A stretch of DNA of 64,000 nucleotides from Phlegmacium glaucopus (Eukaryota; Basidiomycota; Agaricomycetes; Agaricales; Cortinariaceae), in assembly GCA_015039465.1 (NCBI GenBank), contig MU130579.1, positions 151,245 to 215,244 of the forward strand. The letters are read 5' to 3'. Below, one piece after another: positions 1 to 64,000 of this stretch. Positions within the stretch are counted from its first letter, which is position 1. The number at the start of each line of letters is the position of its first letter. The position numbers were made by a program, and so were the translations under genes. The notes under the pieces were generated by a model. That model was not told the DNA's origin, made no database searches, and saw only the letters and a list, made by a program, of their open reading frames with translations.

Positions 1-1615
1 GCTGCTGCAACGCTCTGAGGGTGTGTATCGTAGCGCGTTGCGGTCTCGATACATCGCGTGTCCTTTTCTCTTTGTCAGTTCTGTGGAAGGAGTATCTAGA
101 AAACTTTAAACGAATGGTATTTGGGTAGTCGTGGGGTTAATCGCTCACATTATGTACAGTTTAGGTCTTAAGATTAAACTTGCTTATTCGCACCTAACCC
201 GGGCAGGAGTGCCTTTTACAAGACACACTCCCGTTGTCAGCAACACGAATCCATGTCACATGACTAGCGCTGGTACTTGTATCACATATGGTCGTTTTTC
301 AAGGCATAGGAAGCTCTCTGCAAAACGCTTCACCAGTCCTCCTCTCCTTGCATTCTCTACGACTCTCTTTCATACGGAGGTATATAGTGACGTCTTTCCT
401 ATTGCGGATAGTAGGTATTAAGTAATCATAACCTCAATCCGCGACAGTAACATGTGTTTCCTCTCCAAAAAACCTCTTACTTGCACTCAGTCCTGTCTTG
501 CTGTTCCATCATCTCCAATATATGCGTGGTGAGAATCGGCATTATGAACCTAGGTAGTCAGCTAGTTAGGTTTTAATGTCCACTGTCTACGCTTTGTTGT
601 TATTCATAAGAGCACGATGCTCTTCCCTGAGAAGTTTGCGTCTTACCACTGTCTCGTCATCGGTAAAATCAAGATAAACCTTTCGAACCCATAGAACGTC
701 TGATCAACTTCCCACACCTACTCACCTGCCCGCCTACTCATGCTCCGCCGTCCGTCACGATCAAACTCCTCCAAACCCCAACCACAACTACCTGTTTACT
801 AATGTACTACGACTCGGCTCGTTCTCGGCTCTGCTCTAAGGTGGCTGTTTGAAGTTGGAGAGGCATCGTCACAACCTGTCAGCCACTGACTTTCAGCTTT
901 CAGTCCAGTACTGCTGATCAGTTTCAGTCACTGATCAGTTACTGACACTTTACTGGTACTGAAAAGAGTAGTGTACCATGACGGTTTGGTCGAATAGTTA
1001 GTGAAGAAAATGTAGTATAGTAACTGCTATAAGCACTGTATTAACTACAACGTAATCTCGGACTCCGGACTCTAAGGTTAAAGTAGAAGACGCGACAGCA
1101 GCACAGTATTCCACCCTATAAAACTTCGGAAAACCAATGGACTTAAATCACTCAAAGTCGACAAAAATAACTAAACACACCACCATACTAGTTGAATGAT
1201 AGTTAAGGCACGAGTGTTAAATCTTCGTTGTACATAGCACTCGATAAAATTGGCTAGGTAAAAATTAATAGAAGCCCAGTACACATCCTTAAAAAAACCC
1301 TCAAGCTTGACCTCACCTCCTATCCAGGAAACTTCTATAGAACAATATTCCGTCATTGCCTGCTTACACCTAAATAGGGTACCAATTACCAAAAAGAAGC
1401 TAGGACCCAACCCCATGCAACCGCAAAAATCTATAGGGTCTACGCCATCGTTATTACTCTAAGTATTTGAACCCAAGATGTTGGTAGAGGTGGACGCAAA
1501 TTTACCACTGCGACACGGTAAACAACTACGAGCCTAGGGACACTATGGTTGGCAGCAGCACTCGCCGCCCTACTAGGTCTGCAAGCTGTCAAGTTGGGTT
1601 AAAACGTAATCATAA
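1..1615. other. No gene recognised
   Basis: I see no convincing gene here. Short frames on both strands have no recognisable motif. A 5' half of the 7-TM paralogue would be expected just upstream of 1616, but no exon 1 equivalent is recognisable on the plus strand. Confidence 0.5.
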
Positions 1616-2273
1616 AGATTTGAAGTAATAGCCTTGATCGCTGTTCTCGTCCTGTTGGCGTTATTGTCACTCGGTATGAGTCGTTGCATCATGTCGCCTT
1701 TCTGCATTGTCATTTTATTTATCAAGCCTCCGGTATTGTCAATATCACAATAGGAACGACTCTCCCCGTGACCGGGGTCACAGTCGTTCTCAACATCTTC
1801 ACTGCCATCATGATTACTTTCAGAATTATACATTTTGAAAGATACATGCGGAAGGCAATTGGAATGGAACGTAATAGTCCCTACGCGATGGTCGTGATTA
1901 TCTGCGTTGAATCTTCGGCGCTTATTATCGTCTTCAGCTTGATCTACCTCATTCTCGACGCCCGGCAGGATTGGTACGTGAATACTGAGTACTCGAAATA
2001 TCTGAAGGACAACAGCGGCAACCCATCATATGTTCCACTGCAACTGTTAGTCAACATATATGTAAGCCTTCGCAGGTTTCTCGGACTTCGCCGTCAAGCA
2101 ATAAAGTTACTCATTCAAAACTCTTATAGGTCTTATCTCCACTTCTCATCATTTATCGGGTCACCCGGGGGAAGCCTGCAACCGTCAGAGAGCAACCGTC
2201 GGAAAGTGTGCCCTCTGTATCACCTATCCACTTCGAATTGCAGCCAATTTCATCGGGAAATATTGAAGTTTAG
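1616..2273 (+). pseudogene. 5'-truncated paralogue of a 7-TM fungal membrane protein
   Basis: This is the 3' half of a gene homologous to the intact one at 61,509-62,602. Three exon equivalents are visible: about 1616-1673, 1727-2061 and 2130-2273. The introns 1674-1726 and 2062-2129 sit at the same positions and phases as in the intact copy. The spliced end reads LSPLLIIYRVTRGK before a tail ending SSGNIEV and a TAG stop at 2271-2273. Helices matching TM4-TM7 of the intact copy are present. Upstream, the frame meets a TAA at 1613-1615 and no exon 1 (N-terminus and first three helices) can be found. The preserved 3' half and splice sites suggest either fairly recent truncation or an unrecognised alternative 5' end. 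It probably makes no full-length protein. Confidence 0.75.
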
Positions 2274-3941
2274 AAAAACTGATTCAGTCGCGCGTCACAA
2301 ATCAATTTAGGGATTTCACGCGTGACAATCGTACTTTGACGGGCGTGACCAATGCAAGTCCATAGGCACGTTCTGCGTTACGATCCAAGGCCCAAGCAGA
2401 GAAGAGAAGGTAGAGGAGATTTTGGGTTGGTCATGCATCCTGAAGAGTTTATCTCTTTAATAATTATACAATAGTTATTATGATCAATCCCATTTCCGCT
2501 ACTGGGTCTGGTATATCTAAAAACGCCAACCGTATGTCGGAAAAATCAGAATTAGCATATCAGCCATTGCGACAGAATGTGACAGGTGATGGTCTAATAT
2601 GAACTCATCAGTCTCTGCGGGCAAACATATCAGCATGCTATCAGGTTGTGTAACCACATGCTTAGTGCTGGTAAGTGTTCCACGGTTCAACATGTCACCG
2701 CATGTCAGCAATGTCAATGACATATCAGGGATATCACCCACATATATGGCCTTACCAAATAAGGACATTTATATTTTCTTATTGTGGGCTCATCAACGAG
2801 TCGTCGTAGAGTGTAGCCATAGATTATGATAGTAACTCTTAAGTGGCTGAGACCAGTGTCAATATACCTTAGGAACATAGGTACATATTCACTAAAGAAA
2901 ATATTTTATATTATGTCTTAGTAGTGTAGTGGTAAAAAGTGCTAATTCTAGATCTGTTCCATAATACTACGGTACCTTGTGTTCGAATCCCCTTTGTGCA
3001 GGAATCAAATTGTAATTGTATGTAATGTTACTTGAACTTGTGGAGTAAGTGGAGTACCAGTAAATCCCCGGTTCGAGTGTACAATTAGATCAAAATTAGT
3101 GGCATGAGTCAGCAGTTCAGTTCGGGATAAAATGTTTTTTATTTAAAAATACGCTGGTATACTGACATGTGGAATCAGTACTAATCACTGGTGAACAGGG
3201 AGTAATGGTGTGATAACTACTAGTCCAGCTGACAAAGCTTATTACACTTATAGAAACGTTCTGTGGCTGATAGAGTACCCCAAAATCTGACTGTCTAATA
3301 TAGACATATGTGCCAATATCGGTGCATATACGTTTTTCTCAATTTTTCCGACATATACGCCAAACATGATCGGAACCGAATAAAAAACATTAACACTCAC
3401 ATTCGCCCGTTACATCTTTAAAACAGGATATCTTCGAAGGACATATCCTCCACTCCAAGTCCATGGAAGAAAGTGTCTGAAGAAGTTGGCTCTCCGTTAC
3501 GGTGTGTAAGTAGTACGAACTGACGAAAAAAAATCCTGCATGTGACCCGAAGACAATTACTTCTAAATTGTGAGCACGGAATTGATAGTAAGTTGATCAT
3601 ACCGCACGAATCGATAAAAACGGTCGAAACTCACTACTCTGAGGTAACCAAAAGACTTGAAAATATCCCACCTTATGACACGACGACAGCGCAGGGGATG
3701 GGATTGGAATCTCAGGCCTCAGGCTCTGAATTACCACCTCGAGGCTAACTTGCTCATCGGAAGTTATCACAAACTTAGGGTTCTTCGGTGGTTTGCTTGG
3801 GGGAAGCATGCACTTCGGCATGACCTGATTGTATAAAGGTCTACATCTCAATCGCTCTAATGATAACTGAACTGTCAACAAGAAATCTATCAGCGAAGAA
3901 GCCTATCTCCACTGCGATAAAAGTGCACCACCTTAACTTTT
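2274..3941. other. Intergenic, no gene recognised
   Basis: No coding region is supported. The only structured element noticed is a tRNA-like promoter pair near 2917-3080, listed separately. The region ends at the ADE6 stop codon. Confidence 0.5.
2917..3080 (+). repeat. Possible tRNA-derived SINE head
   Basis: An A-box-like string TAGTGTAGTGGT (about 2926) is followed about 55 nt later by a B-box-like TGTTCGAATCC (about 2982). A second B-box-like GGTTCGAGTG lies near 3070. The flanks do not pair into an acceptor stem, so this is not a working tRNA gene. A degenerate tRNA-derived SINE is the simplest reading, but chance is possible. Confidence 0.25.
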
Positions 3942-6900
3942 CTATGAACACCACCTCCTCGCATTCTGGAACAGTTTAAACCATGGCCCCATTCCATCCC
4001 AATGACGCTTGATCGACGCCGGATACCAACTATTACTCTCCAGAGCCACGACTCGTTCAGGATGGGGCATAAGGGCCAAAATACGACCGTCGGATGTTTG
4101 GACTCCCGTAATTCCAGCAGGACTTCCATTAGGGTTGAGGGGATAAACTTCCGTGGGCCGTCCCGCTGAATCGACAAATCGTACAGCAACCAGATTTTGG
4201 CTCTCTAGTGCGTCTTTCTGCGACGAAGCACTGAATGATGCACGTCCTTCACCATGTGCGACAGCTACTGGAAGCATGGATCCCGCCATGCCTGAGAGGA
4301 ATACGGAATTCCGAGTCACCTCATTATCCACGATCTCTACCATTGACACGCGTCCTTCAAATCGTTCAGTCTGATTCGGCTTAAATTCAGGCCACTCTTC
4401 GGTGCCAGGTATAATCTCTCGCAAATGACTCAAGAACTGACACCCGTTACACACTCCCAACGTGAACGTAGTCTCTCGAGTGAAGAAATCAGAAAATTCA
4501 CGATGAGCGATGTTGTTTAGGAGACTAGAGTTTGCCCACCCTTTACCGGCACCGAAAACGTCTCCATACGAGAAGCCTCCGCAGGCTACTAGGCCACGGA
4601 AGTCACAGAGGCTAACATCTCCTTTCAAAATATCTGACATATGGACATCCACTGCGTCGAAACCAGCCTCAGTAAATGCCCAAGCCATCTCTAGTTGCCC
4701 GTTTACGCCCTGTTCTCGAAGAATAGCCACCTTGGGACGTGTTTCAAATACAGGAAAAGGGACTTTGGGGAATTTGAGGTTGTAGAAGATCCCAGTCTGA
4801 GATTCGTCACTGATAAGATCAAACTCCTCTTGTGCTGCGTCAGCGTTATCTCGAAGACTCTGCATCCTGAAGGACGTTTCCGACCATATCTTCTGTAATT
4901 TTGAACGATGAGCGCGGTATATGGTGCTAGACTCGTGGATGAAAGAAATCATTTGATCCTTCGTTACGCGTCCAATGACATGGATCGAGGCCGAAGGGAA
5001 TCCAGCGTTATTGAAGGTGTTCATCAACCGGCAAAAGTCTGATTCCCGAACTTGAACGACGGCTCCCAATTCTTCGTTGAACAATGTCGAGATAGGGTCC
5101 TCTGCACCATCCAATGCACTAAGAAAGATCTCAGCTCCCACCCGACCAGCAAAACACATCTCAACAATAGTGGTGAACAATCCCCCATCGGATCGATCAT
5201 GGTAGGCGAGAACTAGTCCAGGAGCATTAATTTTAGCATCCTGACAACCTTGCAAGAATGCCTTGAGAACAGCGGGGCTTTCGACATCTGGTGCTTCATT
5301 GCCGATCTCTTTGAAAACCTGAGCCAGGGCTGAACCTCCCAATCGTTGTTTACAGTTGGCAAGATCGAAGAATACCAAACTCGTAGTTCCCAAGTCGGAA
5401 CGAAGCTGGGGTGTCCATGTTGTTCCAACGTCCCTTACAGGAGCGAAAGCGGTTACGATCAGAGACAACGGCGAGCTGACTTCCTTTTCTTCTTGTCCAT
5501 CCTTCCATTTCATCGACATGTACATGGAATCCTTTCCTACTGGTATCCCCACCCCCAACGCAGGACACAAATCCATCCCTACAGCCTCGACCGCCTCATA
5601 CAACGCGGCTCCCTCTCCTTCCTTCGACGCAGCACACATCCAGTTGGCGCTAAGCTTGATCCTGGACAAATCACACAAAGTAGCAGCAACGAGGTTCGTT
5701 AGGGATTCAGCGACTGCCATACGCGCTGATGCAGCCGCATTGAGTAAGGCTATAGGCGTACGTTCACCCATGGCCATGGCCTCACCACAGATGACATCGA
5801 AACCGTAGGACGATCGCGTAACTGCCACATCTGCAACGGGAACCTGCCAAGGCCCCACCATCTGGTCGCGAGTGACGAGGCCAGTGACCGTCCGATCCCC
5901 GATAGTGATCAAGAATGATTTAGATCCGACTGAAGGAAGGCGAAGAACACGTTCAATGGTAGATGAAAGTCGTTCAGTTAGTGTTTTTATGGATGGAAGG
6001 TACCTGGCCAGCGAAGAATCGAAGTCTGGCCTATCTATCCGGCGGGTAACGTCCTTCCTTGACATCTTGGGTGGTTTCCCAAATAGAGTTGACATCTTCA
6101 ACCGAATAACGTCTTTGTTGCATAGACGATCTGTAACAATGAGGTCTTCTTCTGCCGCCGCCACACCAACAATCGAGAATGGGCACCTTTCCCTGTTTGC
6201 AATGGACACAAACGCCTCTACCTTATCCACATCAACAGCTATCACATACCGCTCCTCACTCTCGTTACACCAAATCTCCATAGGCGACATGGAAGAATCC
6301 GATGTCAATACGTCTCGGATCTCGAAAATGCCACCCAAACCCGAATCATGGACCAACTCAGGCAGAGCGTTCGACAAGCCACCACTACTAACATCATGAA
6401 TGCTCTGAATCGGGTTGTCCTCGTTCAAGCTCACGCAAGCATCAATCACTTGCTGACACCTCCTCTGCATCTCCGCATTGTCTCTGTGTACGGCCGCGAA
6501 ATCTAATTCCGCAGTAATCGCCCCTGAAACTTGACTTGCCGCCGCTCCTCCTCCCAAACCAATCAATTGACCTGGGCCTCCCAGCACCACGATCTTCGCC
6601 CCCGGACTGATAAGCGCCTTTCGGGCAAATTGAGGTCGAACATTCCCATATCCACCAGCGATCATTATAGGCTTATGATAACCTCTAACTTCTCTCAGTG
6701 AACCGTCCTTGGAAATGGGAACGCTCTCGGAGAACGTGCGGAAATAGCCAGTCAATGCTGGCCTCCCAAACTCGTTATTGAAATCACTTGCGCCTAGTGG
6801 ACCTTCCATCATGATGTCAAAAGCGGAAGCTATATGAGCTGGTCGGCCAAAATCGGTTTCCCAAGGTTGTTCATAGCCTGGAATGAGAAGGTTTGATACC

Positions 6901-7997
6901 GTGAATCCACAGAGACCTGCTTTCGGTTTGGAGCCTCGTCCTACAGCGCCTTCGTCGCGTATTTCGCCTCCAGATCCTGTGGCGCCCCCTGGATATGGTG
7001 AGACAGCGGTAGGGTGATTGTGAGTTTCGACTTTGATCAGAATAGGGATGTCCTCCCAAGTTGACTGATATAGGTGGGTGGAATTAGAAGTCCGGACAGC
7101 ACTGAAACGGGGCGCGGGATGGCCCTCGAGAACAGCAGCATTGTCAGAGTAAGCTGATATTGTACCCGTCCCGTTCAACTTTTCCGTGTTACGGATCATT
7201 TGAAAAAGAGAGGAAGGTAGGGGTTTCTTATCGATTGTCCAAGAGGCGTTGAAGATTTTATGACGACAATGTTCGGAATTGACCTGAGCAAACATGAAGA
7301 GTTCGGCGTCGGTGGGATTTCTATTCATTGCAGAACCTCCGGTAATGTAGGCGTCCACAAGGTAGTTAATTTCATCTGTAGCGAGAGCAAGTCCCATTTC
7401 CGCATTAACAGAAATTAGCTTCGCTCTGGCGTCTTCGGCGATAAATGTCGAACTTTGGAGGTCGACTATGCGGAGAGGTCTGGGTTCTTGATGCAGAAAC
7501 AGTGAATCTTTCTGAGGGGGAGAAAGTCGGACGATTTGCGTCATACGATCATGAATGTGCTGGGAGAAAGTTGAAATATCACATTTTGTGATATTTTGAT
7601 CGCCCTTAGTGGTAAACACGAAAATTGTACCACGCTCGACTCGTTTTATATGGTCTCCGAGCTGGCAGAGGACAGCGATATCCGTAACATTGGTGGACCA
7701 TGGTGATATGGAACCAGGTAGTGGCAAGATATAAGCAAGATTCCGTTGCTTTGCAAGTGCCTCGGTAGTACCATCCAATCTCACATCGTCTCCATAGGTC
7801 AGAAGGCGATCGAGCAGAGCTTCGAACTTTGAAGTAGGATCTGAAACTTCTTTCTCTAGCTTTGGGGATCTGCAATGAACCCAGTGTACCCAAACGGCAT
7901 CAACTGAGATAATTTTTGGACACGATTTTTGGATGTTGCGCAAAAGGGTCTGTCTTTTTGGTTTGGATATCGATGAGGATCCTACGAGAGTTAGCAT
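3942..7997 (-). CDS. ADE6: Phosphoribosylformylglycinamidine synthase
   Basis: This enzyme performs the fourth step of de novo purine synthesis, turning FGAR, glutamine and ATP into FGAM in the cytosol. The 1351-residue length matches the fused fungal/animal enzyme. The linker signature NSEHCRHKIF lies near residues 240-249. The synthetase core has ETHNHPTAVSPYPGGATG near 324-341, followed by GGEIRDEG. The C-terminal glutaminase has GVCNGCQF with nucleophile Cys1183 and PHPER with His1312 and Glu1314, so all three catalytic residues are present. The frame is uninterrupted by introns, unlike the other genes in this window. The start was chosen because MLTLVGSS fits the usual fungal N-terminus and no in-frame extension is seen. 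It reads away from the 7-TM remnant and appears to be a stand-alone gene with no frameshift or premature stop. Confidence 0.97.
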   Translation of the reverse strand: MLTLVGSSSISKPKRQTLLRNIQKSCPKIISVDAVWVHWVHCRSPKLEKEVSDPTSKFEALLDRLLTYGDDVRLDGTTEALAKQRNLAYILPLPGSISPWSTNVTDIAVLCQLGDHIKRVERGTIFVFTTKGDQNITKCDISTFSQHIHDRMTQIVRLSPPQKDSLFLHQEPRPLRIVDLQSSTFIAEDARAKLISVNAEMGLALATDEINYLVDAYITGGSAMNRNPTDAELFMFAQVNSEHCRHKIFNASWTIDKKPLPSSLFQMIRNTEKLNGTGTISAYSDNAAVLEGHPAPRFSAVRTSNSTHLYQSTWEDIPILIKVETHNHPTAVSPYPGGATGSGGEIRDEGAVGRGSKPKAGLCGFTVSNLLIPGYEQPWETDFGRPAHIASAFDIMMEGPLGASDFNNEFGRPALTGYFRTFSESVPISKDGSLREVRGYHKPIMIAGGYGNVRPQFARKALISPGAKIVVLGGPGQLIGLGGGAAASQVSGAITAELDFAAVHRDNAEMQRRCQQVIDACVSLNEDNPIQSIHDVSSGGLSNALPELVHDSGLGGIFEIRDVLTSDSSMSPMEIWCNESEERYVIAVDVDKVEAFVSIANRERCPFSIVGVAAAEEDLIVTDRLCNKDVIRLKMSTLFGKPPKMSRKDVTRRIDRPDFDSSLARYLPSIKTLTERLSSTIERVLRLPSVGSKSFLITIGDRTVTGLVTRDQMVGPWQVPVADVAVTRSSYGFDVICGEAMAMGERTPIALLNAAASARMAVAESLTNLVAATLCDLSRIKLSANWMCAASKEGEGAALYEAVEAVGMDLCPALGVGIPVGKDSMYMSMKWKDGQEEKEVSSPLSLIVTAFAPVRDVGTTWTPQLRSDLGTTSLVFFDLANCKQRLGGSALAQVFKEIGNEAPDVESPAVLKAFLQGCQDAKINAPGLVLAYHDRSDGGLFTTIVEMCFAGRVGAEIFLSALDGAEDPISTLFNEELGAVVQVRESDFCRLMNTFNNAGFPSASIHVIGRVTKDQMISFIHESSTIYRAHRSKLQKIWSETSFRMQSLRDNADAAQEEFDLISDESQTGIFYNLKFPKVPFPVFETRPKVAILREQGVNGQLEMAWAFTEAGFDAVDVHMSDILKGDVSLCDFRGLVACGGFSYGDVFGAGKGWANSSLLNNIAHREFSDFFTRETTFTLGVCNGCQFLSHLREIIPGTEEWPEFKPNQTERFEGRVSMVEIVDNEVTRNSVFLSGMAGSMLPVAVAHGEGRASFSASSQKDALESQNLVAVRFVDSAGRPTEVYPLNPNGSPAGITGVQTSDGRILALMPHPERVVALESNSWYPASIKRHWDGMGPWFKLFQNARRWCS

Positions 7998-10595
7998 GTC
8001 TAAAAAAATCAGGACGAAGTAATATTTAAGTGAACTGGTTTCTTACCACAATCTCGTTTAAACCTCAAGAGACGTCGGGTTCTAAGGAACGATTAGCAAC
8101 CTGCCAAAAATTTTTAAAGGGATTCTGATCGAGCTTTAAGTAGTTATGCCACAAAAATTCGACCTTGAGGTCTTATTCCTCCTCCACAGTTTCCGAACGG
8201 TTCCGTACGGAATTTTATCGGAATTCCTTCGGTATGAAGTGGAGAGGGGAGATGCAGTACTTTACAGCAGTGTTGTGTAGACTGGTATAACTTAATTTAG
8301 ATCACCGATGGTGCGTGCCAACTCCCGATCTCCGGTCCCGTCAAGAAGTTGGGTCCCGTCTGATGCATGCGGCATCCCGCCGTAGGTACTATGATCAGTA
8401 GGACCCGGAAACGGAGACCTATTGATGGACTTTAATACTAATAATAAATACTCGCGGTCACCTTGTGTATAAAACGACCTCTCGAATTTTGGTTTTCCAA
8501 ACTTGAGGACTGGATTAGCGGCTGTGTTATATTATAAGGCCTGACTGTGGTATGGCTTATTTTTCGAGCACGTCATTTTTATATTCGACTCATATACGCA
8601 TACTTTGAATTATTTTTTCCCAACACATTTTATTAATGAACGACACGAGCGATGAGTATTTCTAGTAAGGTCAAGTAGTAAATCCGGTGATAGAGTCAAG
8701 ATACGGTTTTTAGCAAAGTTCAAGGCATGTAGCTTTCAAATCATTCATTCAGAAAATATTTTTAGCTACTTACTTTGTTAGATTAATTTGTCAACAGAAA
8801 ACTGCGAAGTCTCCTTGTGTTAACGCACATTCACTGGCGCTAGATGGTTTGAAACTCCGCCATCTTTAAGCGCCGTAATCCGACTTACCCTTTTCGGCGA
8901 CATCTTGTCGTGGTTGCTTACGAATACTTCGTGCGGATTGTGTTTCTTTGGGTCTAGGGAAAATACAGGTATTTTTAGGGATATGATTTCTTCCAAGCGG
9001 TTCCCAAGTCCCTACTCCAAGCTCTCGGACTTGATCTCGCTGTTCGAAAGAAGTCCCGGATATTGGTGGATCGAAATTGAGTTATAGTATATACCAATCA
9101 ACTGCAAACTCAGGGTAATATGAGGACCCCTGACAGAGGTCAGCACCCTCAATCCAAACAGGTTGCGGAATTTTCTGAAAAACCTTTTGTAGCAGAACCC
9201 GTTCAGATCCGAAGTCATTGGGCGTGGGCTTCAGAACGCCTTTTTTGTCCGGACAGGAGTTGTAGAATCATTAATTATTTTGAGTCAACCTCTGAGCATA
9301 TGTCAAGGGTCCTGGAGTGTGTAGTCACCGTCCAATCGGACTCTGATCGGTGTCCTCCAAGCTAAATCTGGGGAAGCTATCACCGATATCTGGGCCTTCT
9401 TTCTGGGGAAGCATGCTTGATTTAGAAACTACGACAGATTCTGTGAGGTGATCCGAACAGTGCGTGTTGCCAAGGGCCCATTTGCCTTGAATCACATGAC
9501 GTCGCAAGCTATAACAGGATGGTTTCCCAGCACAGACGAGGAAGGGTGCCCTATTACTATTAAGGTAGCTTTGTAGGTAATTGTCAGGCTTCAGCAGAAA
9601 TTCGTGGGCTTCCAAAGTGCACATTTTTACTTCAGAACACCCTTGAAAATTGAAATGACTAATTTTTCCATCGGTTCTATATATTACAAGGCCGTACGTT
9701 GGCCGCACGAGACTTGTACGGGAATATCAAGTGATATTAACGCAAAGCGATTATAGCATATATGTATACTGAATTTGCTCTCATTCTATGTGCGAGAGAA
9801 CGGCTTTCATTGTCAGTTGATGTGCTTGAATCAAGCTTCATTGAATTTTTCCTTATTTGGAGTTCCCACATCCAATGCTTTCTGCAGGGTAAAATGTCTG
9901 CAGTTGTATATTTTGCCACACGTTAAAATTACAACTCCACCTTTTATTCAATGACGCAAACCATACGCCAACAAAATTATACGAGGCAGGATGTAGGGCG
10001 GAAGGCCGCAATGGATGCCGGGTGCGCCAAGTATAGGATACTTGGCATGACTGACCATCGGACCCCCACCATTCGGTCACCCCGTAATTCTCGCTCGTTT
10101 TTGGCTTAATCTACGCTAAAATTAATACATGAGATCCAGTACATATTAGCATTCTATGATTCCCCCCCTCTTACTCCAAAAAAACAACCGCCGGCCTTGA
10201 AACAATGGAACTTGAAGTGTCGATTATGTACGGAGATACGGAATTTACTGAATAACTATGTAAAGGCTCCACCAAAATAATAAAAGGGTCTTTGGAGTTT
10301 GAAATCTCGTATTACATCAGTTACGTGTGATTTGATCGCCGCACTGATGAAAAATAGGTCATTTCAATGGGTTCAAGAAGTAAATATCTGCTGAAACTTG
10401 AGAAATTATCTCCTAATACGGCACCCTTTCCTCGCTGCGCTGGGACTGATATGGCTCATCTCAAATCGGTCTTTTGTCATTTGAACAGAAAAAGGAATCG
10501 ACCACCCCACGTGACCCCAGCGTTACAAACGTGACACTGATCTTTATCGTGACATTACGTCGTAACTTCCAACCATCCATAGGCCTGCAAGACAA
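7998..10595. other. Intergenic, no gene recognised
   Basis: This holds the ADE6 upstream region and about 2.5 kb without recognisable coding sequence on either strand. The longest frame, on the minus strand at 9325-9708, has no homologue or motif I recognise. No repeat shared with the rest of the window was noticed. Confidence 0.45.
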
Positions 10596-11340
10596 ATGAC
10601 TTCGGTGTCACCATTTTCAAGAGGCTCTGCGTTTGAAGATTCCCTTCTCTCGGCCAGAGAGCAAACTGTATGTCGTCGGTTCGTGAACCACCCTATTCCC
10701 ATGATGACTATAGACAAACTTTTGTTTTGATTTCCAGATTGAAGAGATGTACAGTGTACCAGAGAGCTTTCTGGAAATTGAGGTGAGAAATCCACAAACT
10801 CATGGTAAGTTTCCATTTATCCCCAATGCAATCTGAGCCTTCATAACTCATTCATTATGGATCTAAAATAGGATTTGGAAGAAAAATGTACACGGATTAT
10901 GAAATTGTCTGTAGGGTCTGTCCCATGTTCGTCTTCTGCTCGCGAGACTATTCCCCTTACCCAGCTATCTTCATAGACCAACATCCCTGCTTTCAAACTT
11001 CGACACTCTCTCGTCAGACGACGCTACTCTGACTTTGAAGCATTCCGTGACATCCTGGAGCACGAATCTACCCGAGTCAACATCCCCCCTCTACCTGGCA
11101 AGGTCTTTACCAATCGTTTCTCGGATGAGGTGATCGAGAGTCGGAGAGAAGGCTTGGAGAGATTTCTGAGTGTTGTTGCAGGTCATCCGTTGCTTCAGGT
11201 ATTTCTTTTCCTTTTTATCCATTATCTTACCTGGGTTGGATTTAAGGATTTCGGAACTTACTCTTATATCTCAGACAGGGAGCAAAGTGCTCTGCGCTTT
11301 CCTACAAGACCCCGCCTGGGAGAGGGTGCAATGGATGTAA
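10596..11340 (+). CDS. SNX3: Sorting nexin 3 (PX-domain retromer adaptor)
   Basis: SNX3/Grd19 is a small PX-domain protein that binds PI3P on endosomes and works with retromer to recycle cargo to the Golgi. Five exons give a 156-residue protein: 10596-10667, 10738-10804, 10872-10915, 10977-11198 and 11275-11340. All introns are GT-AG and 61-76 nt long. Family landmarks are [15 protein letters not shown] and MYTDYEIVC in exons 2-3, [14 protein letters not shown] (PI3P-binding arginine region) near 75-88, [26 protein letters not shown] and GHPLLQ. The end [17 protein letters not shown] is the usual SNX3 C-terminus. The start is the first ATG in frame with the conserved [12 protein letters not shown] stretch known from basidiomycete members. 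The protein is essentially only a PX domain, as expected. It looks intact. Confidence 0.93.
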
Positions 11341-14300
11341 AATAAAGGTTCTTTGCGATGAATAAGCGGTTGATGCTTGTGTTTGTATGACTTGTCGTTG
11401 TGACAGAGCGGTTTAGGGATCGATTTCTGTTGTCCAATTACGTCCTAGTTGATCGATGATCAACTATGGGATGATATGTTTATTGAGCGCCATCGACTGC
11501 TCCTCGTTATTCTGCCTTACTCTTCCTTTTTTTTGTTCTTCACGTTGTTTACTTCGTTCCTCTAGTCCAGTTTGTTCTGGTGCATACGTCCTTGTAACTT
11601 ATATCTTCATGATTGTACGTGGCTATCAACGATCCATTCCCACCACATTTCACTCGATACTTGATTTAGTCACAGAGAAGACGGAACGCATTTGACTTCG
11701 GTGCGTCTGACAGGCGTGGAACCATCTTATTGTAAACATTTGTGTCTGCGAGAAACATGCTGATACAGAACTACCGAAGAAAAGATCTAGGACAGTCGAG
11801 ACCTAAGCCTATACCCTCAAGCTACAGATGTTTCAATGAAACCAGTTCAATGAACGCATAGGGCTATGCCTCACACCCGCCTTCGTACAGCTGTGTTACT
11901 ACCTACTAAGGCCTGAAGGCCTGATGCCTTGCTAGTTAAAGGGAGATGGCGATTGGCGAACACGTAATGACGTTGAGGTTTCATCAGAACACCAGATGCG
12001 TGAGGGAAGAGAACTCGAGGAGACTCAGGTGAAGAGCTTTAGTCAAACGCCAAGGGAAAGGAAAGATTGGTTCAAGGACATGCATTGAAATAGGATAGAT
12101 ATAGTGTTTGTTCGGTACCATAAAGACGGTTCGATTTGTCGAAAATATTTCGACAGTAGGGAGGTATAGAGCCTATGTAATCCATATCTTGATGATCCCA
12201 TTCCTTTTCGAAGAGTTTCCACAGTTAAATAAAATTTATAATTGTCCTCATAGAGTCGTCAGCCTCATTCGCACCGCAGATAACCATTAATGGAGTCATG
12301 AGGTGATGTGCCATGGAAATAAGCTTTCATATACCGTCCAAACCAATTACACTGCCTTGAAAATCAAGTGTGAGAATGATAAGAAGTGTGGTTAAGATAC
12401 CTACCGTACTATGAGACCGAGGTTGGAGGCCCAGACTTGAAAGAGGACTTTTGCGTGTTAAACTTTGGGAGAATCACAGGCTGCTGCAGTATACTTTACA
12501 GAGAGAACGAACCTCTATGGGGAACTGAGTCTGTATAGTATGACCTTGGACTAGTAATTAGTTAAAAGAAAGACGAAATCAGTTTTATTGGAGGTTCCGA
12601 GAACGAAGAAATGGAGTCTTACAGAAGCCCCATCAGGAAAATGTCTAGGACTTGTCTACCAGTATATGGAGAGCAACCAAGTCTCTGTAGCTCCCAGTAG
12701 TAGCTAGTAGACTGGGTAGACAAGTCTCCTACCTGGCTACTGAGTCTATCAAGGTCTATGCAGCAAGTAGTGTTGCCTGATGCCTAGCCTGATAAATGTA
12801 TTTAAACGGAGAATGACGTTGTTGAGCCTGAGGTACAAATTGTTACCCAAGCCTCGTCGTTGGTCCTAGGATGATGTTACCTGGTGTTTCTGCCAAAGGT
12901 GCCGATTTATAGCGCTATAGAGGTTGGTCGGAGCCGTTGACCACATTGCACCGTACAAGAAATGGAATACCAAGGTCCAACAATGCAGATCTTGCTGAAA
13001 CAATCTAGCCCACCCGTAAGGACGCAGACTAATTCATGACCGAGTAGAATTTGGAAATTCGCAGCCAAAGAAAGCATTCATGGTTGTCTTAGCCTTCACA
13101 GGAACTTGGGAGGAGGTAAAACGAGTACGTAGCTCTGTTGCTGCAGCTGATGTGACAAGAGAGTTCTTCAGAATGGTCATCCACGCCATCTTATGGCTCG
13201 TGGGACTAGTATGAAAGTTAACTGACTCCTTGATGGTGTCAGAGCTCCAAAGGTCATTTTATGAACTCGTGGGTTTGACTTAGCAAGTTCGAATAGCCCA
13301 TAGGATGGAGAAATTGGCAGGCAGATTCGTCAGCGGAGTGTCGCTATCATGGCCTTGACAGTCGGACAGACTCGGACTCAGCCTGCGAGGAAAACCAAAC
13401 CTAAGCAGTGAAAAAATCTCTCTTTGTTCATTGCATCATGCCGATTCGAAATATTCATCGGAGAGTGTTTTCCATTTTGAATGAATGAATATTCTCATCA
13501 AGGTGCACATATGCGTCCTTTCAATACTAGCACATAGGTAAGTCGACTCTAGGCTTTCTCATTCATCTGACTGCCCGTTTCTCATGCATATATGCACTCC
13601 ATTCTGCGCCAACAGCGTCCGGCGTCGCGCTCATGAATGGTGAGTGACCCAAATTCGACTATTTCAAGTTACCATGGTTGATAATTGGGAATGTATAGCT
13701 GCGATGGCTTTTCTGCCCTTCTATTACCAGCTATCAATAATCAATCATGAAAACGGGTCCGAGCGCGGGGTTAATATGTTGCTGGTCTATGGGATTAATG
13801 GCTTCAGGATGGAACAGAGAATCATAGATATTTACAGAAAGTCATAGATTTAATTGAGGCAATATAAAAATTTGCTACATACAGACAATTGACAGAAAAC
13901 GGCCGAGAAATGCAGAGATTTCCATCATTCATGCTGCAACGGTCATTTTCTTGCCAGAAAAATACAGATCCTCACGGAAAAGGATGGACAAAATCCGACT
14001 TGATCGGCGACTTTCGGGATCGACGCTAATCTCCGTTATTTGCAGCTGAGAAGCAGAGTTGATTTTCACTCGGCCTCAGCTGTCAAGCCAGAGTAGGCGT
14101 GTCCTTGACAGAACCATCTTTCGTTGTACTTAATTGGACCCGTGGCATGTAATGGATCACTGCTTGATGGTCTGGGAGCAATCACAAAGATAGCAACATA
14201 CTTATTGACATCTGCGTGTCTCTTTGCTTGACGCAACCTTCTCATCCCCTGTAATTGTTGTGGTCGACTCTCATTTCCACCCAGCTGAGCTCTCGTGAAT

Positions 14301-14526
14301 GTCTTATCGCTTCACAGTTGTCATCAACGATATTCAAGAATTTGGGACAAGTCTCCAGGCCAAGAATTGAATTCATCTTCTTCCCCTTTCTACAACCATA
14401 GCACATAGCAAGGCAAGCATTTCCTCCTTCCAGAAGGTTCTTCTTGAACTTTTTCTTGTCTAATGCTTCTGTTATGACCATAAAATGGCCAAACAGGTTT
14501 CCTGATTCTCGAAATTTGGATATCCA
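11341..14526. other. Intergenic, no gene recognised
   Basis: About 3.2 kb without a supported gene. A small imperfect inverted repeat lies at about 12648-12663 and 12711-12727 (acttgtctaccagt against actgggtagacaagt) and could form a hairpin. Minus-strand frames at 14242-14884 overlap the real plus-strand gene and are discounted. Confidence 0.45.
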
Positions 14527-15326
14527 ATGCGGCCAATCTCGAATCCTCAAGCTGGATCATCCTCAGATATTGAACTGCCCATATTAACTTCACACGCACG
14601 GTCCTTCCAACCTCCACTTCATGGACAGGTGTCTTCCTCGAGTCCAATCGCGGAAACAAATCCTGAAAATCGCACAGTGAACCCGGCTGCTGTGGTTGAT
14701 GAGATAGAGCCACCCATTCCCGCTTACTTTCCTCCCTCGAATCATATCCCACCAACATTATCTTTCGACGCTGGCCTTCTTGAATACACCCGAATGCATG
14801 GACATTCGGAGATACCATTGTCTCCTCGGCAGCGAGAAGACGACAGATCTTCAGTTCAGGCGAGCGAGGCGCAAGCGGACGCACTTCCTTCCTACAAACT
14901 AGACAATCCCCCTGTCTATTCCCGCAGGCCTACACAACATGAATTACAGGAACCAAGTACATGGCCTATGCTTTGCTTCAAACTTGGTTTTGGTACGTTC
15001 TTCCACCAAATTAAATGAAATTCGAGTAAATTCATCCTCCTCCCTTACATCTTTTGGCAGTTTTTCCACTTTTCTGGCTCTGCGGGGGTCTTACATTAAT
15101 TTCGCCCTCAATATCTCCAATCTTTACGCCCTGGTTTCGGGATTTCGTGCCTGAATCTGAGTGTGACGATAACTTCCAGACGGAGGCGGATAAGGAAGCG
15201 TATTTGGCGCGCTTTCGTGCTGCGGAAATAACATGGGCAAAGAGGTGTTCCATTGCGTTCACCTTGGTGCTGGGTTTTGTAATCGCCATTGCCGTCACAA
15301 TTATTGCTATAACGAAGGTTTCTTGA
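14527..15326 (+). CDS. Two-TM membrane protein with cytosolic PPxY motif
   Basis: Two exons, 14527-14992 and 15061-15326, joined by a 68-nt GT-AG intron in phase 1, give 243 residues. The first 145 residues are polar and proline/serine-rich and include NPPVYSRRP. That contains a PPxY motif (residues 128-131), the ligand of WW domains such as those of Rsp5/NEDD4 ubiquitin ligases. Two hydrophobic segments follow, at about 148-170 (spanning the splice junction) and about 216-243 (KRCSIAFTLVLGFVIAIAV, to the end). Between them lies a charged stretch (EADKEAYLARFRAAE). I do not recognise the family. A role as a membrane-anchored ubiquitin-ligase adaptor is an inference from the motif and topology only. 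The splice joins two hydrophobic halves into one helix, which supports the model. Confidence 0.75.
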
Positions 15327-15638
15327 GAGAACTTGAAAGATCTTCTTTATCTTTATGTATGTCGATATATTTTCTGACACCTTCCTTTTCGTATTTCTCT
15401 CTCTTCCCCGCGTTGCTCTTTGAGCTGGATATGTTATCGGGCTATGTATAGGAGATGTATGTAACAATCACTTGTCTTGGTAAAACTATGAAATATTATG
15501 GAACGGCATGCGAGCATTTGAGAAAATAGAAACTGCAGAACTGGTGAGACTGAGTCACTGATATCATAAATGCAGAATGTGATCTATGTCATGGGTGATG
15601 TATACTACTGTACAGTCTTGTCGGCTTACATACACCTG

Positions 15639-16045
15639 TCAAGCTCCTGTAGCAATGACAGTGGACAGTTGTTTTGCCATAGTATTGGCTGCTGCCTGGC
15701 AGCCTCCTTCGGTATCCATATCATAAGAAGGGGATTTTTCAATAATGGCCAGTAATACTTCTCTTAAATTTTGCCCTTCACCGTCCTTCATCCCAGTCTC
15801 CTTGAGGGAGTACCATTCTGATCCTGGGAATAATTAAATTATATATTAGATAAGGAACTCACTTTGATGACCATGCAGGGTAACCATAGTACTGTATGGT
15901 CTTAGCACTTTAATTTCCAATATCTTTCCACGCCGCTTAGTTCCATCGTTGTACAAGAACCTAATTTGGTTTAATCAGAAAATTATAAGTAACCATATAG
16001 AATACTTACCCATATGCCAGATTTTGTGCAGTCTCCCATAGGCAA
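15639..16045 (-). CDS. Unrecognised protein, 3' three exons (5' end not found)
   Basis: Three exons can be joined in one frame on the minus strand: about 16045-16010, 15960-15863 and 15823-15639. The introns 15961-16009 and 15824-15862 have good GT-AG borders (gtaagt and gtgagt donors). The joined peptide contains AQNLAYGFLYNDGTKRRGKI, then VLRPYSTMVTLHGHQ, and after the second splice EWYSLKETGMKDGEGQN, ending KQLSTVIATGA and TGA. The coding look is convincing but I know no family. Upstream, the frame runs into a histidine run and low-complexity TCCGACTC-type sequence with no start. The gene may be truncated or may have further 5' exons. The second intron is only 39 nt, short even for this genome. 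Confidence 0.5.
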
Positions 16046-16989
16046 CTCCGATGATGATGGTGATGACAGTTGTTACATTCCGTCACACATTACTCCAGTC
16101 CAACTCCGTCAGAGTCATTTCCGGTAGTCCATACTCTGTTCCAGTACTTTCCCTTGTCTCCGACTCTACTCCTCCTACGTCCGACTCCGAGACTTCTCCG
16201 TATCATTCCGACTCTTCCGACGATATCCCAAACCCCTTACCACACCTTTGTCATAACAACTATTCTTTTGTCATCACTTTCCCACTATCAGTCAGCACAC
16301 TAGCCATGGATTATTCACCTAAGAATGCAGGACCTTTTCCGGGAGCAGAACGCAGCACTTATATTTATATTCTATATTTCGGTTGCAATTCCTTTTATAT
16401 TTAAAGTACTTGAACTTGTATGTTTTCCCTTAGTTCGAATATCAACTTAGTTTCCTCCTCCTAGTCATCCTCTAAGTTCCCGCAACTTCCGGTTCCACTC
16501 CATTCCGTTCTTACTCCGAAATTAGGACATGAAGGTTTAGGGTAGCACAGCACACATGCTGAGGCTGTAGTCCTTTCCCGTTCCGTGGTTCCGTTCCGAT
16601 CAGACTCCATCCGATCCGGTTTTACTCCGACATTTTCCCTTTGTTCTAAACTTAACAACAGTTGATCTCCATCATATGGAGTCTGCTTTTAGTCATGCAC
16701 CCCAAACCATAGTAAAAAAAATGATTATGTGTTGTTCCCATGGTCACATCATTTTCACTAATTACTATTGCCGCTAACGTGTTATCGGGAAGATCAGACA
16801 CATTGGATGTCTCAAAACTCCCAAGAGAAGCCCTTCAAGTACAGCAGTCCCTCAGGATGGAGGATATGCTGCAAAATTATCCAAGAAAGACACCCTTTCA
16901 GACCTCATGACTATCAACTCAATGGAATCACACATACATTGGACAGCAAGACATAATTGTGATGTCAATGAGAAAGTAGCCTATATATC
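16046..16989. other. Pyrimidine-rich low-complexity DNA, no gene
   Basis: The region from about 16050 to 16650 is rich in repeated TCCGACTC and TTCCGTTCC-like strings. These leave plus-strand frames open without any recognisable protein. The remaining stretch up to the inverted-duplication boundary shows nothing. Confidence 0.5.
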
Positions 16990-17760
16990 ATGACATTTCA
17001 GGTTTACCTATGCCACCATTCCTATCAGCAAGCTATGAGACAGAAAGATATTAGAAACTTCCTGTGATGTAAGGGCAGATAGTTTACATATTTGTATATC
17101 TGATCAGCAAATATGGCTTCCAAACATTGCGGCACAAATGAAGCCAACACCCAAGCCAAGATAAGAAAGGCCACCAACTCCGGGGGCTGAAATGATATGT
17201 CTTGGCAAAGAATTCTTGAGGATTCAATGGATCAATTGAGGAATGGAGATGGAAGGAAACTCAGATGAACCAGCAAATGTGGTGAACATGGGGTAAAATA
17301 TACCTGCAGTTTCAAATTTGATCAATTAGCCACGCAATAGGCAACTTCCATACATTAGTACACTGACCATAAGTGCTACAAATATAATATCAGCATCAAT
17401 CAAAAAGAAACTACTCAGTGTCTCACAAGGCCATGTAAAGACTCAATACAAAGCAGATCAAGCTTCTAGAGAGTAGGACTATGGGACGTGAAAGGTTGAG
17501 CCAAAGGTTATAGAGTCTTCCATGCTCCTTAAGAAAGGTAGGTTGATTAGACACAGTTTTCTCAAGATTGCCAGATTTTGCTGCCCTTTTTTTTTTTTAC
17601 AAATGACAGATGCATATGTCTCTCATAGGAGGGGAATGGCGATGACAGATGCTACACCACATACAGCTTGATACAAATATTAGATGATGAATGTGTTGTG
17701 CTGAAATAGAAAAGATAAGACTAACTGGATATCACAATAAAGACCCACTTTACTAATATG
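16990..17760 (-). pseudogene. Decayed MFS transporter remnant
   Basis: The minus strand matches exons 6 to 11 of the MFS gene at 58,417-60,834, including intron sequences. Nearly every CpG of the intact copy is TG or CA here. Examples are the tail of exon 10 (AAATATG splice region, about 17090) and exon 7 (about 17410-17640). Sequence equivalent to exons 1-5 and the promoter is missing, because homology jumps from the equivalent of about 59,340 to about 58,260 near 17,760. A run of T near 17,590 interrupts exon 7. It cannot encode a transporter. Confidence 0.85.
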
Positions 17761-18678
17761 CCTTTATTGGTGAGGTTACAGCATTCTTGCACAGTCAATT
17801 ATCAACAATCATTTTGTGGCATTCATGATCATGATGCATAGCTGTTGTAGATGTGTCTGAGTTGATAATAGTACTCAACAAGCTCAAGATTCAAAGTAAT
17901 GCCAGTATTAATGTGCCATCCATTACATAGCTAGATATATGCAAGCTACAGTGTACACCTCAACGTCTCCATTGACTAGAAATCTCCAAAGATTTGAACA
18001 CATCCTATGAAACATGAGAGCTAAATCCCTGGAAATATTAGGTCATAAGTGAACGACGAGTAGCTAGGAGCCTAGGACCATGGGATTAGTAGTACTATTC
18101 AATCGTTCTTTTGTCCTCAAAGAAAAAGCAAGTGAATTGCATGTGGACAGTCACCCATTTTATGTGTGTAACTGATACAGTAAGATGATAGTAACAAAGT
18201 CCCAGGGATACCCACAATGAACAAGGTGGGTTGACAAGGCCTCAACTAATAATATGGGATGTACTGAACTGTATGCCTGAGGAGACGGAGAAGCTGAGCA
18301 TCCAAATAAGGAGATGAAAAGTAGCCACATCCCAAGCTCATTCAAGCAAGTGGTGTGGTGGATGGTAGGCAAGTAGAACTAGATGACGCCCAGAGCCATA
18401 ATTCAAGAGGACCAATTAAACTTTTGCCCCCCCCCAAAAAAAAACTCAAAAGATCCAGTTCTTCCAAACCATATCATATAGCAAGAGTTAGAAGTCATAC
18501 TCTCAGACCACTGTCTGGCAGAATGGAGGTCATGGTATTTAAGCTTGTGTGCTAGGGCCATGCAAATCCTAGAGTAAATTTCATGAGGCCATGGCCTTGT
18601 GAATTGCGCACGCAAAAATGCATGATGAGAGCGAAATCTATAAACTCCCTTCCACTAGCATTAACTTACCTTGAGAGG

Positions 18679-18979
18679 AAGGTCTTTGCTGTGATCCACC
18701 AGATCTGATCAGATCTGAGCAGATTTGGCAGGCATTCTGAGCAGAATGCAAACTATATACCTCCCTAACCTTAATAAAACCCTAACCAAACCTTAACCCA
18801 AACCTTAACCAAACCTTAACCAAACCTTAACAGAAGTAGCTGGTGGGTCTCTATTTTCTCAGATCCACTTGGATCCACTCAGAATCCAAGCAGAATCTGA
18901 GCAGAACTGAGCAGAACTGGTCAGATATAACAATTCTGATCAGATCAGATCAGATCTGGTGGGGGACAGAAAAGTACTG
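18679..18979. repeat. hAT-type MITE with telomere-like core (copy 1)
   Basis: This 301-bp non-autonomous element is flanked by the 8-bp direct repeat TTGAGAGG (18671-18678 and 18980-18987). The empty site is preserved in the right arm near 57,340 (cctctcaagg on the plus strand). The ends are imperfect inverted repeats built around CTTTgCTGTgatCCACCAGATCTGATC. The interior has many GATCAGATCTG units and an ACCCTAACCAAACCTTAACC stretch. The 8-bp duplication indicates hAT-type mobilisation. A second copy lies at 29,760-30,083. Confidence 0.85.
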
Positions 18980-20825
18980 TTGAGAGGCCTTCATGCAGGC
19001 ACAGACAAAATGGTGACTTTGGCAAGTGTGCTTCTCAAGTTTGAAAAGTAGGTCATTTCTGACTGACAGCTGTAATTTCTGTCTGGATCAAGCAGGACAT
19101 GTGACTAAGTGAGGCAGCATGTACATGCAAACATTTTAATGCTTACTGTAAAGTGGATGGTTCTTTTTCCACCACTCCATCATCCAATGGTTCATTGATT
19201 TGCAACATGATCCTGCAAGTGAATAAAAGGCTCTGAAGTTGAATGGGCAGAGTGGATGATGAAAGCTACTGCTCCTTGTGTTGGGATCTCCTATTGACAC
19301 TGGTCCAACCTCTCTATGATTTTGCTTTAGTAAAGAGCAAGAACCCCTTTATACACAATGTGGTTTTAAAAAGCAGAGAATGCATCCTGCATGTTAGTGA
19401 GTGGACTGCGCAGTAAGTGCTGGCCATGCTTGGAATTCTGCGCAAAAGCTACTGAGCATGGCAGAAATGAACATTGGAAATGAGTACTCTTGTGATTGTG
19501 ATGAAATTGTGACAGAGGTGACAATTGAGTGGCTGTGAGCTTTCTGCACACAGAACATTCACTTCAGCAAATACAAGGCAAATAATATTATTTCTCACAA
19601 ACCTCAACTCTACTACTCCAGTAGTAACTATTCCTAATTCTACTACTCGAAGCAAAAATGGAGGATGACACGTGAAAAATACAAGCATTTCTGAGACCAT
19701 GCAAGAATAATCACAGACATGTAATTTGGATCCAGGCAAGTGTAACAACATTATCCTTATCTTTTTCATCTATTATCTTATCTTGCAATCAGATCTTGAC
19801 TTAAGGGAACAGTGGTCAGTGATGTTTGGTTATAAAATCAACATCCTCAACACTCAGTGATCCCATCCAGGCTCCTCTAGTTGAATCCATCGCTAAGAAG
19901 CTAACGCAGCTCCATACCAAAGTTGTGGCAGAAGGGGGTTTGAAATGATGATAATACCTTTCCCATCCTCTCTGATTCCAACATTGACACCAGTTGTCTT
20001 GTTTCTTCATCCTTGCCCCTGCCATCAACACATCTCATCCAGCAATGACAGCTATCTTATCCACAATGAAATAAGCTCAGAAAGGGTTATGCAGATATGA
20101 GAGGGAATTGAAATGTCCAGTGTTTGGAAAGAGGCTTGTGATGTGACCATTGACAGAAACAATCAAATCTTTGATCACAAGGAGCGAGCTTACAGAACAG
20201 GTTGAGTTAGCATTGGATGCTTTGGAGGTATGCGATCAGCAGGATGTCAGCTGTCCAACTCTCATTATTTGTGTAACAGCAAGAGTACGGGCTTTTGAAA
20301 GAACTTAGTCCCTTTCCCCCAAATGATTGCATCTGCATATAGGACTCTGATGGCTGAAATTGTGCAACCTTGTCTTGATGCAACTCCTTACTCTCATTAA
20401 GAAATATTGACACAAACATAACTCCCTCATCTTGTCAGTATATAGAGGTTTGATATCCCTTCAACCACACTAGGATGACCTACTCCTGTGATGGGGACCG
20501 AACCAGGTGGAGGATAAGAATGAGCTTAAGGAAAGGCTCCTTGTTTTTTGTGTACTTTGTTTACGCAGCTTCCCAGAGTTTCTAGCTGACTTGAAGTTGG
20601 GAATGATGACAAGAGGATCACAGTTTCAGTGAGTGTTGTTTCCCTTTCTCTGTTGCAAAACTCATACCAATATTTTTCTGTCAAATATATCAAAAAGATT
20701 CCAAGTGTTCAAACTGCCGTTGAGACTGCCCTCCATGTACTTGGAGATGGAAATTGGAAGATGAGGGTGTGCAAGTAAGTAGGTGTTGAGATGAACAAAG
20801 TAGATCATTCAATTTTGTTCATAAG

Positions 20826-21620
20826 TTGCACACTCTCACCTGCTCTTTTCAAGCTAGAAGGGTGATGATTACTGCCATCAGTAGTCTGATGTCTCTTTCT
20901 CATACCTCACAACATTCTGCTTTTGGATCCATCTTTACCCTTAGTAGCATATCTTACTTGCAGCTATGCCTCAGCAACCCTCATCTCGCTACTTTCATCC
21001 CACAACCCACCCAAGAAGTACTTAACTCCAATCTCTGCATCACAAAATATCCTACTTTTAGCTCCAACTTCTCATCCTTAATGCAGGCCATTTTGGAAGA
21101 TGCTAGAGACAAGAAAAATTGGGCAGTAGCAAAGGAAAAATTCACATATTATTTGATCTGTTAGATGGGGTTATCAAACAACATAAGTTGGTGGTAGATG
21201 ATGTTGAGGGAAGATATATGATCAGAGATAAAGTTGCCAAGATTGTCATACCTTCATTCCAGAAGTTTATGCAGATAGAAAAAGCAATGCCTTATATTGC
21301 CATAAAGATGAATGTGATTATGCAATGGAAATAATGTCCCTGCACTGTCAACAATATTCCCAACAATATCTTTCATCTTATTGAACCCCTCTTGAGAAAG
21401 AATGTTGACATTCCAAGCCCTTTCATTGTGGGGGTAGAAGACTTGGACGGTGAGGCATCATTTGGCTTGAATGATGCAACAGCACTGAGCCAACCTTCTA
21501 TCTCCCTGATAGCTGCTCCAATCCCCTCCTCTGATTGCAATTTGTAATGTGGAAATGTATCAAGAAGCTCAACTAGGGTGTTGCAAACAGTTGGGTTGGT
21601 TTGGGTTTGCCAATTCTTAG
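20826..21620. pseudogene. Fragments of an unrecognised multicopy gene (left-arm copy)
   Basis: Both strands contain stretches with a coding look that are conserved in the right arm. On the plus strand, 21075-21334 reads DARDKKNWAVAKEKF, then LVVDDVEGR and AKIVIPSFQKF. On the minus strand, about 21600-21370 reads YKLQSEEGIGAAIREIEGWL and SAVASFKPNDAS. The same minus-strand peptide occurs on the plus strand at 38,935-39,205. Stops and shifts interrupt both. I do not recognise the protein and cannot say which strand is the true gene. It is described because it is conserved between the two arms. Confidence 0.35.
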
Positions 21621-21787
21621 CTTTAATTAGGATCCATTCTGTTTCTGAGAAAAAAGTAAGTCATTGAATTTATGCATATTGACAACAACTTACAGATGTG
21701 TTGGTTACAAGAGGCCAACTTCATGCATGATGAGGTATTTGGTGCAAAGCTAGGGAGGAAAGATTCAGAAAAACTATTTGTAGTTCA

Positions 21788-22200
21788 TGTTAGGGGACAC
21801 CTGACTTCAACCTAAACCTCAACCTTAGAATGATACACCCCGCCTTTCTGATGACCTCTGACCCTCCATCCAACTCCACTTCCGTCACCGGTTTACTCTG
21901 GAACCCTGTAGTTCCACTCCAACTCCAATCCTCCGGTTCGCTCTGTCTTTTATCTCTATTTTTCACATCACACCACTTCTTATTTAATTAATTAATTATT
22001 ATTGTATCATTCCTTTATTTATTTTATATCTCCATTATGTCCATATTAGTACTTAAACACCCACAGCCTAGCAGGGATCCCCATCCTTTCCTCTTTGGAT
22101 CCCCTGCTAGGTAAGTCACTTGTAGATATCTTTTCTGAAATATTATTAACTTTGGATCCCCTGCTAGCTTGACTAAGTCAGCGTCGCAGTTGCCCTAACA
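21788..22200 (+). repeat. 5' LTR of the gypsy element
   Basis: This 413-bp repeat runs from TGTTAGGGGACACC to GTTGCCCTAACA and matches the 3' LTR at 27,902-28,815 and the solo LTR at 40,611-41,011. It contains two copies of a GGATCCCCTGCTAG string. The 3' LTR has an additional tandem duplication of about 60 bp (CTCCGACTCC-rich). Confidence 0.9.
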
Positions 22201-22276
22201 TTAGGAAAGGATCATCCTTTAACGGACTGAGTCCGGTCCACACAGTGGAACGATAGTCCGATTTACAGCCCCTGAT

Positions 22277-23490
22277 TTGGGCCAATCAGACTCTGTACAC
22301 TCCCAGACCATGGCTCCCTCCTTGTCTTCACAGCACGCATCTCCAAGCAGCTCCTTCCTATCAGCCATGGACGATGAACGCACCGCCCAGCTGGAAAGAA
22401 AAGTCATCCTATTGCAAGCTCGGGACATCAAATACCAAAACAGATTTGACCGAATCATGGAGACAATCGACCGACTCATTCCAAATGTACAATCACCTGT
22501 ACCACAACAAGAGGTTCCCCCACAAACTGAAAACATACCCCGGATGCGCTCTGCAAGGCTGGCATTCCCAACAGAGTTTGATGGAGAATGATCCAAAGGA
22601 ACAGCATTCCTTCACTCCTGCCAAACATACATCCGGCTCTGTTCCAACAAATTCTCGGACGAGCAAACAAAAATTATCTGGGCCATGTCCTACATGAAAT
22701 CCAGAAGAGCATCAAAGTGGGCAGCTAGGGTTTTCTGATGGGAAACAGACAACCCTCAGTTGACCCGGTTCCTAGATTGGTCCGATTTCTGAGACGACTT
22801 CAAAAAGGAGTTCTGTCCCGCAAATGCGGACTCGGTTGCCATCAACCAACTAGAATTGACTGGATATTTCCAGAAAACCCAGTCCTTGGAAGAATATGTG
22901 GATGAATTCCAAGACCTAATCACGGATTCTGGATACACTGATCCGAAAACTATCGTAGTAAAATTCCAAAGAGGCCTGAATGCCCAGATTCAGAACTCCA
23001 TTGCTACAATGGCTTCCGGAAGACCGTCTGATACGGATCCAACAGGATGGTCCAGAATGGCACGGACAATAGAGGAAAACCGAGCCACTAACGAGGCCTT
23101 CCAGTCAGCTTACAAAAGTCTGGCAGCAACCACTTCTCGACCAACTGGTACCACCACACTCCAATTCAATCTGTCAATACTGCCACAGAGGAACGCACAC
23201 CTCGTACCAACTCCGGGAAACCTGGTACCTATGGACATTGACACGGCCTGAAAAGCAGGTTCTGTACCACTGTCATGCTTCCGGTGCAGAGGCATCGGAC
23301 ACATCGGCAGACATTGCAAAAAATGTTTCAACATCCAAACAATGACCAATGTCAAACTCCATACCCTCTTGGAGTTCCGGCTGGCCAAATATGACAAAGT
23401 ACCTGATCTGGAACTGACGGAACCTTCAGAGAACGCTGAACACAAAAGTCAGACCGACAATTTAAAGGATTTTTGCCAAAACAGCAAGTG
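22277..23490 (+). pseudogene. gag of the gypsy chromovirus
   Basis: This encodes the structural capsid protein of the retrotransposon. The N-terminal part has a coiled-coil-like stretch (ERKVILLQARDIKYQN). A capsid-like region follows (FLHSCQTYIRLC, LEEYVDEFQDLI). The zinc knuckle CFRCRGIGHIGRHC fits CX2CX4HX4C at about 23278-23320. One frame runs through most of the gene but is broken by in-frame TGA codons at about 22,589, 22,735, 22,790 and 23,249. Each sits where the family context suggests CGA or TGG, so each can arise by one C-to-T or G-to-A change. It is not translatable as one protein now. Confidence 0.85.
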
Positions 23491-23619
23491 AACTGCACGC
23501 CCTCGCTGTCAACAACCAACTGGTTCTCTGTTTTACATGTAGATAGCATTAATGAAATAAACGAGACGGTTGAAAACATTTGAGTCGTACAAACATCAGA
23601 AATTCCAAAAAAAATCCGA

Positions 23620-26600
23620 GTGTTCCGACCCCGATGGGAAAGAACCCTCCCAAAAAAGTTCACTATTAACTCCCTTGATGCTGACTCTAAATCACTGGAA
23701 CTCAAAGTCAGCATTGAGATGACCGACACTGGAGAAGTAAACTCCTTTCTGTCCGTAATAGACTCTGGAGCCAATGGAAGGTTTATTGACAGAGACTATG
23801 TCAAAACTAACAGGCTCACAACAAAGTCCCTGTCAAATCCAATTCTGGTATTTAACATTGACGGTACTCCGAACAAAGCCAGACCAATCACGGAAGTGGT
23901 TGATCTGATACTCAGGTACAAAGGACATTCCGAGAGATCCTTGTTTGCGGTCACTGGACTAGGAAAACAAACCTTGATTCTCGGACATTCCTGGCTTAAG
24001 ATGCACAACCCGGAGATCGACTGGGCAACCGGAGAAGTAAAAATGTCCCGTTGTCCACCCCGTTGTTGTTCGGAATGCAGGAATGAAATCTGAGAAGAAT
24101 GAAAAATTCAAAAGGTGGAAATACGCTGAATTGAAAAATGTTTGACTGGCCCACTTCCGGCTCATGTAGAGGATTGTGATGAGGATGATGAGGAGGAAAG
24201 TAGCCCAAACCCTGAATTTGAGGATGGCAACAGAATATTTGCCACTGGCCTACTACCACTGCAGGCAGATATCCGAGCCACCTCCACCATCTCCCAACGT
24301 CTTGCAGAAGCTTTCCAGCGCAACACACAATCCGAAACAAAAGAAGGAGTTCCAGATTATCTCCATGAACTTGATAGTGTTTTTGCCAAAGAATCTTTTG
24401 ATATCCTACCTGATCTGAAACCTTGGGACCACACAGTAGAACTTATTCTGGGAGAAAAACCATCAGGTTGCAAGGTCTATCCTCTAGCTCCGACGGAATA
24501 AAAGGAACTTGACGTGTTCCTCCAGGAGAATTTAAACTCCAGACGCATCCAACCTTCCAAATCTCTGATGGCATCTCCGGTTTTCTTTATCAAAAAGAAA
24601 GACAGAAGTCTTCGGCTTGTTCAGAACTATTGAGGCTCTCAACACGATCACCATCAAAAACAAGTACCCACTTCCCCTCATTTCGGAACTGATTACCCAA
24701 CTCCAGAGCGCTAAATATTTCACTAAGCTGGACATCCGATGGGGTTTTAACAATGTCCAAATGAAGGAAGGAGAAGAATGGAAAGCGGCTTTCCAAACCA
24801 ACCAGGGATTATTTGAACCCCTGGTTATGTTCTTCGGCCTCACCAACAGTCTGGCTACTTTTCAAACAATGATGAATGACATCTTCCGCAAACTCATAAT
24901 GGAAGGGGTTGTAGTAGTTTACCTTGACAATATCCTGATATTCACGGAGACACTAGAGGAACACAGGTCTGTAACTTGGAGAGTACTGGAACTTTTATGG
25001 AAGCATAAACTCTTCCTAAAACTGGACAAGTGCAAATTCGAACAAACCAAGGTGGAATACCTCAGAGTCATAATATCTCATAACTCCATTGAGATGGACC
25101 CTGTAAAAGTTGCTGGAGTAGTGGAATGGCCAATTCCAACGAACAAAAAGGAAGTCCAGTCATTTCTAGGCTTTACCAACTTTTACGGAAGGTTCATCCA
25201 AGACTTTTCTCATCATGCCCGTCCCTTGTTTGATCTCACCAAAAGTAACATTAAATGGAGATGGAATATGGAAGAGCAGTTGGCGTTCGATTCTCTCAAG
25301 AACCTGATCACTTCAACCCCGAATCTAGCCTCTCCGGACAACTCCAGGCCATTCCGCATTGAAGCGGACAGTTCCGATTTTGCAACCGGAGCTGTACTCT
25401 CCCAACAATCCCTCAATGATGAGAAATGGCACCCAGTCATGTTCCTGTCTAAATCCTTATCTCCGGTCGAACGGAACTATGAGATCCACAACAAAGAGAT
25501 GCTAGCGATCATCCGAGCCTTAGAAGAGTGGAGACACTTCTTCGAAGGAGCGGAACACAAGTGCGAGATCTGGACTGATCACAAGAACTTGGAATACTTC
25601 ATGACAGCCAAAAAGCTCAATTGGAGACAAGCCCGTTGGTCATTGTTCCTAGCCCGGTTTGATTTCCTCATGCACCACAGACCAGGCAAAAGCATGGGAA
25701 AACCGGATGCCTTGTCCAGATGAGCAGATCACGGAACCGGAACTGGTGACAATGACAACATCACACTCCTAACTCCAGGCTTTTTCACGATTCGGGCCTT
25801 AGAAGGACTGGAAGTCATAGGAGAAGAACGAGATGTCTTGAAAGATATCTGGAAGGGTACCTGTGAAGGTGTAAAAGAAGAGGCCATAGCTAAAGTGGTA
25901 AAGGAGTTTGAAAACCACTCACACGCAATCCGTCCGATCGGCAGAATGGTCTCATGACAACGACATCCTCTCCTTCCAAGGAAAAATCTACGTTCTGGAC
26001 ATGTTTGACTTGTGAAGACGGATTGTATCCCCCTGCCATGACACCCTAATTGCTGGGCATCCGGAAGATGGAAGACCCTCAAACTCGTATCCTGAAACTA
26101 TTGGTGGCCACAGATGTCCCGATATATCAGAAAATATGCCTCAACCTGTGACCTGTGTCTTCAGACTAAGGCTCAAAGACGCCACCCAGTCAGTGAACTC
26201 CATCCCCTCCCGATTCCGAATGCTCCATGGGACACAATTAGTGTGGACTTCATAGTGGAACTTCCGGAGTCTTCAGGATACGACTCGGTAATGGTAGTAG
26301 TTGATTTGGTCACCAAACGAGCTCATTTTGCACCAACCCTTACTACCACCTCTGCATCCGGAACTGCTTGCCTTTATATCCAACATGTCTGGAAACATCA
26401 TGGACTACCCCAGAGAGTGGTATCAGATAGAGGACCACAGTTCATAGCGGAATTCACGTGCGAGCTCTACCAGATCCTCAGAATTAAGTTAGCAGCCACT
26501 ACCGCCTATCATCCGCAAGGAGACGGCCAGACGGAACAAGTAAATCAGGAACTGGAACAGTATCTCCGACTCTTTACAAACCAGCGACAAACCAATTGGG

Positions 26601-27870
26601 CCAAACTCCTTCCCCTTGTGGAATTCCAGTACAATAATCATGTCCACTCCGCCACACAGCACCCACCTTTCCTCCTAGACTCCAGACAAATCCCCCAAAT
26701 GGGTTTTGAACTGAGCCAACCGGAATCCCAAATGGAGTCCATTAATGAATTCACAGAACGAATGTGGAACACCCTAGACAAAGTGAAAGCAGCACTGGTC
26801 AAGTCTAAAGACAACATGGCAAAGTATTATAATCAGAAAAGGACTTTGGCACCAGAATACAAACCGGGAGACAAAGTATACCTGGATGCCAGCGACATAC
26901 AAACAATGAGACCATCCAGGAAATTGTCCCATTGGCACCTAGGCCCCTTTCCAATCAAAGAACAAGTCGGCAACAACACTTACCAACTCCAACTTCCCTT
27001 GTCCATGAAATAGTGCTTGAAAGTCCGGTTAGGTTTGGTTATTTGGTGCCCAGGGGCTCTAACTGAGACTGAGACTGGTTAGGCTTCATTCCCAAACCCA
27101 AAATAACCTAACCGGACTGAAAATAACTGACCAAAACCAGTTAGTTGCAGTTACTAACCAGTTAGGACCGAAAAAATGAAAAACCGGTTATAACCGGGCA
27201 AGACCATACATATTTCTCTCAATAAAAATTATTTCCACGCATCGTAGCTTTAAAATGAGCCCACGAACGCTAAATTTGATGAAGAATTGACAAAGCTATG
27301 ATAATATTCTTGAAAGTCTACTTTTGGCCAATATTTTAAAGATTTGACCATAACTCAGTCAGACTTTTAGCATTTCTCACGTTTTTGGGTGCGTTTTAAA
27401 GGGGTATAATAGGGTCGTTTATAACCGGTTATTTCATTTTCAGAATCAACTAACCACTAACTGCGGTCCGGTCTTTTTGCGGTTAGGTCCGGTCCAGTCT
27501 TGGTTATTTTCCGGTTAATTAACCGGACTTTCAAGCACTACCATGAAATGACTCCATCCAGTCTTTAACGTAGTCAAACTGACTCCAGCCCAAATAGACC
27601 CAATCCCTGGAAGACGCATTCCAACTCCTCCACTTCCAGAAATCATTGATGGAGAAGAGGAATGGGTCGTCGAGGAAATCCTCGACAGCAGAGTTATAAA
27701 CAGGAGGTTCCGATACCTTGTGAAATGGCAAGACTTCGGAATTGAACATAACACCTGGGAGCCTCAGGAAAACATACACGCCCCCGAATTAGTCGCGGAA
27801 TTCCACAAGAAGTACCCCGGAGCTCCTAAGCACATCAGGATGGCCAAATTCGAACAGTTTCCTTTCATGC
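23620..27870 (+). pseudogene. pol of the gypsy chromovirus with C-terminal chromodomain
   Basis: Domains in order are as follows. Protease comes first (FLSVIDSGANGRFID, active-site DSG, about 23745-23790). Reverse transcriptase follows (KYFTKLDIRWGFNNV; catalytic box YLDNILIF rather than YVDD, about 24920). RNase H (EADSSDFATGAVLSQQ, about 25365) ends HHRPGKSMGKPDALSR. Integrase has an HHCC zinc finger (about 26000-26160) and a core with SVDFIVELP, VSDRGPQFIAEF and YHPQGDGQTEQVNQELE. A chromodomain closes the gene (EEEWVVEEILDSRVINRRF, YLVKWQDFG, TWEPQENI, about 27655-27770). Stops occur at 24,091, around 24,100-24,130, at 24,499 and near 24,640, where a one-base insertion also shifts the frame. 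More occur at 25,721, 25,955 and 26,012. A MITE at 27,011-27,540 separates the integrase end from the chromodomain. Confidence 0.9.
27011..27540. repeat. hAT-type MITE, family TAGTGcTTGaAAGTCC (copy A)
   Basis: This 530-bp element has terminal inverted repeats TAGTGCTTGAAAGTCCGGTT of at least 20 bp and an exact 8-bp target duplication CCATGAAA (27003-27010, 27541-27548). The interior is rich in ACCGGTTA-like strings and has no coding capacity. It is related by its ends to the element at 54,730-55,307. Confidence 0.92.
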
Positions 27871-27901
27871 CGGGACGTCACCTACCAAAGGGGGGGATGG
27901 A

Positions 27902-28815
27902 TGTTAGGGGACACCCAACTTCAACCCAAACCTCAACCTTAGAATCATACACCCCGCCTTTCCGACGACCTCCGACCTTCCATCCAACTCCACTTCCATC
28001 ACCGGTTTACTCCAGAACCCTGTAGTTCTGCTCCGACTCCAATCCTCTGGTTCTTCCGTCACCGGTTGACTCCGGAATCCCGTAGTTCCGCTCCGACTCC
28101 GGTCCTCCAATTCACTCCGTCTTTTATTTCTATTTTTCATATCGCACCACTTCTTATTTAATTAATTAATTATTATCGTATCATTCCTTTATTTATTTTA
28201 TATCTCCGTTATGTCCATATTAGTACTTAAACACCCCCAGCCTACACTGCTGGCACTGGGTGGTGTTTCCCTTAGAAAAAATTATTTTTAGAAATGTTTT
28301 GTCATTTCCAAATAATTTCTCTCATGAAAACACAAAAAGTATTTCTGAAGGAAAAATTCTAAAAATACATCAGGTGTTTCTCATGTGTTTCCCAAAGATA
28401 AATCTTATGTTTTTTAAAGGTTTTCCTTTCAGAAACAGTGGGGAAATACCTATTTCACCAATCACTAAGTGGAATAGGTGTTTCCCTGCTGTTTCTGAAA
28501 GGAAAACCTTTAAAAAACATAAAATTTATCTTTGGGAAACACATGAGAAACACCTGATGTATTTTTAGAATTTTTCCTTCAGAAATACTTTTTGTGTTTT
28601 CATGAGAAAAATTATTTGGAAATGACAAAACATTTCTAAAATAAAGTTTTTCTAAGGGAAACACCACCCAGTGCCAGCAGTGCTAGCAGGGATCCCCATC
28701 CTTTCCTCTTTGGATCCCCTGCTAGGTAAGTCACTTGTAGATATCTTTTCTGAAATATTATTAACTTTGGATCCCCTGCTAGCTTGACTAAGTCAGCGTC
28801 GCAGTTGCCCTAACA
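27902..28815 (+). repeat. 3' LTR of the gypsy element, interrupted by a palindrome
   Basis: The LTR starts TGTTAGGGGACACC right after the purine-rich tract and ends CCCTAACA. It is split by the 438-bp palindromic element at 28,245-28,682 with a CTA target duplication. Removing that leaves about 473 bp, longer than the 5' LTR because of an internal tandem duplication near 28,000-28,110. Confidence 0.9.
28245..28682. repeat. Near-perfect palindromic (foldback) element
   Basis: This 438-bp insertion is almost wholly one inverted repeat with its centre near 28,463. The arms begin CACTGCTGGCACTGGGTGG and end with its complement. The 3-bp target duplication CTA (28242-28244, 28683-28685) is confirmed by the uninterrupted 5' LTR. 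The same peptide (MVFPLEK...) can be read inward from both ends only because of the palindrome, so it is not a gene. CACTG ends with a 3-bp duplication fit CACTA/CMC-type mobilisation best; PIF/Harbinger is an alternative. Confidence 0.9.
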
Positions 28816-29339
28816 CCTAGACCAATAGATCTTCTTGGATCAGGCATTATTATAAGGTTCCATGACTTTGAGGGAGGTGATTTGAGAGATTGCAGAATGT
28901 GACGGAGTGGGTTCATGGTGAGGCAAGTTGAGCTAGGTAACCAAAAATTGTCCTGGTACTCTTTAAGCACTCAAGCTCAAGTCTAGGAGAGAGGTTGGAG
29001 AGAGGGTAAGAAAGATCTTACATCAGTAAACTCAGGGATTTCCCATAGTGTGTCACAGTCATGTCACACAAAATTATAGTAGCCTATAATCATGTCACAC
29101 AAAGTTATAGTTTCATATAGTATCCTACAGTCACATCACTATAACTATAGTGAATCATAGTTTCGTAGCGTCCATATGTTGCACACTGGTGCTGTCTAGC
29201 ATAGTCTAGCTTTGTCACTGTGTCACATTAGAATACATCACACATTTTTGAGATTTTCATTATGTTAAATAAGCCAACCCTAAACAGAGGCCGTGCACAA
29301 AAACTAAAATTACTAAATATATAAGTTTAACACTTGTTC

Positions 29340-29730
29340 CCACCAAGCTTGTCACTCCATACCACCACCACTACCACCTGACACCAATACCACAACAGCA
29401 ATAACAACAAATGGTGAGCATCTCGATTCTTGACAAACAACAATGATAATAAATGACAAAACAATGATGATGCTTATAGTGGTGACAACAACAACATGCA
29501 ACAATGACAACAATGACATGCAACAACAACATGCGACTACAACTACAACAACTACAACAACTACAACAACATGCAACAACAACTATGACAACATGCAACA
29601 ACAACTACAATAACATGTGATGACGACATGTGATGATGACATGTGACAACAACAATGATGACATAGTGCAGTGACAATGAGGTGCAGTGACAATTACAGT
29701 GTGTGATGACGACGACACATGTAAGCTCTT
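29340..29730. repeat. CAA/ACA-rich microsatellite
   Basis: Imperfect runs of CAACAA, ATGACAACA and CTACAACAA. Valine-, cysteine- and histidine-rich minus-strand frames here are products of the repeat. Confidence 0.85.
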
Positions 29731-29759
29731 AATTTTCCCCTCTATCATAATTCGAGGTC

Positions 29760-30083
29760 TTTGCTGTGATCCACCAGATCTGATCAGATCTGAGCAGATT
29801 TGGCAGGCGTTCTGAGCAGATCTGCTCAGATGGTCAGATCTGAGCAGAATGGAAACTATATACCTCCCTAACCTTAATAAAACCCTAACCAAACCTTAAC
29901 CCAAACCTTAAACAAACCTTAACCAAACCTTAACCAAACCTTAACAGAAGTAGCTGGTAGGTCTCTATTTTCTCAGATCCACTCAGAATCTGAGCAGAAC
30001 CTGAGCAAATCTGAGCAGATCTGGTCAGATATAACAATTCTGATCAGATCTGATCAGATCTGGTGGGGGACAGAAAAGTACTG
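29760..30083. repeat. hAT-type MITE with telomere-like core (copy 2)
   Basis: This is a second copy of the 18,679-18,979 element, from AGGTCTTTGCTGTGATCCACC to GTGGGGGACAGAAAAGTACTG, with the same GATCAGATCTG units and CCCTAACC/CCTTAACC core. No target duplication is recognised. Confidence 0.85.
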
Positions 30084-30449
30084 CCAGCAACAACACCAAC
30101 AATGCTAACGACAACACCAACGACACCGATGACTTCATTTCTGACAGTCCAGGTTGAAGCTCTGGACCAACATTACTGTGAGTGTTAAACTTCACCCATC
30201 GCATCTTAAATATTTAACCATCATCTTTGATCAGACTATCCATCTACTTCAGTTTCCACTTTGGCAATCAACAATCTTGCTCTTGTAAGTGTTCCAACCC
30301 CTGGCATTTATCCAAGTGTTCAATAGCACATCACATCCACTGGATGTGATTTTTGTGCAAATACTTCTAATGGTTCTTTGCCTTTTGGTTGGATCCTTTA
30401 GCTTTCTTCAATGTATTTGCTTTCATGGGCACAGACGACAATGATGAGC

Positions 30450-31160
30450 ACTGGTACTACCTTGGCCAGTATTTTTTTTAAATTTAAATTTAAATCTAAT
30501 ATAACATACTACAGACAAACAACAAACAATGAACCAAGGATGACAAGCACTTGTACTACCCTTGGCCAGTATTTTTTTTAAAATTTAAATTTAAATCTAA
30601 TATAACCCAATACAGAAAAACAACAAACAACAAACACCAAAAATGGATGAACAAACATAAACAAATGACAACAAATGATTGAAACAAGGACAATGAATGG
30701 ACAAATGCTGAGCACAACAATGACAAGCACTGGTACGACCTTTGCCGGTTTTTTTTTAGAAATTTAAATTTAAATCTAATATAACCTACTACAGACAAAC
30801 AACAAACAACAAATGCCAAAAATGGATGGACAAACATAAACAAATGATGATGAGATGAATGAACATAAACAAACAATGATGAACAAAGACAAATGAAAGA
30901 ACAACAACAATAGATGAATCAACTCCTTACTGGGGGAATTATCTTTGGTAAGTTTCTTATATTCTTGGCAAGCATTTTTTGAAATCAAAATTAAATTCTA
31001 ATGTAGTATAGGACAGACAAATGATGACAATACATGAACAAGCATGGACACATGACTGCAAATGAACAAACAGAACACAAACAAATGAACAAAAAGTAAA
31101 TGAACAACAAACAAACATGAACAAACAATGAAAATGAATGATGACAGCAAACAAATGAAT
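30450..31160. repeat. Diverged tandem repeats with AAC-rich spacers
   Basis: A unit of about 60 bp (CTGGTACTACCTTGGCCAGTATTTTTTTAAATTTAAATTTAAATCTAATATAAC, partly varied) recurs near 30,450, 30,550 and 30,730, with a weaker copy near 30,950. The copies are separated by ACAAACAACAAA-type sequence. No coding potential. Confidence 0.75.
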
Positions 31161-32924
31161 GACTTCGACAGCAAGCTAAACAGGTACCTCGCCTGAATCC
31201 ACGATGATAACATCAACAACAGGTTGATCACTGGACTTGCCAGCATTATTAAAGGGGATCATTTGACTACCAAATACCCATACAATCATTCTTAACATGG
31301 GTATTTCATTCAAATCATTCAATTTATTCTAACCTGTATAACTTTACTAATGGATCTTTCACTAGACACTGGCCCAGATGATGACTCGGATGCCAGAATG
31401 AGCCCAGAGCTATCCACACCCCGCCGCTGCCCCAGGTGGCAAATACATGCCTGCACAAATGTGTGGGGCAGGTTAGGTGCTTCTAGAGAAATAGTGCGGG
31501 TGTGGGAATCAAGATGAGAACAGATGAATGGCAATGGGTGAATGATGATGACAACAAACGAACAGCAACTGGAGACAGCAACCCCTTTGGGGTAGTTAAT
31601 TTTAATTTTAATTTCTAATGTACTAAAGCTATGACAGATGAACAATGAATGATGACAACCACCATTTGGACCCAGCCACCACCTGTTTAGACAACCAACC
31701 ACCACCGACTGTCTGCTTGGACCCACCTTTTATTTTATTTGATAGTAATAATTGTAATAATGTCATAATGAATTATATGGGGTTTTTTTTTCATTGGTTC
31801 AATGGTTTGAACTGGTTCTAGAACAGAACAGAACCGACAGAACTGGTTCTTTCAGTTCCAGTTCCAGTTCTGGTTCAGTTCAGCCAGGAACCTTTCGGTT
31901 CAATTCTCAGTTCTCCAAAAATGGTTGAAGAACCGAACTGAACCGAACTTTGGCATCACTAAAATTGATAGTGAAAAGATAGGAATGAAGAGACCATGAT
32001 CATAGGGTGAGTTTCAGGCAGTAAAATCTAGAAAAACATCGCAAGTTTTGTGGTTAGCAACCGAAATTGATAGTGAAAAGATAGAAATGAAGAGATCATG
32101 ATCATAGAGTGAATTTCACGGGATAAAATCAAGAAAAACATCGCAAGCTTTGGTCTCCTATTCACAGTGCTATACAAGTAAGCAACTGGAACTAGAACTG
32201 TGAGAACTATGGAGTATACATACAGAAATATGAAGATGTAATGTCTTGAGAAGCGAGTGTGGTACTGCATGCGCAGAGCACAAGGAAATTGATTATTGAT
32301 GTTGAAATGATCTGTTTGCTGCCATTTGGTGCTTTGTTGATTGTTCTATGAAGTTTGAGACTCAGCCGTATCACCGACAACGGCCGTTTCCCACCGTAAG
32401 CCATCACTGTCAACGGTCCGTTACCGTGCCGTAACCGTACCGACAAAGGCCCACGGTACGGTAACGGCAGCCGTATCTCGGCATCCGTAAGCCGTAAGTA
32501 CGGCAGCGGTGCGCAGCCCTATGTCACAGTAACGCTGTAAACATAAGAACCTTTATGGCTCTATGCCACTGTCCGGTGCTGTCCGGTGCCGGTCAGCTGA
32601 CCCCGAATTTACTGACCTAGTGACGTTTTTGTACTCTCCATGTGGAGACGTCTTAGATTACTAAACTTTGTTGCCACTCGGCAACCTCGCAAGGCGCAAT
32701 GTTGTGACAGGTTTGTGAATATCATCATGATCCATAAATCAGTACCTGATCCGGTTCACCTCAATCTAATTCTGGCTGGTAACTCCGGTTCAGCATATCG
32801 ACCCTATCTGCATATGTGATTTCGACTAATGTTACAATATATTCATACAAATCGAATTATGAGGTTGGTGAAACGCCCTTGGAACGTCCTATGGCAGCAT
32901 TTCGGCCTCATTCCATCGAATCCT
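31160..32924. other. Intergenic with MITE ends and a local duplication
   Basis: No gene is recognised. Around 31,780-31,958 there is a GAACTGGTTC-rich stretch ending TTCGGTTC-like sequence and GGCATCACTA. It looks like one end of a hAT-type MITE whose other end is missing. A unit of about 90 bp occurs twice (about 31,964-32,050 and 32,065-32,155; AATTGATAGTGAAAAGATAG). A second, ACGGTAACGG-rich fragment at about 32,350-32,521 ends GCGCAGCCCTA and is another candidate truncated MITE. Confidence 0.4.
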
Positions 32925-33840
32925 TCAAAATAACTGCCGAAACACCCACCCAAACGCCTTCTCATGGATGTAAAATATCCCTTGAAGCAAATAACTGGTC
33001 AATGTGTTGGCTACGTTAATTTCCTGGACACCATTAATGCCAATTTGCTGAGTTTCCGTGTTGATACCAATCACGAACAAGGCGTCCTTGGGCATAGAGA
33101 TAATTGTCGCTGCTACAGCGGAGACTACCCGTAAAGGCGTTGCGCTCCCCACTTGGTAGACGACGCTGACGTAGTCAGGACGCTCTACGATTCCCCACTT
33201 TGTGGTCTCAACGATGAGGCGGCCGCTGTGCGTGGACTCATTGGCACGTGCAGGAGACTCGTCGGTAAGATCTTCAAACTTCGTCTGCCAGACGGCGGGG
33301 TCGTTGGGGTCGACAGGCGGTTCTGACTCACCCTCGGTTGGTTCGTGCGCATAGTCGCCTGGAACTCTGTCGGCAGGGTGCTCGACAGTGTCTGGCGCGA
33401 CATCCATCTCGACACCTCCTGATTGAGAACGAGTGGGTGTGCCGACAAGCTCCCAAAGGATCTCAAGACGCGCACCGAGGCTGTTGCTGAAGAAATGCCC
33501 ATATATTATTTATATTCATCGTATTAAAAAACAATTGGGCTCACGTTGGGAAGGCATGGGCGCCATACATCTTGACTTCGCCCATGTGGCCTCCATTCAC
33601 GCTGGGATCGACGGTGAAGGGTGCTTTCTAATGATCCATATGCAAGTAAGGCCTGTGAATATTATATCTTACAAGCGTCTAACAGAGATAACTTACGCGT
33701 TCAGCACCCGCGGCAGTGTAGAGCGTAGCGCGCCACTCCTTTGCGGGATCAGGCGGCAAGAGGTTGAGGGCAGTGACCCTGAAAGTCATGCCTTTGGGGA
33801 TTCCTTTAATGTAGAGCTGTTGTTTAATAGTTCCGACCAT
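32925..33840 (-). CDS. Unrecognised three-exon gene
   Basis: Exons 33840-33697, 33627-33545 and 33486-32925 join into 262 residues through two GT-AG introns of 69 and 58 nt. The protein starts MVGTIKQQLYIKGIPKGMTF. Exon 2 reads APFTVDPSVNGGHMGEVKMY. Exon 3 starts NSLGARLEILWELVGTPTR, then an acidic, proline-rich stretch (GESEPPVDPNDPAVW), then RPDYVSVVYQVGSATPLRV. No signal peptide is obvious. A hydrophobic patch (VVSAVAATIISM) is too short for a clear membrane span. I do not recognise the family. The last 35 residues are less convincing and another intron may exist near 33,010. An AT-rich TATA-like site lies about 64 nt upstream of the start. Confidence 0.65.
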
Positions 33841-35665
33841 GTTGAAGACAATGAAACTTGACGATGAAGTAGGATTATGAGTACTGAAGCAGATATCAGA
33901 GTCGTATTTAAGTAAAACACTACTGCCCCTGGACCACTACTTTTTTTGGCCTCTGGAAAATCGCGAAATCGACATCCTCAAGTTACACGCATTCTCACAT
34001 GGGTGAATGGTTTTAGACGGTCCGACGTTAGGCTCTCGAGACTCCCAGACCGGTGACGCCTTTCCATAAAGTAAAACCGTTTCAAGTCGATGTCGAGCGG
34101 TCTAGCTGAGTTTGAAAAGTTTATGTTTATCCTCCCTATGTTTAACATCATGACTTTTCCAACCAAGCGATCGCAGTCCAGCGGGCCTCTCATAAATGTG
34201 TCTCTTCTCAGGCAAAATTATTACTAGTATCGACTCTGAGGCATAGGCCTCCTCGGATAACAGAACTTGCTTCCGAGGTTTATACCGCGACCTTGGCATT
34301 CTTAGAAACCATCTATCTTCGTAAAGGGGCTCTAGGTTCAAGTCATCTGTTGGGAATCCCATGACAAGTCCACGGGGTGTCCAAATCTAAAAAAGGCGGC
34401 CAGAAGGGAGGACGACTGTAGAATCCCATATGATTTTCAGCCTTTCGGTGACCAGGAAACTTTGGGAGGAGGAAGAAACCCTTGATACCTGTCGCCACTC
34501 TCACACTGATCGTCTATCTCTTGGCATAGGATAAAGGTTAGCGAGAGGACAGCAGAACTTTGTTTACACCACATAACTATAAATTCATACAGCTTCTGAC
34601 ATCAATAAGCCATCTCATGTCTCGTGGTTTTTTAGGGTCTACCTGTCTTTGCCTCACAACCCCAGGTCGACTGGAGGCTGCTAAGCTCCAGCGCTCATCC
34701 CCAGGTCCGAAACATCGCATGCATATGTGGCGTTGGAGGTTACTCAACATCGGATTCTTCGTTGGAAGTACTGCTTGTACAAGGGAAACAATCATTCGAC
34801 AGAAGTGGCATACTGGACTTTGGTAGCGTGATCTTCCTCCTACTAGCCATACACTGTCATGCTACATCATCCTTCCTCAGAATCATCACCAAGCTCACTT
34901 CCCAGACAATTCCATATGTGCCCTGAACTTTTTCCAACTCTAACAGCGCCACCCTGATTCTGTTTTTTTGGGTCACATCGGATTGTAAACCATCCACTCC
35001 TCCTATCGAAGGAAACAGTCACCACAGGGACTGGAGCCAACAACGATGACAACATTCCCAAAAAGTTGCTTAAATTTTTGAATAAATTTCTGGAGCTTAT
35101 TTTAAAAGGATCGTCATGGTGCAAAAAAAAATAGGAGTCATTGGTCAGTTTCGTTGGCAGTATTACTCATGTTGCACCGTCCTTTAAGCTTTAACATCCA
35201 CACAAGCATTCACATGATATTCATACGAAATTAGCATCAGATCATCGAAAGTGAATTAACGTTCAAACAGGCCCGCGGGTCGTTTAGTCAAGAAGTACTA
35301 CTTTGAGCTCTTGGAAGATATCGATGCTCTAACTACTGAATTTTTTTATTTTTTTCTTGATATAATCAGCTGACAAGGTTTGGGACTCGACCAGCGAGCG
35401 AAGCTTAGTAGTAGAAGGGCTTGAAGTCGAGTGGGGTATTATTATACTAAGTACTTACGCAGGTTAAGTCTATATTGACCTAACCAAACATTGCTCTGAC
35501 TTAACGTTATGTTCACTAGACGCACTTGCAGAACACTAGGTGGCGAATGGCGACCAGACCCCCATTGACAGACCTTTGGCCAGCAATAGATTAGAGTGGT
35601 GTCGTACATGTCCAGAAGTAGTGTAAAAGGGATTGGACCGGGGATAGACCCATAATGCATAAACC
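33841..35665. other. Intergenic, no gene recognised
   Basis: Short frames on both strands (for example minus 34,867-35,124 and minus 34,102-34,362) carry no motif I recognise. No shared repeat was noticed. Confidence 0.4.
33904..33911 (-). promoter_or_regulatory. Possible TATA-like element
   Basis: CTTAAATA on the minus strand, about 64 nt upstream of the ATG at 33,840. The spacing matches the TATA-like sites of the MFS and 7-TM genes in this window. Confidence 0.35.
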
Positions 35666-36900
35666 TCAATCATTCCTTCGACTTGGACTCAATGTCATTG
35701 AAGTCTTCGTTCTCTGACTACTACTCTCAATCTTTGCATTCTTCTTCTTCTTCAAACTTGAACTCCTAGTCCGATCCACAAAACCGCTACCCACACCCAC
35801 ACTACCACACACCAACACCAACACCAACACCGACGCCCCATCTACATCATCCACGTCAGGAAGCGGCACAGTCTGCAAGAAAGGTCCACGCAATAACCGA
35901 TTTATCAGCTTTGGACTGAATGGGCGTTCAGGAAGTACGGGTGGTAGTTCGGTAGGTGTAGGTGCTATTGGAATTGAAATTGGAGTTGAAGTTGGCGGTT
36001 GGCGTTGTGGGCGATGGTGGTGGTGGGATGGCGTTGTTGTGGATTGTTATAGGAGGCGGGATGACGTTGATTAAAGGAGAAGATGGTCCCACCCGGCTGT
36101 TCGAGTGGGGTGTACGACCTCGAGATGACGAGAGGATTGAAGAAGGGTTATTAAGAGTGAGCGACTCCCGTAAAGTTGGAGTCGGAGTTGGAGTTTGAGC
36201 TTCATGTGTCATACTAAGTGTTGGCGAAATAAAGACTGTTGGGTGAATCGTCGTTGGATAATGAGTTGGAGATGATATCTGTAACGGTGGTGGTAACAAT
36301 AGTGGTACATACGATGATCACGGGGGTGAAGATGAGGCTAATGACGAATCTAACTCCCAATTCTCGCCATTAACAGTAGGAGGACGTGCAGGTGAACCAA
36401 ACGCCATAGAGGACATTGGCGTAACATACGCTCGTGGATGGTCAGTCGGCGGCGTAGGAGGTACAAATGACTGTATTGACAAAGGACGCGGCAGTGGAAT
36501 AGGCGAACTTGGACTTGCCGATTTCGGGAAATTCTGCTCGTACCACGTCCCAGGAATCAAAGCAACAGGTAAAACCCAAGTAGCAGTTAATGTAACACCA
36601 TACCCTTCCCAAGAAAGCAAAAAGAAAACCATCAACATTCAAATCTATCCAACCATCATCCAACAAACTCACCAATATCATGACTCTAATTGTACTCCAA
36701 CTCCACGAAATCAACGACCCAATATAACCTAAAAGCGGAACCAAGCGTTGAAGTAGAATAAGATCAGGTCTCATAGGTGGTGGAAATACGTCAACAGGCA
36801 GGTTATTGAAAAACCAGGTTAAGGCTGTTGTTATCACCGCTGATTTGGCTGCTTCTAAGGTCTTGTCGCTTAAGATTTCGAAGATGGGTGGGGGAGACAT
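35666..36900 (-). pseudogene. Membrane protein gene with proline-rich tail, frameshifted
   Basis: The minus strand starts MSPPPIFEILSDKTLEAAK at 36,900. Hydrophobic segments follow (SAVITTALTWFFNNLPV; LVPLLGYIGSLISWSW). After an intron at 36,605-36,672 comes GYGVTLTATWVLPVALIPGT. The two halves join in frame only if one base is added near 36,685: SHDI before the donor lies one frame off from STIR just upstream. Beyond, a serine/proline-rich tail (PSSPIPLPRPLSIQSFVPP) meets TGA near 36,318, continues in frame to about 35,990, then needs another shift to reach LPPVLPERPFSP and the tail ending at 35,666. I know no function. Either this is a decaying gene or the assembly has errors at these points. 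Confidence 0.5.
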
Positions 36901-38479
36901 CTGGTTGTTTTTTAGGGGGGATGAGTGTGTGAGAATGAATGGATGGAGGAGGTTTACTTACAGACGATAACCTCACCAGAAAGCTTGAACGGATATTTTT
37001 GACAATGAAGGAACCCAAGCCGCACGTATACTTTTTTGTGATTTTACAGATCTGATTTTTTGATTTGGTGCAGTTGGTGAGCCGGTATCACTCGTTCCGA
37101 CTTTCATGAAATCCGCAGATTGTCGTTTGGCAGCAGCGGCAACACCCATTAAAGAAGCTGTTTGGGATATACTCCGTTGAGTCTGGTCTGGGCCATACCA
37201 TATCGAAAATGGCCGCCACATCAAGTTCCTCCTTGACGCCCTTGGGAGTCGCCACCAACGTTTCCTTTACCAGACACCACCTTCGAGTCGATCCAGAACC
37301 CCCACCCACATCTGGGTTCATCACAACTTGCTCCTCCGTTTGCATTTCCCTCTCACCAGGTTCGGCGTCAAATGGTATGAGCCATTTCGACGAAATCGGA
37401 TTGAGTAGGGAATAGAGGAGAGTAAACCACGATACTAGATGTATCAGAGAATACCATGCTCGGGACTCGTTTGCTGTCTGGTTGTGATATATATAATATA
37501 TTTGAAGCCGCTGGTACTGGTGGTGTCTTCAAAGACTGAATTTCCGAATCGTCATGTTGAGTACTAGGATCTAGATGCGGATTTGCAAGAAAAAGGACGA
37601 GGAATATTTTCTAGGATACTCCATACGCTGGGTTTTCCTTTTAGAGATGAACCGTTCATGAAAGAAGCATTGGAGAGTAGAGCGATGAGTCGGACGTCTT
37701 TAAGTTGTTGTGGTTGTGGCTCGGGTGGGTTATTGTAGGAGTAGGGTAGTTTGAAGCGAATAGGGGATAGAGGTTGGGAGAGGGTGGAGAAAGGTGATGT
37801 GGGGTCGAATGGAAGCGGTATTTAGAGGGAAGGAGTCAATGAGGCGATGAATTGTTATTGCTAGAGTTGTAGCCTCTGGTTCAGGTTCAAATTGCCCCTG
37901 TGAGCCGAGTTGAAGAGATGTATGGTCGACTGTGCGACTCTCTAGCACCGTGCTCAAGCCATTGGGAGATGTCGACAGACTTGTCTCACAAGCAGACCGC
38001 CAGTCGGACGTAGGAACACCATCTGCTGCGACCCTGAAGCTGTCAAAGTCGCGACTGCATGATCCTTATCCCTCCCAAACCTCCCAATTCTTTTCCCAAA
38101 TTTCTTGAGTCGATCACTAACATTCAATGTCTTCCAGTTGTTTTTCTTCTGATTTTTAATTTCATCAGATTTTACAAGACCATCAACGTACGACTGTAGT
38201 GTTGATGTTCAAGCTGCAGCACCTGTAAGTCCCAACTCGAACTGGAGGCTGCGTGGGTGTACTGGGTGTTGAGAGTCGTACGGTGCTAGTAGGAGAAGTA
38301 GATGTAGAGGTGTATCTTCGACTTAGAGGGTCTGCGCTATAGAATGGATCTAGTTGCCGCACCGGAGGTTGCCGAGCGAAACAAAGTTTAGTAATCTAAG
38401 ACGTCTTTCACTGACGTGCTGAGGGAGAGACAGTGAGTAAAGACATATGTACATAAGGCATTCCATTGCGTCTAGTGTT
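36901..38479. other. Possible further minus-strand coding fragments, unresolved
   Basis: Minus-strand stretches at about 37,450-37,200 (VATPKGVKEELDVAAIFD; AWYSLIHLVSWFTLLYSLL) and 37,175-36,975 look protein-like. They may be exons of the same or a neighbouring gene, but I could not find splice sites joining them. Nothing is recognised from 37,700 to 38,479. Confidence 0.3.
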
Positions 38480-38934
38480 TTTGGTTACGCTGGCTTGTTA
38501 TTGGCTTAACCATGAACCCACTCCGTCACATTCTGCAATCTCTCAAATCACCTCCCTCAAAGTCATGGAACCTTATAATAATGCCTGATCCAAGAAGATA
38601 TCGTCTAAAGGTGTTGAAATTGTCCATTTTCCCAAAAACTTCTTGTCTTATGTTCAACAGCGCATTGGATCTACAGATGGGTTTTTTGAATTCTACATGA
38701 GACTGGATGGCAACATGAATATGCGGCGTTATATTTCAAGGAATCCCTTATTTACGTGAGCCCTGAACTACAATTTCTACAAATAGGTTTTCTGAATCTT
38801 TCCTCCCTAGCTTTGCACCAAATACCTCATCATGCATGAAGTTAGCCCCTCATAACCAACTCATCTGTAAGTTGTCAATCTGTGTAAATTCAATGACCCA
38901 CCTTTTTATTAGTAACAGAATGGATCAAAATTAC

Positions 38935-39205
38935 AACTAAGTATCAGCAAACCCCAACCAAACCAACTCTTCACAAGGCCCTAGCCAAGCTTCTTGATGC
39001 ATTTCCATATTACAAATTGCAATCAGAGGAGGGGATTGGAGCAGCCATTAGGGAGATAGAAGATCAGCTCAGTGTTGTCGCATCGTTTGAGCCAAATGAT
39101 GCCTCACAGTCTCCCCCCCCCCACAATGAGGAGGCTTGAAATGTCAACATTCTTTCTCAAGAAGGGTTCAATAAGATGAGAGATATTGTTGGGGATATTG
39201 TTGAC
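38935..39205 (+). pseudogene. Fragment of an unrecognised multicopy gene (right-arm copy)
   Basis: The plus strand reads YYKLQSEEGIGAAIREIEDQ, then LSVVASFEPNDAS, and after a TGA (about 39,137) NVNILSQEGFNKMRDIVG. It is broken at 39,206 by the chromovirus. A related peptide is on the minus strand at 21,600-21,370. The family is unknown to me. Confidence 0.4.
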
Positions 39206-39812
39206 TGTAATCCTAGGATTACAAATACTTATTTGTCAGCACTATATATAGATAATTGATAGCATCTTCCTTTGCTCTCTTCTTTTTCTTTTACTATCAT
39301 CTTGTACTTATCGTATCATTTCCTTATTCTCTCAGAATATACTATGATCCTCGTTTCTTTCCTCAGTCCTTAGTGTAGCAAGGGGGCACCGGGATCAGAA
39401 TCCTGGACCAGTACCTGGTTAGTTAGTCCAGCCACAGGCCCCAAAAAAAAAATTGTACCTGTCATTTTTCATCAGAATTTGAGCATCATTTTAATAAAGA
39501 TGAGCTTTAACATACTGTAAATAACTATAATAGATAATGTCTACTATGTTGACAGTGGTTTGGATGTCTTGGAATAGTTTCACAAGTGTGATGGCTGTAT
39601 TGATGCGCCATTAGATCCATCTAAATTTAGAAATAATTGTGTAATATTTAAATAATTATGTAAAATTACCATATATAGACATATCTTGCTTATGAAGCAA
39701 GATATGTTAGTTAGTTAGTCCAGCCAAAAAGTTCTTAACAAAAAAATTGACACCAGGTCTTTTTTTCTGATCTTGGTGCCCTTGTAGTGTAGGTGGAATC
39801 AACCACCTTTCA
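39206..39812 (+). repeat. 5' LTR of the second chromovirus, split by a MITE
   Basis: It starts TGTAATCCTAGGATTACA and ends AACCACCTTTCA. Without the MITE at 39,379-39,784 it is about 193 bp, matching the 194-bp 3' LTR at 52,819-53,012. Confidence 0.88.
39379..39784. repeat. hAT-type MITE, CAAGGG family
   Basis: This 406-bp element has ends CAAGGGGGCACCGGGATCAGA and, inverted, CAAGGGCACCAAGATCAGA. The exact 8-bp target duplication TAGTGTAG (39371-39378, 39785-39792) is confirmed by the unbroken 3' LTR. A GTTAGTTAGTCCAGCCA string occurs twice inside, near both ends, in the same orientation. Confidence 0.92.
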
Positions 39813-40017
39813 CTTTTTTGAAATGACCTTTAGCAGCCTGCAGGTATCTTGCCCTCCCATCACCAAGTGCTGACACACCGCATATAGTCACTCATTGTGA
39901 CTTTTTTCTTGCTTGTAGGTCTACAATGACCTTTTTATGATCCCACTCTTTTTTATTCTTGGTCTAAGGTTACCTGCACTTGTGATCCCTTAACACCATT
40001 CATTCATCCTCCTCTGA

Positions 40018-41977
40018 TTGCATAACTTTGCTCCAAACAAATCAAACTGGCACCAAGAACTACTAGAACTCGTGCCACTCACGCTACAACACCTCCACCC
40101 ATTATCCCATCAGTCCAAACTGGAAATCCATCCCCAGCTGACCTTCAACAACCAAATTCCCCTCTCCTTTCACCACTTTCCCTTTCTACTCAGGCACTTA
40201 CTCCTTGCCCCACCCCCATTGCCACACATATATTCACCTAAAAATACTCCTCAAGCCCCCACTTCCTCTCCCACAACCATTTCCTTCATGAATGACTTCA
40301 TCACTCGCTTCAGTTGAACATTTGATCTTCAACCAACCCCCTGTCGTATCACCTAGAAATTTATCCCCTTGCAGCATCTATGATTTTGACCAATTTTGTC
40401 AAGATTTCTTTGTGAATGCCAAAAGCCCCCTTCCCGATGACAAAAAGGTTATCTGGATCCTTCCTTGCTTCCAGGATCCTCTTATCTGTGATTGGATTGC
40501 TTCTCATCATGTGCACTTGTCCACTCTCACTTTTCTGGAATTCATTACAGAACTCTGTTCTGAATTCCTGCCTTGGGATTGGGAGACAAAGTTTGGGGAC
40601 AGATCCTCAATGTTAGGGCAACTGCAAGGTTGACTTAGTCAAGCTAGCAGGGGATCCAAAGTTAATAATATTTCAAAGGGATATCTACAAGTGACTCACC
40701 TAGCAGGGGATCCAAAGAGGAAAAGATGGGGATCCCTGCTAGGCTGTGGGGTATTTAAGTACTAATATGGACATAACAGAGATATAAAATAAATAAAGGA
40801 ATGATACGATAATAATTAATTAATTAATTAAGAAGTGGTGTGATGTGAAAAATAAAAATAAAGGAGGGGGCAAACTGGAGGGTCGGAGTCGGATCGGAGT
40901 TACGGAGTATCGGAGTAAACTAGTGACGGAAGCGGAGTTGGAAGGAAGGACGGAGGTTGTCGGAAAGGCGGGATGTATGATTCTAAGGTTGAAATTGAGT
41001 GTCCCCTAACACTCAATTCCAGACTCAATCCCTACAAACTTTTCAGTACATGGGCTAATGCTCTCCTAGCCCTCAATTGCACACTTTGTGATACAAATTC
41101 TCACCTCAATGAACAACGACTTCAAGAACAAATTGAAGCAAATGTTGATGAAGAACTCTGTATTCTTGGTCATGAAGCTCAAGCCTTTGTGGCTCCCTCA
41201 CTTCGTGAAATGTTCTACACCCTCACTCTCTGTGATGAAAAATGAAAACTTTCAGCCAAACAACAACACAACATTGCAGAAGATGTTTTCCACAATGCAA
41301 AATGTCCAAATGCAAACACTACAAAAGAGAACTGTCCTCCACACAACCACTCCCAATCTTCCATCCCTTCTACCTCTTCATCTGCATCATAAAGTTTTTG
41401 TAACACCTGGACATCCTTGCAATTTCCCTGCCCCTGACAATTACAAAGCACTCACAATGGATGATGTTTGTTGTGCCCAACGTACCAGAAATACAAATAA
41501 ATCCTCTTCTTCATCTTTGTGCCCTATTGCAGCGATCACTGAGCTCAACTCCTCTGTGGATCCACTGTCCACGGATATCAGTGACCCTAACACAAATTTT
41601 TTTGCATCCATGTTCAGAAACCTGAACGGTACTTCTGTCATTGGCAACTCAAGCTTCTCTGATGGTGACATATCTGTACATCCTCATTTCAAATCTAAAC
41701 ATTATGTTTGGAAATGCATGATTGATGGTCCTGCAGTTGATTTGCCCTTGAAAACCTTTTCTCTCATTGACAATGGATCCCACATGGTCCTCATCCATCC
41801 TGAACTTGTTGCAAAACTTAACCTTCCAATTTTTACCCTTCCCAATCCTAAATTAATTGACATTGCGATATCCACTTCACATAAGAAACAAATTTCCTTA
41901 TCCACTTTTGTTAAACTTTCTGCCACCTCCTTATATGGACAATGGACTTCTCATACCGTTTATGCAATTATTGCACC
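40018..41977 (+). pseudogene. gag and start of protease of the second chromovirus
   Basis: The plus-strand capsid-like region reads SIYDFDQFCQDFFVNAK and KVIWILPCFQDPLICDWIA near 40,370-40,500. A solo gypsy LTR splits it at 40,611, and it resumes with LNPYKLFSTWANALLALN at about 41,025. The protease part shows SLIDNGSHMVLIHPELV (DNG in place of the usual DSG/DTG) near 41,765, and VYAIIAP just before the next insertion at 41,978. Several stops and frame changes make it non-coding. The protease continues at 49,797 with GLCMPIIFGLPFLEINLIV. Confidence 0.8.
40611..41011 (-). repeat. Solo LTR of the gypsy family, inverted
   Basis: This 401-bp copy of the 21,788-22,200 LTR is in reverse orientation, with ends TGTTAGGGCAAC and GTCCCCTAACA and an exact 5-bp target duplication CTCAA (40606-40610, 41012-41016). 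It shows that the same gypsy family also inserted here and was reduced by LTR recombination. Confidence 0.93.
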
Positions 41978-42278
41978 TGTTAGAGGACATGTAGACCTGA
42001 GAATCAAGTTAAATACTAAGGTGCTTATCAAAGATAAGCACCTTATGTTGGAGTATACAAGTTTCATCTTGACGCTCAGGAGAAGAGCATACAATTGTTG
42101 CGGTGGCAACCGATGACATGGCTGTCACATCAAAACAAAAGATGGATGCTGAAAAGTTCAAAGCAGAAATCAGAAAACACTGGGATATAACCGATAATGG
42201 ACCGATCAGCTGATTTTTGGGATTCAAAATCAAGCGCGATAGAAAAGCTAGAACAATCTCCATAAATCAATGTGCCTA

Positions 42279-43223
42279 CATCAGGAAAACTGATTTTGGC
42301 CCTAGGTAGCCTTGGGTAATTTGTTAGTATCACATCACTACTCAGGACATCCCAGGACACCCCAGGACACCTCAGGACACCTCAGGACATCCTAGAGCAG
42401 CACAGGTAAAATTTTGAGTGTCACCCATTTTCTCAGGACACTTTTAGTGTATCCTGGTGCATTGACCATCTGGACCAAATCACATCAGGAGGCCCTGGGA
42501 GTCCCTTAGAATTTATGAATTTTGCTAGAAAATCTTTAACTGCCACGTCCAAAAAAGTATTTTGCAGTTTTCTCAATAAGGAGAGCTGCTATTAATATAA
42601 TTTAAACATATTCAGGGTCCTAAAACAATTCTCTACCATCTTTAAAAAATTTCCTTTTTTGGAATTTATATAATCTACCCTGACCCAGCACCATATGCTT
42701 GAAATCATGCTTATCTGTGATCATGTGACCAATGGTCTGTGCGCCATCCAAAAGATATATAAACCACCCACAATTTTGTTTTCTTATTCCTACTTCCCCA
42801 GTATTATACTAGTATATTTATGTATCACTATTTTATTATTATTTTATTACTAGTACTATATATGATGTTTAGAATAATTGAATATAATTTTATTGTTATT
42901 ATTATTATTCTGTTGTGTGAGACCACTCAAATATCTGGTTTATATATGTTTTCTAGCATCAGATCCAAAGGGACTAAGGCTGCCTCAGGATGCTCTCAGG
43001 TTGCCTCAGGATGCCCCAAGACGCCCTCAGGTTGCCTCAGGACGCTCTCAGGTTGCCTCAGGACGCTCTCAGGTTGCCTCAGGTTGCCCCAGGACAGCCT
43101 AAGACTTTTCATACATAGGTAACTTGCACCCCAGGGCAACCTCTTGACCTGAGTGCCCTGAGCTGCCTGGGGCACCCCAGGACATTTCAGGACAGCCTAG
43201 GGCACAAGTCATTTTTCCTGATG
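42279..43223. repeat. CATCAGGAAAA MITE with minisatellite core (copy 1)
   Basis: This 945-bp element has terminal inverted repeats of about 28 bp (catcaggaaaactgattttg and onward; the other end is its near complement) and TA on both sides. The copia reading frame is restored when it and one TA are removed. The interior has CAGGACACCTCAGGAC-type repeats near both ends, an AT-rich middle, and a roughly 21-bp minisatellite (CCTCAGGACGCTCTCAGGTTG) at 42,975-43,095. It has no coding capacity I recognise. The second copy is at 53,290-54,271 in reverse orientation. Confidence 0.88.
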
Positions 43224-43399
43224 TACATTGAATTGATGGTTGAAAAGTTCAGACTTACCAATGCAAAGCCAATAACCACACCAATGGAGCCAGGAGCTCA
43301 GTTTTCAACCAAGCAGTGTCCATCCTCAGTGAATCAAGCATCTCAAATGCATGGCATCCCCTACAGTGAAGCAATTGGAAGCGTACTTTGGCCAGTTGT

Positions 43400-44561
43400 T
43401 GTATAACTTGTATTGAGGCTGGTGATGAACATGCTGGTTCCCTGCCTTCGTTTTTTGCATTTTTAGCAGCGACGTCGCCCTACGTCACCCCTAACACTGA
43501 CTATTTGCTATTTTATCACATAGATAAGTCTCTGGCTATTTGGTCATCGCCCCCTCTGTCCCAGAAGCTTCCTAAACACCTTGGCTATATTTTGCTTGTA
43601 TTATCACCCCCTTTTCCGGCAGTACCCGGACGATGTTATGTGTTCTGCCTCCCTTTCGCTCCCTTTTGCCAGCGGTCACGTGGCTAGTCACACTTTTTTT
43701 ATATTTGGTAACGCTCACTCGTCTAGGAGTCGTAGGCACGTCCACTGCCCAGGCCGACATCCTCTTACACTACACCGAATTGTTCTATGGTAAATCATCG
43801 TTGTTACCCTACCAGCCATTCCTATCCAGCAACAATCATCGGATCGAGAAGTCCCTTAACACCATTGGGTATTTTAGGTCGCTGATCATTAATATTCTGT
43901 TATTCCTCTTCTGTTCCATCAAACACTTTGTTCCCTTTATTTTGATACATTTTACCATTGCTCCTTGATCACCTCTCTATACCACAGGTCTCCTGCCGGT
44001 CCTTGGAGCGACAACCGGTCCTCTTTCATTTATCTTCCACTATCCCTGATGTTTTGCCTCCCCATTTTGCCTAGTCCCTCCTGGACTCCTGTTTCATCAT
44101 TTTTGATTTGTTTTATAGATACCCATGTGCAACTTAGCCATGTGATCTCCTTTACTTACTATAAAAACCTCCTGTAATTTAGTTACAAAGGACAATAAGA
44201 AAGTATTCGCCTCTCTCTCCAGAGTATAGAATTAAGTCTTGTCATCGTCTCTCTCGTCGTTCGCCTTCGTTTCATTGCGTTTTTACTGCGAGTCGCCCAT
44301 ACAGCAACTATACTTTGTTACTGCATTGCCCCTTCATCACTGCATCTCCCCTTCATCACTGCGTCTCCCCTTCATCACTGCGTTGCCACATTGTTACTTC
44401 ATCACCCTCTCATCATTACATCGCTCCTCATTTCACTCATCTCATATCTCATCGCCCTACCTTAGTTGGAACCTTTCTGCATATACTTGACTCAGTGTTT
44501 ATGCCACCGAAGCCCCGAGCCACATCACACCTCAGTTAGTACAGCACCTAGCATACTGACA
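43400..44561. repeat. Insertion of about 1.16 kb, LTR-like, boundaries approximate
   Basis: It interrupts the copia frame between VLWPVV and SPDVAYAV. If read as a solo LTR it starts TGTATAACTTG and ends GCATACTGACA, but the flanking 5-mers GTTGT and GTGTA do not match. An alternative border gives TTGTA/GTGTA. It contains CTATAAAAACC near 44,159 (TATA-like) and three tandem CCCCTTCATCACTGCGT-type units at 44,330-44,390. No protein is recognised. Confidence 0.55.
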
Positions 44562-45455
44562 GTGTATCACCGGATGTGGCATATGCAGTTGGGATACTGT
44601 CCCAATTTATACAAAATCTGGGCATCGCACACTGGGAAGGATTGAAATGTGTCATTACTTATCTGGGAACAATGAAAAATTATTGGCTCACCTTTGGAGG
44701 TCGATCAAATGTGCTCCTTGAAGGATACTGCGATGCAGATTGGGCAAGCCAAAAGCATCGGCACTCCATATCAGGATACTCATTTCATTTTGGGCAAGGT
44801 GCAATATCCTGGAGTTCAAAGAAGCAACACATCATTGCATTGTCGAGTATGGAAGCAAGATATATAGCACTTACCCATGCAGCTAAAGAGGCGTTGTGGA
44901 TGAGGAGTTTTGTGAATGAGATGAGGGGATCAACACTGGGACCTATGCAAGTCAATTGTGACAATCAAGGTGCAATAGTGCTCGCAAAAGACAACAAATT
45001 TCATTCCAGGACAAAGCATATTGATCTACAATATCATTTTATCAGGGAAGCAGTTGAGGATAAGAAAATCAAAATATACTACATACCGACGGACGAAAAT
45101 GTCTTGGACATTTTCACCAAAGCTTTGGCAACCATTGATAACGCAATCAGCACATTTATCATCACATGATGATTGCATGTGTGATAATGGAGATCAACGG
45201 TGTTTCACTTGAGGGGAAGTGTTGGAGTATACAAGTTTCATCTCATTAATCTCCTATTAAGTATTTATCTATTTTGTATCTTATCATTTCTCTTTACTTT
45301 TGTGTCACAATAATGGTCACATCTTATAGTCATGAATTTTAGTATAGCAAGTCTCAACTTTCTATCAAAAGTTGAGATGTGAGTTCACTCATTTATTCCT
45401 TAGTTATAATATCTAACATATACCTAGTTATTCATTTATTGTTCTAGGTATATTA

Positions 45456-45862
45456 TTGCTGTTTTCAAAAAGGCTGGCGGTAGGTCACATCGCGTCACAC
45501 ACAGCAATCTTCCAAGTTCAAAGTTCTGAATGAACTATCTCGGGATCCACTGGTCGTACGGCAATTATTTTGTGTGCATTAGAATGGTCTCGATTAGTAG
45601 ATGTGCACCCCACTTTAAAATATATAGTTTGGTTAAGTTTTAGTGGTGCTCGAAAATGAGGGTCTCAATGGTGTAGGGCATGAACCTTTGAGGCGGTGGC
45701 ACGGTAAAAAAATATAATTCTTTCATAAAGTGGTTCTAATGTATGTAAAGGAATGCGCCCCATGAAAAAATTGGTAAATATGAATGTGGTGGATGCTAAA
45801 TTCGCATGTAGGACCTTTTGAGTGGTGACACCGGTCACAGGCTCCATCTTTTCTGTTCACTT
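45456..45862 (+). repeat. Left terminal inverted repeat (407 bp)
   Basis: It matches 49,051-49,457 in reverse complement. Differences noticed are a T for C and an A for G around 45,790-45,816, and one base near 45,856. It contains TTTAAAATATATAG near 45,615, a possible core promoter. The transposase ATG is 46 bp beyond its inner edge. An open frame of about 60 codons inside the repeat appears in both ends and is not taken as a gene. Confidence 0.95.
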
Positions 45863-45908
45863 CAATCAGTCTACGTGCTTGTTCAACATCGGATCGTCCT
45901 TCTGACAC

Positions 45909-47118
45909 ATGGCTCGTGGAAAGGCTCTCTCAGATGACCTCAGGGATGTTCTCTTACACATGGCTCAATTCTTGGACATCGATACTATTACTCATTATAC
46001 CAGTTGCAAAAGGAGAACCATTGAGCGGATTCTTTCAGACTTCCGTAAAACAGGGTCTGTAGCTCGACAGCACCTCAGGAAGGGTCTACTGCATGGGCGT
46101 AGGAGGGCCACAAATGGCCAGGATGTCCAAGTAAGACTCTATTCTTCCATGTTTTTTCATTATTTCACACCTTCGTGTACAGTTTTTGCAAGGCCTTGTT
46201 CGTCATAGCCCCAATGTCTATCTTGATGAAATGCGGGAGTTGCTAGAGACACGTAGAGGGATTAATGTTGGGAAGCCGACAGTCTGGAGGGCACTCATTA
46301 GGAGTGGTTTTACAATGAAGAAGGCAAGCTCTTTCTTTGATTTTCGTGTATCAATATCGAGACTTACATTGACACTAGCTCACTCGGGATGCACTGGAGC
46401 GAAGTGAGGCCAAGCGAGCTCTTTACCGCTATCAATATGGTACCCAGTTTACTCCAGAGCAGACTATTTTTGTCGACGAAAGCTCCTTCGATCGCAGAAC
46501 TTCCATCCGTGGAAAGGCATGGGCATTATCGGGGCAACGCGCAGTACGAAATACTTTCTTTGTTCGAGGGCGGCGGTAAGATATGAATCTGTGAATCTTC
46601 GAGACTTTGACTAATAATTCACTCTTCCTCTTCAGTTACTCTCTACTCCCTGCGTTGAGCCTTGATGGTGTCATTTTCACAAAGATTGTTGAAGGATCCT
46701 TCACAGCACTTCGATTCCAGGATTTTATATCACACTTACTTGATTATATGCAGCCTTATCCGTTGCCAAACTCTGTGATCATAATGGATAATGCCCGTAT
46801 TCACAAGAAACCTGAGGTCCTTGAGATGATTCGTGATAGGTATGGACAGTAATTGTTATCCTTTATTCCTATTTATTGAATGGATTGTATAGAGGCATGA
46901 GGGTCATGTTTTTGCCTCCTTACTCACCGGATTATAATCCTATCGAGTTGGCATTCTCATCAATCAAGGCATATGTTCGGCAACATGGTGAGCTTGGCAG
47001 GCAGGATGTAGACCAGAACGCCGATGATAATTATGTTTACCTCCATTTGTATGATGCCGCCTTCTCTATAACTGCAGATCATGCTTTAGGATATTTTCAC
47101 CACTGCGGATACATTTAA
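45909..47118 (+). CDS. DD34E transposase (Tc1/mariner-IS630 type)
   Basis: This enzyme would cut and join the element's own ends at TA targets. Five exons give 329 residues: 45909-46130, 46183-46323, 46379-46575, 46636-46839 and 46893-47118. Introns are 52-60 nt. Intron 2 uses a GC donor (AAG/gcaagc) with a normal AG acceptor. The N-terminal region (LSDDLRDVLLHMAQFLDIDT and on to RRTIERILSDFRKTGSVA) looks like paired helix-turn-helix DNA-binding domains. Catalytic residues are D154 in FVDESSFD, D238 in IIMDNARIHK and E273 in PPYSPDYNPIELAF. The 34 residues between the last two define DD34E. FFVRGRRYSLLPALSLDGV, spanning exons 3-4, is a family hallmark. No stop or frameshift was found after splicing. 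The start is the first ATG after the left repeat. It converges on the accessory gene. Confidence 0.93.
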
Positions 47119-47248
47119 AATTGATAACATATCATATTACAAAGTATATAATTTGTTGTTGATAATTCAGCATTACTGTTGAAGAATTAGGTGATAGGTG
47201 ATAGAAAAAAAGGATAGAAGGGATTATTACGAAGTATGTAACTTGGGA

Positions 47249-49005
47249 TTATACCAAACAAAGTCGCTTGGGCTCTTGAAGGCTTATAAAATCATCTTGA
47301 GCAAATGCAAGGAGCCGTTTAGCAGTACCAATGTTGATTCCAGGTATAACTGTCATTAGTTCGTCTGATGTTAACCGAAGAAGGTCCTCCAGGTCATCAA
47401 TACCATTTGCAGAAAGGCTCTCATAGAAACCCTGGTATCCTTGAGCTTTCTTCCCTCGAACAGGATGCTGTTCGAGGGATTCCAGCCAGGTGTCAAGCTT
47501 TGGGTATTCAAATGGAGAAGCAGGGCGTTTTAAGGGAAGAACAGGTGGAGGAGGTGTTGAAGGATGCATATACTGGAGGGGCATTGGAATGGGAGTTGGC
47601 GTTGCTGGAGGATTCATTGATATTATTCGGTTATTAGTTGCAATGTTTCCAACTAGCATCACACCCATTAGCTGCTGCATCCACTCCGGCATGTTTGAAT
47701 TCGAGCTATCTGCTTGAGATCTCACCAACGACTTCTTAGCAGAATGTTGTCGTGGAACCACATCGGTAAGCTTGAGGTCATCAGGTGGGGTATCAAGAAG
47801 GGCTTTGTTCTGGACCTGCAGACAATTTTAGCAAAGCAGATAATAGGTAAAAGAACAATAGACATACCATGAGATGAGCCCACTTGGTGATATCATTCAT
47901 TGTGAGCTGATAATGCTCACCGTCAGCCTGAACAAAACACGGCTTCTTATGTTGTTGACACATATGACGTTTTTCAATCTTCTTCAATGCTGACAGGTGC
48001 TCCGACTCCTTTGAGGTAAGGGCAGGTACAGGAGGCTCAACCGCTGCAGCAGCCATCCTCCTCTTCTATCATCTCACATGTAAATACCCGATCATAACTC
48101 CAAGATATTTCAGAAACCTCACCTTGGGATCTGAGTCAGCCAGCGCTGTCGTATCAACAATATTAATGTGAAAGGCCTTGACCGTGCCTTTGTTGTTTTT
48201 CCCTTTGCAGGCAAGGATGAAAGCATGTACGTCTTCCAAGAGCTTGTGCCAACTAGCATCGTCTTCAAGAAGCTTAGGGACAGGTTTTGATGTTTTTGGC
48301 TTATATGAGGGAATATAACCGATCCCAGCTAGCAAAGTCAATGAGACTTCCATGCGTTCAGATAGAAGACGCAAGACATGCGCAAAGGGTGTTTTCGATG
48401 TTATACCATCAACATCACGAGATGCATTGCGGTAAGGTACAACAATAGGGACGTGGAATTCAGGGAGCTTGGGTCGGACAGGTGAGCCAGTGGGAAGAAA
48501 AAGTGCTAGAATTTAATTACTTAGAGTCAAAATTGGAAATGGATTGATGGACAAACGACCTACTCGAAGCATCAGAGTCTGAGTCTGAGGCATCCAACTC
48601 GTCAACTTCATCCTCTAGTTCATCTACAAGCTGGTATTCCTCTGCCTGTTCCTCCTCCACATAAAAATCTTCTTCATCCGAAGCTTCAAAACTCATCATA
48701 GGACCAATTGCATGGCGGAAAGAGCGGTGGGTGGGAGGTGAATTCTGATTGACCGTGTTAGTGCAGTTTTGCAGAGAGACGAGAGCACAGGCAGCAGCAG
48801 CCTCATTGGCCCCATTTTCGACACTGGCAGGCTTTGGGACAATGGGACGAGGCTTAGGACGCGGCTTTGGTTGTGAAGGAGTGCTAGTGGAGTTCGCATT
48901 CTCATCCAGTGCAACAGAATCCGTGGAAAGTTTGGTGCCTTTGCGGCGACCAGTAGCCGATGGGGCACGCGAGGTGAGAGATTTCTTCTTCTGCCCACGC
49001 ACCAT
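47249..49005 (-). CDS. Accessory protein with SAM-like C-terminus carried by the transposon
   Basis: Exons 49005-48564, 48505-48123, 48065-47868 and 47815-47249 give 529 residues; introns are 52-58 nt, GT-AG. The N-terminus is basic (MVRGQKKKSLTSRAPSATGR), followed by a KPRPKPRP stretch. An acidic block comes next (DEEDFYVEEEQAEEY; ELEDEVDELDASDSDSD, about 113-147). A globular middle has LPEFHVPIVVPYRNAS and FHINIVDTTALADSDPK. A Cys/His-bearing stretch (KRHMCQQHKKPCFVQADGEH) leads to YQLTMNDITKWAHLM. A proline-rich linker follows, then a SAM-like domain at about 445-517 (YPKLDTWLESLEQHPVRGKK; GIDDLEDLLRLTSDELMTVI; GINIGTAKRLLAFAQDDF). I do not know a named family. A role in targeting, chromatin binding or regulating the transposase is inference from its place in the element. 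The start is the first ATG inside the right repeat. Confidence 0.85.
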
Positions 49006-49050
49006 TACGTGAAAGGGAGCGTGGCGCTGTCAAATGAATGTGGGAGTGGG

Positions 49051-49457
49051 AAGTGCACAGAAAAGATGGAGCCTGTGACCGGTGTCACCACCCAAAAGGT
49101 CCTACATGCGAATTTAGCGTCCACCACATTCATATTTACCAATTTTTTCATGGGGCGCATTCCTTTACATACATTAGAACCACTTTATGAAAGAATTATA
49201 TTTTTTTACCGTGCCACCGCCTCAAAGGTTCATGCCCTACACCATTGAGACCCTCATTTTCGAGCACCACTAAAACTTAACCAAACTATATATTTTAAAG
49301 TGGGGTGCACATCTACTAATCGAGACCATTCTAATGCACACAAAATAATTGCCGTACGACCAGTGGATCCCGAGATAGTTCATTCAGAACTTTGAACTTG
49401 GAAGATTGCTGTGTGTGACGCGATGTGACCTACCGCCAGCCTTTTTGAAAACAGCAA
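49051..49457 (-). repeat. Right terminal inverted repeat (407 bp)
   Basis: It mirrors 45,456-45,862. The accessory gene's ATG at 49,005 lies 46 bp inside its inner edge, the same distance as for the transposase on the other side. Confidence 0.95.
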
Positions 49458-49796
49458 TAATTAAACCAACTTTCTATCAAAATTTGAGACTTATTCATTT
49501 ATTGTTCTAGCTGCAAAATATTACAGCAACACCTTACACCTATATACTACAAGTGTAGGAGCTAATACAACTACATATGGCTAGTACATAATAGAAGGTA
49601 GGGTGTGGTAGATACCAAGTATAGATATGACATTGGTTACAATGTCATCGGCAAAGGGACAGCTACTACAACAATAAGGGAGTGCACACAAGGAGCAGGA
49701 TAAGGGTAATGTGGTATGGAATACAATCATAGAGAAAGTGAAGGTAAATACATACTGAGCATGCGTAGAGGCAGATACAATGAGTATCCCCTGACA

Positions 49797-50369
49797 GCAC
49801 CTGGACTTTGTATGCCAATCATTTTTGGCCTGCCTTTTCTTGAAATTAATTTGATTGTTTGTGATCATAAAGAACATTCTTGTATCAATAAGAAAACCAA
49901 CTATAATTTACTACATCCTGTAATTATTGAACCAAAAACCCAAGCCAAAATTGCCGCTCAAACAGTAGCTTCAGATTAATAAGCAACTCAAAGCCCATGC
50001 ATTAAAGGAATTGGTTACAACTGTTAAATAAAAATGGCTTCCAAGGCATCAACCTGACAAGACCTTAGCGATACATGGTCTTATTACTTCCATAATTAAT
50101 TCTGGAGTTATGATTCAAAAAGAAGCAAAACTCAAACAAGAATTCAAATCAATTTTTGAACCTATTCCACATTTTAATAAATTACCTACTGATGTTGAAG
50201 CTCGCATCAAGCTCATTGATCCTAGGAAAACCATTAAATCTCACTCTGACCCTTGTCCTCACAAATACAAAGATGCATGGCAAACGCTGATCCAACAACA
50301 TCTTGCAGTGGGAATTGTAAAACCTTCCTCTTCCACACATGCTTCCCCCTCTATACCCCTGAACCAGTC
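49797..50369 (+). pseudogene. Protease end and reverse-transcriptase start of the second chromovirus
   Basis: It continues the protease broken at 41,977: GLCMPIIFGLPFLEINLIV and CINKKTNYNLLHPVII. After a stop near 49,977 a second frame (50,110 on) reads FKSIFEPIPHFNKLPTDVEA and WQTLIQQHLAVGIVKPSSST, the stretch leading into reverse transcriptase. The catalytic part is absent; a gag-only copia element follows at once. Confidence 0.8.
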
Positions 50370-50374
50370 CTAGT

Positions 50375-52361
50375 TGTTGGAATAAATACCATGACGAGGC
50401 AGTGTGATGGTGAACGAGCGACGAGCTATGAATTTGAAGTGGAGTCTTATTGTCGTTTACTGCGGAGTATTAAATAAAATTATGTAATCTAAGGTAGTGG
50501 CAGGAGTCATATTTCAACACACCCCCTGAATCCCAACACCCCCCTATTGAAACCAAAGAAAAATAAAAGTAATGAATGTGTAGTATATGTAAATTGATAT
50601 ATATAAAAGAAATGTGCAAAGTTGGGAATGAAGAAGTATCACAAAAAAGATAATAAAATTGAAAACTAAAAGAATCATGCTCACATCTCTTGGAGTGATG
50701 TCTTGGACAACGATTCTTCTTGATCTTTGGTACCACCAAAGTGAGGTTTGGTTCTGGGTGAGGTGAGGATGTAGGTGTGGAGGTTGGTTCATCAGATTCG
50801 GTACAAATTATAGAAATCTAGAGCGCTAGTAAATAGTAAGGCAATACTCAGTCAATGGTATAACGACTGATGTATTTGATAGTTTACTGTACCTAGTAAA
50901 TAGTAAGGCAATACTATAGGTACAGTAAGTAACATTGTGGATAATCAAAATAGGAATAAAGTGGCTCACCTCAGTCAATGGTATAACAACTGAGGTGAGC
51001 ATATGATGGCAGTATGGTATTTATATAAGACGGTATAATGGTGTGGCATTGCGGCCTCACCACTTTGATCATCGTGGCCACCAAGCAGCCACTCTCACTT
51101 TGTCCACTGTGCTAGTGGCCCATTGGCCGCTCATTCAGACTTACAATGCAAATATCAACACAAATAGCTGTGTATGCAAAAAGGGTTTCCATATGTTCAT
51201 CATCGAGCACAGCAACAACAGCAGAGTCAGAGCGGTTGAGTGTTTTGCATTTGACATCTTCTGGCATGTTTGTGACACAGGATCGAGCTTGATGATTTGG
51301 TCGTCCACATCTAAAACACACCCCCTTGCAATTCCTTGAAATTCCCCCAATCAAAACCTTCATCCTCATCATGATCACAATTTCTCCCTTTCTGCTTTGA
51401 TCCACCCCCTTTTCCTCTGGCATACAACGCCAAATCATCATGCTCTTTCTTCACCACTAGTTCTGCCATCAATTCATTTGCCCCATATTGCCAGAGGCTG
51501 AAGTAATTATGTCAATGGTCAGGGATTTTGGCTGAAGCATAAGAGTGGTACAAACTGGAGCCCAGGATGGATCTAGACCAATGAGGATCTTGTCGCTAAC
51601 CTCAAGATCATCAGGTTTGTGACCAATGGCATCAAGTTTCCATACAATCGAGAACATGTTATTGATGAATTTGGAAATGGGAATGGAGGGGTCATGAGTG
51701 ATGGAGTAGAATTGTTGGTGGAGACAGATTCAATTTGATGCACTATCCTTCTGGTATTCCAAGACAAGATTAGCCCAGGCTTCCGTCCCAGATTTGGTAG
51801 CGATGATTGGGGAGCAGTGATTTGGATCAACTAGAAACCATATTGTGGCATATACCTTCTGATCTTGGAGCTCCCATTCCAATCCTTTCTCACCCCCAGG
51901 ATTTGCACTAGCTAAGTGCCCCCCACAACCAATCAGCATGAGGTAAGTCTCAACCTCCTTCCATTCATACCAGTTGTCACCAGTGAGTTTGGGGAGAGAG
52001 AGCATAACAGCATGATCCATGTTGCCAAGGAAGGGTACTAGACAAGTGTAGATGGATGTGGAGATAGTTCTCGACACAATTTGTTGACAGAAAATGCGAA
52101 AAACAGCACAAAAAAAAACACAGAGAGGGCCAAAAAAACACGAAAATGCATGTAAAAGCTCAGAAAACGCAGATACATGGACTTGAAGAGCTCAGTCGCT
52201 AGCAGGGCCCATAACCTGTTGGAATAAATACCGTGACAAGGCAGCATGACAGCGAACAAGCAACAAGCTATGAATTTGAAGTGGAGTCTTATTGTTCTTT
52301 ACTGCAGAGTATTAAATAAAATTATGTAATCTAAGGTAGTGGTGGGAGTCATATTTCAACA
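50375..52361 (-). mobile_element. gag-only copia-type LTR element (non-autonomous)
   Basis: This 1,987-bp element has 145-bp LTRs (50,375-50,519 and 52,217-52,361; TGTTGGAATAAATACC to TTTCAACA) and an exact 5-bp target duplication CTAGT (50370-50374, 52362-52366). On the minus strand the 5' LTR is at 52,361-52,217, followed immediately by GGTTATGGGCCC (52,216-52,205). That is the primer-binding site of copia elements primed by a half initiator-Met tRNA. A gag gene follows, then about 590 bp without pol, then a G-rich tract before the 3' LTR. No integrase, reverse transcriptase or RNase H is present, so it must have used proteins from another element. Confidence 0.9.
51112..52020 (-). pseudogene. 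copia-type gag with zinc knuckle
   Basis: It starts MDHAVMLSLPKLTGDNWYEW at 52,020, the usual beginning of a copia gag. It continues QKVYATIWFLVDPNHCSPII and LDPSWAPVCTTLMLQPKSL. The zinc knuckle CFRCGRPNHQARSC (CX2CX4HX4C) lies near 51,270. A TGA near 51,730 and a frame change around 51,460 break it. Confidence 0.85.
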
Positions 52362-52366
52362 CTAGT

Positions 52367-52550
52367 CAACAATAATCTTGAATACTTTGTCAACAAGATC
52401 CTTGATGAGAAGAAATTGTGTGGTTGCGAAGGCTGGTCTTATCTTGTTTGTTGGATTGGTCAGGGTCCTGAAGACGATGTGTGGCTCTCACAAAAGGAGC
52501 TTGAAGACTGCAAAGCCTTAGATAAATGGCTCACCTCAAGACATTCTTAA
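52367..52550 (+). pseudogene. Chromodomain end of the second chromovirus
   Basis: It reads EYFVNKILDEKKLCG, GWSYLVCWIGQGPEDDVWL and KELEDCKALDKWLTSRHS, then TAA at 52,548-52,550. This is the histone-reading domain found at the integrase C-terminus of chromoviruses. The rest of integrase is missing upstream. About 270 bp of T/C-rich DNA and the purine tract separate it from the 3' LTR. Confidence 0.85.
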
Positions 52551-52818
52551 CATCCTTTTTAATTCAACACACATTTTCCTTTTTTTCCTTCTTTAACATA
52601 CTTACTAAACAATTTTATTTTTTTTCCCCACCATTACATACTACTACACTCTACACTTATATTTCTTAGGCTACTGTTGCTCTTTTTCCACCTCCCTCTC
52701 ACCATAACCCTCCTCTTTCTTTTTTCCTAATCTCACTTCACTGGCACCATCTTCCACTACTACATGTCCAACCATTGTACCCTCCTTCTTTCATACAATT
52801 TTTTAAAGGGGGGGAGAG

Positions 52819-53012
52819 TGTAATCCTAGGATTACAAATACTTATTTGTCAGCACTATATATAGATAATTGATAGCATCTTTCTTTGCTCTCTTCTTTTT
52901 CTTTTACTATCATCTTGTATTTATCATATCATTTCTCTTATTCTCTCAGAATATACCGTGATCCTCGTTTCTTTCCTTGGTCCTTAGTGTAGGTGGAATC
53001 AACCACCTTTCA
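52819..53012 (+). repeat. 3' LTR of the second chromovirus
   Basis: 194 bp, from TGTAATCCTAGGATTACA to AACCACCTTTCA, directly after AAAGGGGGGGAGAG. It matches the 5' LTR and shows the uninterrupted site of the MITE at 39,379. Confidence 0.92.
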
Positions 53013-53289
53013 CTGCAGCATTGCAGGGACATTATTTTCATCACATAATCACATTCATCTTCATGGCAACATAAAAGCATTGCTTTTTCTTTCTGTGTAA
53101 ACTTTTGGAATGAAGATATGACAATCTTGACAACTTCACCTCTGATCACATCTCTTCCCCCAATGTCATCTACCACCAACTTATGTTGTTCAATAACCCA
53201 TCTAACAGATCAAAGAATATGTGAATTTCTCCTTTGCTACTGCCCAATTTTGCTTGTCTCTAGCTTCCTTCTGAAATGGCTTGCATCAA

Positions 53290-54271
53290 CATCAGGAAAA
53301 ATGACTTCTGCCCTAGGCTGTCCTGAAATGTCCTGGGGTGCCCCAGGCAGCTCAGGGCACTCAGGTCAAGAGGTTGCCCTGGGGTGCAAGTTACCTATGT
53401 ATGAAAAGTCTTAGGCTGTCCTGGGGCAACCTGAGGCAACCTGAGAGCGCCCTGAGGCAACCTGAGAGCGTCCTGAGGCAACCTGAGGCAACCTGAGAGC
53501 ATCCTGAGGCAACCTGAGAGCATCCTGAGGCAGCCTTAGTCCCTTTGGATCTGATGCATATAAACCAGATATTTGAGTGGTCTCACAACAGAATAATAAT
53601 AATAATAATAAAATTATATTCAATTATTCTAAACATCATATATACTAGTAATAAAATAATAATAAAATAGTGATACATAAATATACTAGTATAATACTGG
53701 GGAAGTAGGAAATAAGAAAACAAAATTGTGGGTGGTTTATATATCTTTTGGATGGCGCACAGACCATTGGTCACATGATCACAGATAAGTATGATTTCAA
53801 GCATATGGTGCTGGGTCAGGGTAGATTACATAAATTCCAAAAAAGGAAATTTTTTAAAGATGGTAGAGAATTGTTTTAGGACCCTGAATATATTTAAATT
53901 ATATTAATAGCAGCTCTCCTTATTGAGAAAACTACAAAATACCTTCCTGGACGTGGCGGTTAAAGATTTTCTAGCAAAATTCATAAATTCTAAGGGACTC
54001 CCAGGGCCTCCTGATGTGATTTGGTCCAGATGGTCAATGCACCAGGATACACTAAAGGTGTCCTGAGAAAATGGGTGACAGTCAAAACTTTATCTATGCT
54101 GTCCTAGGTTGTCCTGAGGTGTCCTTGGATAAGTGTGTAACACTCAAATTTTACCTGTGCTGCTCTAGGATGTCCTGGGGTGTCCTGGGGTGTCCTGGGA
54201 TGTCCTGAGTAGTGATGTGATACTAACAAATTACCCAAGGCGACCTAGGGCCAAAATCATTTTTCCTGATG
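53290..54271. repeat. CATCAGGAAAA MITE with minisatellite core (copy 2)
   Basis: 982 bp, in the reverse orientation of the copy at 42,279-43,223, with the same ends and the same roughly 21-bp minisatellite (53,430-53,545). It is flanked by AA on both sides. The left arm near 21,072 shows the site without the element. Confidence 0.88.
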
Positions 54272-54729
54272 AAGGATGAGAAGTTGGAGCCAAAAGTAGG
54301 ATATTTTGTGATGCAGAAATTGGAGTTAAGTACTTCTTGGGTGGGTTGCGGGATGAAAGCAGCAAGATGAAGGTTGCTGAGGCATAGCTGCAAGTAAGAT
54401 ACACTACTGAGGGTAAAGATGGATCCAAAAGCAGAACATCCGTGAGGTATAAGAAAGAGACATCAGACCACTGATGGCAGTAATTATCAACCCCTTTAGC
54501 TCGAAAAGAGAAGGCAAAAGTGTGCAACTTACAAACAAAATTGAATAATCTGTTTTGTTCATCTTGACACCTACTTGGACATCCTCATCTTCCAATTTCC
54601 ATCTCCAAGTGCATGAAGGGCAGCCTCAGCAGCAGTTTGAACACGTGGACTCTTTTTGATATACTTGACAGTCTGACATAAAAATATTGGTATGAGTTCT
54701 GTGACAGACGTCGGAGAAAGGGAAACAAC

Positions 54730-55307
54730 TAGTGTTTGGAAGTCCAGTTGCAGGACTGGAAAAAGACTGGAAAAAGACCAGACCAGACTGCAAAAGACCG
54801 GACCAGCAGTCCGGTTTTTTGGTTTTTGAGAATCAAAGACTGCTAAAAGACCGGTCTTCAGTCCTAGGACCGGTCTGAACCGGTAGTTTTGTAGCCCTTA
54901 TTTTTCCCTTTCGAACGAGATAAAGACCGTATTTATTGGTCAAATATTCACTGAGAAAAAAATAAAACAGTAAAAATGTACACAAAATAGTAGAAAACCA
55001 ATAATATCACCATAAAATTGTCAATTCCCAACGGAATTTAACGTTCTTGAGCTTATTCTAAAGGTATAAATCACATCTACATATTTGTCTGATGTTATAT
55101 ATGAAAATATGACCGGTATTTGTCAAAAGTCCGGTCCTGGACAGTCTTAGACCAGGACTGGTCCAGGACTGCAAAAAACCGATGTGGACCAGTCCTAATC
55201 GGTCCAGTCTGGTCTTTTGACCTTCTAGAAGCTAGGTGGACCAGTTGCGGTCCCGGTCCTGTCCAAAAATACCAAAAAACCGGACTGGACCAGACTTCCA
55301 AACACTA
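54730..55307. repeat. hAT-type MITE, family TAGTGtTTGgAAGTCC (copy B)
   Basis: 578 bp with ends TAGTGTTTGGAAGTCCAGTT and the complement, and an exact 8-bp target duplication GAAACAAC (54722-54729, 55308-55315). The interior repeats GGACTGG/CCAGTCC motifs. It is absent from the equivalent left-arm site near 20,640. Confidence 0.92.
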
Positions 55308-55610
55308 GAAACAACACTCACTAAAACTGTGATCCTCTTGTCATCATTCCCAACTTCAAGTTGGTTAGAAACTCCAGGAAGCTGCGTAAACAAAGTGCAT
55401 GAAGAGCAAAGAGCCTTTCCTTAAGCTCATTCTTATCCTCTGCATGGTTCAATCCCCGTCGCAAGAGTAGGTTGTCCCAGTGTGGTTGAAGGGATAGCAA
55501 CCTCTATATACTGCCAAGACGAGGAAATTATGTTTGTGTAAAGGTTTCTTAATGAGAGTAAGGAGTTGTGTCAAGACGAGGTTGCACAATTTCAGAATCG
55601 GAGCCATCAG

Positions 55611-55984
55611 TGTCGAGGATGTACCACAATCAACACACCCCCCGAATGGAGAAGTTGTGAGACGCGACACACCGTCCTTCAGCTGCCTCACAGCAGCCGG
55701 AGTTCTAACTACCTAACCACCTACCCAAGACCGCGCTACCGTGCAAAAAGGATATATACCTGATCCCTAAGCCTACCACTAACCTGAGAAAAAACCACTA
55801 ACACAAACCCCTAACACTAACCATGATCCTAACCAAATTACTAGGCCAACCCAAACCCCAGCAGCACCTAACCGGCAGACTGGCTGGAGTATCAAAAATA
55901 AGTCAATGGCGAGCTACGGCATCCAATTTGATGGGAGATCAGCACCTCGTGCCTGAGTGTGCGTGTCAATTGTGGTCACTCCCG
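55611..55984. repeat. 374-bp insertion with ATCAG direct repeats
   Basis: Present only in the right arm. ATCAG flanks it (55606-55610, 55985-55989) and the left arm near 20,355 lacks it. It begins TGTCGAGGATG and contains GGATATATACC and a CCTAACAC-rich stretch. A solo LTR is possible, but the end does not read CA. Confidence 0.55.
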
Positions 55985-58353
55985 ATCAGTGTCCCATATG
56001 CGGACACAGGGGGTTTGAAAAGGGACTAAGTTCTTTCAAAAGCCTGTACTCGTGCTGTTACACAAATAATGAGAGTTCAACCAACATCCTGATGATTGCA
56101 TACCTCTGAAGCACCTAATGCTAACTCGACCCGTTCTGTAACATTGTTTCTGTCAATGGTCGCGTCACAAGCCTCTTTCCATGACGTTTCAATTCCCTCT
56201 CATACCTGCATAACCTTTTCTGAGCTTATTTCATTGTGGATAAGATAGCCATTGTTGCTGGATGGGCAAAGGCAAGGACGAAGAAATAAGACAACTGGTG
56301 TCAACGTTGGAATCAGAGAGGATGGGAAAGGTATTATCATCATTTCAAACCCTGTGGTAGTCGTTGCCCATCTACCACAACTTTGGTATAGGGCTGCGTT
56401 AGCTTCTTAGCGTCGGATTCAACTAGAGATGGGATAAATGAGGGTTGAGGGTGTTGATTTTATTACCAAACATGGCCGTACCGCGGTTCTTTTAAGTCAA
56501 GACCTGATGCATTCAATGGTTTTGTAATCGCAAGATAACATAATAGATGAAAAGATAAGGATAATGATGACGAGGACTAAATCATTACGCTTGCCACGTA
56601 CATGATTTATTCTTGCATGGTCTCGGAAGCACTCGTATTTTTCGCGTGTCACCATCCGTTTTGCTTCGAGTAGTAGAATTAGGAATAGTTACTACTGGAG
56701 CAGTAGAGTCGAGGTTGTGAGAAATAATATTATTTGCCGAAGTGGATGTACAGAAAAGCTCACAGCCACCCAACTGTCACTTATGTCACAATTTATCACA
56801 GTCACAATACATTGACTGCATCTGAAATCCGTCATATTGCTTCTATAGGATCAACTTATTTTTCAATGTTCATTTCTGCCGCGCTCAGTAGCTTTTGCCC
56901 ATAATTCCAAGGACGGCCGTCACTTACTGCGTAGTCCGCACACTGACACCAACGTGCGGGGTGCACTCTCCGCTTTTTACTACCACATTGTGTATAAAGG
57001 GGTTCTTGCTCTCAACTAAAGCGAAATAATGGATGAGGTTGGACCAGCGTCAATAGGAGGTCCCAACGCAAGGAACAATAGCTTTCATCTTCCACTCTGC
57101 CCTTTCAACTTCGGAGTCTCTTATTACTTGCAGAAACCATTGCATGATAGGCTCGTGGAAAAAGAACCATCCACTTTACAGTAAGCATTGAAACGTTCGG
57201 ATCTACACGCTGCCTCACTCAGTCACATGTCCTGCTTGATCCAGACGGAAATTACAGCTGTCAGTCGGAAACGACCTATTTTTCAAATTTGAGAAGCACA
57301 CTCGCCAAGGTCACCGTTTCGTCCGCGCTTGCATGAAGACCTCTCAAGGTTTCTAAGCTAACCCTAGTGGGAAAGGAGTTTATAGATTTCGGTCTCATCA
57401 CGCATTTTTGCACGCACAGTTCACAAGGCCGCGGCCTCATGAAATTTACTCTAGAATTCGCATGGCCCGAGCTTAAATACCACGACCTCCATGCTGCCGG
57501 ACAGTGGAGTATGAGGATATGACTTCTAACTCTTGCTATACGATATGGTTTGGGAGAACGGGATCTTTTGAGTTTTGGGGGGGCAAAAAGTTTAATCGTT
57601 CCTCTTGAATTATGGCTCTGGGGCGTCATCTAGTTCTACTTGCCTACCATCCACCACGCCGCTTGCTTGAATGAGCTTGGGATGTGGCTCCTTTTCATCT
57701 CCTTATTTGGATGCTCAACCTCTCCGTCTCCTCGGGCATACAGTTCAGTACATCCCATATTATTAGTGGGAGGCCTCATCGACTCACCTTGTTCATTGGG
57801 TATCCCTGGAATTTTGTTACTATCATCTTACTGTATCGGTTACGCACATCAAAGGGATGACCGTCCGCATGCGATTCTTTTGCTTTTTCTTTGAGGGCAA
57901 GAGAACGATCGAATAGTACTACTCCTAATCCCATGGTCCTGGACTCCTAGGCTACTCGCCGTTCACTTATGACCTAATCTCTCTAGGGATTTAGCTCCCG
58001 TTTCCTGGATGTGTTCGAGCCTTTGGAGGTTTCTGGTCAATGGTGACGTCGAGGTGTACACTAGTAGCTTGCATATATCTAGCTATGCAATGGGTGGCGC
58101 ATTAATACTGTCGAAACTTGAGCTTGTTGAGTACTATTATCAACTCAGACACGTCTACAACAGCTACGCATCATGATCATGGACGCCACAAAATGATCGT
58201 TGATGATTGACCCTGCAAGAATGCTGTAACCTAACCGATGAAGGCATATTAGTAAGTACCATTATCTTTGTCCCCATTCCTTCCTCCTCCGTGTTGCTTG
58301 CAATCGACGAAATGCCAATAACGTATCGGAGCGCTTCGGTCAGTCTCTCTGCC

Positions 58354-58359
58354 TATAAA
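58354..58359 (+). promoter_or_regulatory. TATA box of the MFS gene
   Basis: TATAAA within GCCTATAAAGCG, 63 nt upstream of the ATG at 58,417. Confidence 0.6.
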
Positions 58360-58416
58360 GCGTCCACAAGTTTTGCTTTCCTCTTCACATTCCACACGTT
58401 TCTGGCTCCTTGAATC

Positions 58417-60834
58417 ATGTCTCTCAGTGTCGAAACCCCATTACCTGACACAATCCCACATTCTCTTCCTTCCTCCGTTACCCATGTTTCAGTAAACGAG
58501 GAAATGGGCATACCCGAACACAAAGTCAGGGAGGCCTTAGAGAAGTTGGAGCATGACTGGGCAAACGATCCCGACAACGCCAGAAATTGGTCTTCCGGAA
58601 AGAAGTGGACGGCTACAGCCATTGTAGGTGCCTTGGCGTCTGTATATCTTGTTTTCAAATTAAATGTTTTTGTTCCTCACAGGTGTCGTTCTACACATTG
58701 GTGTCTCCACTGGCTAGCTCAATGATGGCACCCGGTTTACCGGAGATTGCAACCAAGTATGGGATAACAAATCCTTCTGTCATTGCTTTGACTTTGAGTA
58801 TATTTCTACTTGCTTTTGCTCTCGGTGTCGGTGTTACTCCACTTTATCCTCGACCTCTACCTCTACTGACCTGTTTGACAATAGCCCCTTGTTCTCGCTC
58901 CCTTATCTGAAATGTATGGACGAACTTGGGTGAGCACCGTTCAGATCTCGTTGCCTGTCCACGCTTTCATGCTACCTTCTAGGTCCTCCATATCGGTAAT
59001 CTCTTGACTATGGGTCTGAGTCTGGGTTGTGCATTTGCGCCAACGACAGAAGCCTTGATAGGATTTCGTTTCCTGTGTATGTTATCATCCGCGGGCTCTT
59101 TCAAGTTCTAAATACCTGGATGTAGCTGGTTTATCGGGAGGTGCACCGATTGCGGTTGGCGGTGGGTTGGTAGGCGATTTGTTCTCGGAGCGTGATAGGG
59201 CATCTGCCATGGCATTTTACACCCTTGGACCTCTCATTGGTACTTAAACAAATGCTTCTCTGACGACATCGTCTAATCTTCTTTCAATCGCTACTACTAG
59301 GTCCCGTCATGGGTCCTATCGCTGGAGGTTTCATTGCGCAGACCGTAGGGATAAAGTGGGTCTTTATCGTGATATCCAGTTTGTCTTATCTTTTCTATGT
59401 CGGCGCGACGCATTCGTCATCTAATATTTGTATCGAGTCGTATGTGGTGTAGCATCTGCCATCGCCATTCCCCTCCTACGAGAGACATACGCACCTGTCA
59501 TTCGTAAAAAACGGGCTGCAAGATCTGGCGATCCTGAGAAAACTGTGTCTAAACAACCCGCCCTTCTCAAGGAGCATGGACGACTCTATTACCTTTGGCT
59601 CAACCTCTCACGTCCCATAGTCCTGCTCTTCGGAAGCCTGATCTGCTTTGTATTGAGTCTTTACATGGCCTTGTGAGACATCTAGTGGTTTCTTTTCGAT
59701 TGATGCTGATATTATAATTTGTACTACGCAGCACTTATGGTCAGTGCACTAATGCATGGAAGTCGCCTATTGCGTAGCTAATCGAATTGACTTTGAAACT
59801 GCAGGCACATTTTACCTCATGTTCACCACATTTGCTCGTTCGTCTGAGTTTCCTTCCTTTTCCGTTCTGCAATTGATTCATTGAATCCTCAAGAATTCTT
59901 CGCCAAGACATATCACTTCAGCCCCGGAGTTGGTGGCCTTGCTTATCTCGGCTTGGGTGTTGGCTTCATTTGTGCCGCAATGTTTGGAGCCAGATTCGCT
60001 GATCAGATATACAAATATGTAAGTATCTGCCCTTACATCACAGGATTTTCTAACCTCTTTGTGTCCCATAGCTTGCCGATAAGAATGGTGGCATAGGTAC
60101 ACCCGAAATGCGTATCCCAGCACTATTTGTTGGCTCGATTTTTATTCCTATCGGTCTTTTGTAAGCTTGGTCGATACTCAACATTTGCTACTCACCATTT
60201 TGGGATCAGCTGGTATGGATGGTCGGCGGCTGCTGGGACTCATTGGATCGTTCCTATTATTGGTACTGGTATCTTTGGTTTTGGTAAGATAAATTCTATT
60301 ATCTCTTTTTGATCCTGAACGCGAAGCCGATCTGTTGCATTTTCAAGGCATGATGACAACCTTGTATGTCATCGAACGAAACGAATTCGGCACAACTCAT
60401 CAATTTACCCTCTACCGCTGTGCAGCCTTCCGATCCAGCTCTACTTAGTTGATTCCTTCGTCTACGCAGCAAGCGCCACCTCCGGTGCTGCAGTAAGTTT
60501 ATTTTTGATCTTTTATTTTACCTCGTCATCAATCTCAACCAAACCATCCGCCATCCCAGCTCTTTCGATCACTTCTTGGCTTTGCTTTCCCACTATTTGG
60601 TCAACAGATGTTCAACACACTCGGGCTTGGAGGGGGAAATTCTGTAATTTTTATTTTATTTCCATCGCCTGCTTTGCGTTTTCATTGAATCGAACGTGCC
60701 TATAGTTATTAGCTGGTTTGTCCATCGTTCTCGGCATCCCGTTCCCTATCTGGCTCTATTACAAAGGAGAAGAATTGCGCGCTAGAAATCCTTTGACTAA
60801 ACTTGAAGGATCGACTATATCAAGAATATCATAA
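58417..60834 (+). CDS. MFS multidrug-type transporter (DHA1-like)
   Basis: This is a plasma-membrane proton antiporter family member that exports drugs or metabolites; the substrate cannot be told. Sixteen exons give 513 residues: 58417-58623, 58683-58826, 58885-58929, 58983-59076, 59126-59239, 59301-59378, 59438-59672, 59732-59739, 59805-59837, 59894-60018, 60072-60160, 60210-60283, 60348-60363, 60426-60492, 60560-60643 and 60706-60834. Exon 8 has only 8 nt and exon 13 only 16 nt. DPDNARNWS precedes TM1. The motif A region is LSEMYGRTWVLHIG. The antiporter motif C appears as GPLIGPVMGPIAGGF in TM5. A long cytosolic loop with RKKRAARSGDPEKT separates the two six-helix halves. Later helices show YLGLGVGFICAAMFGAR and LGIPFPIWLYYKGEELR. 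All phases agree and no stop is met. Only this copy is complete; the inverted left arm has a decayed piece. Confidence 0.9.
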
Positions 60835-61508
60835 ATCTCTGTCCCCCCAATGGGGAGGTTCGTTCGGTACTTGCTTGTTATTTGGTATCGCTATTATCCC
60901 TCATAATCATACCCCACTATTAATCATACCTCACTATTATACACCCCCATAAACCGATACAAGTTACTTACGATTCTTTATACATGATATGTCAGGAAGC
61001 AGGACATCGCATAAGAATCGCCGCTGTAGATGGCGTCGAAGTCATGGGAACCTGTCCCTTTCACAGGCAATCACTTCTCACTGACCCACTCGTTGGCCAC
61101 GTCACATCCTCAGCGTTGCTTTCTCTTAACCGTCGCTGAGGTATCAATTGGTATCTAGAACTTCCAATTTTATTAGCTATTACATAATAATACCGACATT
61201 TTCTCTTAACCGTCGCTGAGAACTCTCGATTTTATAAATACCATAATCGAGATGAGAAGTCGAACAGTTCGAACCACTGTCTGTGTTGATGCCATTACAA
61301 ACCAATTTCATGAATTTACACAAGCCGCTCAGTGTGTGATGTGTACTATTACATATAATTATAAGTACCTCCCAACCGACCAGCTGGTATATATGTACGC
61401 CACCGAAGGTCTAATATCAGTATGTAACATTTCCAGGGTAGATCATTCCGCCGTCATTGTATTACGCATTCAAAACATTTATGAAAAATATTTCTTGCTA
61501 CGTTTAAC
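60835..61508. other. Intergenic, convergent 3' regions
   Basis: Between the stops of the MFS gene and the 7-TM gene. A TTTCTCTTAACCGTCGCTGAG string occurs twice (about 61,121 and 61,200). No gene recognised. Confidence 0.5.
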
Positions 61509-62602
61509 TTAAATGTTTTCAACACTTCCCGATGATAGTGGCTGCGATTCGAAGCGAATAGCCGATACAACGGGCTTGCCGTCCAAAGGTTTCTCTGTGA
61601 TGGTTACGGCCTTACCGCGGGCGACCCGATAAACAATAAGGAGTGGAGATAGGACCTATATATGAAGTTTGAATGAGTTTTCTTTATTGCTTTCCTGAAA
61701 AGTACGATAAGGCTGCGAATGCTTACATATACATGGACCAACAGCTGCATTGGAATATATGATGCGTTAGCTTGCTGAAAGAACAGAATGAAGTAGACCA
61801 AGCTGAAGACGACCATAAGCGCCGAAGATTCAACGCAGATAATAAGGACTGTCATATAGGGACTGTTATGTTCCACTCCCATTGTCTTCCGGGCGTATTT
61901 TTCGAAATGCAGAATTCGTAAAGTAATTAGGATGGCAGTGAGGACGTTGAGAATGACTGTGACGCCAGTCATCACCACGATGAAAATGAATCCGAATAGG
62001 ATATTGAGAAGGCCGGAGGCTTGATAAATAAAACTGTCAATGCAGAAAAGGCGAGATGATTGCAACGACTCATACCAAGTGACATTAATCCCAGAAAGAC
62101 GAGAACAGTGATCAGAGCTATTCGACGACCCCGCGAGATTCCATCATATAGCACCGCACATCGCCAGAGCTAAGTAGGGCACAGGAAAAGAGAAACAGTC
62201 AAGACACCTTCCTTCATAGATCTTTTGAAAATTGCTTACCATAAACCCATCAGCACCCCAATTAGCGAGTGTAGTACATATCGCACCCACAAGTCCATTT
62301 CGAAACAAGTATCTACCGTGGTAATAGTTGAGGTCATAGAAAATGGTACGCGTGAGGGCAATAATCATTGTGATTATGTACACGGTACTGATTCCGACCA
62401 TGAAGGTAACGTATAGCAGCAAAAAGTTCCTCATGCGTCGAGAGATGCCTTGTGACGTTTTCAGGAGGAGAGGAACGTAGGAGAAGGTGAGGGTAAGTAT
62501 GCCTCCATACACCACTCCAGAAACGATGACACCTATCATCCATAGTTCAAGAAAGATACCGTCACCTGGTCCATGGCCTGGTTGAGTGTTAACAAGTGAC
62601 AT
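61509..62602 (-). CDS. Seven-TM fungal membrane protein, intact copy
   Basis: Four exons (62602-62240, 62169-62076, 62019-61727, 61655-61509) give 298 residues. Introns are 70, 56 and 71 nt, GT-AG. Seven hydrophobic segments can be counted, including VIVSGVVYGGILTLTFSYV, LLLYVTFMVGISTVYIITMI, IALITVLVFLGLMSL, TVILNVLTAILITLRIL, LIICVESSALMVVFSLVY and VYVLSPLLIVYRVARGK, then a short polar tail ending SSGSVENI. The junction read GADGFM/LWRCAVLYDG and the last-helix signature are typical of a large basidiomycete family of 7-TM proteins of unknown ligand and role. The second intron's acceptor was chosen so that the frame continues (LMSL/ASGLLNI). A paralogue with the same introns but no 5' half lies at 1616-2273. 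Confidence 0.88.
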
Positions 62603-62666
62603 GAAAGGAGAGTTTTTTGGGAGAACCGTGACGAACGCGAGTCAAGAACCAAGTGGCGTACCACAG

Positions 62667-62674
62667 TTTATATA
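62667..62674 (-). promoter_or_regulatory. TATA box of the 7-TM gene
   Basis: TATATAAA on the minus strand, about 65 nt upstream of the ATG at 62,602. Confidence 0.6.
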
Positions 62675-64000
62675 GGCACAGCTAGGCAGGGGAATATGTA
62701 TGTACTCGGATCCATACAGATGCGAGACAACACTCTTCCGTCGCAGAACTTCAATGAGGCAGTGAGGCAATGAACTTCACCAAATATGATCCCGATAAGG
62801 AACACACGCCACGGGGCTCCACATCAAGTGACCAAGATAAAAGGTTATACATAGTGCACCAAGTAGGGGAATCACCAAAGGTGTTATGGAACTTGGCATC
62901 GTGATGGATGCTACGGCCAGCGCTCAGCGCCCAGGCTTTTCCAGCTTTCCACTCAAATGAAACAAACTTTCAAAAAATGTCAATTGATCAAATGTCCAAA
63001 AGAAAAATGTATATGAATGAAACGAAACAAAAAAATGATTGGGAGGATAGTATATAAAGGTACCCATACGTACGTACATTTATATTGTATGAAGAAAATT
63101 GCGGGGATTGCGAGTGAGATTTGAGTAGGGATTGGGGTAGGGATTGGGGGGGGCCGAAATCATGAAGAAAGCCATTTGGGGGGAAACGCACAGGTCAAGT
63201 AAAACAAGGTGGGGGGTAGTGGATATGAACAGCACATAGAACACAACAAAACATTGAGGGGGAGACAAAAAACGAATGATGATGGATGATGGATGGATGG
63301 ATTCAGGCGACCAGAGCAGGAAGGAAAAAAGAGAAAGAAAAAAAGAGACAACGTGAACACATTGGGCATGGGGATTAGGATGGACAGACGATGTGGATCA
63401 GATGGTGATCAGATGGTATAGTAGATTGTTTATGGTACTGAGACGTTGATGTCTCTCCAAGATACCTTTGCGAAACATGAAAAAGGGGATAAGAGGCAAA
63501 GAAACAAGGAATGAACTTGGAAAGCGGGAAGAAACTCCCCTCCTCCAACACACAAAAAAAAGGCGCTCTAATCATCAAGCATCCTCCTCCACCCCTAAAA
63601 TTTCTGCCTCCTCAACCACCCGTACCCAAATTGACAAACTGCAAAACAAAAGCATAGAGTTGGATGATATATATTTGGAAGAAGATAGGCATGAATGACG
63701 ACGATGAGGAAAAGGAGAAAGTCGATAAAGAAAATCCGCCTTGATGACGACTTGTAAGAGTGTTGATTGTGTTTGGGGGGATGTCGTCGTCCTTGGTATC
63801 TTTGCAATTGGCATCGGTGTCGACAGGATCACCCTTATCGTCGATAACCGGCTCATCACCAACAGTAGTTGGCAACAACTGTCTATCGTGTGTGCCATCT
63901 AGTCACCATCCAAACGGCGAAGACGAGGATAATAAGGATGGGGAGGGTAGTGCAGCAGGTTTAAGACGGGTTGGGGGTAGGTCTTTCTTCGATTCACTAT
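62675..64000. other. Upstream and window-edge region, no gene resolved
   Basis: A/T- and G-rich low-complexity stretches (63,000-63,350) give frames without motifs. On the minus strand near 63,960-63,885 a hydrophobic stretch (PILIILVFAVWMVTRW) ending in a stop may be the tail of a gene that begins beyond the window. It is too short to call. Confidence 0.35.

What the first reader, a model, noticed from the sequence alone, without database searches (positions are those of the whole stretch)
45456..49457. A two-gene Tc1/mariner-type transposon with 407-bp inverted repeats
Seen: TA on both sides, 407-bp terminal repeats with about three differences, a DD34E transposase with no disabling change, and a second intact spliced gene. 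Known: Tc1/mariner elements normally carry one gene and usually have far shorter repeats. Inference: this is a distinct, recently active element type whose transposition may need the second protein.
Basis: partly seen in the sequence, partly recalled or inferred. Interest (0 to 1): 0.88.

Follow-up and report, generated by a model that had tools for sequence, protein, structure and literature searches.

The report
Two-gene mariner-like transposon of mushrooms
A mushroom genome carries a 4-kb jumping gene that encodes, besides a predicted transposase, a second protein whose relatives sit beside related transposases again and again in the same genome and in at least one other mushroom species, which suggests that this lineage likely moves or persists with the help of a partner protein.

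Summary
Window 45456-49457 is a 4,002-bp element with 407-bp inverted repeats (3 mismatches), a TA duplication, a DD34E transposase gene (five predicted exons) and a convergent second gene (four). Four of five Ty1/copia LTRs read show the empty site, TTAA with one TA.

The pairing is not accidental. In this genome (probably Phlegmacium glaucopus) 26 of 29 second-gene places lie convergent beside a transposase, 19 of 22 without queries. Of 41 transposase loci 31 have a partner, five were read without one, five are unjudged. In Gymnopilus dilepis both genes share a 3,396-bp contig with consecutive tags.

The second protein is predicted to hold a PB1-like fold, a central W-A motif region and a SAM-like C-terminus. 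Across subfamilies the second proteins match only weakly.

Long repeats are not the defining trait: kin have 29-103 bp. Multi-gene Tc1/mariner elements are known from ciliates; ten searches of the held papers found no fungal account. That the second protein serves transposition is inferred.

The parts
45454..45455 (.). left copy of the TA target-site duplication (target T-TA-A)
   Evidence: empty site in 4 of 5 LTRs
45456..45862 (+). left terminal inverted repeat, 407 bp; terminus TTGCTGTTTTCA
   Evidence: with the TA it resembles termini of kin such as TTACAGCTGTTTTCA of C127
45909..47119 (+). transposase gene, exons 45909-46130, 46183-46323, 46379-46575, 46636-46839, 46893-47119; 329 aa, DD34E
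   Evidence: splice model predicted; full-length homologues P0012, P0013
46324..46378 (+). GC-AG intron 2 of the transposase gene
47249..49005 (-). second gene, exons 49005-48564, 48505-48123, 48065-47868, 47815-47249; 529 aa, predicted PB1-like fold, C-x2-H-x3-C-x7-H motif, SAM-like C-terminus
   Evidence: homologue P0001 63% over its whole length; folds from models of P0001 and P0131
47816..47867 (-). intron 3 of the second gene, phase 0, directly after the W-A-x-x-M motif; a GT stands at the same place in all 12 loci read
49051..49457 (-). right terminal inverted repeat, 407 bp
49458..49459 (.). right copy of the TA duplication
45221..45455 (+). 5' part of the Ty1/copia-type LTR (starts TGTTGG) into which the element is inserted; its 3' part runs from 49460 to about 49530 (ends CAACA)

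Best explanation
This is a 4-kb two-gene DNA transposon of the IS630-Tc1-mariner group in a mushroom genome: its DD34E transposase is predicted to cut it out and paste it into TTAA sites, and its second protein, predicted to carry PB1-like and SAM-like folds, likely acts as the transposase's assembly or targeting partner. Shown: two convergent open genes between inverted repeats, the TA duplication, the recurrence of the pair in diverged kin, and a low dN/dS of the second gene in the one diverged pair where it could be computed. Inferred: each repeat serves as the promoter of the gene just inside it (start codons lie 46 and 45 bp inside the 407-bp repeats), so both proteins are made together. 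Inferred: the second protein, through two domains of kinds that elsewhere make protein-protein contacts or chains, clusters transposase on the ends or tethers it to target DNA, while the transposase does the chemistry. The pair has travelled together while the transposases diverged to 29-45% identity between groups.
Confidence: 0.55

Rival explanations
1. The second protein does not take part in transposition but protects the element, by blocking host silencing or by limiting its own transposase.
For: Conserved partner beside the transposase with low dN/dS in one pair; domains of contact type fit a regulator equally well. It diverges faster than the transposase (Hypholoma 53% against 82%; Gymnopilus 35% against 66%), as expected of a protein in conflict with the host.
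Against: A partner is kept at 31 of 41 loci across several subfamilies, more than an optional defence would need. No silencing data.
Confidence: 0.28
2. The pairing is accidental: an ordinary one-gene Tc1-like element plus a captured or neighbouring gene.
For: 5 transposase loci were read without the partner; three second-gene places (C14, C224, C237) have no transposase.
Against: 26 of 29 second-gene places convergent beside a transposase; chance per place about 7e-4; same pair in Gymnopilus and probably Hypholoma; in the kin whose ends were found the gene lies between the same inverted repeats.
Confidence: 0.02
3. The second gene arose once in agarics and belongs to this family only; the convergent genes of the other subfamilies are unrelated acquisitions of similar layout.
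For: Weak sequence likeness between subfamilies (E 0.3-8.9 for all but one); Pfam SAM in only 1 of 4 kin pieces, sub-threshold.
Against: Same position and orientation, same central W-A motif followed by GT in 12 of 12 loci, SAM-like ends by eye in several, one profile match at E 1.6e-4.
Confidence: 0.12

Closest known systems
Tc1 family (IS630-Tc1-mariner group)
   Same: DD34E transposase with DDE_3 domain, TA duplication, inverted repeats
   Different: described as one ORF, about 1.3 kb in all, with repeats near 30 bp (passage of PMC7325037); here two convergent genes, 4.0 kb, 407-bp repeats
TBE and Tec elements of ciliates
   Same: multi-gene Tc1/mariner-type elements with DD34E transposase; Tec has about 700-bp repeats; one extra ORF in reverse orientation; extra ORFs under purifying selection in TBE (passages of PMC7325037 and PMC4724952)
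   Different: three ORFs; [quoted passage not shown] no PB1-like/SAM-like protein in the passages seen; ciliate germ line
Minos and other long-repeat Tc1 elements
   Same: repeats of several hundred bp (passage of PMC7325037)
   Different: single transposase gene (recalled)
MuDR of maize (recalled, no call)
   Same: works like: two convergent genes, each with its promoter in a long inverted repeat
   Different: Mutator superfamily, 9-bp duplication, unrelated proteins
PIF/Harbinger (recalled; a PHIS paper only as a listing)
   Same: works like: transposase plus a second element-encoded protein needed for movement
   Different: 3-bp duplication, Myb-like partner, different transposase family

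Membership tests
IS630-Tc1-mariner group | DDE/D transposase of this group | tested here: met
   Pfam DDE_3 2.9e-29; NF033545 IS630 163 bits over cut-off 100; DD34E by the letters
IS630-Tc1-mariner group | TA target-site duplication | tested here: met
   empty site in 4 of 5 LTRs read
IS630-Tc1-mariner group | terminal inverted repeats | tested here: met
   407 bp, 3 mismatches
Tc1 family proper | single ORF, about 1.3 kb, short repeats | tested here: not met
   two genes, 4,002 bp, 407-bp repeats; description from a passage of PMC7325037, which itself names long-repeat exceptions such as Minos
Tc1 family proper | transposase falls inside the Tc1 clade | not tested
   the tree holds only kin, no reference Tc1, mariner, pogo or IS630 rows
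TBE/Tec | three ORFs with the known extra proteins | tested here: not met
   two genes only; definition from passages
PB1 domain | ubiquitin-like fold of PB1 type | tested here: inconclusive
SAM domain | five-helix SAM fold / Pfam SAM above cut-off | tested here: inconclusive
piggyBac | TTAA duplicated at both ends | tested here: not met
   only TA is duplicated inside TTAA

The most novel reading that the evidence does not exclude
Mushroom genomes hold an old, diverse lineage of two-component IS630-Tc1-mariner transposons in which a self-assembling PB1-SAM partner, made from the mirror-image promoter in the other inverted repeat, is an obligate part of the transposition machine and directs it to TTAA sites.
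Probability: 0.35. Interest if true: 0.82.

Novelty: new variant of a known kind. Interest (0 to 1): 0.66.

Why it matters
Tc1/mariner elements are the textbook case of transposition by one protein, and vectors such as Sleeping Beauty rest on it (recalled). A lineage that has kept a second protein through deep divergence gives a natural test of what a partner adds (assembly, targeting, or escape from silencing), and may offer a TTAA-preferring system. It also means that records of these proteins as 'SAM domain-containing' or hypothetical proteins (P0003, P0006, P0131) count transposon genes as host genes.

Tried and rejected
Considered and rejected: accidental neighbour; piggyBac-type TTAA duplication; long repeats as the mark of the type; the C193/C112/C238 elements as full relatives (their outer ends differ, TATGGCAACAG, and neither nor the second-gene searches match there).

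Led nowhere: the window element against plasmids (no match); the second protein against viral contigs (47 stretches, none confirmed); against PDB by sequence (best E 0.073); P0131 model against viral structures (no E<=0.001; helix-hairpin-helix and ubiquitin-like proteins among the rows). No short repeats of note inside the inverted repeat. The first dN/dS script counted off-frame ORFs and is discarded. The automatic exon model of C182's second gene chose a donor ahead of the W-A motif, against my reading of the intron there; I used the longer exon. Absence from fold lists is not used as evidence.

Literature: ten searches listed no paper that I could recognise as an account of a two-gene Tc1/mariner element with such a partner in fungi. 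Seen: search listings with starts of abstracts; passages only of PMC7325037, PMC3411680, PMC7386202, PMC4724952. [quoted passage not shown]

Full report
OBSERVATION. The element is as described. The window lies on contig C210 of a 60.5-Mb assembly. Its repeats, 45456-45862 and 49051-49457, are 407 bp with 3 mismatches. The transposase gene (five exons, 329 aa, one GC-AG intron) and the second gene on the other strand (four exons, 529 aa) both translate without a stop. Their stop codons face each other 129 bp apart; their start codons lie 46 and 45 bp inside the repeats. Splicing is predicted, not observed.

HOST. A protein of Phlegmacium glaucopus (P0002) that is 99% identical to the second protein over half its length is recorded on a contig of 517,700 bases, the length of contig C5 here, which carries the second copy.

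EMPTY SITE. The element sits in a Ty1/copia-type LTR. Of five other copies of this LTR read, four run through the site without a break and with one TA in TTAA; the fifth is deleted there. One flank of the C5 copy reads like the start of the same LTR, broken at another TTAA; the other side was not seen. So two bases, TA, are duplicated inside TTAA. All 16 ends of eight relatives also read TTACAG, that is T-TA followed by a like terminus; the window's end with its flank reads TTATTGCTGTTTTCA. Empty sites of the relatives were not tested.

TRANSPOSASE. DDE_3 (2.9e-29); it passes the IS630 model's cut-off; the nearest solved chains are Sleeping Beauty (E 0.001) and SETMAR (E 0.009). I did not place it on a tree with reference families.

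IS THE SECOND GENE A TRUE PARTNER? One search gave 80 transposase matches in this genome, which fall into 41 loci (a lower bound, by the tool's own note). The second protein of the window finds only the two close copies. But DNA beyond diverged transposases showed, on the opposite strand and pointing inward, open frames with a shared central motif (in the fuller form C-x2-H...C-Y-V...G-x-H...W-A-x-x-M) and a C-terminus that looks SAM-like by eye. Five of these and the window's own were used as queries. 29 places match at E<=0.001 and 26 lie convergent beside a transposase. Pieces on one contig were counted as one place; C62, C148 and C109 are split by gaps of up to about 12 kb, which I read as later insertions. 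Leaving out the queries and one identical copy (C229), 19 of 22. The three unlinked places are C14, C224 and C237; two 17-residue matches on C8 at E 0.0045 are not counted. Six of the 19 (C5, C228, C41, C127, C223, C119) had been seen in earlier calls. The gaps range from 23 to 1,323 bp, median 153.

Seen from the transposases: 31 of 41 loci have the partner: the 26, plus C171, C138 and C22, a second C171 locus and C184. C22 and the second C171 locus are judged by eye from layout and C-terminus. Five were read without it (C187, C169; C47, C80, C156); C187 is a fragment. One was masked and four were not read.

OTHER SPECIES. Protein searches gave 24 distinct second-protein records and 120 listed of 548 transposase records. 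Two pairs share a contig by length: Gymnopilus dilepis P0012 and P0131, on a contig of 3,396 bp with consecutive tags CVT26_008289 and CVT26_008290, which is strong; and Hypholoma sublateritium P0015 and P0003, 175,153 bp, which is good but rests on equal length. The second protein changes faster: 53% against 82% (Hypholoma), 35% against 66% (Gymnopilus).

COMMON DESCENT OF THE SUBFAMILIES. In 12 of 12 loci the W-A motif is followed by a GT that can open a phase-0 intron; 9 of the 12 have G at the fifth position (my patterns were written after seeing this, and the automatic model of C182 preferred another donor). The full C/H motif is present, by eye, in 6 of the 12. Profile scores across subfamilies are weak (E 1.6e-4 once, 0.3-8.9 otherwise). 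I take common descent as likely, not proven.

SELECTION AND AGE. In the pair C144-C119 dN/dS is 0.15 for the second gene and 0.10 for the transposase (dS near saturation); in the young trio C127/C41/C223 0.52-0.73 and 0.69-0.79, as expected after insertion. The transposase tree has three groups with 100/100 support that are the same groups the second-gene queries recover, so the two genes have travelled together. The window copy differs from the C5 copy by 0.9% over 1,956 bp and its own repeats by 0.7%; that fits recent movement, but gene conversion between repeats cannot be excluded.

MECHANISM. Shown: a two-gene element, its target duplication, and the long association. Inferred from family knowledge: the transposase cuts and pastes. 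Inferred from anatomy: each repeat acts as a promoter, giving both products from mirror-image ends. Inferred from predicted folds: the partner self-associates (PB1- and SAM-type contacts) and gathers transposase on the ends or holds it on target DNA. A role against silencing or as a brake is the main rival.

COMPARISON. It belongs to the IS630-Tc1-mariner group by transposase, TA and repeats. It does not fit the usual Tc1 description of a single ORF and short repeats. Ciliate TBE and Tec elements are the known multi-gene exceptions (passages), with other partner proteins. By layout it works like MuDR (recalled). The ten searches listed under Tried and rejected showed no report of this lineage; Repbase and subscription journals were out of reach. 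I rate it a new variant of a known kind.

Noticed in passing
L010, L011, L012 (contigs C193, C112, C238): Elements of 2.0-3.5 kb with 593-598-bp inverted repeats 98-99% identical, ending TA-TGGCAACAG, without a match to either gene; an inner stretch of 249-274 bp of their repeats is 72-74% identical to bases 74-347 of the window's repeat, although the ends differ.
   Followed up: partly
ends of 8 relatives; window 45454-45455 and 49458-49459: Insertion appears to favour TTAA with only TA duplicated (16 of 16 ends of kin read TTACAG); empty sites were tested for the window copy only.
   Followed up: partly
L009 (contig C5): The second close copy seems inserted in the same copia LTR family; its second gene is broken inside the last exon by an AGGC-rich stretch and its transposase frame shifts near residue 50.
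   Followed up: partly
P0019: A record of the willow Salix suchowensis is 53% identical to this mushroom transposase; fungal contamination or horizontal transfer.
   Followed up: no
contigs C144 and C229: Two loci with the same transposase scores and a second gene 99-100% identical to one query in its larger exons: a very recent jump, or two haplotypes in the assembly.
   Followed up: no
window 49530-49700: Just past the LTR a stretch begins that matches about 40 other places, mostly at 83-92% identity; unidentified repeat.
   Followed up: no
window 3942-8042 (-): 1,366-aa open frame that looks, by recall only, like the purine enzyme FGAM synthase.
   Followed up: no
window 24569-27013 (+): Ty3/gypsy-like reverse transcriptase and integrase frames (by recall).
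   Followed up: no
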